Part shown: positions 1 through 64,000 of the stretch, piece by piece
Layout: every line of letters begins with the position of its first letter
Numbering within the stretch: the first letter of the stretch is position 1
Assembly (NCBI RefSeq): GCF_009177095.1
Contig: NZ_AP021861.1
Span: 4,694,501 to 4,758,500, forward strand
Direction of reading: 5' to 3'
Length of the DNA: 64,000 bases
From: Lacipirellula parvula
Lineage (GTDB): Bacteria; Planctomycetota; Planctomycetia; Pirellulales; Lacipirellulaceae
Made by a program: the position numbers and the translations under genes
Notes under the pieces: model-generated
What the model was told of the DNA's origin: nothing
What the model saw: the letters and a program-made list of their open reading frames with translations, nothing else
Databases searched by the model: none

Positions 1-789
1 GGCTCCCCCTTCAGGACCGCGCACGCCGCCGACGGCAGCGACTTGGCCGCCGGGGCCGACGCCCACCGCACGCCCTGCCTCCGCGCCGCCGGCTCCTTTC
101 ACGCCACCTGCCGCGGCGACGCCGCCGCGCGGTCCTTCAGCGACGGCGCGACCAGCCGTATTCCCGCGCGGCCCGGTGACCGAGATCCCCGCCGCTTCGC
201 CGCCGCGAGGTCCCTCCGCAGTTCCCTTGTTCACATCGAACGCGCCGCCGTCTCCCGCGGGAAGCTGACTCGCAGAACGGTTCGTGCCGGCGCTTCGCCC
301 TTGCATGCCTTCATCGGACGGCAGTCCCAAGAAACTGCTGAGCTGATCGCGGCTCGGCGCGGAGTATCGATTGCCCGCGGCGCCAGCGCCGGCTCCGCCA
401 AATTCTCGGCCCGCCGCGCCCCCACCCGCGCGCTCGCCCGCGGCGCCAAAGTTCGCGCCCCCGCGGTTCTGTAAGCCACCTCCACCTGGATTTGCGAGTC
501 GCCCCGGCGAGGGGATCTGCCCGCCGCCAAAATTTGACGGGCCAGGTCGCGCTCCGCCTCCACCGTACGCGCCACCGCCGCCGTAACCGCCGCCACGATA
601 TCCGCCGCCGCCATAACCTCCTCCGCCGTACCCGCCGCCAGGCCGCGCTCCGCCGGAGAAGCCGCCGCCTCCGCCGCGACTCATACCGCCGCCACCACCG
701 CCTCCGCCGCGGCCGCGCCCCCACGTAAGATCTGTCGGCAGCAGGCACATCGCGACGCAAACCAGAGTCAGCGCGAATCGAGAAGTCAT
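1..789 (-). CDS. Gly-rich secreted protein, 3' end outside window
   Basis: The frame runs leftward from ATG at 787-789 to the window edge without a stop, so only the first 263 residues are seen. The N-terminus (MTSRFALTLVCVAMCLLP) is a signal peptide. It is followed by about 90 residues of very Gly-rich sequence with GGYGGGGYGGG-type repeats, then a linker with SRDQLSSFLGLPSDEGMQG, then repeats with PRGG, GVKGAGG and VGPGGQVAAVGGVRGP. Repeats of the last type occur in large planctomycete surface proteins. The function is unknown; an envelope or surface role is inferred only from the signal peptide and composition. Purine-rich Gly codons give long open frames on the other strand, which I regard as mirrors. 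Confidence 0.7.
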   Translation of the reverse strand, partial: MTSRFALTLVCVAMCLLPTDLTWGRGRGGGGGGGGMSRGGGGGFSGGARPGGGYGGGGYGGGGYRGGGYGGGGAYGGGGARPGPSNFGGGQIPSPGRLANPGGGGLQNRGGANFGAAGERAGGGAAGREFGGAGAGAAGNRYSAPSRDQLSSFLGLPSDEGMQGRSAGTNRSASQLPAGDGGAFDVNKGTAEGPRGGEAAGISVTGPRGNTAGRAVAEGPRGGVAAAGGVKGAGGAEAGRAVGVGPGGQVAAVGGVRGPEGGA

Positions 790-861
790 GGAGATATTCC
801 CAATGAGTTTGTTAAGCATTTGGCAAGCGATCTGCTTTTCAACGTCTTACTTTTGAACGTG

Positions 862-1800
862 TCACTTTTTTACGTTGCGACGCACAATCACTTCGTCGCT
901 GTCTGGCAGCGAAGTTGCGTCGAGCGAACGATCGACCGATTGCCAAGAGTATGCGTTGTCGTCGAGTCGCTGCAGTCGATTGATGGCTGACGTCGTGGCG
1001 CCATCGACCGTGACGCCGCTGACTGACGCTTGCCAGCCTCCTTCGGTCGGCGTCCAGACTCCGACGGCGAACGAACCGTCGGCGCCAAAGTTCCACGACT
1101 GAACATGCCCCGCTTGAGCGTTCCAGCCGATGATTTGCACGCCGCTGGTCTCGACGCCGTCGGCAGCCTTCGTCGTGTACTTTCTCTCCACGAAGCTCTT
1201 GTCGCCGATCCACTTGCATTCAGACTTCGTCGTCACGCCTCCTTCTTCGGCGGTCCACGAACCGATCAGCCACTGCATATCGGCGATGTGCTCGTGAGCC
1301 GTGCCGCCGTCCGTACGCGCCTCGCGCACGGAGGCCATTAACCAACGTCCGTCGACTTTGGTGTGGACGACCGAGTAGTCGCTACTCGTCGATTCGCCCG
1401 CAGGAGGGAGCGTCAGGACTGTATGCCCATCTTCGATGGCTACCGTCGGACTGACGAACCGCACCGAGTCGATCGCCAGCGCGAGCGAAGCGCCAGGATT
1501 CGCCTTGAAGAAATCGGCGTAGCAGCTTTCGATCGCCGCTTGGCCGGCGTGCTCGTTCCCCGATTCGTCGACGTACTCGCCGTTGGCCGTCCAGAGTGCT
1601 GCGATCGCCTTCGCATCGCCGCGATTGAATGCGTCGGTAAACGCGTCCGCCGTCTTTTGGATCGCCGCCACGTTTTCGTCGACGGCTTTTGCCGCCGGGG
1701 CTGCCGCGCCGCTCGCCTGCGGTTGCTGCGCTCGAGCCAACTGCGAAATTGTTGAGCACGCGACAAGCGAAGCGGCTACGGCTACGGTCCGGAAATTCAT
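862..1800 (-). CDS. Exported SnoaL/DUF4440-like protein
   Basis: 312 residues. Residues 1-24 form a signal peptide ending LARA before QQPQ, so the product is probably periplasmic. Residues about 40-165 match the SnoaL-like/DUF4440 (SgcJ/EcaC) fold: the start (IQKTADAFTDAFNRGDAKAI, then LWTANGEYVDESG) is the usual opening helix and strand. The C-terminal half (about 170-305, beginning MQWLIGSWTAEEGG) looks like a DUF1579-type lipocalin-like barrel. Proteins of this kind are annotated as oxidoreductases or isomerases, but no catalytic residue can be assigned here and the substrate is unknown. It stands alone, divergent from the DUF1254 gene. Confidence 0.8.
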   Translation of the reverse strand: MNFRTVAVAASLVACSTISQLARAQQPQASGAAAPAAKAVDENVAAIQKTADAFTDAFNRGDAKAIAALWTANGEYVDESGNEHAGQAAIESCYADFFKANPGASLALAIDSVRFVSPTVAIEDGHTVLTLPPAGESTSSDYSVVHTKVDGRWLMASVREARTDGGTAHEHIADMQWLIGSWTAEEGGVTTKSECKWIGDKSFVERKYTTKAADGVETSGVQIIGWNAQAGHVQSWNFGADGSFAVGVWTPTEGGWQASVSGVTVDGATTSAINRLQRLDDNAYSWQSVDRSLDATSLPDSDEVIVRRNVKK

Positions 1801-2177
1801 GAGAGTGCCTGAAGGAAAAGTCAGCGTCGTTCGGGATCGAACGACTACTTAGATCGGATAGACTGCCGGATGCAGTTTGTTTCAAGCTAGCCGCCGGCAG
1901 TCTGGAATACAAGGAAATGCCAAGATGGGGCATGGAGCTCCTAGGGAATCTCTGGGCAGATTCCTGAAAGGACGTCCCGGACGAGCGAAGAGCCGGAGAC
2001 GTGCAATGCCATTGGGCGGCAAGCGACAACTCCCCTAGCCATGACGTTTATGGTTAAGATTGAGTTTGCGGCTCTGCCATCCCTTGGAGCTGCTCAATAC
2101 GAGCAACTGCGAGCAAAAGCTCGAAACGACCGAGAAACTGTTAGCGACGCTCCTCAACACCAACAACCGGCGCTTCT
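1801..2177. other. Divergent intergenic region with one inverted repeat
   Basis: These 377 bases separate two divergent genes and should hold both promoters, though I cannot place boxes with confidence. One clear structure is a perfect 10-bp inverted repeat, AGACTGCCGG at 1860-1869 and CCGGCAGTCT at 1894-1903, with a 24-base spacer and no T-run. It could be a regulator site or an RNA stem in the leader of the leftward gene. No convincing coding sequence was seen. Confidence 0.45.
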
Positions 2178-3599
2178 ATGAGCACTCAACGCTTCATTCA
2201 ACGTGGCCTTGTCATCCTCGCGCTCTTCGCGACGCTCCGCACAGCGGCAGCCGAAGAAACCGTTTTCGATGCCGTTCCTTCCGGCATCGAGGCGTACATC
2301 TACGGCTATCCGTTGGTGACGATGGAAATGACTCGGCGGGCGATGACCAACGTCGAGAAGCCCGCCGGCACACGCGCGCCGATGGGGCAGTTCGTTAGGA
2401 TGCGCGAGTATCCCACCGCTCAGTTCCGCGATGTGACGGCGCCCAATGCCGACACGCTATATACCACCGCATGGATTGACGTGAGTAAAGAGCCGTGGGT
2501 GCTGAGTTTGCCCGATGCCCACGACCGGTACTACCTCTTCCCGATGCTCGATGCTTGGACTAACGTCTTTCAAGTGCCCGGCAAGCGGACCACCGGCACG
2601 GGGGCGCAGAAGTATGCGATCACCGGGCCAGGTTGGAAAGGAAAGCTGCCGGCAGACGTCATTGAATACAAGTCGCCGACTTCGATCGTCTGGCTGCTCG
2701 GGCGGATCTACTGCACGGGAACTCCGGAAGACTACGCGGCCGTCCACAAGCTGCAGGATGAAATCTCGATCGTGCCGTTGAGTTCCTACGGCAAAGCGTA
2801 TACGCCGCCGGCCGGCAAAGTCGATCCGAGCGTCGATATGAAGACCGCCGTGCGCGAGCAGGTCAACGCATTGAGCGCGGACGACTATTTCAATTTGCTC
2901 GCCAAGTTGATGAAGGACAATCCGCCCGCCGCGGCCGACGCACCAATGCTAGCGAAAATGGCCCGGCTGGGGATCGTCCCCGGCCAACCGTTTGACAGCA
3001 GCAAACTTGGCCCCGTGGCGAAGGAAGCGTTTTCAAAAGTGCCGAAGCTCGCCAACGAAAAAATCATGCTGTGGCTGAAGGAAGGCATCGTCGCGGGCGA
3101 CATGAAGCTAGAGCACGGCTGGCTCTTCACCACCAAAACCGGAGAGTACGGCGTCAACTACATTCAGCGGGCATTGATTACCGCCATCGGCCTCGGCGCT
3201 AACCGCCCGCAGGACGCAGTGTATCCCACTTCCGAGGGACCGAACGTTCTCAAGTCGTACACCGGCGCGAAGAAATACGTGATGCACTTCCCGAAAGGCC
3301 AGCTGCCGCCAGCGCAGGGATTCTGGTCGCTCACGATGTACGATAAGGACTACTTCTTCGTAGAGAACCCCATCAACCGGCAGAGCATCAGCGCGCGACA
3401 ACCCTTGAAGTCGAACTCCGACGGTTCTGTAGACCTCTACATTCAAAACGAAAGTCCCGGCGCAGAGTTGGAATCGAACTGGCTACCGGCCCCCAAGGAT
3501 AAGTTCATTCTCATGCTGCGGCTTTATTGGCCGAAAGAAACGCCGCCGTCGATCATCGACGGCTCGTGGGAGGTTCCGGCAGTTAAGGCGGTGGACTGA
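2178..3599 (+). CDS. DUF1254/DUF1214 exported protein
   Basis: 473 residues with an N-terminal signal peptide (about 1-25, ending TAAA before EETVF). The opening of the mature part, AYIYGYPLVTMEMTRR, is the hallmark of DUF1254, and NADTLYTTAWIDVSKEPWVL is the conserved core. The C-terminal third, with AKKYVMHFPKGQLPPAQGFW then SLTMYDKDYFFVENP and a final LRLYWPKETPPSIIDGSW, is the DUF1214 domain. Length and domain order are normal for the family. The biochemical role of the family is not established. The gene is upstream of, and possibly co-transcribed with, the membrane protein at 3669 (69-base gap). Family assignment is firm; function is open. Confidence 0.9.
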   Translation: MSTQRFIQRGLVILALFATLRTAAAEETVFDAVPSGIEAYIYGYPLVTMEMTRRAMTNVEKPAGTRAPMGQFVRMREYPTAQFRDVTAPNADTLYTTAWIDVSKEPWVLSLPDAHDRYYLFPMLDAWTNVFQVPGKRTTGTGAQKYAITGPGWKGKLPADVIEYKSPTSIVWLLGRIYCTGTPEDYAAVHKLQDEISIVPLSSYGKAYTPPAGKVDPSVDMKTAVREQVNALSADDYFNLLAKLMKDNPPAAADAPMLAKMARLGIVPGQPFDSSKLGPVAKEAFSKVPKLANEKIMLWLKEGIVAGDMKLEHGWLFTTKTGEYGVNYIQRALITAIGLGANRPQDAVYPTSEGPNVLKSYTGAKKYVMHFPKGQLPPAQGFWSLTMYDKDYFFVENPINRQSISARQPLKSNSDGSVDLYIQNESPGAELESNWLPAPKDKFILMLRLYWPKETPPSIIDGSWEVPAVKAVD

Positions 3600-3668
3600 C
3601 CGCCGATCGTCGCGGCATACGCCGTTCCGATTTCCAACCTCTCAACGATCCGCGGTATCGCTTGGCGC

Positions 3669-4424
3669 ATGAACACCGTAGCCACTTCGCTCACCGTTTT
3701 TGCATGCGTTTTCGCCGGGGCATTGGTCGGCATGCGCCTACGACGCACGCTGCCGGAACACCATCTCAGTTCGGAGACGAAGGAGACGGTGAAGCTGGCG
3801 ATGGGTTTCGTGGCGACCATGGCGGCGCTGATTCTCGGCTTGCTGGTCGCATCGGCGAAGGATTCGTACGACACGCAGTCCAGCGGCGTGACGCAATTAG
3901 CGGCGAAGGCCGTTTATCTTGACCGGCTGCTGGCCAACTTTGGACCCGAAGCCAACGACGTGCGTCAACTCTACCGTGGCGTCGTGGAGCGGATTACGCA
4001 CCAAATGTGGCCTGAGCAGTACGCCGGGGAATCTCAACTCGACCCGAGCGCGATGCGAACGGAAGAGCTGTTAGTCGCCATTCAGGCGCTGGCGCCTAAG
4101 ACCGACTTGCAAAAGACGCTGCAAGCTCAAGCCGTTTCGACGAGCTTGGAAATCGGGCAGATGCGCTGGCTGCAATACGAGCAAGCGGGCACGACGCTTT
4201 CGAAGCCGATGCTAGGCATCTTGGTGTTCTGGATCGCCGTACTGTTTGGGAGCTTCGGCCTGTTCGCTCCGAGCAACGGCACGGCGCTAACAGCGCTGCT
4301 GCTGGCAGCGCTCTCAGTGGCGGGGGCGATCTTTCTGATTCTTGAATTGCAAAGCCCGTTCACGGGACTGCTGCAGATACCCGACACGCCGTTCCTTGAC
4401 GCGATCGCCCATCTCGGGCAATAG
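3669..4424 (+). CDS. DUF4239-like membrane protein
   Basis: 251 residues. There are four likely membrane segments: about 5-22, 45-65, 178-198 and 206-228. Between the two pairs lies a soluble stretch (about 70-175), including a segment beginning YDTQSSGVTQLAAKAVYLDR. This is the arrangement of the DUF4239/bestrophin-like family, whose segment of the form MGFVATMAALILGLLVASAK followed by an acidic, Gln-rich helix is visible here. No substrate is known for the family, and the link to bestrophin channels is only structural. It sits 69 bases after the DUF1254 gene and 42 bases before the kinase gene, on the same strand. Confidence 0.75.
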   Translation: MNTVATSLTVFACVFAGALVGMRLRRTLPEHHLSSETKETVKLAMGFVATMAALILGLLVASAKDSYDTQSSGVTQLAAKAVYLDRLLANFGPEANDVRQLYRGVVERITHQMWPEQYAGESQLDPSAMRTEELLVAIQALAPKTDLQKTLQAQAVSTSLEIGQMRWLQYEQAGTTLSKPMLGILVFWIAVLFGSFGLFAPSNGTALTALLLAALSVAGAIFLILELQSPFTGLLQIPDTPFLDAIAHLGQ

Positions 4425-4465
4425 CGCATCAGGAATTATGATCCCAACATCCGCCCGTTGATCAC

Positions 4466-6142
4466 ATGCCATCCGACGAACTCCCAGGCAATCGAACCGT
4501 GCGTCCTGACGTGACGATGGACTACGTCGGGGAGCACGATACGTCCACAGCGCCGGGAGATACCTCAGAAGCAGGTCCCGCCAATCTGGGTGATCGTCTC
4601 GAAGCTGGCAATCGAGCCGACAAGAAAGCCCGAACTCCCAAGCGAATTGCATCCTACGAAATTCTCGCTGAGATCGGCCGCGGCGGAATGGGAGTCGTCT
4701 ACAAGGCGGAAGATCCCCGGCTCAAGCGGAACGTCGCCTTGAAAGTGATTCTCGCCGGCGGTCATGCCGGCGACGTCGAACTCGCTCGGTTTCAGATCGA
4801 AGCCGAGTCAGTGGCTCGGCTCAAGCACCACACCTTCGTCCAAATCTACGAAGTCGGCGCGGACGAAGGGTTGCCGTTTCTGGCTTTGGAGTACTGCGGC
4901 GGCGGTAGCCTGGAAGACCGTATCGACGAGTCGCCGCTAGCGTCGCGCGAATCGGCCGAGTTAGTGGCGAAACTTGCCGAAGCGATGGAGTACGCGCATC
5001 AAGCGGGCGTCATCCATCGCGACCTCAAGCCAGGCAATGTGCTGTTCGACGACAGCGGCGAGCCGAAAATCACGGACTTCGGACTGGCGAAGAAAGTTGG
5101 CGAGGATGACAGCCACACAAGAACCGTGTCCGTCATGGGCAGTCTCGGCTACATGTCGCCTGAGCAAGCCAGCGGCCACACGCGCGAGGCGACGCCAGCG
5201 GTCGACGTGTACGCCCTGGGGGCGATACTTTATCGTTTGCTCGCCGGGAAGACGCCGTTCGAAGGATCGTCGACCGCCGAATCGTTACAACTGGTGATCA
5301 ACGGCGTCCCCGTACCGATTCGACGCCTGCGGCCCTCGTGCTCGCGAGACCTAGAAACCATCTGCTTAAAGTGTCTCGAAAAGTCGCCCGCTAACCGTTA
5401 CCAAACGGCCGGCGACTTAGCTGACGATCTGCGTCGCTTCCTCAAAGGAGAACCGATCACAGCCCGCGCGGCCACTCCCTTCGAGCAACTCGTCAGCTGG
5501 GCCCGACGCAATCCGCTGCCCTCAACGATTGCTGTGGGCGGCGTCGTCATGCTGGCGTTGCTGGCGGGTGCGATGGCATGGACGACCTATCGCAACTATC
5601 GCGTGATCGAAGCCATTCAGCGCCATGAAATGCGCGTCCAAGACCTACGCGCCCAGATACTCTTTCTGGACGAAGTGCTAACCAATTCGTGCTCGCTGGC
5701 TGCCGCTACCGGCGAGCCAAGATGGGAAGAACGTTACCGGCGCGTTTTACCCGAACTCGACGCTGCGATTGCCCAAGCAATTGAACTAGTTCCCAGCACA
5801 CAGTCCGAGCTGGCGGCGGTCGGTGATGCCAACGCCGCCCTTGTCCAATTGGAAGACCAAGCTTTCGCGTTGGTGCGTCAGCATGAAGCAGCGAAGGCCT
5901 GGGAACTATTGAACGGCGAAGAATACCTGGGCAAAAAGCACGAGTATACGGACGGACTCGCCGCATTCTCCAAGCGGCTGGAGGAGCTTTCTGAGGTAGC
6001 GATCCAAGCGGCGCATCGCGAAGCCATGTCGTATCTCATTGCGGCGCTCGTTTTAGGCGGGGTAGTCGCGCTGATTCTGCTGATGGGGTTTATCAGCCTG
6101 TTTCGCGTTCTTCAGCTGCGATCAGTAGTTGGCATGCGTTAG
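4466..6142 (+). CDS. PknB-type Ser/Thr protein kinase, membrane-bound
   Basis: 558 residues. The kinase domain spans about 64-330. The Gly loop is GRGGMG (71-76), the ATP-binding Lys is K93, the catalytic loop is HRDLKPGN with D186, the DFG motif is at 204-206, and the activation segment ends GSLGYMSPEQA (about 225-235). All key residues are present, so it should be active. A 60-residue polar N-terminus precedes the domain. After the kinase are a membrane segment at about 353-373, a helical region of about 150 residues, and a second membrane segment near 523-546. With two membrane spans the helical region would lie across the membrane and could act as a sensor. Such Hanks-type kinases are numerous in planctomycetes. 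The target is unknown. Confidence 0.92.
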   Translation: MPSDELPGNRTVRPDVTMDYVGEHDTSTAPGDTSEAGPANLGDRLEAGNRADKKARTPKRIASYEILAEIGRGGMGVVYKAEDPRLKRNVALKVILAGGHAGDVELARFQIEAESVARLKHHTFVQIYEVGADEGLPFLALEYCGGGSLEDRIDESPLASRESAELVAKLAEAMEYAHQAGVIHRDLKPGNVLFDDSGEPKITDFGLAKKVGEDDSHTRTVSVMGSLGYMSPEQASGHTREATPAVDVYALGAILYRLLAGKTPFEGSSTAESLQLVINGVPVPIRRLRPSCSRDLETICLKCLEKSPANRYQTAGDLADDLRRFLKGEPITARAATPFEQLVSWARRNPLPSTIAVGGVVMLALLAGAMAWTTYRNYRVIEAIQRHEMRVQDLRAQILFLDEVLTNSCSLAAATGEPRWEERYRRVLPELDAAIAQAIELVPSTQSELAAVGDANAALVQLEDQAFALVRQHEAAKAWELLNGEEYLGKKHEYTDGLAAFSKRLEELSEVAIQAAHREAMSYLIAALVLGGVVALILLMGFISLFRVLQLRSVVGMR

Positions 6143-6430
6143 GCCAATCATCTCCGTCGGGTTCGCGCTCTTAAACCAGTTTCAATGACGCTACCGGCGC
6201 TAGATTTCTTGCGAGCGTTCTCGCGAAGCAAAATCGAAGAAGAATTGTGTTCTGGAATTCGCGCCGTCTGCATTGGCTCTTCACAATCGTCGGCTAACTT
6301 CCATCGAAAGTGGCGCATCGACGCGCACGCTCAGGGCTTTTTAGAGCGCTGCGTGGCACTCTTCGCAACTTTCCTCCCGCGTGTCGGCGCCAACCGTCGG
6401 AGGGGCTGCTCTCTACTGCCGGGGCTTCAG

Positions 6431-6670
6431 ATGACCGTTTGCACAGACTGTTACGACACTGGCTGCTGTCGCGCGTGCGGCGGCCGCGGATCGAAGCCTT
6501 GCCTCGGGCCGCGCGGTGCGAAACGCCAATGCAGTGTTTGCATCGGCAGCGGCGAATGCACCGAGTGCCGCAGCTTCGATCCAGTAGACCCCGTCCATCT
6601 TTATGCCAGGGCGTTGCTGCAAATGGCCGCCGCGGCCGTCCAGAATCGCTCGCCGCTTACGCGCCGCTGA
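6431..6670 (+). CDS. Small Cys-rich, zinc-finger-like protein
   Basis: The 79-residue product starting at ATG 6431 is MTVCTDCYDTGCCRACGGRG and onward, with a further pair CSVCIGSGECTEC. The pattern of CxxC pairs followed by GxG resembles the DnaJ Cys-rich zinc-binding domain, and two metal sites are plausible. The frame stays open upstream to ATG 6185, giving 161 residues, but the extra N-terminal part has no recognisable features. I prefer the short form because the Cys motif begins immediately after its Met. A neighbouring frame (6310-6714) is also open but Arg-rich and unconvincing. It may act as a small chaperone-like or redox protein; that is a guess. Confidence 0.5.
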   Translation: MTVCTDCYDTGCCRACGGRGSKPCLGPRGAKRQCSVCIGSGECTECRSFDPVDPVHLYARALLQMAAAAVQNRSPLTRR

Positions 6671-6695
6671 GAAACTCCGCTGATCTTCGCTTGAA

Positions 6696-9641
6696 TCAGT
6701 TGGGCGCTTCGTAAGCGACGAATGGCGAGTTGCGGCGGTTCAGCGCCCTTATGGCGAATAGCATGGCAATGAGCGTGAGCGTGCTCGGCTCGGGGATTGA
6801 GGCAGCCGCAGTTGCTGACAGTCTCATTCCGGCTTGCCGCTGCCACAGCATGAAATCGGCGCCATCGACGCGGCCGTCTGCATTCGCGTCGCCCTGGGCG
6901 CGGCTAGGAGAGTTGGCGCCGAAGCCCGCTTTCCACGCCGCCAGGTCGGCTCCATCCACTGCTCCGTCTGAATTGAAATCGGCTTCGAGCTGCGCGACGA
7001 CCAATAAGACGCCGGTGGTGTACAACTGCGAACGATCCCAGAACAGCCCACTGAGCTGCGGCAATTGGAGCGACGCAAACTGACCGCTGAGCGTCGCCCA
7101 GTTCAGCAGGTCGAACGATTGGCCAGCGGTCGGGGCGAAGTCGCCGAGGAGCGACACTCGCAAGACGCCGTCAAGCGATAGAGCTCCAGCAGCGTTAAGT
7201 TGATCGAACTGCGAACCAGCCTCCATTCCGCCAATTTCGATGTCTAGCCGAGAATTCGCGGTCAGCGCTAGATTCTCAAAATTAACCGCAGTTATCCCAA
7301 AACCGGGGCTGTAGCTGCCGTCGAACCGAACGTTCCCTGCGAAGCTGCCTGGCCCGCTGACGGCGCCGGTGAACAGCAGGACATCTTCTCCGCTGCCGCC
7401 GGTGACGGCGCCCTGATGAAGAAATGCCCCTTGAACGCTACCGAAGCCCGTGAGACGGCGACCGGAGAGGAGATTTAGCCCGTTGAGACTCGCCAACGTT
7501 CCGCCGGCGAGCGTGTTGAGCGATCCCAAATTGGCGAATCCGCCGCTCAGCAAATTCAATTGATGAGCGCCCGCCGCCAACGTTCCGTTGAAGCCGCTGA
7601 AGCCGTTGATGTAACGGGCATCGCCCAGCGTAAGCGTGCCGCCTGAGGCGGTCCACGACGCACCAACCGGTCCAGAGACCGTGCCGATGACCGTGCCAAA
7701 GCCGCTCGCGGCGCCGTTGACGTTCACACCTGCGTTGGCCAGCACGTTTCCCCCCAATATTGTGAGTGCTCCAACGGTAAGCGCTTGCGAATCGCTTACC
7801 AAGGAGTGGTAGCCTACAGTCAGCGCCCCCGAAAGCGTTGTATTGCCCTTGAACGTCGTCGCGCCCGTTAGCACTACGGAACTGCCAGGCGCGCTGGCGA
7901 GGTCGCCGACAATCATTCCGGCGGCTTGCAACGTGCCGCCGTTTACTTGAACCGCAGCGGTCGTGACTCCCTGGTTTAAGATGAGCGTCCCCGCGCTGAC
8001 CGTCACCAAACTGGCCGTGAGCGGGGCGTTGACGGTCACCATGCTCGCAGTCGTCTTGCTGACGGCGCCGCTGCTGATTGTCGGCGCGGCGAGCGTGCCG
8101 CTTTGCAACGTCATCGAGGCCGGCAATAAGAAGGCGGGAGAGCTGGTGTTGATGGCGCCGCCGGCTAGCGTGACCGCGCCGGTCTTTTGCATGTTGCCCG
8201 CGAGTTCGAGCGCGCCGCCGGCAATCGTGACGGCCCCCGTCGTCGGCAGGGCGTTGCTGACGCCGAGCGTCAGCGTGCCGGCTTCGATGCGGGTGCCGCC
8301 GGTGTAGGTGCTCGTGCCGGCGAGGATTTGATTGCCGGCGCCAGTCTTGCGAATGCCGCCGGAACCGCCTGGGACGTCGGCGATTGCGCCAGCGTAGGTG
8401 GTGGTCGTCGCGACGTCGTCATTGGTGATCTGCAGCGCCGCCGTTGAACCCGCATTCGCTAGCTGAATCAACGGAATCGCGCCGACGTACGTCCCGAGGC
8501 GCGGCGTCGTGAACGTTGCTCGATCGACGATCAGCGTGCTGGTCGTGGTGAAGAACCGGGTTTCGGTATTGGCGATCGCCTGGGCGTTTTTGTTCACGGT
8601 CATCGTGGCCACGCCGCCGTAGGCCGCGGCGTGATACCCGCCAATCAGGATCGAACCGGCTTGGACGAGCGTGTTCGCATCGGAAACGGTCACTGTTCCG
8701 ATCGATCCAGCAGAGCCGCCAATCGAAAAAGCGTCCGCGGTCAAAGTAGCGCGCTCGCGAATGGTGGCGGCGCTCCCCAAGGGGCCTTCGTCGTCGATGC
8801 CGACGATGAAGATGCCGGTCGAGACGGCGGCGCGATTGCGAATGTCGACGACTCCCGCACCGCCGCCGTGCCCCGCCAGGAAATAGACCGAGCCGGTGGC
8901 CGTCGTTCCCTCGCCGTCGAGCGTCAGCACGGGCCGCCCGACGCCTCCGATTCTCAGGAAGCTGGCCGGGGCGTTCGCCAGCGTAGCGCCATGGGTAACG
9001 TTCACGGTGGTTTGAAAGTTGAATGCGAAATCGTTCACCAGCCGCGTGCTGACATTCGTCGCATCGATGTTGAGCACGCCCTCCGTCGCCGCAAGCGAGT
9101 GGAGGTTGGAGGTTTGGCTTGATAACGTCAGCGTCCCGGCGCCGGTTTTTATCAAGCCGTAGCTGTTGACGCCGTCGGTGACTCCTCGCTCAATCGACAG
9201 CGTGGCAGGACCGGCAACGTTGAAGACGCCCGCCGCGCCGAGCGTAAGCGGCGAGCGGATGTCGTGAGTGACCGCCGTGGCGCCGCCGTTGACGTTGATC
9301 GCTCCGCTGGCAACCGTGAGCGTTCCGCCGGTGAGGACGTAGGGCTGCGTACCGCCGAAGGTCACGTCGTTGATCGTGCGATCGGTCTGCAGATTGACGG
9401 TGGGAGTCGGCGTGTTGGTCGTGAACGCGATCGACTGCGATGCCGAGGGAAGTGCGTTCGGCGACCAGTTTGTGATTAGCCCGTTGAGTCCAGACCACAG
9501 ACCGTCGCCTGCCGCTCCCGTCCAGGTGTAGGTTGCAGCATTCGCGGAGGAGACGACGACAGCCGTTGCAGCTACGAAGCAAGTCAAACTTAGTGAACGC
9601 GTGGCACGGACAAGAAGCATCTGCCGCTGAGAATGAATCAT
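6696..9641 (-). CDS. Autotransporter-repeat, dockerin, PEP-CTERM surface protein
   Basis: 981 residues. Residues 1-35 form a signal peptide ending SANA, followed by ATYTWTGAAGDGLWSG, a common start for autotransporter-associated beta-strand proteins. The body is a long beta-helix-like array; two clear repeats are GLIKTGAGTLTLSSQTSN and a copy around KTGAGNQILAGTSTYTGGT. Near the C-terminus is a dockerin-like pair of EF-hand motifs (DFNSDGAVDGADLAAWKAGF and DANADGRVDGADFMLWQR), then a PEP-CTERM signal: IPEPST, a hydrophobic stretch and a basic end (LNRRNS). It should be exported and processed by an exosortase encoded elsewhere. The role is probably extracellular matrix or adhesion. Confidence 0.9.
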   Translation of the reverse strand: MIHSQRQMLLVRATRSLSLTCFVAATAVVVSSANAATYTWTGAAGDGLWSGLNGLITNWSPNALPSASQSIAFTTNTPTPTVNLQTDRTINDVTFGGTQPYVLTGGTLTVASGAINVNGGATAVTHDIRSPLTLGAAGVFNVAGPATLSIERGVTDGVNSYGLIKTGAGTLTLSSQTSNLHSLAATEGVLNIDATNVSTRLVNDFAFNFQTTVNVTHGATLANAPASFLRIGGVGRPVLTLDGEGTTATGSVYFLAGHGGGAGVVDIRNRAAVSTGIFIVGIDDEGPLGSAATIRERATLTADAFSIGGSAGSIGTVTVSDANTLVQAGSILIGGYHAAAYGGVATMTVNKNAQAIANTETRFFTTTSTLIVDRATFTTPRLGTYVGAIPLIQLANAGSTAALQITNDDVATTTTYAGAIADVPGGSGGIRKTGAGNQILAGTSTYTGGTRIEAGTLTLGVSNALPTTGAVTIAGGALELAGNMQKTGAVTLAGGAINTSSPAFLLPASMTLQSGTLAAPTISSGAVSKTTASMVTVNAPLTASLVTVSAGTLILNQGVTTAAVQVNGGTLQAAGMIVGDLASAPGSSVVLTGATTFKGNTTLSGALTVGYHSLVSDSQALTVGALTILGGNVLANAGVNVNGAASGFGTVIGTVSGPVGASWTASGGTLTLGDARYINGFSGFNGTLAAGAHQLNLLSGGFANLGSLNTLAGGTLASLNGLNLLSGRRLTGFGSVQGAFLHQGAVTGGSGEDVLLFTGAVSGPGSFAGNVRFDGSYSPGFGITAVNFENLALTANSRLDIEIGGMEAGSQFDQLNAAGALSLDGVLRVSLLGDFAPTAGQSFDLLNWATLSGQFASLQLPQLSGLFWDRSQLYTTGVLLVVAQLEADFNSDGAVDGADLAAWKAGFGANSPSRAQGDANADGRVDGADFMLWQRQAGMRLSATAAASIPEPSTLTLIAMLFAIRALNRRNSPFVAYEAPN

Positions 9642-9980
9642 TACTGCTTTCGCGAACCTTGAGATACGTTAGTGAAAAGCCGAGATGCTCTGAGCGAACA
9701 CCGAGAAAAGCCGCTGTGGACGCTTGCAGGAGAGCAGTATACTCAGCGTCCGATCGTGCGTCATTGCGATTGCGGACCTTGAGTCATTCCCCTCCCAGCA
9801 GGGGCGGTGCGGCATGGCGGGTCGCCGACGACTGAAATTTCGCCATCCCGCCCTTATCGATGGTTCGCAAGCCCGCGTCGCGAACCGCTCAGGGCAGGGC
9901 GGTGGTTTGAGTGCACGGCGGTCATCAGAGTCCGATAGCGTCCTGCATGCTTCTTAGCGCGACGCCACACGACGACAACC
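9642..9980. other. Intergenic region before the uvrA remnant
   Basis: These 339 bases lie between a leftward gene start and the uvrA remnant. I see no convincing coding sequence. A short inverted repeat, GGTTCGC at 9862-9868 and GCGAACC at 9880-9886, is present without a T-run. The leftward part should contain the promoter of the 6696-9641 gene. Part of the rightward end may be decayed uvrA upstream sequence. Confidence 0.35.
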
Positions 9981-10395
9981 ATGGCTCGAAATCCCAATTT
10001 GCACCAGAAGCGCGCCGCCGTGAGCGTGCCGGATCAATTCATTCGAGTGAGAGACGCTCGAGAGCATCATCTCGAGAAGATCGACGCCGATATTCCGAGA
10101 AATGCCCTGATCCTTTTCACGAGCGTTTCCGGCTCCGGCAAATCCTCGCTGGCATTCAGCATGCTCTATGCGGAAGCTCAATGTCGCTACTTGGAATCAG
10201 CGGCGCCGTACGCCCACAGACTCTTTCGTTCCGCAAATCGATGAAATCAACGGACTGCCTCCGACGGTGTCGCTGCAGCGACAACGCGGGACGCCAACCA
10301 CTCGCTCTTCAGTGAGAAGCGTCATGACGGCGTCCAACTCTCTTGCGAATGTTCTACTCAAGAGCCGGCGATAGAGCTTTCGGGAGTGGAGGCGC
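9981..10395 (+). pseudogene. uvrA: Decayed 5' fragment of uvrA
   Basis: The first frame (ATG 9981) reads [20 protein letters not shown], then a Walker A stretch [20 protein letters not shown] and APYAHRLF, as at the start of an excinuclease UvrA-type ATPase. Around 10225 the frame changes and continues as [20 protein letters not shown] then GTPTTRSSV. Around 10325-10340 it changes again and reads TLLRMFYSRAGD. In intact UvrA proteins these blocks follow one another directly. Homology then stops, so only about 130 of roughly 900 residues remain, with two frame breaks. It cannot give a working UvrA. Whether an intact copy exists elsewhere cannot be seen. It was probably a UvrA2-like paralogue, judging by GLPPTVSLQRQRGTP. 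Confidence 0.85.
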
Positions 10396-10484
10396 AGCGC
10401 ACCAATCTCGCGACGGAGTTGCAGCGAGCGCAGCGCGGCCGCTAGGACGCGCATTCAGCCGCTACTGGGAGCAAAACTCTCCGC

Positions 10485-10901
10485 TCAACGCGCCAACCAG
10501 CGTTCCAGCAGCGCCATGACGACGCTCATTGACCCGCATAATGTCATTCCCCACGCGACGTCGACGAGGGTCATCCTTACCGTCCATTTCTCAAGCGTCG
10601 CCAAGTTTGTGAAGTCGTAGACGCCGTAGAGTATGAAGCCGAAGATGGCTCCGTGAATCAAGGCCGTGATCAAACGGCTTTCTTCGGCAAGCAACGGGCG
10701 GACGAATAGGATTAGGCCTGCTGGAATGACCAAGTAGACAAGGAGAGCCGCCCCCCACCTCGGCGTCAACGAACCGCCTTCGCGGCGCGCGATTTCTCCG
10801 ATCTGGCCCAGGTAAAAGCTTTTCATGAGCACGCCGATCCACAACACGTCGACAATGATCGTGATAGGCGCCAACGCGGCGAACAATTTGATGGAGCTCA
10901 T
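10485..10901 (-). CDS. DUF2177 membrane protein
   Basis: 138 residues with four predicted membrane segments (about 5-27, 47-69, 79-97 and 110-132). The motifs DVLWIGVLMKSFY near the N-terminus and GFILYGVYDFTNLATL then WGMTLCGS identify DUF2177. The family has no proven function, but its genes repeatedly accompany LitR-type regulators and fatty-acid-modifying enzymes. That is the case here: it ends up directly downstream of the B12-type regulator on the same strand, 67 bases away, and may be co-transcribed with it. Membrane lipid adaptation is a reasonable inference. Confidence 0.85.
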   Translation of the reverse strand: MSSIKLFAALAPITIIVDVLWIGVLMKSFYLGQIGEIARREGGSLTPRWGAALLVYLVIPAGLILFVRPLLAEESRLITALIHGAIFGFILYGVYDFTNLATLEKWTVRMTLVDVAWGMTLCGSMSVVMALLERWLAR

Positions 10902-10968
10902 TCTTGTTTCTTCGCTAAGGGCGAGACGGATCTCATCGAACGCATGGCGCGCCGTGTAACGCTGCGTT

Positions 10969-11835
10969 TTAGATCAATCCGCGTTGGAGGGTGTTCGCGA
11001 ATCTCTCCAGTTGCTGCATCGTGTCGCAGGCAGCGGAATAAACCATGGCGGTTCGAAGTTCGGGCGTGAGTGCTCGGCCGCCGACGACAAGAGCGACGCT
11101 CTCCTCATTGCAAGCCGCCGAGAGCCGTGCAAAACCTGTGAGAAACTGCGCGGCGTCGGGCACGTGCGATACGCTTAACCAGAACATCGCCGGCCTGTGC
11201 GAACGAACGGCATGAATGCAGGAGTCCGCGGGGATTGACGTCCCGAGCGCAGTCGCGTCCAGGCCGCAGTCGCGCAGTACGAGTTCTGCCATCGTTGACG
11301 CCAAGGAGTAGTGGTCTCCGTCGAGCGTCGCACCTAATGCAGACGCGGACGCCGAGGGGGTTTGCAGGGTGCGGATCTCAGCGAGGATGCGGTGAAGGAT
11401 GACGCAGGCACGACGCTCCTGGTAGACGTCCGCTTCCTGGCATGCCCAGCGCTCCCCGATGATCGCGAAGGCGCCAGCGATCACTTGGTCGCAGAGTTCG
11501 CTCAGCGAGTACTTGCTCGCGAGCAGTTCGAAAATAATCTGCCGCACCGATTCGTAGCCGCCCGAGAGGAGCGCAGTAGCCATGGCGTGGGCTTGCTCGG
11601 ATGCATCGCCGCCAGCGAACTTGCCGCGCGGCGGCAGGCCGACAAGTTCAGGAGCGGCCAAGGGTCGGCCTTGGAGTCGCGCCAGCCTCAAGACTTCGTT
11701 AACGGCCAACTTGCGGTGGCCGCCCGCCGTCCGCGTGACCTTTACAATCTCGCGGTCGCACCAGCGCTTGAGCGTCGACTCGCTGACGCCGAGCGCGCGG
11801 GAAGCCACTTTTGGTGAAACGGAGGATTCGGGCAT
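10969..11835 (-). CDS. MerR-type regulator with B12-binding domains (LitR/CarH-like)
   Basis: 288 residues. Residues 7-55 form a MerR-type winged helix (ASRALGVSESTLKRWCDRE, then TAGGHRKL). Residues about 80-155 fit the helical B12-binding-2 domain, and about 165-288 the Rossmann-like B12-binding domain. In CarH, adenosylcobalamin held here keeps the repressor tetramer on DNA until light breaks it. The lower-ligand His appears kept (H175 in DGDHYSLA), as do W130 and E140 of the upper pocket. However, the residue after the Trp is Ala and the one after E140 is Arg, where CarH (from memory) has His. It is divergent from the FAD-protein operon and upstream of DUF2177, matching LitR-type light-responsive loci. 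The light-sensing role is inferred. Confidence 0.8.
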   Translation of the reverse strand: MPESSVSPKVASRALGVSESTLKRWCDREIVKVTRTAGGHRKLAVNEVLRLARLQGRPLAAPELVGLPPRGKFAGGDASEQAHAMATALLSGGYESVRQIIFELLASKYSLSELCDQVIAGAFAIIGERWACQEADVYQERRACVILHRILAEIRTLQTPSASASALGATLDGDHYSLASTMAELVLRDCGLDATALGTSIPADSCIHAVRSHRPAMFWLSVSHVPDAAQFLTGFARLSAACNEESVALVVGGRALTPELRTAMVYSAACDTMQQLERFANTLQRGLI

Positions 11836-12053
11836 GTGGAGCTTAGGCGGCTGAGAACCCGGTTGATATGAACGATTTTACGCCATCGCTAGCTCGGAAG
11901 CCACAGATTATATCCGGCGGACTAAGGAATTATTTTCGCAATTTCTCTGAATTATGAGCGAGGAAATCCTTGGCGGCGGCATTCGCCTCCCGTAGGATGA
12001 ATTGAACGTTTTGAACGTTTTTAAACTCACCATGAGCTGGTGATCGTCCTCCC
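11836..12053. promoter_or_regulatory. Divergent control region of the lipid-modification cluster
   Basis: This 218-base gap separates the B12-type regulator from the FAD-protein operon and must hold both promoters. A perfect tandem repeat of TTGAACGTT occupies 12002-12010 and 12011-12019, 35 bases before the FAD gene start. A small inverted repeat CACCA/TGGTG (about 12028-12042) follows it. Either could be an operator for the neighbouring regulator. An AT-rich stretch around 11920-11955 is the likeliest promoter zone. No binding is proven. Confidence 0.5.
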
Positions 12054-13355
12054 ATGAGAATCGGAATCATCGGCGCAGGTGTTTCTGGGCTCGTCGCTGC
12101 CTACAAGCTCGGCGAGCAGCACGAAGTGACTCTCTACGAGGCCAACGGCTACGCGGGCGGGCACGTCAACACGGTCGACGTCGAGGCGGAGGGCGTCTGT
12201 CACGCCGTCGATACCGGCTTCATCGTGTTCAACGAGGCAACGTATCCGCACTTCAGTGCGCTGCTCCGAGAACTCGACGTCGCTTCGTCCCCCACCTCGA
12301 TGAGTTTCAGCGTCGTCGACGCCGCAACGGGGTACGAATACGGCAGCCGCACGCTCTCGGCTCTTTTCGCCCAGCCGCGCAACATCGTCGACCCTGCGCA
12401 CTTGCGCATGCTGGCTGATGTGCTTCGCTTCAATCACGTTTCACAGGCCGAATTCGCGACGCTGACGGATGAAGCGACGGTCGGCCAATTCTGTGAGCGC
12501 CACCGCCTGTCACGATACTTCGTCGATCGCTACCTTCACCCGATGGGCTCGGCGATCTGGTCGTGCCCGCGCGGCGCGTTTCAGCAGTTTCCCGTGAAGT
12601 TCATCATTCAGTTCTTCCAGCAACATGGTCTGTTAGCGCTTCGAAACCGGCCGCAGTGGCGCGTTGTCGACGGGGGCTCGCGGACCTACGTCGAGGCCCT
12701 AACTCGTGGATTTCGCGATCGCATCCGATTTGGCTCTGCCGTTGTACGCGTCAGCCGCTCAGCCGACCGCGTGGCGCTTACCCTCGAAGGCGGAGAATCG
12801 AGAAGCTTCGATCATGTGATTTTCGCATGCCATAGCGACCAAGCGCTGCGTATCCTCGGCAACGACGCGACATGCGTGGAACTTGAGATTCTCTCGGCTT
12901 TCCCTTACCAGCGAAATCGGGCGGTTTTGCATACTGACGAGACGCTGTTGCCGCGCTCGCCACGAGCCTGGGCGAGCTGGAATTACCGCATTTGCAAGGA
13001 GGATGCGGCGACCGTCACCTACAACATGAACCTGCTGCAAGGGATCGAGTCGCCGCGAACTTACTGCGTCACTCTCAATGATTCGGGGGAAATCAATCCG
13101 TCGTCAGTCATTCGCACATTCGACTACGCGCACCCTGTATTCACGTCAAACCGAACCGCTGCGCAGGCTCGCCACCGTGAACTCCTAGACGCGAATCGGA
13201 CTTCATTCTGCGGGGCGTACTGGCGAAATGGCTTTCACGAAGACGGCGTCGTCAGCGCCCTGTCCGTCGTCGAGGCATTGCAGAGCCGCCTCGGCAGCGT
13301 GCCCCAGTGCGTGGTCGCGGATGCTCCCGAAACACTCGTCGCGGAGCATTCCTGA
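12054..13355 (+). CDS. FAD-dependent amine-oxidase-like protein (COG2907 type)
   Basis: 433 residues. The N-terminus [20 protein letters not shown] carries the FAD/NAD Rossmann motif GxGxxG at 7-12, followed by an acidic end of strand two (LYEAN) and GGHVNTV. Further family blocks are [26 protein letters not shown] and [17 protein letters not shown]. It matches the predicted NAD/FAD-binding protein group that precedes DUF1365 and CFA-synthase-like genes in many bacteria; in some the group acts on fatty acyl chains, for example in furan fatty acid synthesis. The stop overlaps the next start (TGATG), showing translational coupling. The exact reaction is inferred as acyl-chain oxidation or desaturation. 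Confidence 0.88.
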
Positions 13356-14209
13356 TGGTCCGCGCTAGTTGCCTGTACGAAGGCGTTGTCCGACATAGGC
13401 GCCATGCGCCGTTCGCGCATGAGTTCGCTTACAAGCTGTTCATGCTTTACCTCGATCTTGATGAGCTACCCACGCTTTTCTCGAACCGCTGGCTGTGGTC
13501 GTCGCGCGGAGCCAACGTGGCGTGGTTTCGACGGGACGATCATTTCGGCCCGCCGGCAGAATCGCTCGCTTATTCAGTCCGCGAGCTCGTGAAATCGCGA
13601 CTTGGCGTCAGGCCGGCTGGCCCGATTCGGTTGCTGACTCACCTAAGATACTTCAGCTTCGTGATCAATCCGATCAGCCTTTATTATTGCTTCGACGCGG
13701 AGGAGCGATTAGCGGCGGTCGTGGCTGAGGTGACGAATACGCCGTGGGGCGAGCGACATATCTACGTGCTTGACGCCGGCCAAGTGCAGAACGGCGCGCT
13801 TCGAGCGGCGACCGCCAAGCGGTTGCACGTCTCGCCGTTCTTGAAGATGGAGTACGAGTACCGATTTCGGCTAACCGTTCCTGATCACTCATTGGCAATC
13901 AAGATTTCGAACGCCAGTACGGAGAATGTTCGAGCGAAGCCGGCCCTTGAAGCGACGATGGTTCTACGCCGCCGCGCGCTGACGGGCTTGGCGCTCGCCC
14001 GCGTGCTATGCCGCTACCCGCTGATGACAGTTCAAATCGCCAGCGGAATCTACTGGCAAGCATTGCGACTGTGGCTGAAAGGCGCTGCCTACGTGCCACA
14101 TCCCAAACACGGCGTGCGGAACGAAATGGCGGGCGCCAGCGACTTCATCGCCGACTCGCGGTCGTCCTCCTCGAATCCAGAAGTGCAAACTCAGGAGGTT
14201 TCTTCATGA
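13355..14209 (+). CDS. DUF1365 protein
   Basis: The 284-residue product starts at ATG 13355, which overlaps the stop of the FAD gene; a GGAG lies 9 bases upstream. An upstream in-frame ATG at 13307 would overlap the FAD gene by 49 bases and is less likely. Family blocks seen: [20 protein letters not shown] near the start, [20 protein letters not shown] in the middle, then [15 protein letters not shown], and [20 protein letters not shown]1365 has no settled reaction, but it is nearly always encoded between the FAD protein and the CFA-synthase-like enzyme and is presumed to work on the same lipid. The stop overlaps the next ATG. Confidence 0.9.
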
Positions 14210-15633
14210 GCGGCTTGGCTCCGACGTCGCGCAGCCCAATCGGTCCTCAGCGTTGGATCAACGCAGCTGCCCGTCGCCTGGCGTTTGATCGCTTTGCATG
14301 CATCGACGACGGCCAGTTGACGTTACGCCTGGGAGACACCGAAACGCTCTTCGGACGCGCGACTGACTTACGCGGCGAGGCGACTGTTCATGACGAGGCG
14401 ATCTTTCGCCGAGCAGCGCTGGGCGGCAATTTGGCGCTTGCGGAGGGTTACGTCGACGGCGATTGGGATTGCGACGATCTGACTTCCGTGCTGCGAATCT
14501 TCGCAAGAAACGCTGCTTCGCTGTCCGCCACCGAGAGTGGCGTCGTGGGAAAGCTCGTGAACCTTGTACGAAGGTTCCAAGCCCGGCGCGAAGACAATTC
14601 GCTGTCTGGCAGCAAACGGAACATTGCTGCGCACTACGATCTCGGCAACGAGTTCTTTCGCCTCTGGCTCGACAAAACGATGGCGTACTCATGCGGCGTG
14701 TTTCCGGCAGTCAGCTCATCGTTGGAGGAGGCGTCGGTGGAAAAATTCGATCGCGTCTGCCGTAAGCTCAATCTGCAACCCGATGACCGCGTTGTTGAAA
14801 TCGGAAGCGGATGGGGCGGCTTTGCCATTCACGCTGCCAGTAACTACGGCTGTCACGTGACGACGACGACGATCTCGCCAGCTCAGTTCGACTACGCAAC
14901 AAATGCCGTTGCCGCCCAAGGACTCCAGGGGCGAGTCGAACTGCTTCAGCAGGATTATCGCGACGTCGCGGGACAGTTTGATAAGCTCGTTTCGATCGAA
15001 ATGATCGAAGCCGTCGGCCACCAGCGCCTCGACGAATACTTTCGCCGTTGCAGTCAGTTGCTCCGCTCCGACGGCTCGATGCTCATCCAGGCGATCGTCA
15101 TGCCAGAGCAGGGGTACGATCTTTATCTGAATAGCATCGACTTCATCCAACGGCATATTTTTCCTGGCGGCTGCCTCCCGTCGCTTGGCTCGATCCTCGC
15201 TTCGGTCGGCCGAGCGACTGATCTCCGCGTTGTGCACGTCGAGGATTTTGCTCCGCACTATGCGGAGACGTTGCGTCGCTGGCGCCAAACGTTTCGCGAC
15301 CGACTCGACGAGGTTCGCGACATCGGCTGCACCGAGCGGTTCATACGGCTATGGGATTTTTATTTAAGCGTCTGTGAGGCGGGGTTCGAGGAGCGGACGA
15401 TTGGCGTGCTGCAAGTCCAACTCGATAAGCCCCGCTGCCGGCGCGAGAAGGCTGATCTTTCGACTCGCATCAGAACGGATGCCGCCTACCAGCTTGCATG
15501 TGGACGGCAATCAAACGTTGGGTACGCGAAGATTGACGTTGAACAAAGCGAGATGCGGGGGAACACCGCGCTTTGCGAGAGTTACTCGAACTTCTGCTTC
15601 TTAACCTCGCCATCGTCACGACGGCGTCGCTGA
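14206..15633 (+). CDS. cfa: Cyclopropane-fatty-acid-synthase-like methyltransferase
   Basis: 475 residues from ATG 14206, chosen because AGGAGG stands 7 bases upstream (14193-14198) and the ATG overlaps the stop of DUF1365 (ATGA). The S-adenosylmethionine motif is [11 protein letters not shown] (about 197-207); the family block [10 protein letters not shown] lies at 141-150, followed by AYSCGVF, and [13 protein letters not shown] is the typical substrate-domain motif. The enzyme class adds a methylene or methyl group from SAM to a double bond of membrane phospholipid acyl chains. About 50 residues after the usual end ([11 protein letters not shown]) form an unrelated-looking tail that overlaps the next gene by 61 bases. 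Whether the product is a cyclopropane, methylated or furan fatty acid cannot be told. Confidence 0.9.
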
Positions 15634-16355
15634 TGCTATGGGCGGTCAGCGTCCGCCTTCGGGATGCGAGCATCGCCGACGTCTGTTGGGGCTTGGGGTT
15701 TGTGCTGCTCGCATGGACTTCGTGGGCCTTTGTCGGGGCGACAGCATGGCGCGTTAAGTGGCTGGTCGCTTTGGTTACCCTGTGGGGGATGCGACTGTCG
15801 ATCCACTTATTCTGGCGGAAACGCCAAGAACCCGAGGACCGACGATATGCCGCCATGCGGCAACGAGCCGCCGCGCGATTCTGGTGGTCTAGCCTCTTTA
15901 GCGTCTTTCTCTTGCAGGCAGCGCTCGTCTGGTTTGTCGCCCTGCCTGTGCAATTAGCGGCTTGGCTCGACGACCGATCTCAATTGAGTTGGCTCGACGG
16001 AGCGGGCGCCGTGATCTGGCTGATCGGATTCTGCTTTGAAACAGTTAGCGACTGGCAACTTGCTCGATTCAAGAGCAATCCGTCGAACAACGGGCGCGTG
16101 ATGGACCAAGGACTATGGCGCCTCACTCGGCATCCAAACTATTTCGGCGACTTCTGCGTCTGGTGGGGAATTTATCTGATTGCTGCAAATGGCGGCGCTG
16201 CGGCGATGATCGCGAGCCCGGCGCTCATGTCGTTGCTGTTGCTTCGCATCTCTGGCGTTGCGCTCTTGGAACGGACGCTCGTTGATCGCCGGCCCGAGTA
16301 TGCAGACTACCAACAGCGCGTTAACGCATTCTTTCCCGGCAAGCCTCGCCGGTGA
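15573..16355 (+). CDS. DUF1295 membrane protein (steroid-reductase-like)
   Basis: 260 residues with five or six membrane segments. The conserved C-terminal part, GLWRLTRHPNYFGDFCVWWG then RRPEYADYQQRVNAFFP, is the DUF1295/isoprenylcysteine methyltransferase/steroid 5-alpha-reductase signature for lipid-modifying membrane enzymes. ADVCWGLGFVLLAW near the N-terminus is also typical. The frame opens at 15543 and contains no ATG or GTG before 15573, so TTG 15573 is the likely start; this overlaps the methyltransferase gene by 61 bases. A later ATG (15632, MLWAVSVRL) would cut into the first membrane segment. It is the last gene of the FAD/DUF1365/CFA operon. Confidence 0.85.
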   Translation: MRELLELLLLNLAIVTTASLMLWAVSVRLRDASIADVCWGLGFVLLAWTSWAFVGATAWRVKWLVALVTLWGMRLSIHLFWRKRQEPEDRRYAAMRQRAAARFWWSSLFSVFLLQAALVWFVALPVQLAAWLDDRSQLSWLDGAGAVIWLIGFCFETVSDWQLARFKSNPSNNGRVMDQGLWRLTRHPNYFGDFCVWWGIYLIAANGGAAAMIASPALMSLLLLRISGVALLERTLVDRRPEYADYQQRVNAFFPGKPRR

Positions 16356-16823
16356 CGTCGCTGCTCCCACGTCAAGAGTAAGGTTCTAACCAGAGATGGA
16401 GCGATTCGAGTCGAAAACGATGTTGCATTGAGCTTCGCTGCTAGTCGATTTCGCAAGGCGCCGCGCCAGCGACGCGCAGCGAAATTTGGCGAGGTGGTCC
16501 GTTTCGACGTCGGATGAAGGGCAACGAGGATTCAACTTAGTGATGTTGCCTAGCCGCAGCCTGAGCGGTTCCGGCGGGGCCGCCGCTTCGGGCAAACCAG
16601 CTTGGCAAACACGCCATCGTCCCGGTTTTGAGAGTCCTGCCCGGAGGACTAAAGCTCTTTCTGTAGCGGCATTGCCGCCGAAAACAGGGCAGGCGCCGGA
16701 TTCTTTGCACAATTCCGGAGCGCCAATGCAAAACGGAGTAATCGTTGCTCCCGCCCACCGCTCGCCTTATAGTGGCATGAAAGCGCTCTCATCGCCTGGG
16801 GAGCGGGCGGAGAAATCGCGATC
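16356..16823. other. Structured intergenic region before the LacI regulator
   Basis: 468 bases without a convincing gene. Open frames on both strands are short, Pro/Arg-rich and unlike known proteins. Several stem-forming repeats occur: AGTCCT 16633-16638 with AGGACT 16645-16650, and an imperfect stem GGCGCCGGA/TCCGGAGCGCC around 16690-16725. These could belong to a small RNA or to a degenerate intergenic repeat. The last 50 bases hold the LacI-type operator described separately. Confidence 0.35.
16777..16792. promoter_or_regulatory. LacI-family operator upstream of the LacI gene
   Basis: ATGAAAGCGCTCTCAT is a near-perfect 16-bp palindrome (reverse complement ATGAGAGCGCTTTCAT) centred on AGCGCT. 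A central CG flanked by A/T half-sites is the known form of LacI-family operators. It ends 31 bases before the LacI start, well placed for autorepression. A matching site is at 20185-20200. Confidence 0.65.
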
Positions 16824-17828
16824 GTGCCTATTTCGATTCAAGACGTTGCCAAGAAAGCCAATGTGTCGATCAGCACCGTTTCACGGGTGCTGAATCGTCG
16901 CAATATCGTCAATGAAGAGACAAGGAAGCGCGTCGAATCGGCAATCAACGACCTCGGCTACAGCCCGAACGTCTTCGCACGGGGATTGATGCTGCGCCGC
17001 AGCCACATCTTAGGCTTGGTGCTGCCCGATCTGCATGGCGAGTTCTACTCCGAGATCATTCGCGGCGCCAACCTGCGTGCGCGGGAACTCGGTTACAAGC
17101 TGATGATTTCTTCAGCCGTAGCGAAGGACGACGGCAGCGAGTTGATGGCGGCCGTCGCGGACCACGGCATGGTCGACGGTCTCGTCGTGATGATCTCCGA
17201 GATCACCTCTCGCATCCGCGAAACGCTGCGCAAGGCGACGGTTCCGCTCGTCATCCTCGACGGAGACGTCGACGGCGTGAAGCATGACAGCGTGGTGATC
17301 GATCAACGAACCGGCACCATTGCGATGCTGCGGCATCTCCTGCGGCGTCGTGATCTGCGGCGCATCGTCTTTGTCGGCGGTCCCGTGACGAACATCGACT
17401 CGATGGAACGCCTCAACGCCTACCACGAGGTGACGGCGGAATTCGGCATTGAAGTCGGTCCCGACGACGTTCACCATCTTGATTACCAATACGACACGGC
17501 GTTTGACCTCGCGGCCGCGAACGTCGGCGAGTGGGCTCGCCGTGGCGCAGCAGTTTTCGCGGCCAACGACGAAATGGCTGCTGGCGTCATCGACGCGGCG
17601 CTGGCGGCGCAACTCGCCGTGCCGGCCGATTTGCCGGTCGTCGGCTTTGACGACACCCGCGTTGCTTCCATGACCAGACCGCGATTGACCACCGTTCGCG
17701 TCCCGATGAGCGAAATGGGGGCAGCCGCGATTGATCTGCTTTGCCAACGTTTCGACAACGTGGAGCAACCTCCAACGAAACTTGTCCTGCAATCCAAACT
17801 GATCGTTCGCGATTCGTGCGGCAGCTGA
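16824..17828 (+). CDS. LacI-family transcriptional regulator
   Basis: 334 residues from GTG 16824; earlier starts would add sequence ahead of the fixed N-terminus. The helix-turn-helix (ISIQDVAKKANVSISTVSRV, residues 3-22) and hinge helix (YSPNVFARGLMLRRS) are typical. Residues about 60-330 form the periplasmic-binding-protein-like sensor, with LGLVLPDLHGEFYSEIIRGA, FAANDEMAAGVIDAA and LPVVGFDDTRVASMTRP. The product should repress or activate nearby carbohydrate genes in response to a sugar that cannot be predicted from sequence. Two LacI-type palindromes, one before this gene and one at 20185 before the PEP-CTERM/DUF1559 group, are likely targets. Confidence 0.93.
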   Translation: MPISIQDVAKKANVSISTVSRVLNRRNIVNEETRKRVESAINDLGYSPNVFARGLMLRRSHILGLVLPDLHGEFYSEIIRGANLRARELGYKLMISSAVAKDDGSELMAAVADHGMVDGLVVMISEITSRIRETLRKATVPLVILDGDVDGVKHDSVVIDQRTGTIAMLRHLLRRRDLRRIVFVGGPVTNIDSMERLNAYHEVTAEFGIEVGPDDVHHLDYQYDTAFDLAAANVGEWARRGAAVFAANDEMAAGVIDAALAAQLAVPADLPVVGFDDTRVASMTRPRLTTVRVPMSEMGAAAIDLLCQRFDNVEQPPTKLVLQSKLIVRDSCGS

Positions 17829-18011
17829 TTGCCTGCCATTGAGAAAACGCCCGCTCGCGTCAGTAGGCCGGAGACGATCCCGCCGGCCGCAGCGGCAAGC
17901 GTTCGGCGAGATGCACGCCTGCGAAGGACCGCGATAATTCCCCTACTTTGACAGTCGATTTCTCCTCTTGCACAGCGACGTTAATTTCTCTTCGTAGCTA
18001 CTCCTTGAACC

Positions 18012-20174
18012 ATGCGACCACTCCTTCTCTTCGCGTTCGGCGTGATGGCTGCCGCTCCGCACTTCCTCGCGGCGCCGCGAGCAGCGGCGGGCGATCTGGC
18101 CGTTACGACGCTATTTGACGGCGAGCGAACTGGCCAACTCGGCGCTTCGCAATTTCTCAACAACTGGGGGGGCCCGTTCTCCGCCGGCAACATTTCGGGC
18201 GTCACGCGCGAGACGGGCGTCGTCCACTCGGGCGCCGCGTCGATCCGCGCGAACCTCGGCACGATCGCGTCGGGAGGATTTGGCTTCTTCCAAACCTTTG
18301 CCAGCCAAACGGCGGGGCAAAGTCTTCGCCAGACCCGCGACCTCACGCGCTACGACGGCTTCGAAACTTACGTGCGCAACGACACGGGCGCGCCGCTCAA
18401 TCTCAAGTATGAAATCAAAGATTATCGCGACAACGGCGCTCACCAAGCCTACTACAACTTTAGCGTCCCGGCCGGACCTGGTTGGACGAAACTGTCGGCG
18501 CCGCTCGACATGAATTCGGCGGGTTGGAACGTCACCGGAACGCCCGATCTCTCGCGAACGTATGTCACGAGTTTCGTCGTCACCCCGCAGTCGGGCAGCG
18601 TTTCCGGCTCGATCTACCTCGACGACTTCAAGCTCCGCGAGAAGGGCCCTGCGATTGATTTGCAAACGGCTCCGATCGCAAGCATTGCCGAGCGACTGGC
18701 CGAGCGGCAGTTCAGCGGACTTTGGACGGCGCGCAACCGCGCGACCGGCCTCATCTACAACACGTCCAACGACGCCAATGTGGCGGCGATGAACACCACC
18801 GGCGGCGTCCTGTGGATGTTGCCGTCGGCCGTCCGCCGAGGTTGGGTGAGCCAAGCCGACGCCGACGCCTTCGCCACTCAAGTCGCGGCGTCGCTGAACA
18901 CCAACCTCAATCTCACGACGAATGTGCCGACGCGTTTCATCAATCCAGCGTCGGCAGGCCTGCCGGGAGGCGCCAACGAAGAGTCGAGCATTGATGCATC
19001 GTTCATCGCGTTGGCGCTTCACCGTTACAAGTCGCAGCCGACGACGCCCGCGCCCCTGGCGGCAGTAATCAATTCGGTCGAGAACAGATTCAAACTCGAC
19101 GCGTTCGCCGCGCCCAACGGATTTCGTCTCGCCTATCTACCCGCGTCTGGTTTCACTGCTGGCACGTACGATGGCTACACGAACGAAGGAAAGACCATCT
19201 CGCTCGCAGCAGAAGTCTCCGATGCACACCATGTGCCGCTGGAGAGCCGCTGGAACGCCGATACCCATCGCTCGCGCGTGTTCCTGGTGAACGCCGACGA
19301 CGCCCATCTCACGCACAGCCAGTCGCAGTTTCGCGCGCCGTTCGAACAGGCGTTGCTGAACTTGTTCGTCGACACGTCGGATCGCGGCGTCGACAACTAC
19401 CCGAACCGCTCGTTGGCGACGAATCCCTGGCAAAACTTCGTCCGCTACGAACGCGAAACGGCTGCGAAGCTCGCGCAACTCGGACGCACTGAACTCTTCC
19501 AGCCAGATGCAGGCGACGGCGGCACGGGGGGCTATCAGCAGTACAGCCTTTACAACAACTTCGGCCAGTCCGATCTGTTCATGCCGTGGAGCGTCTGCTT
19601 CGCGCTGCTGGCCGGCGCTCCGGGCGCCGAAGAGGCGCTCCGCACGCTGCTGGACGACGGCAACTTGCACGGGCCGCTGGGGATCGCCGACTCCGCGCGG
19701 TGGGCGACGGGGGCGTCCGGGCCAACGAATGTTCCCGCTTCGCAAGACAACTGGAACGTCGTGTTGTCGACGATGGCCCTCTTGGAGTACTTGGAAGGGG
19801 AGCAGAGCGCTTCTCGAGATTTCGCGAATTTGCCCGGCGTCAGGTCAGCCCTCGACGAGGTATTCGTCGACGGCGATCTCAATGGAAATGGCGTCGTCGA
19901 TGCCGCGGACCTCAGCATTTGGAAAAACGGCTTTGGCGATGCAGCGGGGGCGACGCCAGCTAACGGCGATACAGACGGCGACGGCGACGTCGACGGGGCA
20001 GACTTTTTACGCTGGCAACGGGGCTCTGGGAGTGGAGCAGCGAGCGAAACCTCTAGCCAGACCGTTCCGGAGCCTTCGGCCGGCATCATTTTAGCTAGTC
20101 TCGTGGGCTGGGCAGCGAAGTTTTGGCCGCGCCAGCACCTTGTCGTATCTGGGATCCATTCGGAAAATCCCTAG
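18012..20174 (+). CDS. Putative glycan-active alpha/alpha-toroid protein with dockerin and PEP-CTERM
   Basis: 720 residues. Residues 1-26 are a signal peptide. Residues about 30-215 form a beta-sandwich (GFGFFQTFASQTAG, then LDDFKLREKGPA) like a carbohydrate-binding or discoidin-type domain. Residues about 230-610 resemble glycoamylase/DUF3131-type alpha/alpha toroids: FSGLWTARNRATGLIYNTSN, TYDGYTNEGKTISLAAEVS, GTGGYQQYSLYNNFGQSD and a late SQDNWNVVLSTMALLEYLEG. Near the end are dockerin-like motifs (DLNGNGVVDAADLSIWKNGF; DTDGDGDVDGADFLRWQR) and VPEPSAG with a hydrophobic stretch. The tail after it is unusually long and weakly basic. A surface glycosidase under the adjacent LacI regulator is the most likely role; catalytic residues are not assigned. 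Confidence 0.65.
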   Translation: MRPLLLFAFGVMAAAPHFLAAPRAAAGDLAVTTLFDGERTGQLGASQFLNNWGGPFSAGNISGVTRETGVVHSGAASIRANLGTIASGGFGFFQTFASQTAGQSLRQTRDLTRYDGFETYVRNDTGAPLNLKYEIKDYRDNGAHQAYYNFSVPAGPGWTKLSAPLDMNSAGWNVTGTPDLSRTYVTSFVVTPQSGSVSGSIYLDDFKLREKGPAIDLQTAPIASIAERLAERQFSGLWTARNRATGLIYNTSNDANVAAMNTTGGVLWMLPSAVRRGWVSQADADAFATQVAASLNTNLNLTTNVPTRFINPASAGLPGGANEESSIDASFIALALHRYKSQPTTPAPLAAVINSVENRFKLDAFAAPNGFRLAYLPASGFTAGTYDGYTNEGKTISLAAEVSDAHHVPLESRWNADTHRSRVFLVNADDAHLTHSQSQFRAPFEQALLNLFVDTSDRGVDNYPNRSLATNPWQNFVRYERETAAKLAQLGRTELFQPDAGDGGTGGYQQYSLYNNFGQSDLFMPWSVCFALLAGAPGAEEALRTLLDDGNLHGPLGIADSARWATGASGPTNVPASQDNWNVVLSTMALLEYLEGEQSASRDFANLPGVRSALDEVFVDGDLNGNGVVDAADLSIWKNGFGDAAGATPANGDTDGDGDVDGADFLRWQRGSGSGAASETSSQTVPEPSAGIILASLVGWAAKFWPRQHLVVSGIHSENP

Positions 20175-20492
20175 AAAAATAGCACTGAAAGCGCTTGCAG
20201 TATTCATATCGTCGGCGTAGGTTAAGGGTCAGCGGCAAATCTCATCCAAGCAAGTCTGTTCGCACACGGACGCCTACCCGATCGCGTTCGAGACAATCGA
20301 TGCGTTGCATCGCGACGAATCAAAACTTTTCAGCTGGATTGAATTGCTAGCCGCTACGTCAATGCGGCCAACTACTCTTTTCGACTCAGCCACTCTTCGA
20401 AACCAATCGCTCATCCTCAATTGAGTTCACCGTTAACGGCCGCCCGTGAAGCATTGCTCACGAGCGTCGCGCCGTCTCAGGAGATGTCACCG
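20175..20492. promoter_or_regulatory. Leader of the PEP-CTERM/DUF1559 group with LacI-type operator
   Basis: The 318-base gap carries CTGAAAGCGCTTGCAG at 20185-20200, a 16-bp near-palindrome (reverse complement CTGCAAGCGCTTTCAG) of the same AAGCGCT type as the site before the LacI gene. It lies just after the previous stop and about 290 bases before the next start, so the transcript would have a long leader. The rest holds no convincing gene. The start at 20493 is set by AGGAG at 20479-20483. Confidence 0.6.
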
Positions 20493-22037
20493 ATGAAACG
20501 TTTGCTTCCCTCATGCTTGATCGCTTGCTCGCTCATCGCCTGCGTCATTTCGTCGCCGGTTCGCGCACAGAATCTCTTGCTCAATGGCGATTTGGAAGTT
20601 CAGTCGATCGAAGTCCCGAATTGGACGCTGCAAGAATTCCGCACAGGATCATCGGCTGAAGTCAATTCCGTGACTCGCGAGGGCTTTGCCAATCAACCGG
20701 CCTCGGTTACCGGCGAGTATGGCATTTGGTTACGCCCTTGGGCCGCGGGCGATACGTCGACGGAAATGGTCAACGGCGTCATCTCGCAAATCGTTCCCGG
20801 CGTTGCCAGTGAGAACTACACCTTTACCGGTTGGTCCAAGTTCGAGCAGAACTATGCGGGCGGCGTGACCAATCTCGACTTCTTCTCGCCGCTGGACCCG
20901 GGGCAGACCGGTACGGTGCCTTCGCCGACTAACACCCTGTTCGAAATGGCATTCTTGGATGCCAGCAACAGCGTGATCGGCACTCCAATCACCATGGATC
21001 TACGCACGGCGCGCGGGCCTGTCCCAAATAACAACACGTGGATTCAGCACACGCTGAGCGGTGCGGCGCCTGCCGGCACGGCAAACATCCGCGTCAGCGC
21101 CTCGATGCTCAACGGCGTCTTCAACACGAACCCCAGCCAATCGGCCTTCGTCGACAACTTCTCGCTGACGGGATCGAGTGCGCCGACGACCGAGAAACTC
21201 GCGAACCCGAACTTCAACCTGTTGCCGCCCGAGTTCCCCGGCTCCTTCACGCTCACCGAATCGCCCAGTGGTCGCGACACGGCAGGCGGAGCGAGCTTCG
21301 CCAATCGTCAAGCGCCGGGCGCTAACGGCGTATGGCTCAAGGCATTCTCCGGTTCGCTGGCCGATCCTTCGGACGCCACGCTCTCGCAAACTGTTGCGGC
21401 CACCGTGGGAGGCAACTACACCTTCTCCGCTTGGTCGAAGTGGGAGACGAACTATTCAGGAGGACTGGCGGCGATTTCGGGCTCGCCTTCGCCGACGCAA
21501 ACGTTGATCGAACTCGCCTTCCTCGATGCAGGCAACGTTGTCATCGGCACGCCAGTGACGGTTAATCTGAAGACGGCTGGTCAGTTGAATGACAATACGT
21601 GGCGTCAATACTCGGTGAACGGCATCGCCCCCGCGGGCGCGGTGAATGTACGCGTCTCGGCGATCATGAACGACGGCGTCAACTCCGGAGCCAATCCGCA
21701 AAGCGCGTTCTTCGACGATCTGTCGCTGACGCTGGCGGCGGCGCCGGCGAACGATGCAGACTTCAACAACGACGGTATCGTCGACGGCAAAGACTTCTTG
21801 ATTTGGCAGCGTGGATTCGGCACAGCCGCCGGCGCGACGAATGGCGTCGGCGACGCCAATGCGGATGGCGCCGTCAATGCGGCTGACCTGACTGTTTGGA
21901 AGGATCGCTTCGGGCAGCCGTCGGCTGCCGCGGCGGTGCAGGCGGTGCCTGAACCTGCCTCGCTTGCTGGCGCATGCGTTGCGTTGGCACTCATCGGCTA
22001 TTCCTCGCGCGGACAGCGTGGGCGTCGCAGCAACTGA
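20493..22037 (+). CDS. Duplicated beta-sandwich, dockerin, PEP-CTERM protein
   Basis: 514 residues from ATG 20493, with AGGAG 9 bases upstream; an in-frame ATG at 20484 is too close to that site. Residues 1-26 are a signal peptide ending VRAQ. Two homologous halves follow (about 27-220 and 225-410). Each reads from a LNGDLE- or NPNFN-like start through YTFTGWSKFEQNYAGG or YTFSAWSKWETNYSGG, LFEMAFLDASNSVIGTP or LIELAFLDAGNVVIGTP, and QSAFVDNFSLT or QSAFFDDLSLT. This is an internal duplication of a carbohydrate-binding-like sandwich. A dockerin pair (DFNNDGIVDGKDFLIWQRGF; DANADGAVNAADLTVWKDRF) and VPEPAS signal end the protein. Probably cell-surface glycan binding. Confidence 0.85.
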   Translation: MKRLLPSCLIACSLIACVISSPVRAQNLLLNGDLEVQSIEVPNWTLQEFRTGSSAEVNSVTREGFANQPASVTGEYGIWLRPWAAGDTSTEMVNGVISQIVPGVASENYTFTGWSKFEQNYAGGVTNLDFFSPLDPGQTGTVPSPTNTLFEMAFLDASNSVIGTPITMDLRTARGPVPNNNTWIQHTLSGAAPAGTANIRVSASMLNGVFNTNPSQSAFVDNFSLTGSSAPTTEKLANPNFNLLPPEFPGSFTLTESPSGRDTAGGASFANRQAPGANGVWLKAFSGSLADPSDATLSQTVAATVGGNYTFSAWSKWETNYSGGLAAISGSPSPTQTLIELAFLDAGNVVIGTPVTVNLKTAGQLNDNTWRQYSVNGIAPAGAVNVRVSAIMNDGVNSGANPQSAFFDDLSLTLAAAPANDADFNNDGIVDGKDFLIWQRGFGTAAGATNGVGDANADGAVNAADLTVWKDRFGQPSAAAAVQAVPEPASLAGACVALALIGYSSRGQRGRRSN

Positions 22038-22114
22038 GCGACGGCGACAGGGCAGGGTAAAAGTGCGTCGGAAACGAAGTGACAGAGAAGTGGCTTTTGG
22101 TCGAGGAACTTGTC

Positions 22115-23242
22115 ATGGGACGTCAATTCCGCTCTAGGATTCGCGGCTTCACGCTAGTGGAGCTCCTCGTGGTCATCGCGATCATCGGCGTGCTGGTGGC
22201 GCTGCTATTGCCGGCGGTGCAAGCCGCGCGCGAGGCGGCGCGGCGCACTGACTGCGCCAACAGATTGAAGCAGATGGGCTTGGCGATGCAGAACCATCTC
22301 AGCGCACAGCGTATCTTCCCTACGGGTGGCGTTGGACCGAACCCCGATATCGCCAATTTCACGAGCGGCGGAACTTCGAACCCAGGCACGCCCAACGGCG
22401 CCAACAAGCAGGGGCTCGGCTGGGCGTACCAGCTGCTGCCGTACTTAGAACAAAATGCGGTGAAGGGACTCGTGACCAACGCCCTGCTAACAAAGACAGT
22501 GGTGCCGGCCTATAACTGTCCGTCGCGTAGAACATCGACCGGCGGTTCAAACAACGCGTTGATGGACTACGCCGCCGCGCAACCGATGACGCTCAGATGC
22601 CCACAGCTCGGCGCCAACGCTGGAGTAAGATACGCACTGTCCCAAGTCAATCCATTCAAAGGCGGCACAGAATGGACCGTTGCCAACGAGGCATTTTGGT
22701 GCCGTAGCAATGGGCAACCAGATCCTTCGTCCGTCTTCGACGGCGTCATCGTCCGCACGCCTTGGAAAATGACGACCGCCGCCACAGCGAGCGCTCCAGC
22801 CGTTGGCGAACGGCCCAACGGCGCGCCTTCGGCCACGAAGGTCCAAGAAATCACCGACGGCCTCAGCAACACGCTGGTCATCAGCGAAAAAGTCGTCCGC
22901 AGCGACCTCTATGAAGGCAATATGGACGGCTCCGGCAACGGCTCGCGATCCGACGATCGCGGCTGGTCGGATGGCTGGGATCCGGACACCATCCGGCTGA
23001 CGGCCCTTCCCCCGCTGAGCGACGGCGATCTATCAGTCTGCTTCAACGGCGATCCGCAAGTCTCGCAATACTGCACCGGGGGCCAAGACGTGTTCTTCTT
23101 CGGCTCCGCTCACACCAGCGGCATCAACTCGGCGTTTGCCGACGGCTCGGTGCACCAGCACAGCTTTAATATCGACGTGGCCGTGTTCAACGCTCTCGGC
23201 AGCAAAAATGGCGAAGAGGTCGTCGATGCGAGTCAGTTGTAA
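22115..23242 (+). CDS. DUF1559 prepilin-like protein
   Basis: 375 residues from ATG 22115, preferred over GTG 22079 because an AGG lies 8 bases before it. The N-terminus has a type IV prepilin motif, [16 protein letters not shown], followed by [20 protein letters not shown]. The conserved DUF1559 end is [14 protein letters not shown]. In the middle, [18 protein letters not shown] is the other family block. Prepilin peptidase should cut before the Phe. The family is greatly expanded in planctomycetes and is thought to form surface structures, but its role is unproven. It lies between two PEP-CTERM genes on the same strand. Confidence 0.93.
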
Positions 23243-23335
23243 CTAACGATGCGACGTCTCTTCACCATGCGTTCGCATGGGCGTCGCCGCAATTGTCAGC
23301 AGTGGTCAACTTCATTGATTGGGGAGGATCGAATA

Positions 23336-24163
23336 ATGAAAAGAATGTTGGTTCTGTCAGCCGCGATAGCGGCTTGCCTCGGTGCTCAGGTCGCCTTGGC
23401 CGGGCCCGCAATCAACGGCCTGAAACTGTCGACGCGAGTCTTCAACGACTTCACGACGACGAACCTCGTCACCGCGAACGGCAACAGCGTCAATCTCGGC
23501 GCCCCGAGCACCGTGACGATCAACGAATCTGGATTCGTCAACGACGGCGTCGGCGGCAATTTCGCCAATCGCCACGACGTCACGCTTTCGCCCGACCTAG
23601 GCGCCAGCAATCAGCTCTTCAGCATCGACGATTCGTACACCGTGTGGACGACCGTCACGCTCGCCGTCGGCTCGAATTCTCCGCGTAAGGAAGCGGGCTT
23701 TCACATCGACAGCCAAATCACGGGCACCGCGTCGTTCATCATCAATTCCGACGCCGGCGAAATCGTCGCCTTCGGCGGCGGGGCTCCCTTCAAGCTCTTC
23801 GGCAAGCTCTCCGACGGCAACGGTTACGTCGCCGGCACGCCGATCCTGATGGGCTTCACGATGCGGGCCGCCGGCGACGGCAACGGCCCAGCTCAAAGCA
23901 CGATCGAGTACTTCATCAATCGCGGCTTGGGGCTCGAAACGAGCGGCCAGCTTCCCTACGCCAATCTGGAAGGCGGCCCGGTGAACTACTCGGTGTCGAT
24001 GTACACGCAGACGGCTCCGAATCTCACCAACCCGAATGAATTCGCGAACACGACGTTCGCCGACATTCACTATTCGTCGGCGCCCGTGCCGGAACCAGCC
24101 TCCATTGCAATGGCGGCGCTGGCTTCGCTGGGGCTGATCAGCATTCGCCGTTCGCGAGCATAA
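23336..24163 (+). CDS. PEP-CTERM secreted protein
   Basis: 275 residues from ATG 23336, chosen because GGGGAGG lies just upstream and a signal peptide follows at once (MKRMLVLSAAIAACLGAQVA). The body is beta-rich, with no known catalytic domain: GGNFANRHDVTLSPDLGASN and SYTVWTTVTLAVGSNSP suggest a sandwich. It ends APVPEPASIAMAALASLG and the basic tail RRSRA, a clear exosortase signal. There is no dockerin, unlike most PEP-CTERM proteins here. It follows the DUF1559 gene by 93 bases and is closed by a strong terminator. Confidence 0.8.
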   Translation: MKRMLVLSAAIAACLGAQVALAGPAINGLKLSTRVFNDFTTTNLVTANGNSVNLGAPSTVTINESGFVNDGVGGNFANRHDVTLSPDLGASNQLFSIDDSYTVWTTVTLAVGSNSPRKEAGFHIDSQITGTASFIINSDAGEIVAFGGGAPFKLFGKLSDGNGYVAGTPILMGFTMRAAGDGNGPAQSTIEYFINRGLGLETSGQLPYANLEGGPVNYSVSMYTQTAPNLTNPNEFANTTFADIHYSSAPVPEPASIAMAALASLGLISIRRSRA

Positions 24164-24190
24164 GGGGTAATTGCTCGCAACGATGAACCG

Positions 24191-24234
24191 AGCGAGCCCT
24201 TGCGCCGATGGCGCGGGGGCTCGCTTCTTTTTTT
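24191..24234 (+). terminator. Rho-independent terminator
   Basis: AGCGAGCCC at 24191-24199 pairs with GGGCTCGCT at 24217-24225, and an inner GCGCC-GAT-GGCGC stem extends the hairpin. A TTCTTTTTTT run follows on the + strand (24225-24234). It ends the rightward PEP-CTERM/DUF1559 transcript and separates it from the convergent sialidase gene. Confidence 0.9.
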
Positions 24235-24258
24235 GGCGATCACTCGATTGCCGCGATT

Positions 24259-25479
24259 TTACTTCTGCTCTTCCTGATCCAACCACGCGCGGTTGAAACG
24301 AACCAGCGTCAGCGTGGCGGGGATGAAGGGGCCCTTCGGCTCCAAGCTCTTCGCTTCGTAAAATAGGTAGACCGTTCCATCGGGATCTACCGCAAGGTCG
24401 CTGTAGCCGCTGGGGCCGGCGTCGACAACGCGCGGGACACTCCAGGTCTTACCATCGTCGCCGCTAAGGCGGACCGACAGATTGCGGCGTTCGCGGTTGC
24501 CCTCCTTGCCGGTCGGGCCAGTGCCGGGACCGCTGTTCGGATAGGAGTAGAGCAGGGCGGTCGTCTTGCCGGCGTCGTCGACGAGCGTCGCGTTCCCACC
24601 CATGCAGATCGGCTCGTAGAGAGCTTCTTGGAACTCCGGCTTGCTCCACCCCTTGGCGCCGTCGGCACTGGTTGAGAAGAGCCGGCGGTGGCGTTTCGAT
24701 TCGTTGCGAACGTTGGCAAGAACGCGGCCGTCGGAGAGTTCGACCAGTTCCGTCTCGCTCGGGTTCGGCGTCTCGTCGGTCGTGGCGACGATTACGTCGC
24801 CGGCATGCCAGGTCTCGCCTCGATCGTCGCTGTAGACCGTCGTCGAAATCGACGGGCGATGGCGTTTGTCGGTTGCGAGCCATACTGGCACGACGAGCCG
24901 GCCAGTTTTGAGCGTGATGCCGTGGCCGGGGCCCATCGCAATCACTTGCCACTCGTAACCGTCGCGGGTGCGGAACTCGTCGAATGCCGACGTGATCTCG
25001 TGCGGGGCCGACCATGTGGCGCCGTCGTCGCGGCTCGTCTTCAAATAGGCGCGCTGGTAAGCGACTTGGTACATCAGGTGAACTTCGCCGTTCTTGGCGT
25101 CGACGATGAAGCATGGGTTGTCGACCGTGTTGACGCCATCGTTCACGAGGACTTGCTGCTCGTCCCAAGTTTGGCCGGCGTCGGTGCTGCGGCGGAGCAT
25201 GAGGTCGGTGTTTGACCAATCGCCGTGGCCGTTGAAACGACCGGCGGCGGCGGCGAGGATCGCCCCCTTCGGCGCGACCGCGATCGCGGGGATGCGGTAG
25301 CAGCGATAGCCGTCGCGGCCGGCTTCAAAGAGGGGCTGCGTGTAGAAGTAGGGCTCGGCCGCCGCTGCCGCTTTCGTTTCTGCGGCGATGAGCGGCGCTG
25401 GCGCGAAGCAGGCCGAAGAGAAACAGAACGTCGTGGCCAGCAGGGCGCGCGTTACATCAAATAGGCGAAGCATCTTCAT
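24259..25479 (-). CDS. Exported sialidase (GH33-like, BNR repeats)
   Basis: 406 residues from ATG 25477-25479 (MKMLRLFDV); an upstream ATG would overlap the aldolase gene. Residues 1-32 form a signal peptide. The mature protein starts FYTQPLFEAGRDGYRCYRIP, with the YRIP motif holding the first Arg of the sialidase Arg triad. Asp-box (SxDxGxxW) repeats follow: STDAGQTWDE, SRDDGATWSAP, YSDDRGETWHAG and SGDDGKTWSVP. Length fits a single six-bladed propeller. It should release terminal sialic acid from glycans outside the cytoplasm. There is no PEP-CTERM tail, so it may be periplasmic, unlike the second sialidase at 33268. It is last in the leftward gene group. Confidence 0.88.
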   Translation of the reverse strand: MKMLRLFDVTRALLATTFCFSSACFAPAPLIAAETKAAAAAEPYFYTQPLFEAGRDGYRCYRIPAIAVAPKGAILAAAAGRFNGHGDWSNTDLMLRRSTDAGQTWDEQQVLVNDGVNTVDNPCFIVDAKNGEVHLMYQVAYQRAYLKTSRDDGATWSAPHEITSAFDEFRTRDGYEWQVIAMGPGHGITLKTGRLVVPVWLATDKRHRPSISTTVYSDDRGETWHAGDVIVATTDETPNPSETELVELSDGRVLANVRNESKRHRRLFSTSADGAKGWSKPEFQEALYEPICMGGNATLVDDAGKTTALLYSYPNSGPGTGPTGKEGNRERRNLSVRLSGDDGKTWSVPRVVDAGPSGYSDLAVDPDGTVYLFYEAKSLEPKGPFIPATLTLVRFNRAWLDQEEQK

Positions 25480-25507
25480 AGTCTTGATCAGATTATTGTC
25501 TAAATGG

Positions 25508-26467
25508 CTAAAGGCTGGCGGAAAAACGTTCGGCAGCGAGTTCCTCCGACCACCAATCGCGGAAGTCGGCGGCCAGTCGCCCCGCATCTACGGCCGGCAA
25601 CGGCTGATAGGGCGAACGCGTCCGGCCGTTATCCTCCAGAAATCCGCTCGCCGCCGCACGGGCCTTGCCAATGATGCCGTGGAGATAACCGCGACGAACG
25701 TATTGCTCGACGCACGAAGTTTCCCAGAGGTTGAACTTGCGCTGCATCGCCGACGCCGTGTCCCACTCGCCCCGTTGGCAGAGGTCGACAAGCCGCCTCT
25801 GCCATGCGGGAAGCGAGTTCACCCAGAAGCTGTACGTGCCGCGGCCCCCCAGCAGCATCCCGGGGACGACCGTGAAGTCGGTGAGGATGTGCGAAAGCTG
25901 CGGCGTGGCGCCAATGATGTCGGAGAGCTCGAGATAGTTCTGCGTGCCGAGCTTCGTGCCGATGAATTGTTCAGGAAACTCGGCGACAAGCGCGCGGTAC
26001 TCGGCGCCAAGCATGCGAACATGACCACGCGGCGTGTTGTAGTGAATCCAGCGCGCCGCGGGCGCCGCTTCGGCCAGTTCGTTCCAAAACCGCCGCACGT
26101 CGCCGGCGTTGAGCGGCATGAAGTAGGGGTAGCAGATGTGGAACGTGTTGATGCCGTGGTCTAGGCAAACTCGTATGCGATCGATGATGCCTTGCGTGTT
26201 CGTCCACGTGACGCCGACTTGAGCTCGGCAATCGACGCGTTCCATCGCCCGCGCGAACTGAACGATGATCGAGCGAAACTCGTCGAGTTCAATCGCGTAA
26301 AACTCACCGTCGGCGTCGGTGGTGTAAATGCCGTCGACGCGGGCCTCCGCCAGCCGATCGACGTTGCGTGCGAAGATCGCTTCGTCGAGTCGGCCGGCGG
26401 CATTCCACGGCATGGGGATGGCCGCCCACAATCCTTTCACGTCATCCGCGACGTTGATCACTTTCAT
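25508..26467 (-). CDS. DapA/NanA-family aldolase, divergent
   Basis: 319 residues from ATG 26465-26467 (MKVINV). The DapA-family TIM barrel is recognised by the Schiff-base Lys, K172 (IGTKLGTQNY), and catalytic Tyr, Y143 (HYNTPRG). The usual GTTGE/GSTGE substrate-carboxylate loop is replaced by TTDADGEF (about 49-56), and the late GSTYN block is also changed (LLGGRGTYSFW). It is therefore not a standard N-acetylneuraminate lyase and may act on another 2-keto acid, perhaps a modified sialic acid. It lies 28 bases upstream of a sialidase gene and is probably co-transcribed with it. Confidence 0.8.
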   Translation of the reverse strand: MKVINVADDVKGLWAAIPMPWNAAGRLDEAIFARNVDRLAEARVDGIYTTDADGEFYAIELDEFRSIIVQFARAMERVDCRAQVGVTWTNTQGIIDRIRVCLDHGINTFHICYPYFMPLNAGDVRRFWNELAEAAPAARWIHYNTPRGHVRMLGAEYRALVAEFPEQFIGTKLGTQNYLELSDIIGATPQLSHILTDFTVVPGMLLGGRGTYSFWVNSLPAWQRRLVDLCQRGEWDTASAMQRKFNLWETSCVEQYVRRGYLHGIIGKARAAASGFLEDNGRTRSPYQPLPAVDAGRLAADFRDWWSEELAAERFSASL

Positions 26468-26472
26468 ACGAG

Positions 26473-27273
26473 CTAACCATTCTTTCGATGCCAAGCCAAC
26501 GCAACCAAGCCGATGACGCAGAGCGAAGCCGTCGTCGGCTCCGGCACATTGAGCGTCTCCATCACCACCGAACGGACATAGAAATCGGCGCCGCGGTTGG
26601 CTCCCGACTGGGCTCCGAAATAGAGAGCGGATTCAATCTGCGTCGGCGAGGGATTGACAATGATCGGCAGCGCGACGCTCGCGCCGCCGTCGACAGTATA
26701 CGAAAATTCGAAGTTGCCGGCGTTCATTTGCCCGCTCACGACCAGCGTGTGGAAGGCGCCGTCGATCGCAGCGAGCGTCGAGCTGAACCCGAGGACTTCG
26801 ATCGCCTGATCAGCGCCAATGTTGGCGGCTTGCGTTTCGAACTCGGTGCCGTTGAAGCCGAACCGCAGGTTGCCTTTGCCTGAGCTGGTGGTGGCGAGCC
26901 CTTGCCAGACCATCGTGAACTTCAAGCCTTGCGTCAGCAACGCCTGCTGCTGGGCGGACGTCCAGGCGTAGTAGTAGTTGGGAAGATCGACCGACGCGTC
27001 GGTGAGCGTGTCGCGGATGTGGAGCGCTGGACCGCCGGCGAGCGTCTCCAGCGCGACGTTCGCGTTGTTGGCGGTCGTCCCGCTGCCATTCGCGGCAGTC
27101 AACGGGCCGTCGAGGTCGACTTCGTAGGCGAGCCAACCTTGGTCCGTCGGGAGCTGTCCGGTCGAGGCGTCATAGGAGAATAGAAACGCGGCTGATGCCG
27201 GCGGAGCACTGAACGCCCCCACAAACACCGCACAAAGTGAGGCGTAGAGAAGCGTGGCACGGGTGTTCATCAT
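26473..27273 (-). CDS. Lectin-like PEP-CTERM protein
   Basis: 266 residues from the ATG at 27271-27273 (an adjacent ATG at 27270 is possible; GAGGG lies upstream). Residues 2-28 form a signal peptide ending ASAA. The body is one concanavalin-like sandwich, with LKFTMVWQGL, GNLRFGFNGTEFE and VNPSPTQIESALYFG. It is clearly homologous to the first 240 residues of the giant protein at 29009 (VKFTMVWQGL; NVRFGFNNTQFE; VNPAPTQLESAVYFG). The C-terminus is VPEPTTASLCVIGLVAL then WHRKNG. Residing in a sialidase operon, it may bind sialylated or similar glycans; this is inferred. Its stop is 6 bases from the aldolase start. Confidence 0.8.
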   Translation of the reverse strand: MMNTRATLLYASLCAVFVGAFSAPPASAAFLFSYDASTGQLPTDQGWLAYEVDLDGPLTAANGSGTTANNANVALETLAGGPALHIRDTLTDASVDLPNYYYAWTSAQQQALLTQGLKFTMVWQGLATTSSGKGNLRFGFNGTEFETQAANIGADQAIEVLGFSSTLAAIDGAFHTLVVSGQMNAGNFEFSYTVDGGASVALPIIVNPSPTQIESALYFGAQSGANRGADFYVRSVVMETLNVPEPTTASLCVIGLVALAWHRKNG

Positions 27274-27330
27274 TAGTCCCTCGCGGTGGGTTCGAAGTGA
27301 TGCAGAATTGAAGAGGCGAATCAAGCGTGC

Positions 27331-27768
27331 TTACTTACTGGTGAGTTGAAAATCTTTTGTTTCAGTGTCAGGCTCGATCGTGGCGGTGAGCGTCGTTTGC
27401 GCGTTGTAGCGGGCGTCAAGAAACTGCTCGGCGGCCCCCCCTTCGGCGCTGGCCGTCTTACTCTTCGGATTCGCGCGGTATGCCTTGATCTCGACTTGGT
27501 GCGTGCCGATGGGGACGCCTCCTTTAGCTTGAGCGGTGTAGGCTCCATCCTTGATCGCCCCGCCGGAGACTGGTCCAATCGTCCCCGAAGTGGGAATGAA
27601 GCGGATCTCGCCGTTGGAAATTGGTTGGCCGTCTAGCGTCACGACGCCGCTAACGACGACTTTGTCGATGGCGGAAGAGTTTCCGCATCCGACGGCGAAT
27701 AGAAGCGAGGAAGCGACGGCAAGCAGCGACATCCCTGTCGCGCGGACTTCTTGTACTGATAACTTCAT
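27331..27768 (-). CDS. Transthyretin-like lipoprotein
   Basis: 145 residues from ATG 27766-27768 (MKLSVQEV). The signal peptide ends in a lipobox, LLFAVGCGNSS, so the mature protein is probably acylated at that Cys. It then has a carboxypeptidase-regulatory/transthyretin-like fold (VSGVVTLDGQPISNGEIRF, then GVPIGTHQVEIKAYR). Such small lipoproteins are common beside DUF1559 genes in planctomycetes, and here the DUF1559 gene ends 55 bases upstream. The role is unknown, perhaps assembly or anchoring of the DUF1559 product. Confidence 0.8.
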   Translation of the reverse strand: MKLSVQEVRATGMSLLAVASSLLFAVGCGNSSAIDKVVVSGVVTLDGQPISNGEIRFIPTSGTIGPVSGGAIKDGAYTAQAKGGVPIGTHQVEIKAYRANPKSKTASAEGGAAEQFLDARYNAQTTLTATIEPDTETKDFQLTSK

Positions 27769-27823
27769 GGCTGTTGTTGAGAGGTATGGCGAAACAAATC
27801 TGCGTAAGTGCAGGAACGCAGGC

Positions 27824-28942
27824 TTAGCGCGGCGGCGGGTTGCCGCCGCCAACGCCGTCGCTGCCGGTGACAACGCCGCTCGCTGATCCGCCGCTGACAA
27901 TGTCGTCGTCCGCTTTGGTGGCGTGAGCCCAAAGAACGAGTGCATCAGTGTTTTCACCGAAAAACTGGACGCTGCCATCGGCGAACGCAAAGTGCGCGCC
28001 GCCCGGATGCCAACTCGCAAAGCCATGCTCGCGGTGGAATTCGTCATGGCGATTGCCGCCGTCGCCGTCGAACGGATCGACCGTATCGTCGCGGCCGCCC
28101 GGCACCGATTGCGGACCGTTTACCCCCTGGCCCAAGTCGGCGACATTCCGCGTGATCCAACCGTGAGCCACCCAGACTTTTTGCCCAGCGGCGTCGATCC
28201 CTTCGGCAGAAACCATTTCACCGATGATGAACGTGTTGCTCAGGCCGTCGGTCACATGGCGGGCTTCGACGGCGCTGAAGTTGTAGAGAATCCCTTTGCC
28301 GAACGGCGTCGGCACGAACGGGTGATTTACGTCATCGTCACGTCCAGCCGGCTTGCGGCTGAACGCCTTCCGGCTATCGGCGACGCCGGCCATGTTCGTC
28401 ATTCGCCAGTCCCACGCGGGAACGCCCGCGTGATCCTTATCGGTGCAACAGTCTATCCATGCTTCCTGATTCCGCTCGCTCGGGCAGATGAAGCTGGGGA
28501 TGAGCGTCGCCGCCGCTTCCCACGATCGCGGTGCAAAGTTTCCTTGAGCATTGTTGAAGTCAATCATGCTGAAGACTTGCTGCTGCTCCATGTAGGGAAG
28601 GATATATGCGCCCCAGCCCATACCGGGATAACTATTCGCGTTGGCGCCGGCCGGGATGCCTTTGGTCGGCGTGAAGTTGTAAACGCCGTTAGTATCGGCC
28701 GTGGTGTAGCGTGTGCCGTCTGGAAACGCACCGTGAGCGCTATGGTAGTTCTGCAGCGCGACGCCGACTTGCTTGAAGTTGCTTTGGCAGGTGGAGCGTC
28801 GCGCCGCTTCGCGGGCCGCCTGCACCGCAGGGAGGAGCAGCGCGACCAGGACGCCGATGATCGCGATGACGACCAGCAGCTCCACCAGCGTGAAGCCGGC
28901 TAGACGAGCAAAGCGGTTGCGGCCGAGTAGTGGCGAGTGCAT
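27824..28942 (-). CDS. DUF1559 prepilin-like protein
   Basis: 372 residues if it starts at ATG 28940-28942 (MHSPLLGR), which has AGAGG six bases upstream; an ATG at 28957 would add five residues but lacks such a site. The prepilin motif is [16 protein letters not shown] with [18 protein letters not shown] after it. Family blocks VTDGLSNTFIIGEMV and HPGGAHFAFADGSVQFFGE are intact. The C-terminal 20 residues are Gly/Ser/Pro-rich. It is placed between the giant PEP-CTERM gene and the lipoprotein gene, on the same strand. Confidence 0.92.
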   Translation of the reverse strand: MHSPLLGRNRFARLAGFTLVELLVVIAIIGVLVALLLPAVQAAREAARRSTCQSNFKQVGVALQNYHSAHGAFPDGTRYTTADTNGVYNFTPTKGIPAGANANSYPGMGWGAYILPYMEQQQVFSMIDFNNAQGNFAPRSWEAAATLIPSFICPSERNQEAWIDCCTDKDHAGVPAWDWRMTNMAGVADSRKAFSRKPAGRDDDVNHPFVPTPFGKGILYNFSAVEARHVTDGLSNTFIIGEMVSAEGIDAAGQKVWVAHGWITRNVADLGQGVNGPQSVPGGRDDTVDPFDGDGGNRHDEFHREHGFASWHPGGAHFAFADGSVQFFGENTDALVLWAHATKADDDIVSGGSASGVVTGSDGVGGGNPPPR

Positions 28943-29008
28943 GTGAGACCTCTTCATGTCGAAACAGGGCGTCCGTGCGACGCGAGATCGAATGGGGGAG
29001 TAAGAGCG

Positions 29009-32000
29009 TTATTGGGCGGAAGATTTCCTGCGACGGCGTGCGTGTGCAATGGCGAGCAATCCCACAGCGGCCATGCCAAGCGTCGTTGGCTCGGGAACGC
29101 CGGCAGCAAACACTTCCATGTTCAGTTCCAGTCCGAGTCCCTTGAATGCCTGCCGCAACATAAACGCGTCGTAGAGGTCGACTTCACCGTCGAAGTTGAG
29201 GTCGCCTTGCTGCCGCGTCGCCCAATCGCCGAACTGGACTCCGTTGACGAGCTTCGTCGTCCCCCAGCCTTGGAGCATCTTCGTGACGTCGTCGGTCGCG
29301 GCGGGGCCCGTCCCTGTTCCGGAGACCACGCCGTCGAGGTTGACGTCGGCGAGCGGCTTGCCGGCCAGCTGCGTCGCGATCCACTCATTGTCGGTGGCAA
29401 GGTTGAGCGTGCCATAGTTCGCGGCGTTTGCGGAACTCGTTCCCCAAACCGAGACCTTCACGTCGTCGATCACCCCGCGGAACGGATTGGTTATGGGCAG
29501 ATCTTGCGTCACCCGCGAGCCGCCAACCGTTAGCAGCTGGTTGACGTTGAACTCGACCGCGTCGTTGCGCGCCGCGACTGCAACGCCGTTGATCAGCAGC
29601 GCGCCGCCGACGTTGGACCGGCCGTTCACGCGGTCGCTGAACCCGCTGATCATTTGCACGTGCGACCACTGATTAAAGCCGACGGCGGCGCCGGAGTTGA
29701 TCACCGGTTCGGCGTCGGAAAGGAGGCCCCACTTGTTGTCTTCGGTGATAACGACGCCATGCTCGCCGGTGTTGTTGATAATCTCCTGGCGAACATTCTG
29801 CTGAGCGCTGTTGGGCTTCACCCACAGCTGCATCATCTGGCCGCGAATCCCCTCGTAGTTGTGGGGGAAAGGCGTTGAGGGAAAGAGCGTTGTGCTGTCC
29901 CAGACGTCGCTCGGGACAGCCAGATGGATCGGCGTCCACAGATAGTCGTCGACTCCATCGAACGAAGCCCCGCGCGTGCTGCCGGCGCCAGGGCGATCGC
30001 TGACGCTAATGTACGTCGGCCCGCCAGCAACATTGAGATCCTGGAGGTCACCGGCGCCATTCGTGCCTGCGCTATCGAAGGTTGAACTAAACCCGTTTCC
30101 AGAGCCGAGCACTGCGCCAATCGAGGCGCCTTCGGCTCCGTCGTCGCCGAGGCGGTAGTTGCGGTCGACCGTGACAGCCGCCGTGGCCGTCGTTACCGAT
30201 AGGGCGAGCATGGCCGCCGTGCCGCACGCGACCGAGCGAGCCGCCGCCAAGCGTTTAGGACGCTGATGCACGACGAGGATCGCCGCCAACGTCAATGCCG
30301 CAAGGGCGAACGTCGCCGGTTCAGGTACCGCGGCGACAGTGCTCGTGGCGCTGCCGGGCGTGCCGAACTGGGTTTTCCACACGGTAAGGTCGGCGGCGTT
30401 GACGTTGCCATCGCCATTGGCGTCGCCTTGAGCCTTCGTAGCTGACCCGTTGCTGATGCCAAAGTTGCGTTGCCAACGGAGGAAGTCGGCCCCGTCGACG
30501 ATGCCGTTCGCATCGAAGTCGGCTCCCGAGGCTCCGCCGGTCACATAAGAGACGGCGCCAGTGTAAAGAACCGTCTCGGGCGTCCCAGCGACGTGATATT
30601 CGAAGACCAGATCCTTTGCGTTGATCGTCTTGTTGTAGAGCGTGCCCAGGCTGACGTCGGACATGCCAGTCGCCAACAGCGTCGACTCGCCGAAGGCGCC
30701 TTCCGAGACCTTGCCAGCCGTCGCCGCGAGTTCGCTCCAGACGTTCGAATCGAAGCTCGAGTCGTCGAGGCTCAGCCATTGCCCAGGAGCCAGCGAGTTG
30801 CCGGCGCTGCGAACGCGATAGAGGTCGACGTCGAACGCGACGCCCGACGTGTTCACCAGCGACACGGCGCCCGTCGTCTCGTTCACCTTAAGCGCCAGCT
30901 GGGCCGTGAAGGGCGTCGCCGCGTTGATCCCGTTAAGGCCGGCGAGGTAACGGTTCTGTACTTCGCCGTTGGTGAGACGGCCATTCCATACGGCGAGATC
31001 GTCGATGGCGCCGTTTAGCGCCCAGGTGTATCCCGGCGTGGTCGTTCCCATCCGGTTGTGGGCGCCAATGGTGACGATGTTGGCGCCAATCGCCGCAGGA
31101 CTGGCCAAGCCATCGGCAGCGACGCCGCTATCTTCCAGCACGCCGTCGACGTACAAGCTCCAGCCGGAGGTGTTCTGAGCGTAAGTGAGAAATCGCCACT
31201 GGCCAGTGTTCACCTTGCTGACCGTGACCGCTTCGCCGGTGCCGACGGTAGGCCGGCCCGAGAAGTCGGCGCTCCCCGACGCGATGCCCAGCGGGCCCTG
31301 ATCGCTGACGGCCCGGAACATTACTTCTTCGTTCGCGACGCTGTTGTCGGAGATGCTGAACATCGTGCCGAGCGTGGTCGCGGAGGTCTTCACCCAACCG
31401 GAGACGGAGAAGTTTTCCCCGAGAGTGAGCAACGCGTCGTTGCTGGCGGAGGTGGCGACTGCTAGATGGTCGGCCGTGGTTCCGCCAAACTGCCAGGCGC
31501 TGCCGATGATGCCAGCCGCGCCCGAGTTGACGTTGCCCGCTTTCGTGGCGTTGTGAACGCCGCCGATCGCGTCGGCCGCGGTCGTAGCCCCGGCTGCTTC
31601 GTCGAACTTCCAATGGGCGATGAGGTCCGCAGCATTCGCGCCGGTGCTGCCGGTGACGAAGATCGCTGCCGCGACTGTTGTTGCGATCGTTGCCGCTCCG
31701 GCACGCCGGGCACGCCCCCGTGCGCGACGGCCGCAAGCGAGCAACATTGCTCCCATGGCCAGCAAACCAGCGGTGGCGGGCTCTGGAATCGCGAACGATA
31801 GCGGCGCTGCCCCTGGATTGGCCGCTAGGTACGCGCTGTTAAGCTTCAGAAAGTCGAACTCGTCGACGATCCCGTCTGAGTTGAAGTCGCCCGCCTGATA
31901 GCGTTCCGCTTCCGACTTAGCGAGCGTGTTGGTGCCGAAGCTGAGGCGAAACTTTGTTTGGAAATCGGCGACGTCGAAATCGCCGTCGAAGTCGAGATCG

Positions 32001-33130
32001 CCGAACTTAAAGCGTTGATTGCCGTTACCGTAGTAGCCGATGTGGACTGGCACGACCGATCCATCGGCGAGCAACAACTCGACGGCTAGGTCTTCCGTCG
32101 GGCTCTGCACCCAGACATTCCCGAGATTGATCGTTTGCCCCGTGGCAAAGTTCGCGCCGTCGCCGTCCGGTTCGAACTCGGCAAGGTTGTTCCGAACGGA
32201 GGCGCCGCTCAGCTTGGCCCATTGATCGTTGGGATCGACCGACTGATTGCCGCCGGCGTCGTAGGCGTCGGTAATCGAAGTCCACCCCGTCGGATCGAGG
32301 CCGCCGCCGGCGGATGCGATCGAATAGCCCACGATGTTTAGCGGCGTCGAGTTGTTGACGATCTTCAGCGTGCCGCGCGGGCCGGCGTTGCGATCGATCG
32401 TCGCCGTCAGCGGCAACGTCTCCATCGTGATCGTGCGAACAAGAAAGTCGGAACCGAGGCTCGCGCTTGAGTTGCCGCCAAAATAGACGGCCGATTCGAG
32501 CTGCGTCGGCGCAGGGTTGACGATGATGCTGCGAGAAACTTCTGCGGCGCCATCGACGCTCAAGCTAAAGATGAACTCCGTGCCTACTTTGCGGCCGTAG
32601 ATCGTCAGTGTGTGAAACTGGCCATCGAGCGGCGCAAGCGTCGAGCTGAAATTCGTCACCTCGATTGTGCGGTCGGCCGGAATGTTGCTGTTTTGGGCTT
32701 CGAACTGCGTGTTGTTAAAACCAAAGCGAACATTGCCGTTGCTCGCTCCCGCAGTGAGGCCTTGCCACACCATGGTGAACTTCACCCCTTTTTGCAGCAG
32801 CGTCTCCTGTTGTTGCGTCGTCCAAGCGTAGAGGTAACTCGGCAAGTCGAAGCCGGTGTCGCTAAGCGTGTCGCGCATGTGGAGCGTGGGCACGCCGCCG
32901 ACGGTTTCGATCACCGCATTGGCGTTCGCTGCTGCCGTGCCGGCGACATTCGCCGCCGTGAGCGGCCCTGTCGTATCGACCTCGAACGCCGTCCATCCCT
33001 GCGCCGTCGGCAGCGTGCCGAGCGAGGAGTCGTACGAGAAGACGGCTTCAGCCATCACTGGGTTAGCGATGAGGAGAGTGATCGAGGTAAGGATCGCCGC
33101 CGTGAACAATAATTTTGGTATGCGAGTCAT
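29009..33130 (-). CDS. Triple-unit LamG/dockerin/PEP-CTERM giant protein
   Basis: 1373 residues in one frame, built of three full secreted-protein units. Unit 1 (1-475): signal peptide 1-27, lectin-like domain 28-240, a linker domain 244-375, dockerin-like motifs 378-432, and IPEPAT plus hydrophobic stretch and RRARGRARR (448-477). Unit 2 (478-960): a second signal-like segment ending TGANA (500), LamG-like domain 502-735, linker domain, dockerin 870-922, VPEPAT (935-940), hydrophobic stretch and RPKR. Unit 3 (961-1373): a third signal-like segment ending TATA (984), LamG-like domain, dockerin 1263-1330, VPEPTT and ARRRRK. No in-frame Met begins unit 2, so the units are truly fused. Likely a surface lectin of the sialidase operon. 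Confidence 0.85.
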   Translation of the reverse strand: MTRIPKLLFTAAILTSITLLIANPVMAEAVFSYDSSLGTLPTAQGWTAFEVDTTGPLTAANVAGTAAANANAVIETVGGVPTLHMRDTLSDTGFDLPSYLYAWTTQQQETLLQKGVKFTMVWQGLTAGASNGNVRFGFNNTQFEAQNSNIPADRTIEVTNFSSTLAPLDGQFHTLTIYGRKVGTEFIFSLSVDGAAEVSRSIIVNPAPTQLESAVYFGGNSSASLGSDFLVRTITMETLPLTATIDRNAGPRGTLKIVNNSTPLNIVGYSIASAGGGLDPTGWTSITDAYDAGGNQSVDPNDQWAKLSGASVRNNLAEFEPDGDGANFATGQTINLGNVWVQSPTEDLAVELLLADGSVVPVHIGYYGNGNQRFKFGDLDFDGDFDVADFQTKFRLSFGTNTLAKSEAERYQAGDFNSDGIVDEFDFLKLNSAYLAANPGAAPLSFAIPEPATAGLLAMGAMLLACGRRARGRARRAGAATIATTVAAAIFVTGSTGANAADLIAHWKFDEAAGATTAADAIGGVHNATKAGNVNSGAAGIIGSAWQFGGTTADHLAVATSASNDALLTLGENFSVSGWVKTSATTLGTMFSISDNSVANEEVMFRAVSDQGPLGIASGSADFSGRPTVGTGEAVTVSKVNTGQWRFLTYAQNTSGWSLYVDGVLEDSGVAADGLASPAAIGANIVTIGAHNRMGTTTPGYTWALNGAIDDLAVWNGRLTNGEVQNRYLAGLNGINAATPFTAQLALKVNETTGAVSLVNTSGVAFDVDLYRVRSAGNSLAPGQWLSLDDSSFDSNVWSELAATAGKVSEGAFGESTLLATGMSDVSLGTLYNKTINAKDLVFEYHVAGTPETVLYTGAVSYVTGGASGADFDANGIVDGADFLRWQRNFGISNGSATKAQGDANGDGNVNAADLTVWKTQFGTPGSATSTVAAVPEPATFALAALTLAAILVVHQRPKRLAAARSVACGTAAMLALSVTTATAAVTVDRNYRLGDDGAEGASIGAVLGSGNGFSSTFDSAGTNGAGDLQDLNVAGGPTYISVSDRPGAGSTRGASFDGVDDYLWTPIHLAVPSDVWDSTTLFPSTPFPHNYEGIRGQMMQLWVKPNSAQQNVRQEIINNTGEHGVVITEDNKWGLLSDAEPVINSGAAVGFNQWSHVQMISGFSDRVNGRSNVGGALLINGVAVAARNDAVEFNVNQLLTVGGSRVTQDLPITNPFRGVIDDVKVSVWGTSSANAANYGTLNLATDNEWIATQLAGKPLADVNLDGVVSGTGTGPAATDDVTKMLQGWGTTKLVNGVQFGDWATRQQGDLNFDGEVDLYDAFMLRQAFKGLGLELNMEVFAAGVPEPTTLGMAAVGLLAIAHARRRRKSSAQ

Positions 33131-33267
33131 CGAGAGTATCCTTGATAAGTCGAAAAGCAGTGCGCGGTCGCCGATTTGCCGTCAGCGCACGCCGCACAGG
33201 CCGCACTCTTTGGTTGCCGAAATTTTTTCCACACTGCGTGACGTCGACTCGTCCGGTTGCTGGCCGG

Positions 33268-34764
33268 TCAAGGCGTGCCGCGCAAGGCGCAGGTGATCAG
33301 GCCGATCACGAACAACTGCAGGGAACTGGCTTCAGGGACTTGCGTGAGTTGAGCCAGCCCTTCAGCTGAAAGCCCGCTCGCGATAAGTTGCTGACGAAGT
33401 TCGAACACGTCGGCCAAGCTCAGGCGGCCGTCGAAATTAAGATCGCCATTCGCGTAGCTGTCGACGCCGCCCAAAAAGTACTCGCCCGATAGCGGAGTCC
33501 AGGCGGCGATGAACGCCGACACGTCTTGCTGATTGAAGACGCCGTCTTGATCGACGTCGCCGTGAACTCCGTTCCACGGCGCGGGATCGAGATCGTCGTA
33601 ATCCATGTAGGCGAACAGAATCTCGTCGTAGAGCGAATCGCCCGCCTCGAACAGGACGCCGAACCGCTCGTCATTGAGCTTCACGAGATCGGAGTAGGCC
33701 GCGGGGCCCTGGTGAATGACTGTCGACTTGCTCCAAGACGCCGTTTCGTCGTTGCTGACGCGAATCGTGAGATCTCGCCGAGCCGATGCATTCCCGGGGC
33801 CCGAGTAAAGAATGACGTTCTCCGCATCGCCTTCGTCGACGGCGCGGAAGCGGATTCCGGAGTTCTGCACGACCGGCGTCGTGATCCGTGGATCGTGGAC
33901 GAACTGCGGCTGATCGTACGTCATTCCGCCGTCGCTACTGTAGGCGAAGACGCGATTGCCAGGATTGTCGGCATGGCCATCGCGAGCATTGAAGTAAACG
34001 CGTCCATCAACAAGTTCGACGGCGAAGTTTTCGTTCGGCGACGAGTCGGACTGGCTTCGGACATTCGTGTCGACGGCGCCGATTTGCCACGTTTGGCCGT
34101 GATCGTCGCTGTAGAGGACGTGAGCGCCTTGCGCCGCGTTCGGGGCCCCGTGATCGGAGGGGATGATCAGGCGACCGGCGTGATCGCCGCGTGTTAGTTG
34201 AATTCCTTGCACTGGCCCCGTCGCGTACCAATCCCACGTTGGATTCTTAGCAGTCGACGTGATTTCGACCTGGTTCGACCAAGTAACGCCATGGTCGTCG
34301 CTGTAGGAAATGAAGACGCGATCATTCTCCAGCGTGAACGGCAACCAGATCCGGCCGGGGTGGGCAGGATCGAGCATGTCGACCACCGGCGATTGATTGC
34401 CGACGGTAATCGGCGGCGGCGTTTGGCCGGCGGGGAAATATTGGCGAAAGTCGGCGTTGTCTTGCACGACTTCAAGCGGGCTCCACGTTTTACCAGCGTT
34501 CGTCGAGCGTTTGACGACAATGTCGATCTCACTCGCGTCGCCTCCCTCGCGGGCTTCGGCGAAGGCAAGCAAATCGCCGTTGGCCGCCTTCACCATCGTG
34601 GGAATGCGGTAGATGTTGTAGCCCTCGGTTCCCGACTGGTAGACCGGAACTTTGAAGACGCCGGCAGTCGCCTGGGGCGCCGGCGCGCAGGATGCGGCGA
34701 CCACGCCCGCAACGACGGCTAGCTTTCGGCAAACAACTTTGCAGACGTGCAATTCCACGCTCAT
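33268..34764 (-). CDS. Surface sialidase with dockerin and PEP-CTERM-like tail
   Basis: About 498 residues from ATG 34762-34764 (MSVELHVC), with AAGGA just upstream; starts at 34779 and 34836 are in frame. A signal peptide is followed by FKVPVYQSGTEGYNIYRIPT, the sialidase start with the YRIP motif, then Asp-boxes STNAGKTWSP, YSDDHGVTWSN and YSDDHGQTWQI, and SSDGGMTYDQ. After the propeller come dockerin-like motifs (DVDQDGVFNQQDVSAFIAAW; DLNFDGRLSLADVFELRQQL). The end reads VPEASSLQLFVIGLITCALR, i.e. PEA instead of PEP, with a very short tail (GTP). Unlike the 24259 sialidase it is probably sorted to the cell surface. Lies between the regulator gene and the giant protein gene. Confidence 0.87.
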   Translation of the reverse strand: MSVELHVCKVVCRKLAVVAGVVAASCAPAPQATAGVFKVPVYQSGTEGYNIYRIPTMVKAANGDLLAFAEAREGGDASEIDIVVKRSTNAGKTWSPLEVVQDNADFRQYFPAGQTPPPITVGNQSPVVDMLDPAHPGRIWLPFTLENDRVFISYSDDHGVTWSNQVEITSTAKNPTWDWYATGPVQGIQLTRGDHAGRLIIPSDHGAPNAAQGAHVLYSDDHGQTWQIGAVDTNVRSQSDSSPNENFAVELVDGRVYFNARDGHADNPGNRVFAYSSDGGMTYDQPQFVHDPRITTPVVQNSGIRFRAVDEGDAENVILYSGPGNASARRDLTIRVSNDETASWSKSTVIHQGPAAYSDLVKLNDERFGVLFEAGDSLYDEILFAYMDYDDLDPAPWNGVHGDVDQDGVFNQQDVSAFIAAWTPLSGEYFLGGVDSYANGDLNFDGRLSLADVFELRQQLIASGLSAEGLAQLTQVPEASSLQLFVIGLITCALRGTP

Positions 34765-34867
34765 CAGTTCCTTCGTCATGCGAGCAGCGCCTAGGCGCTC
34801 GCTGCCGGCCGGGTCGAGCCCGTGCCCGCGTTTCAACGGTCCGCTTGGCCGTTGGGAAAAGTTCGTG

Positions 34868-35977
34868 CTAGACCGACCGCTTCAGTCCTGCGCTGTCGTC
34901 GCTCGCCGCTGCCATTGCATCGAGCTCGACGGGAATAATCTGGTCGCCGGCAGCCTCGCCGCGCGACTGCGCCGCCAGCAGGCGGGCCATCCGCTTGCCT
35001 TGCTCCTCGGCCGAGTAAATCGGACGCGGGAACACGTAGGCAGGCTGTTGATTTGGTAACAAGTAGTAGTCGCACACCACGACGTCGACGTCGCGGTAAA
35101 GTTCCAACCCTTGCTCCGCCACGACATTGGCGACGGCGTCGGCCATCAGCCGCGAGCGGCAGATAAATCCTGTAGGTCGATCATCGCGAGCCAGCAGATG
35201 GCGAACCTCGGCTTCACAGACTTCCGTCGACGAGGGAAGGAACCGCTCGATGAGCTGGTGAGCCAGGAGCCCGCGCTCGCCGACGCAACGCCGGAAGGCG
35301 TCCATGGTGTCGTGATCGCCCGGCAAGACTTGCTGGCGTGAGAGGTAACCAATCTGGCGGTGGCCGCGTTCGAGTAGATAGTTCGCCGCCAATTCGCCGA
35401 TCGCCGACATATCGCGGTCGAACCGCGTCAGCCGCGTGATGCCGGGGTAGCGGGCGCCGTAGACGACTCCCGGGACGCCGCGATCGCAAACGAGCTGCTG
35501 CACATCGTGCGGCGTACGGACCAGGATGAATCCGTCCCGGGTCTTCGCCGTGAGCGAATCGTCGATCAGCTCGGCGACGAACTCCTTCGCGTTCATCGTC
35601 GGCAGAAAGCTGATCTGCACGTGCACGCCAGGAAGTTCCTCTTGAATCCCGAGAAGCACCAAGTCGTTGCCGATGCCTTCGGAGGTGAGGTAATTCTGGT
35701 GAACGAGAAAGTGAACCCGCCGCAACGGGGCAGGGGAGCTTTGCTGAACGGGCCCGGAGATGAACGCCCCGCGCCGCTGCTGCCGCGTGATCACTTGGCG
35801 GCGTTCCAACAGCTGCAGAGCGCGATTCGCTACGCCGTTGCCAACGCCGAGCATCCGCGACGCATCGGCCGTCGTCAGATAACGATCGCCCGGCTGGAGT
35901 TTCCGCTGGTGGATATCGGCCACCAACTGGTCCGCCAGGTCGACGATCTTCGGCGTTGTGGTAGCGACTTCAGCCAT
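34868..35977 (-). CDS. GntR-type regulator with LacI-like sensor
   Basis: 369 residues. Residues about 10-75 form a GntR winged helix (VDLADQLVADIHQRKLQPGD; LGVGNGVANRALQLLERRQV). Residues about 85-360 match the LacI/periplasmic-binding-protein sensor, with ANYLLERGHRQIGYLSRQQ, FRRCVGERGL and FPRPIYSAEEQGKRMARLL. This composition is like AraR-type repressors. The gene sits at the branch point between the leftward sialidase group and the rightward nanA group, separated from nanA by 357 bases, so it probably controls both. The effector may be sialic acid or ManNAc; that is inferred from position only. Confidence 0.88.
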   Translation of the reverse strand: MAEVATTTPKIVDLADQLVADIHQRKLQPGDRYLTTADASRMLGVGNGVANRALQLLERRQVITRQQRRGAFISGPVQQSSPAPLRRVHFLVHQNYLTSEGIGNDLVLLGIQEELPGVHVQISFLPTMNAKEFVAELIDDSLTAKTRDGFILVRTPHDVQQLVCDRGVPGVVYGARYPGITRLTRFDRDMSAIGELAANYLLERGHRQIGYLSRQQVLPGDHDTMDAFRRCVGERGLLAHQLIERFLPSSTEVCEAEVRHLLARDDRPTGFICRSRLMADAVANVVAEQGLELYRDVDVVVCDYYLLPNQQPAYVFPRPIYSAEEQGKRMARLLAAQSRGEAAGDQIIPVELDAMAAASDDSAGLKRSV

Positions 35978-36334
35978 CTTGAGCGGCGTCGGCGGAGGGA
36001 CGGAACCGGAAACGCAAGTGGACCGGGGGCATTTGGAATCCCACTTCCGAAAGCTTACTTGGGCTCAGTATGATTGTCGATGGAATATTACTGGATTATT
36101 GGGAATTTTTAGTTTAAGTTAGATTTCGGCCGGAAAACGGGGCTTTGACGCCTCGCAGTCGGCGGCTTCGCTCCCGTTTGGCGGCGAAAAAATACCCGTC
36201 GTGCGAGTCCTCCGCGAAAGATTCGTGCATTTTCGACGGCCAGTTCAACTACCCTTAAAACCAATCTCGCCACGGCCATTCCGGGGATTTTCCCGGCAGG
36301 CGGCTGTGGTTCTTGCATCGGAGCTCGATCGGAC
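35978..36334. promoter_or_regulatory. Divergent control region of the sialic-acid locus
   Basis: 357 bases between the GntR-type regulator and nanA. It should hold promoters for both directions. An AT-rich stretch at about 36070-36125 (around AATATTACTGGATTATT at 36084-36100, an imperfect palindrome) contrasts with the GC-rich surroundings and is the best candidate for the promoter/operator zone. A 75-codon open frame on the minus strand (36109-36336) has no recognisable features and is not called as a gene. Confidence 0.5.
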
Positions 36335-37306
36335 ATGACTCAACCCCTCACGGGATTAATTGCTGCGACCTACACCCCGATGCACGAGGATGGTTCGCTC
36401 AACCTCGACGCCGTCCCCGCGATGGTCAACCACTTGGAACGCTCGGGCGTCCGCGGTATCTACATCTGCGGCAGCACAGGCGAAGGGGTCTCGCTTACCG
36501 GCGTTGAGCGTTGCGACGTCGCCGAGGCGTACATCAGCGCGGCCAAGGGGCGGCTGAGAACGATCGTGCAGGTCGGGCACAACTCGATCGCCGAGGCCCG
36601 GCAGCTGGCGAGTCACGCCCAGCGATGCGGCGCCGACGCCTTCTCGGCAATTCCGCCCTTCTACTACAAAATCGAGACGATGCAGATGCTCGTCGATTGC
36701 GCCGCGCAGATCGCCGGCGGCGCGCCGGAATTGCCGTTCTACTACTACCACATTCCGGCGTTCACCGGCACTTCGGTCGACATGGTCGATTTCATGTCCG
36801 CGGCGGGCTTGCGGATTCCTAACCTGGTCGGCCTCAAATACACAGCCCACAAAGTTTTCGAATTCCAAGCATGTCGGGAACTCAACAACGGCCGCTTCGA
36901 CGTCGTGTGGGGCGCCGATGAGATGCTGCTCGCTGGCCTGGCAGTTGGCGCTCGGGGAGCGATCGGCAGCACCTACAACATTGCCGCGCCGCTCTATCGC
37001 GACATCATCGACGCGTACGATCGCCAAGACATGGAGCTTGCGCAAGAACTGCAAATGCGTTCGGTCGCGCTCGTGCGGTTGCTCAACAAATATCCGTTCC
37101 ATGCGGCGACGAAGGTGGTCCTCGAACTGTACGGCCTCGAAGCGGGACCATGCCGTGAGCCGCTGGCCTCGCTTAGCAAGGCCCAGAAGGCTCAGTTGGC
37201 GATCGATCTTGAAGAATCGGGCTGCTGGGAATGGCTGCGGCCAGGCGAAGCGGCCGCCACGAAGCCGAAGCACGCTGTCTCCAACGGCGTGGCGGCGCGC
37301 GAGTAG
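36335..37306 (+). CDS. nanA: N-acetylneuraminate lyase
   Basis: 323 residues, normal for the family plus a short C-terminal tail. GSTGEG at 46-51 is the carboxylate-binding loop, Y138 in YYYHIPAFTG the catalytic Tyr, and K168 in VGLKYTAHK the Schiff-base Lys. GAIGSTYNI, preceded by ADEMLLAGLAVGA, matches lyases of the NanA group closely. The enzyme splits N-acetylneuraminate into ManNAc and pyruvate in the cytoplasm. It is the first gene of the rightward group and is followed by the NanM-like/symporter fusion, which fits uptake and breakdown of sialic acid. Of the two DapA-family proteins in the locus, this is the canonical one. Confidence 0.9.
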   Translation: MTQPLTGLIAATYTPMHEDGSLNLDAVPAMVNHLERSGVRGIYICGSTGEGVSLTGVERCDVAEAYISAAKGRLRTIVQVGHNSIAEARQLASHAQRCGADAFSAIPPFYYKIETMQMLVDCAAQIAGGAPELPFYYYHIPAFTGTSVDMVDFMSAAGLRIPNLVGLKYTAHKVFEFQACRELNNGRFDVVWGADEMLLAGLAVGARGAIGSTYNIAAPLYRDIIDAYDRQDMELAQELQMRSVALVRLLNKYPFHAATKVVLELYGLEAGPCREPLASLSKAQKAQLAIDLEESGCWEWLRPGEAAATKPKHAVSNGVAARE

Positions 37307-37320
37307 TCGTCGAGCTTAGG

Positions 37321-37348
37321 CGGGCGCGACCACTCTCGGTCGCGCCCG
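37321..37348 (+). terminator. Strong hairpin between nanA and the transporter gene
   Basis: CGGGCGCGACC (37321-37331) and GGTCGCGCCCG (37338-37348) form a perfect 11-bp stem with a six-base loop. It is followed by a pyrimidine-rich stretch (CTCTCTTCTTGCTCTTCTC) rather than a plain T-run. It may be a partial terminator, an mRNA-stabilising stem for nanA, or an attenuator before the transporter gene, which starts 39 bases later. Confidence 0.6.
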
Positions 37349-37387
37349 CACCTCTCTTCTTGCTCTTCTCTTCCAGGCAGTGTCACG

Positions 37388-40048
37388 ATGGCCCCATCAG
37401 TTACCATTGCTGTCGCGCGGCTGCAGCGTTGCACCGCCTTCGTCTGCGGGGCGGCAATCGTCTGCCTTGCATCCTTACATTCCGCCGCAGGAGCTGAGTT
37501 GCCAAAGTTCACGCAAGCGCCCATTCGGTGGGAGCAACTCGCTCCGCTGCCCGACGCGGTCGGATTCGCTGGTTCCGTGGCGGGACTTGATCGCGGGACG
37601 CTGCTGGTCGCGGGCGGTGCGAACTTCCCACAAGGGCGCCCCTGGGACGGCGCGACGAAAACCTGGCATGATCGCGTCTTCGTCCTCCGTGCTAACGCGA
37701 AGGAGTGGGAAGAACTTGCTGCCCGCCTACCGCGGCCGCTCGGTTATGCGGTTTCAGCAACGACGCCGTATGGCATCGCCGTGGTCGGCGGCAACAATGC
37801 CGACGGAGTTTACAGCGACGCATTCTTACTGCGGATTGAAGACAATGATTTAGTGACCGAACCGTTGCCGCCGCTACCGCTGCCGCTCGCAAACGCGGCG
37901 GGGGCGATGATCGGCGCGACGCTCTACATCGCCGGCGGGCAATCGGCGGCGGATGCCAACAAGATCGAGTCCTGTTTCCTCTCGATCGATCTCGCCCAAC
38001 CTGCCGACAAGCGTGCGTGGGTTGAACTCGAAACATGGCCCGGTCCGCCGCGGATGCTGGCAACGGCCGGCGTCCAGGAAGGAGCGTTTTACCTCTTTGG
38101 CGGCGTTGAACTCTCCGCCGACGCAGCCGGCACGATTCAGCGGCGCTACTTGAAAGACGGCTACCGTTACCAGCCGCAGCAAGGGTGGCGCCAGGTCGCC
38201 GACATGCCGCGACCAGTCGCCGCGGCGCCGACTCCGGCGCCGGCGCTGGGAACTTCGCACCTCTTGATCGTCGGCGGCGATGACGGCGAAAACGCCTCAC
38301 GAGTAGCGGAACTTAAGGACTCGCACCCCGGCTTCCCCCGTGCGAGCTTGGCTTACCACACCGTCACCGATCGCTGGGTATCCGCCGAGGAACTTCCCTT
38401 CTCGCTCGCCACGACGCCGACGATCCGCGACGGTGCGAGCGTCATCATCCCAGGCGGCGAAACTCGTCCCGGCGTACGCACCAATGAAGTGTGGCGGGGT
38501 ACGCTCACCCCGCAGCGCGCGGAGTTCGGACTTCTCAATCTTTCCGTCCTGGGCGTGTATCCGCTGATCATGCTCGGCATCGGAGTGTGGTGTTCGCGCC
38601 GATCGAAAGACGCCGATGGTTTTTTTCGCGGCGGCCAGAGAATCCCGTGGTGGGCCGCCGGGCTGAGCATCTATGCCACGATGCTCAGTTCGATCACGTT
38701 CATGGCGATTCCGGCCAAGGCCTTCTTTAGCAATTGGTGGTTCATCTTCAGTCAGATATCAGTGATCGTGCTGGCGCCGGTGATCATTGCCGTCTACTTG
38801 CCGTTTTTCCGGCAGCTCAATCTCACGAGTGCGTACGAATATTTGGAGCATCGCTTCAATCTGGCGGTCCGCTGGTTCGGTAGCGCTTCGTTCATCGCGT
38901 TTCAGATCGCTCGCACTGGCATCGTCCTCTACCTGCCGGCGCTGGCCCTGTCGACGGTGAGCAGCATCGACACCACCACCTGCATCGTGGGAATGACGCT
39001 GCTGACGATCGTCGTCACCTACTTCGGGGGAATGGAGGCGGTGATTTGGACCGACGTCGCGCAGTCGATCATCCTCCTCGCGGCGGCGGCGCTATCGCTG
39101 GCCGTAATCGCCTGGCAACTCGATGGCTCGACGATCGACTTATTTCGCGCGGCGGCGAGCGATGGCAAGTTTTTCCCCGCGATTCCCGTGTCGCCTGATT
39201 TCGCCATCGAGTCGGTGTGGGTGTTGGTGCTTGGAACATTCTTCGCCACGCTCATCTCCTACACCTCGAACCAAGAAGTCGTGCAGCGATTCATGACCAC
39301 CAGCGATGAAAAGCAAGCCGCCCGCGCGATCTGGGTAAACGCCTGGCTGTCGCTGCCGTCGGGGATGCTGTTCTTCGCCGTGGGCACGGCGCTCTACCTC
39401 TTTTATCAGCAGTTCCCTGAACGCCTCGACCCGGGCCTCGCGCGGAATGATGCGATTTACCCGTTCTTCATGGTCCACGAACTTCCGCCCGGATTGGCAG
39501 GTTTTGTGGTCGCCGGTATCTTTGCCGCCGCCCAGCCAACGAGCAGCCTCAACAGCGTCGCCACGGCGGTGGTCACCGATTTCTATCAGCGGATGCGGCC
39601 CGCAGCGAGTCCGAAGAGTCGCGTCCGCGTCGGCCGCGCGGCAACGATCATCACCGGGCTGGCCGGCATGGCAGTCGCGCTCACGATGGAGCAGTTTCCC
39701 GTCGAATCGCTTTGGGAATTGTTCCTCAACGTGCTCGGTTTAACCACCGGCATACTGGCAGGTCTCTTCTCGCTTGGCATTCTGACGAAGCGAGCTCATG
39801 GAACGGGCGCGCTACTCGGCGTCGCGGCGTGCATTGCGGCGATGTGGGCGGTGTCTGAGTACGGAGACGTTCACGCGATGATGTACGGCTGCTTGGCCGT
39901 CGTCGTCAGCTTTGGCGCCGGCTATCTTTTTAGCTTGCTGCTCCCCGGCGCCACGAAGCAACTGGAGGGGTTGACGATTCATACGCAGCGATCGATCGCG
40001 TCCTCGCCAGTGTCGGCATCGTTGGCTGCGCTTGCCGCGCACTCCTAG
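37388..40048 (+). CDS. Fused Kelch mutarotase (NanM-like) and sodium/solute symporter
   Basis: 886 residues. Residues 1-36 form a signal peptide. About 45-375 is a Kelch-type propeller as in N-acetylneuraminate mutarotase NanM: VAGGANFPQGRPWDGATKTW, IAVVGGNNADGVYSDAFLL, LYIAGGQSAADANKIESC and SVIIPGGETRPGVRTNEVW. About 395-870 is a sodium/solute symporter of the SSS family, with 12-13 membrane segments, LTSAYEYLEHRFN, ISYTSNQEVVQRFMTT and AAQPTSSLNSVATAVVTDF. The propeller would sit outside the membrane, convert the alpha anomer released by sialidases, and hand the sugar to the transporter. Fusions of this kind are known. It lies 81 bases after nanA. Confidence 0.92.
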   Translation: MAPSVTIAVARLQRCTAFVCGAAIVCLASLHSAAGAELPKFTQAPIRWEQLAPLPDAVGFAGSVAGLDRGTLLVAGGANFPQGRPWDGATKTWHDRVFVLRANAKEWEELAARLPRPLGYAVSATTPYGIAVVGGNNADGVYSDAFLLRIEDNDLVTEPLPPLPLPLANAAGAMIGATLYIAGGQSAADANKIESCFLSIDLAQPADKRAWVELETWPGPPRMLATAGVQEGAFYLFGGVELSADAAGTIQRRYLKDGYRYQPQQGWRQVADMPRPVAAAPTPAPALGTSHLLIVGGDDGENASRVAELKDSHPGFPRASLAYHTVTDRWVSAEELPFSLATTPTIRDGASVIIPGGETRPGVRTNEVWRGTLTPQRAEFGLLNLSVLGVYPLIMLGIGVWCSRRSKDADGFFRGGQRIPWWAAGLSIYATMLSSITFMAIPAKAFFSNWWFIFSQISVIVLAPVIIAVYLPFFRQLNLTSAYEYLEHRFNLAVRWFGSASFIAFQIARTGIVLYLPALALSTVSSIDTTTCIVGMTLLTIVVTYFGGMEAVIWTDVAQSIILLAAAALSLAVIAWQLDGSTIDLFRAAASDGKFFPAIPVSPDFAIESVWVLVLGTFFATLISYTSNQEVVQRFMTTSDEKQAARAIWVNAWLSLPSGMLFFAVGTALYLFYQQFPERLDPGLARNDAIYPFFMVHELPPGLAGFVVAGIFAAAQPTSSLNSVATAVVTDFYQRMRPAASPKSRVRVGRAATIITGLAGMAVALTMEQFPVESLWELFLNVLGLTTGILAGLFSLGILTKRAHGTGALLGVAACIAAMWAVSEYGDVHAMMYGCLAVVVSFGAGYLFSLLLPGATKQLEGLTIHTQRSIASSPVSASLAALAAHS

Positions 40049-40210
40049 CCTGCCGCCAGATGTGCCTATTGGCGGGTCGCGCCGCAGCGACTGAAGAATC
40101 GAGAGGCGACGTGACAACCACTCTCAGTCGACTGACTAGCATTCTCCTAGTTCGATGAACCGGCCTGGGTGAAAATTTGAGGAGTCTCCTCACCCCGACG
40201 GAACTCTTCG

Positions 40211-42691
40211 ATGGCATCACGCAACGGCTTTTTCCCGATTTGCTGCGCAAGTTTTGTTCTGCTGTCCGCGAGCTTCTCGCTTGCCCAACCGGCGACGATC
40301 CGCATCGACGCAGCGAAGGAAATCCACCGCCTGTCGCCGCTGCTGTCCGGCGCGTGCATCGAAGACGTCAACCACGAGATCTACGGCGGGCTCTACAGCC
40401 AGATGATCTTCGGCGAGAGTTTCCAGGAGCCGGCCCTTGCTTCTCCGATTGAGGGGATGGCCGCGTACGGAGGCGACTGGAAAATCGCCCACGAAATCCT
40501 GCAAAGCCCCGCGGGCGACGGGAACAAGATCGTCGCCAAGGACGCTACGTTTGCCGACGGCGAAGCGAGCGTTGAGATCTGGTTCGACGACAACGCCGCG
40601 GGGAACGCCGGTCTCATCATCCGCACATCGCAGCCGGGCATCGGCGCCGACCGCTTCGTGGGATACGAGATCGCTCTCGATCCAGAACGGCAAGTCGTGC
40701 GACTCGGTCGCCATCGTCACGATTTTACGTTGCTGCAAGACGCCGCGTGCGACGTGCCGACGCAGGAGTGGGTAACGCTTCGCGTCGTGGCTGAAGGGTC
40801 GCAGTTGGAAATCTTCGTAAACGGCCAGAATGTTCTCACCTACGACGACGCCGATCCGCATGCCATCGAAACCGGGGCTGTTGGCCTCCGGCAGTTTCAT
40901 CGCGCGGCACGCTATCGGAACCTCCAAGCGGGCGCCACTGGGCAGACGCGGGCAATTCCCTTCACGCCCGCGAAAGCGAATGGCCAGGCAATCAGCCGCA
41001 TGTGGCAGCCGATTCGGACTGGCGACGTGCAGCCGGCGTTCGAACTCCCGCGGACCAATCCATTTGTCGGCGTGCAAAGCCAGCACATCAAGTTCACCGC
41101 AGGAACCGGCGAAGCGGGCATCGCCAATCGCGGCCTCAACGGCTGGGGACTCCATTTCGAAGCAGGGCAGCCGTACGAGGGCGAGTTGTACCTTCGCGCC
41201 GACGAACCGTGTGAGTTGTACGTTGCGCTTGAGAACAAGGATGGTTCGCGAGTCCTCGCCGAGCAGACGCTGCATGTCGCGGCTGGGAATTGGAGGAAGC
41301 TTGACTTCAAGCTCACTCCCTCCGCCACCGTTCGCGATGGGCGGTTTACGATCAAGCTGCGTCGGCCAGGTAACGTCGTCGTAGGTTACGTGTTCCTGCA
41401 ACCGGGCAGTTGGGGTCGGTTCAAAGACTTGCCAGTTCGCCGCGACGTAGCGGAGCTCCTGCAACAGCAGGGAATCCGGCTGCTTCGCTACGGCGGCACG
41501 ATGGTCAACAACGACGAGTATCGCTGGCAGAAAATGATTGGGCCGCGCGCGACGCGGCCGCCGTACGACGGTCACTGGTACGACTACTCGACCAACGGCT
41601 GGGGAATCATCGACTTCATGAACTTCTGCGAGGCGGCCGACTTCGAGTACGTGCCAACCTTCAGCATGGGTGAAACGCCGGAGAGCATGGCTCAGTTCAT
41701 CATGTACGCCACGGCGCCGGCGGAGAGCGAGTGGGGCGCCAAGCGGGCGCGCGACGGGCATCCGGAACCATACCGACTGAAGTATTTGCAATTGGGCAAC
41801 GAAGAGCGGGTCGATCTGGATTATGCCGCCCGCTTCAAGGAGCGTGCCGAAGCGATCTGGAAGGTCGACCCGAACATTCAACTGATCGTCGGCGACTTCG
41901 TCTACGATCACCCGATCACCGATCCGCAATGCATCACCGGGGCCGCCTCGGGGATCACGACGCTCGATGGTCAACGGAGCATCCTGGAGTTCGCGAAAGC
42001 GGCCGGGCATGAAGTTTGGTTCGACGTCCACGTCTGGACCGACGGGCCCGACCGCCATCAAACGCTGGAGGGGATGTTCTCGTTTATAGACGCCCTGGAG
42101 AATCTGCAGACAGGCGCGGACTTCAAGGTGGTCGTCTTTGAATTCAATGCAAACAATCACGACCAGCGGCGTGCGATCGGCAATGCGCTTGCGCTCCACT
42201 CGGTGGAGCGCGACGGCCGTATTCCGATCGCCCTCTCGGCGAACTGTCTACAGCCCGACGGCCAGAACGACAATGGCTGGGACCAGGGACTGCTCTTTCT
42301 CAATCCCTCACAAGCCTGGCTGCAGCCGCCGGGGTATGTCACGCAGATGTATTCGCAAGCGGCCCAACCGCGGCTTGTCGCGTGCGAGGTCGCCGGCGCC
42401 GAGTCGCTCGACGCCAATGCGAAGCTGAGCGATGACGGCAAGTCGCTCACTTGCACCATCGTCAACTCAGGCTCGGCCGCCGTCGGCGTCTCGCTGGTCA
42501 TCGACGGCTATCGACCCGCGAGCAAACAAGTCGTCGCGACCAGCCTGGCGGGGCCGCTCGCCGTGGCGAACACTGCCGAGCAACCGGAGCGCCTCACGCC
42601 GCAGCGGCGGGAGTGGAGGTTTGGCGATCTATCGACAGGCGCGGAGTTTCGCTTTGAGCCTTACTCTGTCACGACGATCGAGTTCAAATAG
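40211..42691 (+). CDS. GH51-like glycosidase with inserted lectin-like domain
   Basis: 826 residues with a signal peptide (1-25). Residues 30-75 carry the alpha-L-arabinofuranosidase-type opening (LSPLLSGACIEDVNHEIYGG, then MIFGESFQEP). About 80-245 is an inserted concanavalin-like domain (DUF1080 type; WFDDNAAGNAGLIIRTSQPG). About 270-400 is a beta-sandwich and about 410-690 the TIM barrel, starting LLQQQGIRLLRYGGTMVNND. The acid/base is E531 (LQLGNEE) and the likely nucleophile E644 (VVFEFNAN), as in GH51. A C-terminal beta domain follows. The substrate is not known; its place in the sialic-acid locus suggests removal of another sugar from host or algal glycans. Confidence 0.8.
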   Translation: MASRNGFFPICCASFVLLSASFSLAQPATIRIDAAKEIHRLSPLLSGACIEDVNHEIYGGLYSQMIFGESFQEPALASPIEGMAAYGGDWKIAHEILQSPAGDGNKIVAKDATFADGEASVEIWFDDNAAGNAGLIIRTSQPGIGADRFVGYEIALDPERQVVRLGRHRHDFTLLQDAACDVPTQEWVTLRVVAEGSQLEIFVNGQNVLTYDDADPHAIETGAVGLRQFHRAARYRNLQAGATGQTRAIPFTPAKANGQAISRMWQPIRTGDVQPAFELPRTNPFVGVQSQHIKFTAGTGEAGIANRGLNGWGLHFEAGQPYEGELYLRADEPCELYVALENKDGSRVLAEQTLHVAAGNWRKLDFKLTPSATVRDGRFTIKLRRPGNVVVGYVFLQPGSWGRFKDLPVRRDVAELLQQQGIRLLRYGGTMVNNDEYRWQKMIGPRATRPPYDGHWYDYSTNGWGIIDFMNFCEAADFEYVPTFSMGETPESMAQFIMYATAPAESEWGAKRARDGHPEPYRLKYLQLGNEERVDLDYAARFKERAEAIWKVDPNIQLIVGDFVYDHPITDPQCITGAASGITTLDGQRSILEFAKAAGHEVWFDVHVWTDGPDRHQTLEGMFSFIDALENLQTGADFKVVVFEFNANNHDQRRAIGNALALHSVERDGRIPIALSANCLQPDGQNDNGWDQGLLFLNPSQAWLQPPGYVTQMYSQAAQPRLVACEVAGAESLDANAKLSDDGKSLTCTIVNSGSAAVGVSLVIDGYRPASKQVVATSLAGPLAVANTAEQPERLTPQRREWRFGDLSTGAEFRFEPYSVTTIEFK

Positions 42692-42895
42692 CGGTGCGTC
42701 TGCAGCACTTCGGTCCGTTAGTTGACGCCGCAACCGATGAATGGCCTGGAACGCCGCACGGAGACGCCGCAAGGGGCATGGCTGACGGCGTCGACGACGG
42801 ATGTTCCAGCTCGCAAACCGGCCGGTTCCAAAAGCCGAGCGTCTACTGCATAATCTTAGGTTCCTTCACTTCTCTCTCCTCAAGGAACTGCCGCA

Positions 42896-43987
42896 GTGCC
42901 GCTTCACGTCCTCTCGCCAGACCAGTGCCATTTCGATTGCGTCGCACTTGGCGAGGTGATGCTACGGCTCGACCCGGGCGAAGGACGTATTCGCCGCACG
43001 CGCAGCTTTCAGGCCTGGGAAGGGGGAGGGGAATACAACGTCGCCCGCGGACTGCGTCGTTGCTTCGGGTTGCGAACCGCCGTCGTCACCTCGCTCGTCG
43101 ACAATGAAGTCGGTCGGCTGGTCGAAGACCTGATGCTGCAGGGCGGGGTCGATCTGAGCTACCTGCAATGGCAAGCCGACGACGGCATCGGGCGGCGCGT
43201 GCGAAATGGCTTGAATTTCACTGAGCGCGGCTTTGGCGTTCGCGGCGCGCTGGGCGTTTCCGATCGCGGGCACACTGCCGTCAGCCAACTCACCGTCGGG
43301 TCCGTCGACTGGGATGCGCTGTTCGGCACGCAGAAAACTCGCTGGTTCCACACCGGCGGTATTTTTGCCTCGCTCTCCGACTCGACGGCTGAAGTCGCCA
43401 TCGAAGCCTGCAAGAAAGCGAGCGCCAACGGCGCCATCGTCTCCTACGACCTCAACTATCGCCCCAGCCTCTGGAAAGATCGCGGCGGCGTCGAGCGTGC
43501 GCGCGAGGTGAACCGGCAGCTCGCGCCGCTGGTCGACGTGATGATTGGCAACGAAGAGGACTTCTCGGTCGGGCTCGGCATCGAAGTCGGCGGCGCTTCG
43601 GAATTGCTCGAAGGCGAAGGAGACTTCGCCCGGATGGTCGACGCCGCCACTTCGGAGTTTCCGAACTTCAAGCTCGTAGGGACGACGCTGCGTTCGGTGA
43701 AGTCGGCGACGGTGAACGATTGGTCGGCCATCTGCTGGTACGACGGGGCAATCTACCGTTCTAACAAGTACCCGGCACTGGAGATCTTCGACCGGGTCGG
43801 CGGCGGCGATAGTTTTGCGTCCGGTCTGATCTACGGATTCCTCAGCGGCCAAGCGCCGCAGACCGCCGTCAATCTCGGCGCCGCCCATGGCGCATTGGCG
43901 ATGACGACGCCCGGCGACAACTCGATGGCTTCGCTTGCGGAAGTTGTGAAGCTTGCCGCCGGCGGCAACGCTCGCGTCGTTAGGTAA
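42896..43987 (+). CDS. PfkB-family sugar kinase, KDG-kinase-like
   Basis: 363 residues from GTG 42896, with AAGGA nine bases upstream. PfkB features are intact: the EGGGEYNVARGLRR block near 42-55, YDLNYRPSLW (184-193), typical of 2-keto-3-deoxygluconate kinases, and the ATP/anion-hole motif VGGGDSFASG with catalytic D305. It should phosphorylate a keto-sugar acid or hexose. In a nan locus one expects a ROK-type ManNAc kinase; none is seen, so this enzyme may serve the second aldolase or may phosphorylate ManNAc. It is the last gene of the rightward group, 204 bases after the glycosidase. Confidence 0.87.
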   Translation: MPLHVLSPDQCHFDCVALGEVMLRLDPGEGRIRRTRSFQAWEGGGEYNVARGLRRCFGLRTAVVTSLVDNEVGRLVEDLMLQGGVDLSYLQWQADDGIGRRVRNGLNFTERGFGVRGALGVSDRGHTAVSQLTVGSVDWDALFGTQKTRWFHTGGIFASLSDSTAEVAIEACKKASANGAIVSYDLNYRPSLWKDRGGVERAREVNRQLAPLVDVMIGNEEDFSVGLGIEVGGASELLEGEGDFARMVDAATSEFPNFKLVGTTLRSVKSATVNDWSAICWYDGAIYRSNKYPALEIFDRVGGGDSFASGLIYGFLSGQAPQTAVNLGAAHGALAMTTPGDNSMASLAEVVKLAAGGNARVVR

Positions 43988-44064
43988 CCGCGCTCGTCGT
44001 TGCTTGATTCGTGCTAGAGCGGTTTCGAATGCCGGAGAAGCGGCAAACGCGACGCAAGATGGAA

Positions 44065-45069
44065 TTACGCCTCGGACTGCGAGAGGAACAAGTCGAGTCC
44101 GAGACTCTGCGAGAGACGCCGCGCGACGAGTTGGCCCTTCACGCTGTTGCCCGCGGCGTCGAGCGGCGGGGCGAACGTCCCTAGGCCACCCTTGCCGGGG
44201 GAAACGGCCACGATGCCGCCGCTGATGCCGCTCTTGCCGGGCAGGCCGATCTCGTAAAGCCAGTCGCCGGAGGTTTCGTACAGACCCGCGGTCGCCATCA
44301 CCGCGAGGACGTAGTGGCAGACAGCGGGGTCGACGACGCGCTCCCGCGTGATCGGGTTCACGCCGCCGTCGGCGAGCGTGGCCCCCATCACAGCGAGATC
44401 CTTCGCTGTGACGTTCAGGGAACATTGCTTCGTGTAGAGATCGATCGCCGCCGCCGGATCCATGTAGAGGCGGTCGAAACTTTGCAGCAATCGCGCGAGG
44501 GCCTGATTGCGAAAGTTCGTCGCGGTCGCTGAAGCGTAGACTTCGTCATCGAGTTGCAACTCGCGCCCGGCGAATCGCGAGAGCCCTTCGTGGATGAACT
44601 GCCATTGGGCTTCGGGCGAGTCGCCGGGAACCAAGCTGGTCGTCGCGATCGCGCCGGCGTTGACCATCGGGTTCGTCCGGCCGTCGTCGCCCGCTTCGAC
44701 TGCTGCGAGCGAGTTGAACGCGCGGCCGGTGGCGTTGACGCCGACCTTCTCTTTGAGTTGCTGCGGCCCCAGCAGTTGGCAGACGAGCGCGAAGACAAAC
44801 GGCTTCGAGACGCTCATGATCGTGAACTCGTGCTCCGCGTCGCCGGCGGAGATCACTTCGCCACTGGCGTCGACGACGCTGATGCCAAAGAGCTCGCTCG
44901 GCACGCGGGCAAGGGCAGGGTAGACCTGCGAATTTTCTCCCTCTGAGTTCGTGCGATAACGCTCGTAGGCGCTCTGCACCAACTGCGCGACGCGATCGCG
45001 CGGCGGCAGTCTGCCGGTGGAGACGAACGACTCGAAAGCGTCTTCATTATTTGCTGCGTGCGCGAACAT
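44065..45069 (-). CDS. glsA: Glutaminase A
   Basis: 334 residues. Serine-dependent beta-lactamase-like glutaminase: the S86-x-x-K89 motif lies in FTIMSVSKPFVF, followed by GVNATGRAFNSL, TNPMVNAGAIAT and a late GKSGISGGIVAVSPGKGGLG. All expected blocks are present and the length is normal. It hydrolyses glutamine to glutamate and ammonia in the cytoplasm. It is convergent with the PfkB gene and 34 bases downstream of the M20 peptidase, so the two may be co-transcribed. Confidence 0.95.
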   Translation of the reverse strand: MFAHAANNEDAFESFVSTGRLPPRDRVAQLVQSAYERYRTNSEGENSQVYPALARVPSELFGISVVDASGEVISAGDAEHEFTIMSVSKPFVFALVCQLLGPQQLKEKVGVNATGRAFNSLAAVEAGDDGRTNPMVNAGAIATTSLVPGDSPEAQWQFIHEGLSRFAGRELQLDDEVYASATATNFRNQALARLLQSFDRLYMDPAAAIDLYTKQCSLNVTAKDLAVMGATLADGGVNPITRERVVDPAVCHYVLAVMATAGLYETSGDWLYEIGLPGKSGISGGIVAVSPGKGGLGTFAPPLDAAGNSVKGQLVARRLSQSLGLDLFLSQSEA

Positions 45070-45103
45070 GCGCGAACTCCTGAAAACTTCTCGACGCGTG
45101 AGA

Positions 45104-46306
45104 TCAATCCGCCAACGTCGCCAGGGCGATTGCCAGCCGGCAGCCTTGGGCGAACTCTGGCAAGTCGACGTACTCCTTCACGGTGTGAATTTCATACTGC
45201 CCGGCGCCGAACGTCACGGTCGGCATGTCGTGGTTCACCAGCCAATTGGCGTCGAGCCCGCCGTTGGAAAACTTTGTGTTCGGCGTTAGACCGAGCGACG
45301 CGACGGCACGCTTCGCTCGGGCGACGACCGCGGAGTCTTCGGGCAGCTTGAACGACGGGTACGACGGCTTGCTGGTGAACTTCACTTCGGCCGTGGCGCC
45401 GTCGGCGTCGGCGACTTCTTGCCGAGCCGTTTCGAACGCCGCGCGGTACGCGGCGGAAATCGTCGCGGCGAAACTCGCCTCGGGGCTGCGGGCTTCGCCG
45501 ACCATCCGCACGTAGTCGGTGACGACGTTGGTGGCTTCGCCGGCAGGTTGGCCCGGCTTACCGCCGAAAACGCCGATGTTGCTCGTGCCGTAGCCCTCGG
45601 GCTTCGTCACCTTGCCGAACCAACCGCCGCGCTTTGCTTCGGTGAGGGCGATGGCGCCGACAAGCGTGGACGAGATCCCTTTCTCCGGTGCAACGCCGGC
45701 ATGCGCTGCCTTGCCGATGATTTCAGCCTGCCAGCCCTCTTGAGCGACCGCGCCGATCACAAGATCCGCCGCCAGCTTCCCGTCAAAATTGAAACACATT
45801 GCAGCGCCGCCTAAGTCCGCGGTGTTCAACTCGCGGGCGCCGTGGAGGCCGCTTTCTTCGCGAACGGTGAACAGCAAGGTGAGCGGCGGGTGAGGGATGT
45901 TGTGCTTTAGCAACGTCTCGACCAAGGTGACCAGCACCGTGCAGCCAGTGCGATTGTCTCCGCCGAGGGCCGTCGAGCCATCGGTGCGGATGCGATCGCC
46001 TTCGCGAATCGGCTTGGCGCCAGAGCAGAGGGGAACGGTGTCGAGGTGCGTTGAGAAGGCAATTCGCTCGCCGCCGGTTGTGCCGGGGAGCGTGACGATC
46101 AGGTTGCCAGTTTCGGTCGGCAGCGGGATGCGCTCGTTCGCGTCGTCGAACCGAATGGCCTCCGCGGGGACGCCGAGGCTCTTGAGGTCCTCGATGACGA
46201 CGGCCGCGATCGCCGCCTCGCGACCGGTGACGCCTTCGACGGCGAGATACCGCATGAGCCGCGCTTCGGCGGCAGCAACGTCGAGGAGTGAAGCTGGTTG
46301 GCTCAT
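45104..46306 (-). CDS. M20 metallopeptidase, PepT-like
   Basis: 400 residues from ATG 46304-46306 (MSQPASLLD); an earlier ATG (46342) is in frame. Two-zinc M20 features: H88 and D90 in FSTHLDTVP, bridging D117 in LGGDNRTG, and E150/E151 in VREESGLHG. The dimerisation domain follows (KAAHAGVAPEKGISS). The end, GGLDANWLVNHDMPTVTFG, is typical of PepT and related tripeptidases. It should cleave short peptides in the cytoplasm. Its neighbour is glutaminase, consistent with amino-acid catabolism. Confidence 0.9.
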   Translation of the reverse strand: MSQPASLLDVAAAEARLMRYLAVEGVTGREAAIAAVVIEDLKSLGVPAEAIRFDDANERIPLPTETGNLIVTLPGTTGGERIAFSTHLDTVPLCSGAKPIREGDRIRTDGSTALGGDNRTGCTVLVTLVETLLKHNIPHPPLTLLFTVREESGLHGARELNTADLGGAAMCFNFDGKLAADLVIGAVAQEGWQAEIIGKAAHAGVAPEKGISSTLVGAIALTEAKRGGWFGKVTKPEGYGTSNIGVFGGKPGQPAGEATNVVTDYVRMVGEARSPEASFAATISAAYRAAFETARQEVADADGATAEVKFTSKPSYPSFKLPEDSAVVARAKRAVASLGLTPNTKFSNGGLDANWLVNHDMPTVTFGAGQYEIHTVKEYVDLPEFAQGCRLAIALATLAD

Positions 46307-46375
46307 CGCGAGGCAGGTCCTATCAGTGAAGTTGCTGAGCATGGTTTGATATTCGCTTCGAACGTCGTCGCAGCA

Positions 46376-48193
46376 TCACGGCGGCAGCAACCACGGCACG
46401 AGCGCGACGCTGACCGCCATGACGATGAGACTAAACGGCACGCCGATGCGGACGAAGTCGCCGAAGGTGTAGCGGCCAGGCGTCACCACCAACGTGTTGA
46501 CCGGCGACGAGACGGGTGTCATGAAGGCAGTCGATGCGGCGAGCGCGACGATCATCGCGAACGGTTGCGCCGAGAGACCGAGCTCCTCGGCAATGGTGAT
46601 CGCCACCGGCGCCATCAGCACCGCGGTTGCGGTGTTGGAGATGAACATGCCGAGCAGGGCGGTGATCGCAAACAGCGCCGCCAGTACAACGCGAATTCCG
46701 GAACCGCCGACGGCATCCATCAGTAGATCCGCCGCAAGCCTCACGCCGCCGGTACGCTCGAGCGCGATCGAAAAAGGGAGCATGCCGACAATGAGGACGA
46801 GCGTCTTCCAGTCGATGCTGCGGTACGCGCTGTTGAGGTTCACGCAGCCGAACACGCCCATCAGCAGGGCGCCGATCAGCGCCGCCTGCACATTGGGGAC
46901 GACGCCGCTGATCATCAGGCCGATCGCGATCATCAAGCAGACAACGGCGTGCAACGCTTTGCCTTGTACCGGCAAGACTTCGTCGAGTTCGGCGGGAAGA
47001 TTGAACGCCACCAGCTTCGAGGTGACTTGTTGCAGATTGCCAATCGCCTTCCACGGCCCGATAACGAGCAGCGTATCGCCCACGTGGAGATGCTCGTGAC
47101 GCAATACGCCTTCGAACGCCTCGGCGCCGCGACGGAGGCCGATGACGTTGAGGCGGAACCGCTCGCGGAATGATGCCTCGGCAAGCGACTTGCCCACGAG
47201 CGGCGAGGTCGCGGGGACGATCACCTCGGCCATGCCGATCTGTTGCGACATGTCGGAGAAGTAAGCCCCAGTGAGCGGCAGTTCGTCGAGCCCGAAGCGA
47301 CGCCGTAGCTCCGCGACGTCGGGCTCCGGTGCGAAGAGATCGACCAGCAGCACGTCGCCCGATTGGAGCGTCGTCGAGCCTTCAGGCTGAATGAGCGTTC
47401 CTGTTCGTTCGATCGCCACGAGATTGGCGCCCGACACGTCGCGCAAGTTCGCCTCGGCGACCGTTTCGCCGATGAGCGGCGATTCGGGGCGGACGCGAAC
47501 GCGATGCTCGCGGGCATTGAGCTTGTACTGGTCGATCCAATCGGCCATCCGCGGGCGGCCGAGGCTGGTGGCGTCTTCGGCGGTTTCCGAGGAAAGCCAA
47601 CGACTGGCGAACTTCATGTAGAGAATCGCGAGCGCCAGCACCGGCAGTCCGAAGGGCGTGAAGCTGAAGAAGCGGAAGCCTTGCTCGCCCATGCGGATGA
47701 GTTCGCTGTTGACGACCAGATTGGGCGCTGTGGCGATGAGCGTCATCATGCCGCTGATGAGGGCCGCCATGCTGAGCGGCATCATCAGTCGGCTGGGCGA
47801 GATCCGCATGCTTTGCGCGATGCGGAGGACGACTGGGATGAAGATCGCTGTGACGGCAGTCGAGCTCATCGTCGCGCCCAAGCCGCAGACGACGACCATC
47901 AGCAGCACGAGCAGTCGGGTTTCGCTGCCGCCCGCCTTATCGGCGAGCCAGTCGCCGAGCCGCCGCGCGACGCCGGTGCGCACCAAGCCGTCGCCAAGCA
48001 CGAACAGCACGGCGATGAGGACGATGTTCGGATCGGCGAAGCCGGCGAGCGTTTCGCTGACGGTGACCGTTCGCGTGAACGGCAGCAGCGTCAGCATCAG
48101 GAGCGCCACGGCGTCCATCCGCGGACGGTTGATTGCGAACATCACAATCGCCGCCGCGAGCAACGCGACGACGACGAGCAGTTCCGTATTCAT
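46376..48193 (-). CDS. SLC13-family permease with two RCK_C domains
   Basis: 605 residues with about 11-12 membrane segments. The N-terminal half has the DASS/CitT pattern (FADPNIVLIAVLFVLGDGLV, STAVTAIFIPVVLRIAQ, ATAPNLVVNSELIR). Two TrkA_C/RCK_C domains lie in the central loop (about 215-300 and 310-395), one containing SPLIGETVAEANLR and the other SPLVGKSLAEASFR. The second half has ISNTATAVLMAPVAI and SSPVNTLVVTPGRYTFGD. Such proteins import anions such as sulfate, dicarboxylates or similar. Regulation through the RCK domains is likely. The substrate cannot be told. Leftmost of the 46-48 kb pair. Confidence 0.92.
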   Translation of the reverse strand: MNTELLVVVALLAAAIVMFAINRPRMDAVALLMLTLLPFTRTVTVSETLAGFADPNIVLIAVLFVLGDGLVRTGVARRLGDWLADKAGGSETRLLVLLMVVVCGLGATMSSTAVTAIFIPVVLRIAQSMRISPSRLMMPLSMAALISGMMTLIATAPNLVVNSELIRMGEQGFRFFSFTPFGLPVLALAILYMKFASRWLSSETAEDATSLGRPRMADWIDQYKLNAREHRVRVRPESPLIGETVAEANLRDVSGANLVAIERTGTLIQPEGSTTLQSGDVLLVDLFAPEPDVAELRRRFGLDELPLTGAYFSDMSQQIGMAEVIVPATSPLVGKSLAEASFRERFRLNVIGLRRGAEAFEGVLRHEHLHVGDTLLVIGPWKAIGNLQQVTSKLVAFNLPAELDEVLPVQGKALHAVVCLMIAIGLMISGVVPNVQAALIGALLMGVFGCVNLNSAYRSIDWKTLVLIVGMLPFSIALERTGGVRLAADLLMDAVGGSGIRVVLAALFAITALLGMFISNTATAVLMAPVAITIAEELGLSAQPFAMIVALAASTAFMTPVSSPVNTLVVTPGRYTFGDFVRIGVPFSLIVMAVSVALVPWLLPP

Positions 48194-48415
48194 CGACGGC
48201 CTCCCAATCTATCTGCGCGGCGCCCGGGGGCGCCCATTCCAACGTGAGGCATCATCGAAAGCTTTTTTCCGCAGCTAACTCTGTCCTAACGCGTGACTTG
48301 CGACGCATTCGCATCGCGTCCTGGAAATTGTAGGGAAAACGCGGGGAGATACGATTGGGCTGGGCGGGTTGGATGTCGAGTTTTTACCCGCACGCGGTGG
48401 GGTAGGCGGGTCGTG

Positions 48416-48476
48416 TGTCGCCTCGTGTCGCCTGATGTCGCGTCGCTTGTGTCGTTTTTTGCATTTTTGGCGACAC
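48416..48476. repeat. Phased TGTCG repeats and inverted copy
   Basis: TGTCG occurs at 48416, 48426, 48436 and 48450; the first three are spaced exactly 10 bases, one helical turn. GTGTCG at 48449-48454 is then mirrored by CGACAC at 48471-48476 around a T-rich spacer. The arrangement may be a multi-copy operator or an RNA stem. Confidence 0.55.
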
Positions 48477-48530
48477 TTGAGTTGAAGCTGCGTAGGTTGG
48501 GTGTTTTTTGCTTGAGTTGTGGTGTTGATG

Positions 48531-48580
48531 AATTCGGCGCGCAACGGTGGCGCCGAGTTCCCCCCGGATGAACCGGGGGG
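48531..48580. repeat. Twin-hairpin intergenic element
   Basis: Two stems lie back to back: AATTCGGCGC (48531-48540) with GCGCCGAGTT (48550-48559), having one G-T pair, and CCCCCCGG (48560-48567) with CCGGGGGG (48573-48580) around ATGAA. The adjoining, perfectly packed hairpins look like a REP-type element. Whether it recurs in the genome cannot be seen from this window. Confidence 0.55.
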
Positions 48581-48835
48581 CTCGCATTTGAATTGGTATG
48601 GGACAGCAGGAAACTGGCAGTGCAGCATGCACACTAGCGGATTGGGTGGCCCAGTTTCAACAACTAAATTTGGCCACTGCTTCTTTCCAGCGAGTACGTC
48701 TCCGGCTGACGAAATCGCGAAACAAAGTTCGCCGCTTCGTGTTACACTAAACGCCCGTTCGGCCAGCGGCGCTGGCGGCGACTCTTCCGCTTTCTCTTTT
48801 CGATCTGGTTGGCAGCGAGTTTTCAGGAGACTTGC

Positions 48836-50539
48836 ATGGCGACGCTCTTATCGGCTCCCGCGACCGAGCGGCCATTAGCGGCTGCGCTGTTTGAACACCT
48901 CGACGCGACGCCGGACGTGACGGCGATCTTGCTGCCCGGCGCCGGCGGGGTTCGCGAAGTTAGCTGGCAGCAGCTTGGCGACGACGTCGCGCGGATGTGC
49001 GTCTTGCTGCAGCGGCGCGGGATCGGCAGCGGCGATCGGCTGATTTTGTGGAGCGACAATAGTTACGAGTGGATCGTCATTGACCTGGCGATGCAACTTG
49101 TGGGAGCGATCAACATCCCGCTGCATGGGTCGTTGCCGGCTCCGGCGGCCGCGGCGCAGATCGCGCACGCCGAACCGCGGTTGGCATTGATCGCGACGGC
49201 GGCGCTTGCCCGCGAACTGGAGAAGCATTCGCCAGGGCTGATTGCTCATGATTCGATTGAACTGATTGCAGCGGCGGATGGAACGCCGCCGCTGCTCGAA
49301 CGGTTGCAGCAATACTCGGTCGACGACGGCCGGCAACTCATCGAGAGCCGGCTGGCGACCTTCGATCCTGCGACCGTCGCGACGATCCTCTACTCGTCGG
49401 GGACCAGCGGCGAGCCGAAGGCGGTGGCGCTGACGCACGCCAATCTCAGTTCCAACGCCTACGCCGTCATCGTCGGGCTGACGGAGCCGCGAACCGAGCG
49501 GCGAATGAACTTTCTGCCGTTCAGCCACATCTACGCGCGGACGTGCGATCTGTACGCCTGGCTTATCGGCGGGTCGCAGATTGTGCTCGCGGCGAGTCGC
49601 GAGTCAGTCATCGCCGATTGTGCGCGAACGCAACCGACGCTGATCAACGGCGTGCCGTACTTTTACCAGCGGGTGGGGCAGAAGGTCGCCGCGGCCGAAG
49701 AGAGCGGGGCGGCCGTGACGCTGCGGCAACTGTTCGGCGGCAACTTGCGGGCCTGCATTTGCGGCGGGGCGGCGCTGCCGGTCGCGACGTTCGACTTCTA
49801 TCACGAGCGCGGGTTGTTGCTGTTGCCTGGCTACGGGCTCACCGAATCTTCGCCGGTGATCTCGATGTCGTCGCCGGAAGAGTATCGCCGCGGCAGCGTC
49901 GGCAGAGCAATTCCCGGAGTCGAGGTCCGCATCGCGGAAGACGGCGAACTGCTCACCAAGGGTCCGCATGTCATGCTGGAGTATTGGAAAGATCCGGAAC
50001 TGACACGGCAGACGATTCGCGACGGTTGGCTCTACACCGGCGACCTTGGCGCCATCGACGCCGACGGATTTATTTCGATTACCGGCCGCAAGAAGGAACT
50101 GATCGCCCTCTCCACCGGGAAGAAGGTGGTGCCGCCGCATATCGAAGGGGTGCTGACGCGCGAGCCGCTGATTTTTCAGGCGATGGTCGTCGGCGACAAT
50201 CAGCCGTATCTGGCGGCGGTGATTGTTCCTGATTTTGATTTGCTCGGGCAGTGGGCAGCCGCGCATAGCGTCGGCGTCTCGTCGCCGGCGGAGTTGATTG
50301 AGGAGCCGGTGATCGTCGCCTTTTATTGCGAACTGGTGCGCAAGCAACTCGAAGGATTGCCGCCGTACGAGCAGGTGAAGCGGTTCCGCTTGCTGTACGA
50401 ACCGTTCACCGTCGCCGAGGGGCTGATCACTCCCAAGTTGAGTTTGCGCCGCGAGATGATTTTGCGGAAGCATCAACCGGCAGTCGCCGCCCTCTATGCG
50501 GGGGGCGGGGTTGCGGTAGAGTACTGCGATCGGCACTAA
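48836..50539 (+). CDS. Long-chain acyl-CoA synthetase (AMP-forming)
   Basis: 567 residues from ATG 48836; AGGAGA stands six bases upstream, and an in-frame ATG at 48809 is not preceded by such a site. The AMP-binding P-loop is YSSGTSGEPK (186-195) with ALTHANLSSNA; then GYGLTESSPVISMSS, DGWLYTGDLGAIDADG, ITGRKKELIALSTGKKVVPP and a final block with YEQVKRF. All adenylation motifs are kept. It activates fatty acids to acyl-CoA through acyl-AMP, at the inner face of the membrane. It stands alone in its transcription unit and the chain length preference is unknown. Confidence 0.92.
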   Translation: MATLLSAPATERPLAAALFEHLDATPDVTAILLPGAGGVREVSWQQLGDDVARMCVLLQRRGIGSGDRLILWSDNSYEWIVIDLAMQLVGAINIPLHGSLPAPAAAAQIAHAEPRLALIATAALARELEKHSPGLIAHDSIELIAAADGTPPLLERLQQYSVDDGRQLIESRLATFDPATVATILYSSGTSGEPKAVALTHANLSSNAYAVIVGLTEPRTERRMNFLPFSHIYARTCDLYAWLIGGSQIVLAASRESVIADCARTQPTLINGVPYFYQRVGQKVAAAEESGAAVTLRQLFGGNLRACICGGAALPVATFDFYHERGLLLLPGYGLTESSPVISMSSPEEYRRGSVGRAIPGVEVRIAEDGELLTKGPHVMLEYWKDPELTRQTIRDGWLYTGDLGAIDADGFISITGRKKELIALSTGKKVVPPHIEGVLTREPLIFQAMVVGDNQPYLAAVIVPDFDLLGQWAAAHSVGVSSPAELIEEPVIVAFYCELVRKQLEGLPPYEQVKRFRLLYEPFTVAEGLITPKLSLRREMILRKHQPAVAALYAGGGVAVEYCDRH

Positions 50540-50618
50540 CCGCGTTCGCATGTTTCGCCACAATCGTTGCGGCGGCATTGCACCGCCTCACGGTCATCGT
50601 TCACTTCGGAGCTTCTCG

Positions 50619-52058
50619 ATGCGTTTCAAGTTGACGCGCGTGCTCGCCTACGTTGCGCTGTCGTTCGGCCTGCAACCATTTTGTGCGGCGAAGGAAGCCG
50701 CGACCGCGACCGCTTCCGCAACGTCGCCGCTGATTGAGTACGTCCAGCAGGCCGATCCCAACTTTAAGTGGGAAGTCGCGAAGAAAATCGAGGAAAATCC
50801 GAGTGAAACGACGGTCATCAAGCTCACGTCGCAAGGGTGGCGCAGCCCCGAGGAAGTCGACCGGACGGTGTGGGAGCATTACCTCGTCGTCGTGAAGCCG
50901 GCGAAACTGACGACGAACAAGGCGTTCCTCATCGTCGCCGGCGGCGGCAACGATCGACCGGCGCCCGACGATGCCAACATGGCGGTGCGGATGATCGCCG
51001 AAGCGACCGGCAGCATTGTTGCGGAGCTCAAGATGGTGCCGAACCAGCCGCTCATTTTTCACGGCGACGGCAAGCCGCGGAAGGAAGACGACCTCATCGG
51101 CTACGGCTGGGCTCAGTTCCTCGAAACGGGGGACGCGAAGTGGCTGCCGCGGCTGCCGATGGTGAAGAGCGTCGCCGCCGCAATGGATTGCTTGCAGGAG
51201 TGGTCGAAAGGGGAGGGGGCGCCGATCGAGAAGTTCGTCGTCGCGGGGGCGTCGAAACGGGGTTGGACGACTTGGATGATCGGCGCCGTCGACCCGCGCG
51301 TCGAAGCGATCGTGCCGATCGTCATCGACGTCGTCAACTGCGAGAAGACGATGCAGCACCACGCCGCGGTCTACGGCTTCTGGGCGACGGCGGTTGGCAA
51401 CTACTACCAGCACAAAATCCTGCAACGTTCAACCCACCCGCGGATGCGCGAGCTCTACGCGATTGAAGACCCATATTTTTACCTCGACCGATTGACGATG
51501 CCGAAATACATCGTCAACGGCAGCGGCGATCAGTTCTTCTGCCCCGACTCGTCGCAGTTTTACTTTGACGACCTCAAGGGGGAAAAGCATCTGCGTTACG
51601 TGCCAAACGCCGATCACTCGGTCGACGGCAGCATCGATGCGGTCACGAGCATTGTTGCGTTTTACCAAATGTTGCTCGCGGATCGTCCACGCCCAGAAAC
51701 TAAGTGGACCTTCGAAGCAGACGGCGGGATTCGCGTCACTACCGACCAGAAACCGCGGGCGGTGAAGCTGTGGCAGGCGGTTAATCCCAACGCCCGCGAC
51801 TTCCGCGTGGTGACGATCGGCAAGGCTTACCAAAGCACCGACATTCAGCCCGAGGCCGACGGAGCGTACGTGGCGAAGATTGCCACGCCGGAGAAAGGGT
51901 GGAGCGCGTCGTTCGTAGAGCTTGAGTACGATTCCGGGGGCACGTTCCCCTTCAAGGTCACGACGAGCGTGCGCGTGCTGCCGGAGACGCGACCGTTCGA
52001 AGGGATTAACCTCGATGACGTTCCTTACGAGCCGATGTTGAAAAAGGACGGCAAGTAA
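50619..52058 (+). CDS. PqaA-like (PhoPQ-activated pathogenicity-related) protein
   Basis: 479 residues from ATG 50619 (MRFKLTRVL), followed by a signal peptide; an upstream ATG at 50550 gives a non-signal N-terminus. Family blocks: LTSQGWRSPEEVDRTVWEHY, LKMVPNQPLIFHGDGK, the nucleophile elbow VVAGASKRGWTTW (S212) and VNGSGDQFFCPDSSQFYFDD. The fold is an alpha/beta hydrolase; a C-terminal beta domain (about 370-470) follows. The family is named for a Salmonella PhoPQ-regulated gene, but the enzyme activity is not established. A paralogue is encoded convergently 38 bases downstream. Confidence 0.88.
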   Translation: MRFKLTRVLAYVALSFGLQPFCAAKEAATATASATSPLIEYVQQADPNFKWEVAKKIEENPSETTVIKLTSQGWRSPEEVDRTVWEHYLVVVKPAKLTTNKAFLIVAGGGNDRPAPDDANMAVRMIAEATGSIVAELKMVPNQPLIFHGDGKPRKEDDLIGYGWAQFLETGDAKWLPRLPMVKSVAAAMDCLQEWSKGEGAPIEKFVVAGASKRGWTTWMIGAVDPRVEAIVPIVIDVVNCEKTMQHHAAVYGFWATAVGNYYQHKILQRSTHPRMRELYAIEDPYFYLDRLTMPKYIVNGSGDQFFCPDSSQFYFDDLKGEKHLRYVPNADHSVDGSIDAVTSIVAFYQMLLADRPRPETKWTFEADGGIRVTTDQKPRAVKLWQAVNPNARDFRVVTIGKAYQSTDIQPEADGAYVAKIATPEKGWSASFVELEYDSGGTFPFKVTTSVRVLPETRPFEGINLDDVPYEPMLKKDGK

Positions 52059-52096
52059 GGCGTCTCATCGCTTGCGGTGCCCATTTGTAACGCTAG

Positions 52097-53443
52097 TTAC
52101 TCGCGGCGGAGCGTCGTTGACAGGTTGTAGGGGAGGGCACCCTGTTTGTAGGTCGCTTCGCCGAAGAGGGCGATGTGACCCTTCTCCGGGCGTGCGACGA
52201 CGCCGACGTACTCCGCGCTGTCGCCGTCGACGGCTAGCTCGGTCGCTTCCCACTTGGCGTTACGGAAGTCTTTTGTGTCGGACCGGGCGACCCACAGTCG
52301 CACCGACTCCGGTTGCGGCGTCGAGTTGATCGTCAGCCGCAGTTCGCCATCGTCGCCGGCGTGCTCCCACTTGAGTTCCGGCAACGGCTCGCCCTCGGCC
52401 ACATGCTGCGCGAACGCGGCGAGCGTCATCAACGCCGCCTCGCGGCCGCCATCAAGCCCATGCCCGGCGTTCGGCACGTAGCGGACGTGCTTCTCGCCGA
52501 TGAGGCCGTCCCAGTACAGGTTGAGCGCATCGACCGTCCAGTACTGATCATTGGTGCCGTTGATCAGCAGTTTGGGAAGCTTCAGTTCGCTGCGATAGGT
52601 GTAGGGATCGACCCACTGCCAGAGCGGGATATCGGGACGGTTCTGCATCACGTCGACGAGCCCCTTGCTCGTGTAGTCGGCGATCTGCTCGCTGTACTCG
52701 CCCCAGGTTTCGAGTTGATACTTCATCTGCGCGGGCAGGTTGAGCGTGTCGATGACGATCGGCGCCACGCCGGCGACGCGATCGTCGGCTGCGGCGGTCA
52801 GCCAGCTCGTCCAGCCACGTTTCGAACCGCCGGTAACGACGAATTGCTCCACGTCGACGTCGTATTGCGTCTTGCCGAAGTCCTGAATCGCCGTCATCGC
52901 GGCCGTGGCGCTTTTCACCATCGGGAAGAGCAGGGGCCAGGTGGGGTCGCGGCTGTCGACGTAGCGGAGGAAAGTTTCGGAGATGAGATCGTCTTCGACC
53001 TTGTCGCCGAGCAGCGGCTGGTTCGGCACCTGATGAAGATAGGCAACCGGCATCGCCGCCGCTTTCGCGAGGCTGGCCCCCAGCTTCATGTCGTCCATGC
53101 TCGGCGTGCCGCCGATCCGGCCGCCGGTGATGAAGAGGAGCACTGTTTGTTTGTGTTGCACGTTGTCGGGGACGTAAATGTACAGGGCGTGCTTCCAGGG
53201 AATGTCGTGCCACGTTTGTGAGGTGAGTTCCAGTTTGTGGACGGGGGAGCCGTCGACTTTCTCGGAGCCGACGACCTTGTAGCCGTAGCTATCATCGGGG
53301 GCGGTGACGTAGTCTTTCAAAGCGGCGGGGATCGACTCCGCCGCCACGGGAGCGGTGGCTACGACGGGCTCTCGAGCTGCACCCACTCCAGCAGAAACGA
53401 TCGCCCCAAGAACGATTGGCAAAGCTAGCCAGCTCAAACGCAT
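52097..53443 (-). CDS. PqaA-like (PhoPQ-activated pathogenicity-related) protein
   Basis: 448 residues with a signal peptide (about 1-22). It is a paralogue of the gene at 50619: LTSQTWHDIPWKHALYIYVP, LHQVPNQPLLGDKVEDD, VVTGGSKRGWTSW (nucleophile S207), LLINGTNDQYWTVDALNLYW and YVPNAGHGLDGG line up with the other copy, including the SKRGW elbow and the NQPL block. Identity outside these blocks is modest, so the duplication is old. Exported hydrolase of unknown substrate. Convergent arrangement with its paralogue is unusual for a tandem duplication. Confidence 0.88.
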   Translation of the reverse strand: MRLSWLALPIVLGAIVSAGVGAAREPVVATAPVAAESIPAALKDYVTAPDDSYGYKVVGSEKVDGSPVHKLELTSQTWHDIPWKHALYIYVPDNVQHKQTVLLFITGGRIGGTPSMDDMKLGASLAKAAAMPVAYLHQVPNQPLLGDKVEDDLISETFLRYVDSRDPTWPLLFPMVKSATAAMTAIQDFGKTQYDVDVEQFVVTGGSKRGWTSWLTAAADDRVAGVAPIVIDTLNLPAQMKYQLETWGEYSEQIADYTSKGLVDVMQNRPDIPLWQWVDPYTYRSELKLPKLLINGTNDQYWTVDALNLYWDGLIGEKHVRYVPNAGHGLDGGREAALMTLAAFAQHVAEGEPLPELKWEHAGDDGELRLTINSTPQPESVRLWVARSDTKDFRNAKWEATELAVDGDSAEYVGVVARPEKGHIALFGEATYKQGALPYNLSTTLRRE

Positions 53444-53496
53444 AGTTGTACTCTTCTAAAATTCAAGTTCATTCAAGACCGGCACGTCTGGCGGCT

Positions 53497-54573
53497 TTAA
53501 TCGGACACAACCTCTTCGCCGGCGATCGTCGATCGAGCTCGATACGTCGTCATGTCAATTCCTTCGACCAGAAATCGAACCGATCCATCTGCAAACAGGA
53601 AATTACATCCGCCCGGATGATCGCTGCGATAATTGCTGGCTGAGTGCGACCCGCCTTCAAAGCTCGCTTTGCAGTAGTACCCGGACGTCCCTTTCTTGAA
53701 CTCGTTGGCGTCGATGCCGAACTGCGTGAAGCTAATAAATGTATCCGTCACGGGATACTTATTGATGGCTTCGACGGTGCAACCGTAGGATCCCGATCTT
53801 GCTCCAAGCGTCTCAAAGAACTGCCTACTATTCGGCTCTCCGATAATCCAGCCCATTGCCGCGGTCGGCAGTTCGCTTCCGCCGGGAATGGGAACCAAAT
53901 CTTGTTCTCCGCACTTCGCTCCGTGACATACTTTCCAGCGAGGATCTCCGCTGCAATCTCCCATGGCGATGGTGTTGCTCAGCCCGTCAGTGATTTGCTT
54001 CATCGAAGCGCCCCACGAGGTATTGAACATGCCATTCTGCGACGCTGGGATATCGCCCTCCTTGCCCCCATTACGGGCGCAGAAAGCATCTGTGTATCCC
54101 ATGCAAAAGCCGTACTCGCCTACCCCAAAGGACAGCCGCTCGATCGCCGCGAAGAGCTGCGGGTCATCGTAGGGGTTCAACGCCGAAGAAGAAGGGCATT
54201 TGAACATTGCTATCGGCGTCGCGATCGTTTCGACCGTCTGGTCCTCCCACTGAAGGTTCTGGTTGTATAACGAGTTCAAAGCCGCTTGCTCGAAATACGG
54301 AAGCAAAACGGCGTTTGCATTCGCGTAGACGTCGTTAAGCGAAGAGGGTTTAAGCAGCGAGCCTTTAGGGAATGCTCCCTTGACGGACGCGTAATTCTGC
54401 AGAGCTAAGCCGTACTGCTTCAGATTGTTTACGCATTGCGCGCGCCGCGACGCTTCACGCGCCGCCTGGACCGCGGGGAGCAGTAGCGCGACCAGCACGC
54501 CGATGATCGCAATGACAACCAGCAATTCAACCAATGTGAAGCCGCGAGCCAAGCGAGAACGAGCATCCATCAT
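53497..54573 (-). CDS. DUF1559 prepilin-like protein
   Basis: 358 residues if started at ATG 54571-54573 (MMDARSRL), which has GAGGA five bases upstream; ATG 54585 is in frame but lacks such a site. The prepilin motif is [16 protein letters not shown]. The C-terminal half has [15 protein letters not shown] and HPGGCNFLFADGSVRFLVEG. Its middle is Cys-rich compared with the other copies (GFCMGYTDAFCARNGG and ending around YYCKASFEGG). It is 50 bases downstream of the PEP-CTERM gene at 54624, same strand. Confidence 0.92.
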   Translation of the reverse strand: MMDARSRLARGFTLVELLVVIAIIGVLVALLLPAVQAAREASRRAQCVNNLKQYGLALQNYASVKGAFPKGSLLKPSSLNDVYANANAVLLPYFEQAALNSLYNQNLQWEDQTVETIATPIAMFKCPSSSALNPYDDPQLFAAIERLSFGVGEYGFCMGYTDAFCARNGGKEGDIPASQNGMFNTSWGASMKQITDGLSNTIAMGDCSGDPRWKVCHGAKCGEQDLVPIPGGSELPTAAMGWIIGEPNSRQFFETLGARSGSYGCTVEAINKYPVTDTFISFTQFGIDANEFKKGTSGYYCKASFEGGSHSASNYRSDHPGGCNFLFADGSVRFLVEGIDMTTYRARSTIAGEEVVSD

Positions 54574-54623
54574 CTTTTTCCTCATCTCTGTGCGAGCGCG
54601 CCACCGCCTTTCTTAAATCCCGT

Positions 54624-55628
54624 TTAGCTCCGGTGCAGACATCCCGTCCCGCACCGCACGAGCGCTCCCGCAGCCAGCAGGGCGGGCATGATCAACGCCA
54701 GCGTTGCCGGCTCGGGAACTGCAGTCGCTGCCGACGCCAGCGGTGCGCCGGCTCCAAACGCACGCTGCCAAATGAGGAAGTCTTCTCCATCCGTCACATT
54801 GTCTCCGTTGGCATCGCCCACGTCCGTTTGCCCGTATGCAGCTTTCCAGATGACGAGATCGTCGTTGTTGACGAGCGTATCGCCATTGAAGTCTCCAGGG
54901 ATCGCGTTGCTGGGAGCTTCAGAGCGAAAGTTATCAACCGTAAACTCAGCGTAAGCGTGACGCGCTGATCCAGAGTAAGCGAAGAGACCGGAATGCCCGC
55001 TCGTGTAGGGATTCGTTAAATCGGTCGCCGTCTTCTCTGCGACGACCCCGCCGCCGATCTCCAAAACCTTTCCATGCAACTGGTTGCCGATGATCTCCAG
55101 GGAAAACGTGTAGTCTTTATTGGCGAGATCGAGCGTCACCTGCTGCGACCCCATGTCGTGCAGGTTCAAACCCGTCATCTTGAACAACACCATCTCTCCC
55201 AGGCCTCCCGCGGCGAACGGCTCGTACATGTAACCGTACCCCCGGAGTTCGTTGAAGGTGTTGTTTCCATCGATGCGGGCTGTGATTCCGAACGCCGACG
55301 CGGTCGCTGGCTCAACAAAGTCAGCGGATACTTTGACGTCGGTAAAGCTCGAATTGACGTAGCTCCCGACAAATCCCAAGTCGCCGTTGGCGCCTAGAGT
55401 GTACCCGTTGGTAGGTCCTCGCAGCCGATAACGACCTGTAGAGGCGTCCCACGTCTGGCCGTCAGATAGAACTAGTCCATCTAGATGCGTCCATGCGGGA
55501 TTGGCGGTGTCGTTCAGATCCGAAAAGTCGTCGAAGACTTGTGCGGCGGCGCGATTCGCCGTCCCTGCTAGCGCGGCGACGCTCAAGAAGAAGGCGGGGA
55601 CGATTCGTCGACTCATGCTGTTTCGCAT
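54624..55628 (-). CDS. LamG-like, dockerin, PEP-CTERM protein
   Basis: 334 residues from ATG 55626-55628 (MRNSMSRR), with GGAG eight bases upstream. A signal peptide ends AAAQ. About 30-220 is a beta-sandwich (GNGDLGFVGSYVNSS-like, ADFVEPATASAFGITARIDG), of the kind found in family 16-type or DUF1080-like proteins. A dockerin pair (DFNGDTLVNNDDLVIWKAAY; DANGDNVTDGEDFLIWQRAF) precedes VPEPATLALIMPALLAAG and the tail CLHRS. Probably a glycan-binding surface protein. It precedes a DUF1559 gene. Confidence 0.83.
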   Translation of the reverse strand: MRNSMSRRIVPAFFLSVAALAGTANRAAAQVFDDFSDLNDTANPAWTHLDGLVLSDGQTWDASTGRYRLRGPTNGYTLGANGDLGFVGSYVNSSFTDVKVSADFVEPATASAFGITARIDGNNTFNELRGYGYMYEPFAAGGLGEMVLFKMTGLNLHDMGSQQVTLDLANKDYTFSLEIIGNQLHGKVLEIGGGVVAEKTATDLTNPYTSGHSGLFAYSGSARHAYAEFTVDNFRSEAPSNAIPGDFNGDTLVNNDDLVIWKAAYGQTDVGDANGDNVTDGEDFLIWQRAFGAGAPLASAATAVPEPATLALIMPALLAAGALVRCGTGCLHRS

Positions 55629-56075
55629 TCGTTGAACTCCATCTAGGGCGTTTGGAAACGTGCTCATCATGTCGTTGGATTCGCCGCCGCGCGGTCACGT
55701 GAGTTTCCGCCGAAGCGCGCAAGCGAACTGCAGCCGTCGCGTCGATTCACGCCACGTCGGCTGTTTTGATCTGTGGTTGAAAGCTCACGGCCCCAGAGAA
55801 AAGCTGCTGGAACCATGCGGGCGATGACGTACCCGCAGGCGTCACCGTACCGTCGAGACTTGTCGACTCACCGAAAAGTGGTCTGAAAAGGAGGCGCGCC
55901 CCCAAATGAGGGGCTAGATGTTCGGCAAAATAGCGAACTGACAGATTGATGTCAACTTTGCGCAGATTCTGCTGGCGCTAGCATCAAATGAGCAACGCAG
56001 TGGAGAGCGGAACACGAGCGAGTTTCCAAGCGGGCGGGACCGTTCAGGATTTCGCCGGCATCCGCGCCGTATTGT
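55629..56075. other. Intergenic region, no gene seen
   Basis: 447 bases between two leftward genes. No convincing coding sequence was found. A GCGGG/CCCGC stem around 55818-55833 and a GCCCCC/GGGGC stem near 55895-55915 are present. It should hold the promoter of the 54624 gene, and the terminator of the 56076 gene, although no clear T-run terminator is visible. Confidence 0.4.
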
Positions 56076-56519
56076 TTAGCGTCCGTTGCGCAGCCGCAGG
56101 TAGAGCTCTTGCAAGGCGCCCACGCAGCTGCGGCCATCGGCCGCGAGTTGTTCGCACCGCGCTGCGGTCTTCGCGCGTTCCATGTTCGCCCGCAACCGCG
56201 TCGGAACCTCGTCGGCCACGTCGGCCGCGACGTCGTCGTAGTTCAGACCGAAGCAGGCGCAAATCGGCGCGTCGAGATCCTTGGGGTAAACGGGCGTCGT
56301 CAACTCGTCGATGCTCACGACGGCGTCGAAGAGGTTGAAGTACGCCGCGTCGCAACGGGGGAACGCGCAGAACCAAGCCGTGTCGCCGAGCATGCCGCGC
56401 GATTCAGGCCGGATGTAGCGATTGAGCACCTGATGCTCGACCGGCGATCCGAGCGCCCCGCAGCGGGGGCAGAAGGCGCGGCCGTCGGGTTCTGGCTCGC
56501 GGACGAAGGCTTTGTTCAT
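56076..56519 (-). CDS. CopZ-type zinc-binding/iron-sulfur metallochaperone-like protein
   Basis: 147 residues, starting at ATG 56517-56519. FCPRCGALGSPVEHQVL followed by WFCAFPRCDAAYFN matches the N-terminal zinc-binding domain of CopZ-type metallochaperones. The C-terminal half (PICACFGLNYDDVAADV, then RCEQLAADGRSCVGALQ) matches the (2Fe-2S)-binding BFD-like part, with Cys pairs CxC and CxxxxxxxC. It probably handles copper or another metal in the cytoplasm. It has no obvious partner nearby. Confidence 0.75.
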   Translation of the reverse strand: MNKAFVREPEPDGRAFCPRCGALGSPVEHQVLNRYIRPESRGMLGDTAWFCAFPRCDAAYFNLFDAVVSIDELTTPVYPKDLDAPICACFGLNYDDVAADVADEVPTRLRANMERAKTAARCEQLAADGRSCVGALQELYLRLRNGR

Positions 56520-56632
56520 GCTGACGGCGTCGCTAGTTCAACGGGATCGTTGCTCCAAGCGTCACTTTATTCATGATGAGCCCGCACGGGGAAGACGAAC
56601 GGTCGAGCGAAAACCGAAAAACGCGAACTCCA

Positions 56633-56672
56633 CGAAAAAGACGGCGTCGGTTTCATCAACCGACGCCGTCTT
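56633..56672 (-). terminator. Rho-independent terminator of the lipoprotein gene
   Basis: AAGACGGCGTCGGTT (56638-56652) and AACCGACGCCGTCTT (56658-56672) form a perfect 15-bp stem around TCATC. Read on the minus strand the hairpin is followed by TTTTTCGTGG, so it ends leftward transcription from the 56729-57139 gene. Confidence 0.85.
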
Positions 56673-56728
56673 CAACTGTACCGCTCTTATCCGGCGCTCA
56701 ATCGCTAACCGAGATGAAGCCCGCTCTG

Positions 56729-57139
56729 CTAGGGGCGGGGTGGACCAGTAATTGCAAAGTCGAGCGTTTGGCCGTCGCCGGTGACTTCAACGCTCTTCCC
56801 GTTGCCTTCTGCTTTTCCAGGGATGTAATTCGGCGACGGAGCGTTTCTTCGTTGTTCGGATTCTTCACGGGTGCGAGGAGCGGCGTCGCCGGCGTTTGCG
56901 CTAACCATCGCAATGAACGTACCGGCGTTCGCCTTCTCGGTGGTATAGACGCCAGCCACGATCCTGCCGCCGAACGGAGTACCGGAACCCTGGGGCATGA
57001 AGCTAATACTTCCAGACTCGACGGGCGCCCCATTGTAGGTCACGCTCCCCGTCAGCGAAGCGTCGCCTGCGCCGCCACATCCAAGCAGCGGAAACGACGC
57101 GAGCGCAATTAGCAAACTCTGCCAGCCAACCTTCACCAT
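56729..57139 (-). CDS. Small transthyretin-like lipoprotein
   Basis: 136 residues from ATG 57137-57139 (MVKVGWQSLL). The signal peptide ends in a lipobox, FPLLGCGGAG, giving an acylated Cys. The rest, ASLTGSVTYNGAPVESGSIS, then FMPQGSGTPFGGRIVAGVYT, is the same small beta-sandwich as the lipoprotein at 27331. It lies 70 bases after the DUF1559 gene on the same strand. The arrangement repeats that of the 27331/27824 pair. A strong terminator follows. Confidence 0.82.
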   Translation of the reverse strand: MVKVGWQSLLIALASFPLLGCGGAGDASLTGSVTYNGAPVESGSISFMPQGSGTPFGGRIVAGVYTTEKANAGTFIAMVSANAGDAAPRTREESEQRRNAPSPNYIPGKAEGNGKSVEVTGDGQTLDFAITGPPRP

Positions 57140-57209
57140 ATCGAGCTCCCAGGAGGCAAAACAAGCGTTCCTTCGCGCGGAAGTTAGCTTCCGCCAACCC
57201 CGCAATCCG

Positions 57210-58259
57210 TTAAGGAAGGTCGAGGGTTTCATCAAAGCTGATCGTAGCAACGGCGCGCCAAGCCAGCTGATCAATTCCATCGGAGACGAACTTGATGGAA
57301 CCGTCGACCATCGACGTGTTGACGCCGCCGGGGTGCACGCCGCGCGCCGCCGCATATATGGTGGCTCCAGCTTGTTTCCCCGATTGAGAGCCGGGAGCTA
57401 TTGTTTTGCACAGAGGCAAATAACCCGCGTCGATGGGCGGGCAGTCGCCGGCAATCACATCCTCTGAGCTATTGTTGGGCGTCGTATAGTTAGAAAACAA
57501 CGCGCCACCCATGTTTCCATAGATCGTCTCCCCAATGGCGCCGCCCCAGGCGGTCGTTAAGGGCACGATACCTTCGGAAAAGAGAACCGTTCGCGAAGTG
57601 CCGTCGGAGATTTCCTTCAAACGGACTCCGGGATTCAGAGGCACAGGAGAATTGGCCGCTGAAGAGACGGGCACTGGCACGACCCCCATGGCCCCCTTCC
57701 ATCCAAACTCGGGGACGACTCCATCAATAAAACCAAGCTTGTTTCCGTACATATCGCCGGCTCCGACGCAGCCACGATACGAGCCCCGCCAGAAACCGAA
57801 AGCCGGCGTATCCATTTCATTCGCCGCTGGCGTGATGTCGCTCGGACAGTAGAAGAGCGGAACTTGCGAGTGCCGAGCCTGCCGCAAACGTACCTCATCG
57901 CCAATCGGCCCATTCGCGCCAGGAATATTGGTCGTGTACACAGGATCAGGAATCGTCCAGTAGCCCTGATAGACGGCTTGCTGTTCGATGTAAGGGAGAA
58001 CGAACTGCGTCCAGGTATACGTATCCCAACGGTCGAACTTACGACCGGGCGGGAGCATCTTCTTCGACGATTCGTGGTTCATCGACCCGAGCGAAAGGTT
58101 TTTCAAATTATTCAGGCACGACGTCCGACGCGCCGCTTCGCGCGCCGCTTGAACGGCAGGCAACAGCAGGGCGACCAACACGCCAATAATCGCGATGACG
58201 ACCAGCAGTTCAACAAGAGTAAAACCAAGAACACGCCTGGGGGGGCAAAGACGTTTCAT
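57210..58259 (-). CDS. DUF1559 prepilin-like protein
   Basis: 349 residues. The prepilin motif is [16 protein letters not shown] preceded by the short basic leader MKRLCPPRRV. Family blocks: LKEISDGTSRTVLFSEGIV and HPGGVNTSMVDGSIKFVSDG, where the usual FADGS is MVDGS. The middle part includes FYCPSDITPAANEMDTP. It is upstream of a lipoprotein gene on the same strand, and downstream of a PEP-CTERM gene group (58601-63786). Confidence 0.92.
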   Translation of the reverse strand: MKRLCPPRRVLGFTLVELLVVIAIIGVLVALLLPAVQAAREAARRTSCLNNLKNLSLGSMNHESSKKMLPPGRKFDRWDTYTWTQFVLPYIEQQAVYQGYWTIPDPVYTTNIPGANGPIGDEVRLRQARHSQVPLFYCPSDITPAANEMDTPAFGFWRGSYRGCVGAGDMYGNKLGFIDGVVPEFGWKGAMGVVPVPVSSAANSPVPLNPGVRLKEISDGTSRTVLFSEGIVPLTTAWGGAIGETIYGNMGGALFSNYTTPNNSSEDVIAGDCPPIDAGYLPLCKTIAPGSQSGKQAGATIYAAARGVHPGGVNTSMVDGSIKFVSDGIDQLAWRAVATISFDETLDLP

Positions 58260-58600
58260 GACAAGCTCATTCCTTTCCGAGAAGAACTAACTTTTGCATT
58301 CTAGGCCCGGCTGATAGGCAGGGCGAGGCGTCCATTGCTGGTCGCTAGCGTATTGTCATTTTTCTGCGATTTGCCGCCGCACATCGCTAAGTGGTCTCAA
58401 AAGACATTTGAGCGTTTACGGCAGCCATGCGTTCTTGCTGGTTGTTCGTCTACGGATGTCTAAGGCATTCAGGGTCGCGACGATTGTGCCTCTTTTGCAC
58501 GGCTCGGAAGGGCCCGCCTTGCACCCCGTCTGAACCGTCGACGACATTGGCAAACCGAAGCGGCGTCATGCCGCTTCGGTCTGCCGTAGTCGATTGCGAC
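58260..58600. other. Intergenic region with hairpin
   Basis: 341 bases between the DUF1559 gene and the PEP-CTERM gene upstream. No convincing coding sequence. ACCGAAGCGGC (58554-58564) and GCCGCTTCGGT (58570-58580) form a perfect 11-bp hairpin. On the minus strand it lies 21-47 bases after the stop of the 58601 gene, but only TTT follows, so it may be a weak terminator. The rest should contain the DUF1559 promoter. Confidence 0.5.
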
Positions 58601-60073
58601 TTACCGCTGGCGGCGCGTCGCGGCGAGCGCGATTCCCGCCATGACGATCAAGCCGAGCGCGGCCGGCTCTGGGACCGCAGCCGCGGCGACTTCCGCGGCG
58701 CCGGCGCCGAAGTTGGCCTTCCACGTCGCCAGCGAGGCAGCGTCGTAGCCCGGCTGACCAAAGTTGCGTTGCCACAACAGGAAGTCGGCGCCGTCGACCT
58801 TGCCGCTGTTGTTGAAATCGCCAGGCAGCCCGGCGACGCCAACGTAGGAAACCGTGCTGGTGATCAGAGCGCCGCCATTCAGGCCGAACTCCAACACCAG
58901 ATCGCCGTCGACGCCGCTGCCGAAGATCGACGTGTTGAACGCGTTGCCCAGGCTAATCGAGGAATTAGCCGCGAGCGTCGAACCCGCAGCGCCCAGGAAT
59001 TGCTCCACGAGTTGGTTGGCGTTCGAGCCAGCAGTCGCCTTATCCCAACCTTCGCCAGCGGAGTCGCCGGCGACCGAGCCCGCATCCGGGCCGTCGACGG
59101 CGCCGAAGTTTTGCGTGTCGAGGCTATTCCAATTGGCGGTGCTGAGGGCGCCGCCGACGCTGCTGATCCGCAGGAAGTCGATGGCCAACGGAGCCGAAGC
59201 GGTGTTCTTCAGCGTGACGGCGCCGGTGTTCTTGTTGACTTCAAGAACCACGTTGCCGCCCGGATTCAGCACGTCTGGACCGAACACCGCGTGCGACAGC
59301 GCATCGGTGGCCGTCATCGCCGTGTTGTAAACGCGCAGTTCGTTGATCTTGCCGTCGAAGATCGAGTCTGGCCATTGCGACCGACCGAGCCAGATGTTGT
59401 TGTCGACGAGCGTCGACAGGTTAAATCCAGCAGCCATCGGGTTGGTGCCGGCGAGCTTGCCGTTGACGTACAGGGTAATCGTCCCCGGCAGCCCTCCGCT
59501 TTGATCGTAGACCGTCACCAAGTGCGTCTGATCGGTCGTCGACATCGGAACGTTGAAGTCGACGAAACCTTCCGTACCGACGTTCTTCGTGTGCGTCGTC
59601 GTGCGGATGACGTTGGTGGCGCCATTCTGCGGAATAATCTGAATGTAGTCGGCCGCATTGCCGCCGTCGGAAACGCCTTCGCCGCCGTTGCTCGTGCCAG
59701 CCGAGAACAGGGCGGCCCAACCGCGATTCGTCGAGGAAGTGGCCCAGGTTTCGATCGTCAGTTGCCCAGGCGTCCCGCCGTTAGCCGCAGCCGAGATGAT
59801 GCCGTTCGGAAAATCGACGTAGGCATCTTCCGAAATGCCGCTATTCGATCCTTGTCCGGTGTTGGCCGACATATCGAACTGGCCGCCGGCAAACACGCCA
59901 GTGGGAACGCCGGCGTCGATCACGGTGCCGTTGGCCCCGCCGATCGAATCGTTGGCGTCGGTCGTGAAGCTATAGCGGTTGGTAATGGCTGCGCCGGCCT
60001 CTTGGAGACTGGCGGCCGACATGGCGCCCGTCAAGAGGAGCATGGCCCCAGGGATAAGTTGTCGCCGTTGCAT
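58601..60073 (-). CDS. LamG-like, dockerin, PEP-CTERM protein
   Basis: 490 residues from ATG 60071-60073 (MQRRQLIPGA), with GGAG seven bases upstream. A signal peptide is followed by a LamG-like domain (RYSFTTDANDSIGGANGTVI; GRSQWPDSIFDGKINELRVY). Residues about 275-415 form the unnamed linker domain starting VNKNTGAVTLKN. Then come dockerin-like motifs (DFNNSGKVDGADFLLWQRNF) and VPEPAALGLIVMAGI with RRQR. It is a paralogue of the gene at 60151, whose LamG-like domain has the same blocks. Probably a surface glycan-binding protein. Confidence 0.87.
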   Translation of the reverse strand: MQRRQLIPGAMLLLTGAMSAASLQEAGAAITNRYSFTTDANDSIGGANGTVIDAGVPTGVFAGGQFDMSANTGQGSNSGISEDAYVDFPNGIISAAANGGTPGQLTIETWATSSTNRGWAALFSAGTSNGGEGVSDGGNAADYIQIIPQNGATNVIRTTTHTKNVGTEGFVDFNVPMSTTDQTHLVTVYDQSGGLPGTITLYVNGKLAGTNPMAAGFNLSTLVDNNIWLGRSQWPDSIFDGKINELRVYNTAMTATDALSHAVFGPDVLNPGGNVVLEVNKNTGAVTLKNTASAPLAIDFLRISSVGGALSTANWNSLDTQNFGAVDGPDAGSVAGDSAGEGWDKATAGSNANQLVEQFLGAAGSTLAANSSISLGNAFNTSIFGSGVDGDLVLEFGLNGGALITSTVSYVGVAGLPGDFNNSGKVDGADFLLWQRNFGQPGYDAASLATWKANFGAGAAEVAAAAVPEPAALGLIVMAGIALAATRRQR

Positions 60074-60150
60074 GTTGAAACTCCAGATTGAAGTCAAGTT
60101 TTGATCGTTGTGAGAAGTGTTTTCGTTAGCAGACGCTACGACTGAGCCAA

Positions 60151-61665
60151 TTACTTTCCGGCAGCGCGGCGCCGGGCGGCGACGAGCGCGACGGAGGCCA
60201 GCCCCGCGAGGCCAAGCGTCGCCGGCTCGGGCACGGCGGCGCCGAGTGCGGCGAAAGCAGCCTCGCCGTTGGCGGCGATATAGTCTGCCTTGAAAAGCTT
60301 GAAGTCGGCGTAATCGTTGTCCTTATCGCCGTCCAGGTCGCCTTTGAGGTAGGCCGTGACGGCGGGGTCCGTAGCGAACGCGGTGGAGGCGTTCGGGACG
60401 AACACCGCCCAGTCGGCGGCGTTCACCAAACCGTCGCCGTTCAAATCGCTGCGTTTGGCCGCCGTGCCGGTGTAGACGATTTGTCCCGCTCCGGTAGCGC
60501 CGCCATTCATCGTGTAGTTGAAGGTCAGATCTTCAATCGGAGTCTTCTTCCAAGCGGCGCCGATCGAGGCCGAGCCGTTGCCGGCAATCGTGCCGCCGTC
60601 GAGCGTTCCGCCGGTGACCGATTCGGCAATGCTCAGGTTCGTGGAAGAGCTGCTCGTCCACGTTCCGTTCGGGTCGAACGTGTTGCCGGCGTCGATCGAC
60701 GTCCAGGTCGCGGGGTTCAAACCGCCGCCGACGGAGCCAATCGAGTAGCCCGTCACGTTGATGCCGCCGCCAGACTGGTTGCTCAACGAGATCACGCCCG
60801 TCGACCGGTTGACGGTGAGCACCGGCACCGGTGCGGGCTCAGGCCCGGCGGTGAAGGAAGCCGCGACTTCACCGGCAGTCAGCGCGTTGTCGTAAATCCG
60901 GAACTCGTCAATGAGTCCGTCGAACAACGGATCGGGCCACTGAGCGCGTCCGAGCCAGTTGTTGTTGTCATTCAACACAGTGAGGTCAATTCCAGTGGGA
61001 ATCGCCGCGGTAACTGGGGCGCCGTTGTTGATGTACAGCGTCAGCGTCCCGTTCGGGCCGGCAGTCGTGTTCGTATGGTCGAAAACGGCGACCATGTGGC
61101 TTTTGACGCCGACGGCGAGCGGCGCCCCGCTGTGGGCGAAGTTTTCAACGCCGCCCGCGGTGTGGACCGACGCCGACGCTTGGCCATTGATGCTTTGCTG
61201 GGCAGTCATCAACACGTAGGCCGACGCGCCAGCGCCGCCGGAGGTATTTTCACCGCCATTGCTGGTGCCGAAGTCGACAAGCCGGGCCCAGTTGCGGTTT
61301 TCCTGCGGAGTGGCCCAGATTTCTAGCGTCGCCGCGCCAAAGCTACCGGTGTTCATTGCCGACGAGAACACGCCGTTGGGCAAATCAACGTATGCTCCGA
61401 CGGTCGTCGGCAAGGAGAAGTCCTGGTTCGAGTTGGCGTTGTTGTTCCGCGTCAGATCGAGTGCACCGCCGGTGTAGCTGGAGATGCCGGTGTTATCGAT
61501 GACGGTGCCGTTCGCGGTGCCGACTGAATCGTTGGCGTTGCCGTTGTTGAACGTGTACTTGTGCACCAGCACGGCTTCAGCCGGTGCGGCAAACATGGCG
61601 AGCGTCCCAGCGGCTAGCAAAAGCCGACGGGCCGCCGATTTCTTGGATTGTCCCACGGTGTTCAT
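60151..61665 (-). CDS. LamG-like, dockerin, PEP-CTERM protein
   Basis: 504 residues from ATG 61663-61665 (MNTVGQSKKS), with GGAGGA six bases upstream; ATGs at 61740 and 61755 are in frame. The signal peptide is RRLLLAAGTLAMFAAPAEA. The LamG-like domain (HKYTFNNGNANDSVGTANGT; GRAQWPDPLFDGLIDEFRIY) matches the 58601 product almost block by block. The linker domain begins VNRSTGVISLSN, followed by GYSIGSVGGGLNPATWTSID. Dockerin-like motifs (DLNGDGLVNAADWAVFVPNA) and VPEPATLGLAGLASVALV with RRRAAGK end it. It lies 77 bases upstream of its paralogue. Confidence 0.87.
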   Translation of the reverse strand: MNTVGQSKKSAARRLLLAAGTLAMFAAPAEAVLVHKYTFNNGNANDSVGTANGTVIDNTGISSYTGGALDLTRNNNANSNQDFSLPTTVGAYVDLPNGVFSSAMNTGSFGAATLEIWATPQENRNWARLVDFGTSNGGENTSGGAGASAYVLMTAQQSINGQASASVHTAGGVENFAHSGAPLAVGVKSHMVAVFDHTNTTAGPNGTLTLYINNGAPVTAAIPTGIDLTVLNDNNNWLGRAQWPDPLFDGLIDEFRIYDNALTAGEVAASFTAGPEPAPVPVLTVNRSTGVISLSNQSGGGINVTGYSIGSVGGGLNPATWTSIDAGNTFDPNGTWTSSSSTNLSIAESVTGGTLDGGTIAGNGSASIGAAWKKTPIEDLTFNYTMNGGATGAGQIVYTGTAAKRSDLNGDGLVNAADWAVFVPNASTAFATDPAVTAYLKGDLDGDKDNDYADFKLFKADYIAANGEAAFAALGAAVPEPATLGLAGLASVALVAARRRAAGK

Positions 61666-61767
61666 CAAACGTCCTCCAAAGAGAGTTCGGGAGAGGCTGC
61701 GAGAAGCGGATGTTGATTGCTGCGGGCCGCGAGGGCTCATGAAGGTTCCTTTCAAAGGAGATGCGTC

Positions 61768-63786
61768 CTAACCGAGTTGACGAGTGGCAGCGACCGCCAG
61801 GCAGCGCTGCGCTGTGAAAGCATGAGGGGATCGAACGAGAAGCGTGGCCGCCACGCAGGCGACGCTCAACAAAAACGCCGCACTTGGTTCGGGCACGATG
61901 CCCGACATCGCGACGAACGCGCCAACGCCGTTGACCGCGTCGTAATCTTGCTTGAACAAACGGAAGTCGACGAAATCGCTGTCGCCGTCGCCGTCCAAAT
62001 CGCCGAGGGCGTATGACTCGGCTTTGCTGAGTCCCGAAAGATTGGCGTAGGCCCCGGTGAGGAAGACCGCCCAATCGGCTGCCGTCAGCGTACCGTTGAA
62101 GTTGAGATCGCTACGGCCAAAGGCGTGGCCGCCGTTACCCGCGTAGGCGACCGTGGTCGCCAGCGGCGAACCGTTCACCATCAGGCTAATCGCCAAGTCT
62201 TGCGTCGGCGATTTCAACCAACCGCCGCCGGCTGACAGGATGATCTGCTGGCCGACGCCCAGCGTGCCGGCGTCGCCAGTGGTGACTTCGGTGAACGTCA
62301 GGTTATTCCCGGCGGCTGAGGTGATCTGCCAGGGGTTGTTGCCATCGACCGAGCCGTTGCCGGTCGAGTCGTAATGGCCGGTGATCGACGTCAGCGCCGT
62401 TGGATTGATCGCTCCAAACGGCGAGCTGATGGTGAGTGCCGTGAGATTGACGGCTGCCGTCGTATTGTTTGTCAACGTGATCGCGCCCGTGTCGCGATTG
62501 ACCGTCACATTGATGGCGGCCGCCGGCACGATGCGGAAAATCTCGCCTTGGCCGAGCGCGGGGAAGAAGGCGTTCCCGAACTTTACGATGTACAAATTGC
62601 CGGCGTTGTCTTCGCCGAACGACGTCACGAACTGGATGTTCGCTCCGCCGCCGATGGCGGTTTCGAAAGCCGTCGTGTGGTTCGTCAGGCCAGTGAGATT
62701 CGTACCGTCGTAGCTAGACGTCGGCGTGCTTGTGTTGAAGTTGCCTGAGTAAACGTTGCCGTTGGAAAAGTCGGAGAAAAAGTAGCGGCCTTGAAGTTCC
62801 GGAACAGGGCCGCGATACACGTAACCGCCGGTGATCGAGCTGCCAACAAGTTGCGTCGGGTGGGGCAGGGGGTTGCTGTAGTGGGCGTAGTCGAAGATGG
62901 GGTTGAGGTCGCCGGGCGAGCCGGGGCCCCCGACGCCGGGTTGGGTCGTCGCGATGGTGCCCTCGCGCGACGTCCAACCGAAGTTGAGGGGCGGGTTGGC
63001 GGGATTGGCGAAGAAGCTGCTGGGGACGTAGTTCACCTCTTCGGCGGTGTTGAACCCGACGTCGCCGATGTAGAAGTCGCCCGTTTGGCGATCAAAGCCC
63101 GAGCGGAACGGATTGCGAAGCCCCGTCAACGCCACGCTGACGCCGGCATGCGTGGCGTCCGTAGCCGGGGTGGGGAAGCTGGCCGTCAGATCGAACCGCA
63201 GCATCTTTCCGTAAACCGACGTTGGGCTTTCGATGAGCGCGGGGTTGAATCCTGCTTCATCGGCCTGGGTGCCGCCGTCGCCCATCGTGACGAACAACTC
63301 GTTGTTGTTGCCATTAGGGCGGAAATGAACTTGGTTGATCGTATGGAAGACGTTGTTGAGGTTCTGATATTGAAGCAGGCGGCGCTGGAGGACGGGCGTA
63401 CCCGAGACGACTTTGTATTCGTCGAGGGCGTTCGTGCCGTTGTTGTTGCTGGTCGTATAAAAGAGGCCGTTTGTTTGGTAGTCGGGGTTAAAAGTTAGGC
63501 CAAGGAGTCCGCCATCGGAATTGATCGATCCGGCAACGTCGAGAAAAGTGCTGAATGTTTGAGTTTGCATGTCGAACTTACGAATGCGACCAAGCTGGTT
63601 GCCTGTATCGCTCCGTTCGACGATGTAGAGAGAGCTATTGTCGCCGGGCGCCTGTGTCATGCCGACGGGCTGATTGAGACCGCCGACAACGCGTTCCACC
63701 GTGTAGGCGGCGCGCGCCGACTCGCCCCAGCCGGCGGTTAGCCAGCAGGCGACGAGCAAAGCGGTTATCAGCGATTGTTGATGCAT
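61768..63786 (-). CDS. PQQ-dependent sugar dehydrogenase-like PEP-CTERM protein
   Basis: 672 residues with a signal peptide (1-27). Residues about 30-420 form the beta-propeller of soluble glucose/sorbosone dehydrogenases: TVERVVGGLNQPVGMTQAPG, GGLLGLTFNPDYQTNGLFY, INQVHFRPNGNNNELFVTMG, TGLRNPFRSGFDRQTG and GDVGFNTAEEVNYV. This fold oxidises aldoses with PQQ; the His and Arg in INQVHF and LRNPFR agree with the family. The linker domain then starts VNRDTGAITLTNN, and dockerin-like motifs (DLNFNGTLTAADWAVFLTGA; DLDGDGDSDFVDFRLFKQDY) and VPEPSA follow. The tail after the hydrophobic stretch is longer than usual. A surface-bound sugar oxidase or a non-catalytic lectin is possible. Confidence 0.85.
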   Translation of the reverse strand: MHQQSLITALLVACWLTAGWGESARAAYTVERVVGGLNQPVGMTQAPGDNSSLYIVERSDTGNQLGRIRKFDMQTQTFSTFLDVAGSINSDGGLLGLTFNPDYQTNGLFYTTSNNNGTNALDEYKVVSGTPVLQRRLLQYQNLNNVFHTINQVHFRPNGNNNELFVTMGDGGTQADEAGFNPALIESPTSVYGKMLRFDLTASFPTPATDATHAGVSVALTGLRNPFRSGFDRQTGDFYIGDVGFNTAEEVNYVPSSFFANPANPPLNFGWTSREGTIATTQPGVGGPGSPGDLNPIFDYAHYSNPLPHPTQLVGSSITGGYVYRGPVPELQGRYFFSDFSNGNVYSGNFNTSTPTSSYDGTNLTGLTNHTTAFETAIGGGANIQFVTSFGEDNAGNLYIVKFGNAFFPALGQGEIFRIVPAAAINVTVNRDTGAITLTNNTTAAVNLTALTISSPFGAINPTALTSITGHYDSTGNGSVDGNNPWQITSAAGNNLTFTEVTTGDAGTLGVGQQIILSAGGGWLKSPTQDLAISLMVNGSPLATTVAYAGNGGHAFGRSDLNFNGTLTAADWAVFLTGAYANLSGLSKAESYALGDLDGDGDSDFVDFRLFKQDYDAVNGVGAFVAMSGIVPEPSAAFLLSVACVAATLLVRSPHAFTAQRCLAVAATRQLG

Positions 63787-63914
63787 GTTGTTGCGGCAGA
63801 CAAAAACTGGGGCTCAGTTCGGTTCGCTAGATTGGATACGTTTCGTTCGGCAGTTCCAGTTTCACGCGTTCTTAACGTCGTTGTCGGCTCGGTTGCTTGA
63901 GCCTTTGATTTAAA

Positions 63915-63985
63915 GGGGCGCCGCTGTCGACCGCACCTTCCTGGCTGCCCCCCAGGCAGGCAGGCTGCGGATCGACAGCGGCCCC
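63915..63985. repeat. Long bulged inverted repeat at the window end
   Basis: GCCGCTGTCGACCGCA (63920-63935) pairs with TGCGGATCGACAGCGGC (63966-63982) with one bulged A, extended by GGGGC (63915-63919) and CCCC. The loop itself contains the CCTGG/CCAGG stem. It lies upstream of the 61768 gene start, in 214 bases without a gene. It may be the terminator of a gene outside the window or a structured RNA. Confidence 0.5.
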
Positions 63986-64000
63986 GATGCTTCGCTATCC

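Follow-up and report, generated by a model that had tools for sequence, protein, structure and literature searches.

A planctomycete open reading frame with internal PEP-CTERM tags and signal-like stretches is a probable secreted polyprotein

The closest described counterpart of the locus reported here is HVO_0405 of Haloferax volcanii, a natural, strain-specific fusion of two once-independent genes which, according to passages of PMC7157517 and PMC9263693, has a central cleavage site and is cut there in a manner that depends on ArtA, a protein termed exosortase-like in PMC11980579. The fusion has provided an easy size-shift assay for archaeosortase research (PMC7157517). Sections of PMC11980579 also describe MXAN_5598 of Myxococcus xanthus, whose internal MYXO-CTERM probably arose via gene fusion and for which processing is proposed, and they term such internal cases rare. 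The original prediction on the locus, which knew of no described protein of this design, was too strong in view of the internal tag that is cut in HVO_0405 and the processing proposed for MXAN_5598, at least as passages of these sources present them. In the open-licence PMC literature that we searched, we found no serial, family-wide bacterial version of such proteins, no demonstration of exosortase acting on an internal tag and nothing useful on bacterial polyproteins.

The window, a stretch of 64,000 nucleotides from Lacipirellula parvula (contig NZ_AP021861.1, positions 4,694,501 to 4,758,500; coordinates below are those of the window), contains an open frame of 1373 codons with an ATG start on the minus strand (29009..33130) that we read, from Pfam matches and a stop-free orthologue, as a putative polyprotein of 1373 aa with the units A-B-C. 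Three units, each with signal peptide, LamG-like domain, dockerin and PEP-CTERM, had been predicted for it. The three tags are confirmed, since PF07589 (Pfam) matches three stretches, each with a PEP motif, a hydrophobic stretch and a basic cluster, and tag 3 lies at the extreme C-terminus while tags 1 and 2 do not; however, Pfam recovers only two dockerin stretches, and its Laminin_G_3 matches (two stretches, with the best match in unit B) and a Laminin_G_2 match in unit C leave the LamG domain of unit A unconfirmed by this search.

All parts of the chain follow on the minus strand. Unit A begins with a predicted signal peptide (residues 1-27, ending VMA; 33050..33130), delimited by sequence and orthologue alignment, and its mature part (28-447; 31790..33049) comprises a variable N-domain, a domain common to unit B and dockerin-like repeats, as indicated by alignment and by the unit B profile, which matches unit A. 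Internal PEP-CTERM 1 (448-477; 31700..31789), with IPEP, a hydrophobic stretch and an Arg cluster, is identified by sequence and Pfam and precedes signal-peptide-like stretch 2 (478-500, ending ANA; 31631..31699), which is assigned by sequence and junction criteria. The mature part of unit B (501-934; 30329..31630) carries LamG (563-725), the domain common to unit A and a dockerin (871-918), according to Pfam and the profile, and leads to internal PEP-CTERM 2 (935-960; 30251..30328; sequence and Pfam), with VPEP, a hydrophobic stretch and basic residues, and to signal-peptide-like stretch 3 (961-984; 30179..30250), again assigned by sequence and junction criteria, whose codon 961 is TTG. The mature part of unit C (985-1344; 29099..30178) is LamG-like and dockerin-like by Pfam and family comparison, and the chain ends with terminal PEP-CTERM 3 (1345-1373; 29012..29098; sequence and Pfam). 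Both junctions have the same layout, VPEP or IPEP, hydrophobic stretch, Arg/Lys cluster, second hydrophobic stretch and AxA, and they bear out the prediction that PEP-CTERM tails 1 and 2 are each followed directly by a signal-like stretch. Predicted structures had a mean pLDDT of 41 for four sequences of the domain that A and B share and of 29 for two sequences of unit C.

An orthologue of the 1373-aa ORF in a second species (genome G004) is 83% identical and stop-free, with an omega of 0.10 over the whole ORF. Identity between the species is 86-88% in the mature parts but drops to 55% and 45% at the two junctions, to 37% in the leader and to 58% in the terminal tag. By the original prediction, a stop or frameshift at a junction, in reads or in a second strain, would have indicated separate genes; in the second species that we inspected there were none. 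The notion that stops were removed by sequencing or assembly error, for which we found no supporting point, was dropped: this orthologue rules it out, and further evidence against it comes from the dozens of relatives found in separate assemblies, several of which consist of one contig, so that we give it practically no credence.

The single protein of the original prediction is a member of a family of dozens. We analysed 80 unit-C loci from 43 genomes, all belonging to the bacterial family of L. parvula, and unit C is fused to other units in 65 of these loci, mostly as A-B-C; multi-unit ORFs number 71 and occur in 21 genomes, some of these being single-contig assemblies, with up to five tags per chain. 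Because the order of units can be permuted (C-A-B and B-C-A occur) and because whole signal-domain-tag units are duplicated within one ORF (locus L116), every unit has the look of an autonomous module. The labels A and B in our counts follow a 120-bit score threshold of a single profile, and therefore the tallies A-C (3) and A-A-C (2) may include diverged B units. In the source genome, 5 of 19 sites inspected hold several tags, and other long ORFs there have a terminal tag only. A set of 20 loci includes one without a multi-tag ORF by the test used (L196) and one with a single internal tag (L207). A phylum-wide search with a junction profile, in which at most 18 candidates were scored per genome and the best matches were listed, returned mostly ordinary terminal tags; outside the family, all 45 profile positions were covered in only two genomes among the matches listed, G404 (twice) and G322 (once), and the one locus inspected in each shows the internal junction.

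Of the 127 internal junctions of the family, 125 have the exact PEP and the remaining two PEH and PEG; all 127 have a basic loop, with a net charge of +2 or more, and a second hydrophobic stretch, and [AVST]xA is present in 122. Residue profiles of the 127 internal and 102 terminal tags are alike, with V preceding PEP in 108 and 89 of them, respectively. Four joint criteria are passed by 117 of the 127 fused junctions (5 miss [AVST]xA and 5 more the first hydropathy threshold, at 1.14-1.38 versus 1.4), compared to 0/1380 windows from mature parts and 39/1270 shuffled junctions; thus the pattern does not arise by chance. The original prediction had left the choice between a cleaved polyprotein and an uncut giant looped through the membrane, in which the hydrophobic hairpins would remain and tether three domains in a single chain. 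The topology would fit such multi-pass insertion, and cleavage itself is deduced from sequence, but a plain anchor needs neither PEP nor AxA, and both are kept; relatives that have the units as separate tagged proteins also exist. We therefore disfavour the looped chain, which we regard as quite unlikely, and the comparative evidence supports the polyprotein well.

Start codons were examined with the same junctions. It had been predicted that no in-frame Met starts unit B and that none precedes the third signal-like stretch. At junction 1 of the ORF, no ATG, GTG or TTG lies between the hydrophobic stretch of the first tag and the second signal, but the in-frame ATG459 and ATG462 are located within that hydrophobic stretch; at junction 2, TTG961 is the very first codon of signal-like stretch 3 and lacks a preceding Shine-Dalgarno-like sequence, and ATG974 sits inside the stretch. 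Because of these four codons, the clean argument that there is no Met anywhere was dropped. The locus could accordingly be pictured as an operon that lacks stops, with translation of B and C beginning mainly at internal sites and read-through giving a by-product: besides TTG961, an ATG is retained between hydrophobic stretch and next signal in 33/127 junctions, 16 of them with a Shine-Dalgarno-like sequence versus a rate of 7% at random positions, and separate starts may therefore contribute in some members. However, 54 of the 127 junctions lack all three codons (ATG, GTG and TTG) in the segment that separates the hydrophobic stretches, junction 1 of the G004 orthologue has none from PEP to AxA, and ribosomes arriving from upstream would read through anyway, which makes internal initiation improbable as the main source of B and C.

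Split relatives are among the strongest evidence for the polyprotein. They occur as A|BC, AB|C, A|B|C and C|AB, and where one split gene ends and the next begins, the signals of the joined junctions are mostly present; truncation or breakage affects some of the split loci (L112, L129 and L133), and the unit A ahead of L116 ends early. One ORF thus corresponds to several proteins that are separate elsewhere, and the PEP and AxA-type motifs are candidate processing sites between its units. On the unit-C tree, joined and split forms interchanged at least 6-8 times, the minimum being 8 changes, of which 6 are forced by well-supported branches. Several separate changes could also reflect fusions that are recent and neutral and whose internal signals are decaying, in line with a suggestion in parts of Haft 2006 (PMC1569441) that rare long-tailed PEP-CTERM cases are possibly non-functional. 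Yet the signals are intact despite a mean column identity of 37% for unit C over 18 rows, and they are also intact in a deep clade of 18 rows whose C units are all joined, where PEP is kept in 18/18 at both junctions while most other junction positions vary; the omega given above likewise argues against neutrality. Decaying fusions are thus very unlikely, and our finding speaks against internal PEP-CTERM tags being non-functional.

Candidate enzymes for both cuts are encoded in these genomes. An exosortase was found in 42 of the 43 family genomes; the source genome has a single PF09721 (exosortase) match, whose protein exceeds the TIGR02602 cut-off and also matches TIGR04178, the joint exosortase/archaeosortase model, and an S26 signal peptidase gene is present. 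Since dozens of related genes keep built-in cutting sites, we consider it likely that the chain is secreted and cut at each junction by signal peptidase I and exosortase into separate surface proteins, three in this ORF. Ribosomes would make one continuous chain of A-B-C, and the Sec pathway would export unit A first. Transfer would then halt at the hydrophobic stretch of PEP-CTERM 1, with the basic cluster left on the cytoplasmic side, and the following hydrophobic stretch would act as an internal signal peptide with which transfer resumes, these steps being repeated as B and C are exported. Signal peptidase I would cleave after every AxA and exosortase at every PEP, the hairpin from PEP to AxA would be thrown away, and three independent surface proteins would result in a 1:1:1 ratio.

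The surroundings point to a glycan-related role. Just downstream of the ORF lies a DUF1559 / H-X9-DG pseudopilin-like gene (27824..28957, minus strand; Pfam and motif), and 44 of the 80 loci have a prepilin motif after the units, with no downstream motif in 28 of the 80 (with enough sequence). Upstream, sequence and Pfam identify a BNR sialidase-like protein (33268..34836, minus strand) with a C-terminal tail of PEA type, not exact PEP, and a weak dockerin match under the Pfam cut-off; at the same locus, domain matches indicate a divergent DHDPS/N-acetylneuraminate lyase-like gene and a NANM-SSF (epimerase-transporter) gene (36335..40048, plus strand). The BNR, DHDPS, NANM and SSF matches around the polyprotein gene, by their predicted functions, characterise a sialic-acid glycan-utilisation locus, and units A, B and C most likely form its glycan-capturing set, as judged from these neighbours and the LamG and dockerin matches.

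Viruses offer familiar examples of polyproteins that are processed by cellular proteases; in bacteria such proteins are, to our knowledge, rare. The dozens of loci suggest that one family routinely produces secreted subunits in this way. We somewhat favour the broader view that serial polyproteins for surface glycan capture are family-wide and that the PEP-hydrophobic-basic-signal-AxA hairpin, severed by exosortase at its PEP end and by signal peptidase I at its AxA end, would be a general self-removing linker, which would make stop and start codons between secreted subunits optional; start codons, once decayed, would not be easily regained. One giant ORF in genomes of this family may therefore represent several surface proteins and calls for caution. 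Removal of a short tail barely shows on a gel, and the fused chains could give a size-shift assay for exosortase.

Internal signal peptides at which one chain is cut are also known from the cytochrome b/c1 polyprotein FbcH of Bradyrhizobium and from viral polyproteins cleaved by signal peptidase, and we know of no C-terminal sorting tags involved in these. Canonical PEP-CTERM proteins share the PEP-hydrophobic-basic tag and the N-terminal signal with the planctomycete units, whereas their tag is at the extreme C-terminus, with <10 further residues in 87% of cases in the portions of Haft 2006 concerned (PMC1569441). MXAN_5598 shares an internal sorting tag with the planctomycete ORF and differs in its protease, a myxosortase, and in its downstream part, a beta-barrel/OmpA region, as given in sections of PMC11980579. 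Like HVO_0405, as its descriptions in part portray it, the L. parvula ORF is a fusion gene with centrally placed tripartite tags, which its exosortase would cut; HVO_0405 is an archaeal protein, named a Tat substrate in a 2017 title, with one fusion, one internal site and a PGF-type tag, whereas the planctomycete internal tags are each followed by a new signal-like stretch and recur across a bacterial family.

The frame at 29009-33130 on the minus strand opens with an ATG and runs for 1373 open codons, within which Pfam recognises three PEP-CTERM stretches along with dockerin and laminin-G-type domains, bearing out the original prediction that three PEP-CTERM tags share one open frame. The product is built of three units (A-B-C), each with a signal, a mature part and a PEP-CTERM tag, and at both internal junctions (residues 448-500 and 935-984) PEP is followed by a hydrophobic stretch, a basic cluster, a second hydrophobic stretch and AxA. 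The accompanying claim that no Met starts the internal units held for the segment from the first hydrophobic stretch to the second signal, which is free of start-type codons, but not outside it: ATG459 and ATG462 lie within the first hydrophobic stretch (tag 1), TTG961 begins the third signal-like stretch and ATG974 lies within the latter. A stand-alone PEP-CTERM protein of 283 aa (26473-27324, minus strand) is 56% identical to unit A residues 7-241 and, by this similarity, is possibly a loose fourth member of the A-B-C set.

The window's source genome is a single contig of 6.92 Mb. Stops or frameshifts at the junctions were sought in a congeneric species (genome G004) and none were found, the corresponding frame of 1421 codons being stop-free and 83% identical to the window ORF. 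Judged from these sequences, the fused ORF is not an artefact. Moreover, because junction 1 of G004 contains no ATG, GTG or TTG from PEP through AxA, unit B of that species has no separate signal-bearing start by the usual codons. Identity between the two proteins is 86% (A), 87% (B) and 88% (C) in the mature parts, 55% at the first junction and 45% at the second, 37% in the N-terminal signal and 58% in the terminal tag. The whole ORF has an omega of 0.10 and the two junctions have 0.31 and 0.55, the junction values being rough (49 codons each, dS near 1). On this comparison, the junctions keep their features, with a sequence turnover like that of leaders and tails.

A unit-C profile search across 43 genomes of the family (Lacipirellulaceae) returned at least 81 matches at 140 bits or more, the counts being lower bounds, and the open frames of the 81 matches listed comprised 1250 or more codons in 58 cases, 850-1249 in 7 and fewer in 16. 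Scoring 80 of these 81 loci with B and C profiles revealed at least 71 ORFs with two or more units, in 21 genomes, in the orders A-B-C (51), A-B (6), B-C (6) and A-C (3), and more rarely C-A-B (2), A-A-C (2) and B-C-A (1), where the A and B labels hang on a single score threshold. Locus L106 holds four tags in one ORF and L116 five, the latter with tandem near-identical copies of a signal-domain-tag unit of ~262 residues, linker included; from these repeats, the polyproteins appear to grow through whole-module duplication. Among 246 genomes drawn evenly from the order Pirellulales, 24 had unit-C matches at E 1e-20 or better, and all 24 belong to the window's family.

Multi-tag ORFs also occur outside the A-B-C triads. 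Nineteen places fetched from the window's genome contained five further examples, four with two tags (L148, L149, L157 and L161) and one with three (L159). A junction-profile search of ten other family genomes gave full-length stop-free matches in at least nine, with none among the matches listed for G034, and 18 of 20 such places fetched held ORFs with two or three tags, mostly with an A/B-type unit. Other planctomycete families provided examples in at least two genomes (G404 and G322). In genome G019, an 888-codon ORF (L199) carries three tags, and the stretches after its first two junctions, which have a signal and a tag apiece, start alike (SVGVNFGA and SVGVSFGA). Among the matches listed for G046, from another family of the order, PEP-CTERM-like ones lie in open frames that are 7330, 8905 and 12608 codons long.

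On a quick tree of 80 unit-C sequences with a single support value (65 joined to other units in one ORF, 15 split into separate genes), at least eight changes between joined and split states are needed, the starred branches forcing six. The split arrangements are A then BC, AB then C, A then B then C, and C then AB; L066, a neighbour of the window/orthologue pair on this tree, has a separate A gene and fused B-C. At most of the 17 split loci compared, the upstream gene stops shortly past the basic cluster, and the ORF after it has its own Met and signal-like start; three of the loci (L112, L129 and L133) carry truncations or breaks. In 54 of 127 internal junctions, the segment that separates the tag's hydrophobic stretch from the following one lacks ATG, GTG and TTG altogether; 33 have an ATG there, 16 of them with an SD-like sequence (random positions, 7%). 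This pattern fits formerly separate genes whose stop codon would have disappeared before the start codon did, and it is compatible with internal initiation in some family members.

The 127 junctions have an exact PEP in 125 cases (PEH and PEG in the other two), a loop net charge of at least +2 in every case and [AVST]xA beyond the second hydrophobic stretch in 122. With signal peptides called by simple hydropathy and motif rules instead of a trained predictor, all four features scored coincided in 117 of 127 junctions, compared to 0 of 1380 mature-part windows and 39 of 1270 shuffled junctions. PEP is present at 105 of 114 unit-bearing ORF ends at the same loci, the nine others including truncated and degenerate ends. 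A remark in Haft 2006 (PMC1569441) is that PEP-CTERM tags in atypical places tend to more variation; instead, position-wise residue profiles of the internal tags here resemble those of terminal tags (102 rows, selected for a PEP no more than 45 residues from the end).

The window ORF is surrounded by two BNR sialidase-like genes, two DHDPS-type genes, one NANM-SSF gene and one GntR regulator, a content that points to a sialic-acid utilisation cluster. At 37388-40048 (plus strand) in this locus, a NANM/kelch N-acetylneuraminate epimerase domain is fused to a sodium:solute symporter. The commonest families among 108 neighbour proteins from 21 loci were DUF1559, with 19 cases, and the prepilin motif, with 15. 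A direct motif test detected the prepilin motif within 1.6 kb after the units on the same strand at 44 of 80 loci; 28 lacked it, and 8 more were motif-free with fewer than 700 bases left. We infer that the likeliest role of the units is that of a surface glycan-capture set, often alongside a pilin-like protein.

Exosortase (PF09721) was detected in 42 of the 43 family genomes, with a single match in the window's genome that scores over the general TIGR02602 cut-off and under every subtype cut-off listed, and an S26 signal peptidase is present. In genome G017, a 1742-residue protein (L165, 229-5454, minus strand) has an N-terminal exosortase domain followed by a long TPR-repeat array; G015, G025, G061 and G010 have exosortase-containing open frames of similar length (judged by frame length, the domain scan being that of the G017 protein), and G025, G017 and G015 are among the four genomes richest in fused unit-C loci by the matches listed.

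Each unit is equipped like a lone PEP-CTERM protein. The basic loops would give the tag's hydrophobic stretch an N-out/C-in orientation and the signal after it an N-in/C-out one, so that every junction is predicted to form a hairpin whose two sides would be cut by signal peptidase I and by exosortase, respectively. The junction sequence features and their conservation are the directly observed part of this mechanism. Cleavage at the junctions has support from another system: for the natural fusion HVO_0405, an archaeosortase-dependent cut at the central site is reported (PMC7157517, PMC9263693). Both end signals of ZepA, an ordinary PEP-CTERM protein, are reported as apparently cleaved during export (PMC10957091). 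In the papers searched on exosortase/planctomycete polyproteins or multi-tag proteins, we found no description of serial PEP-CTERM polyproteins. What seems new relative to these precedents is a design that is serial, modular, permutable and family-wide.
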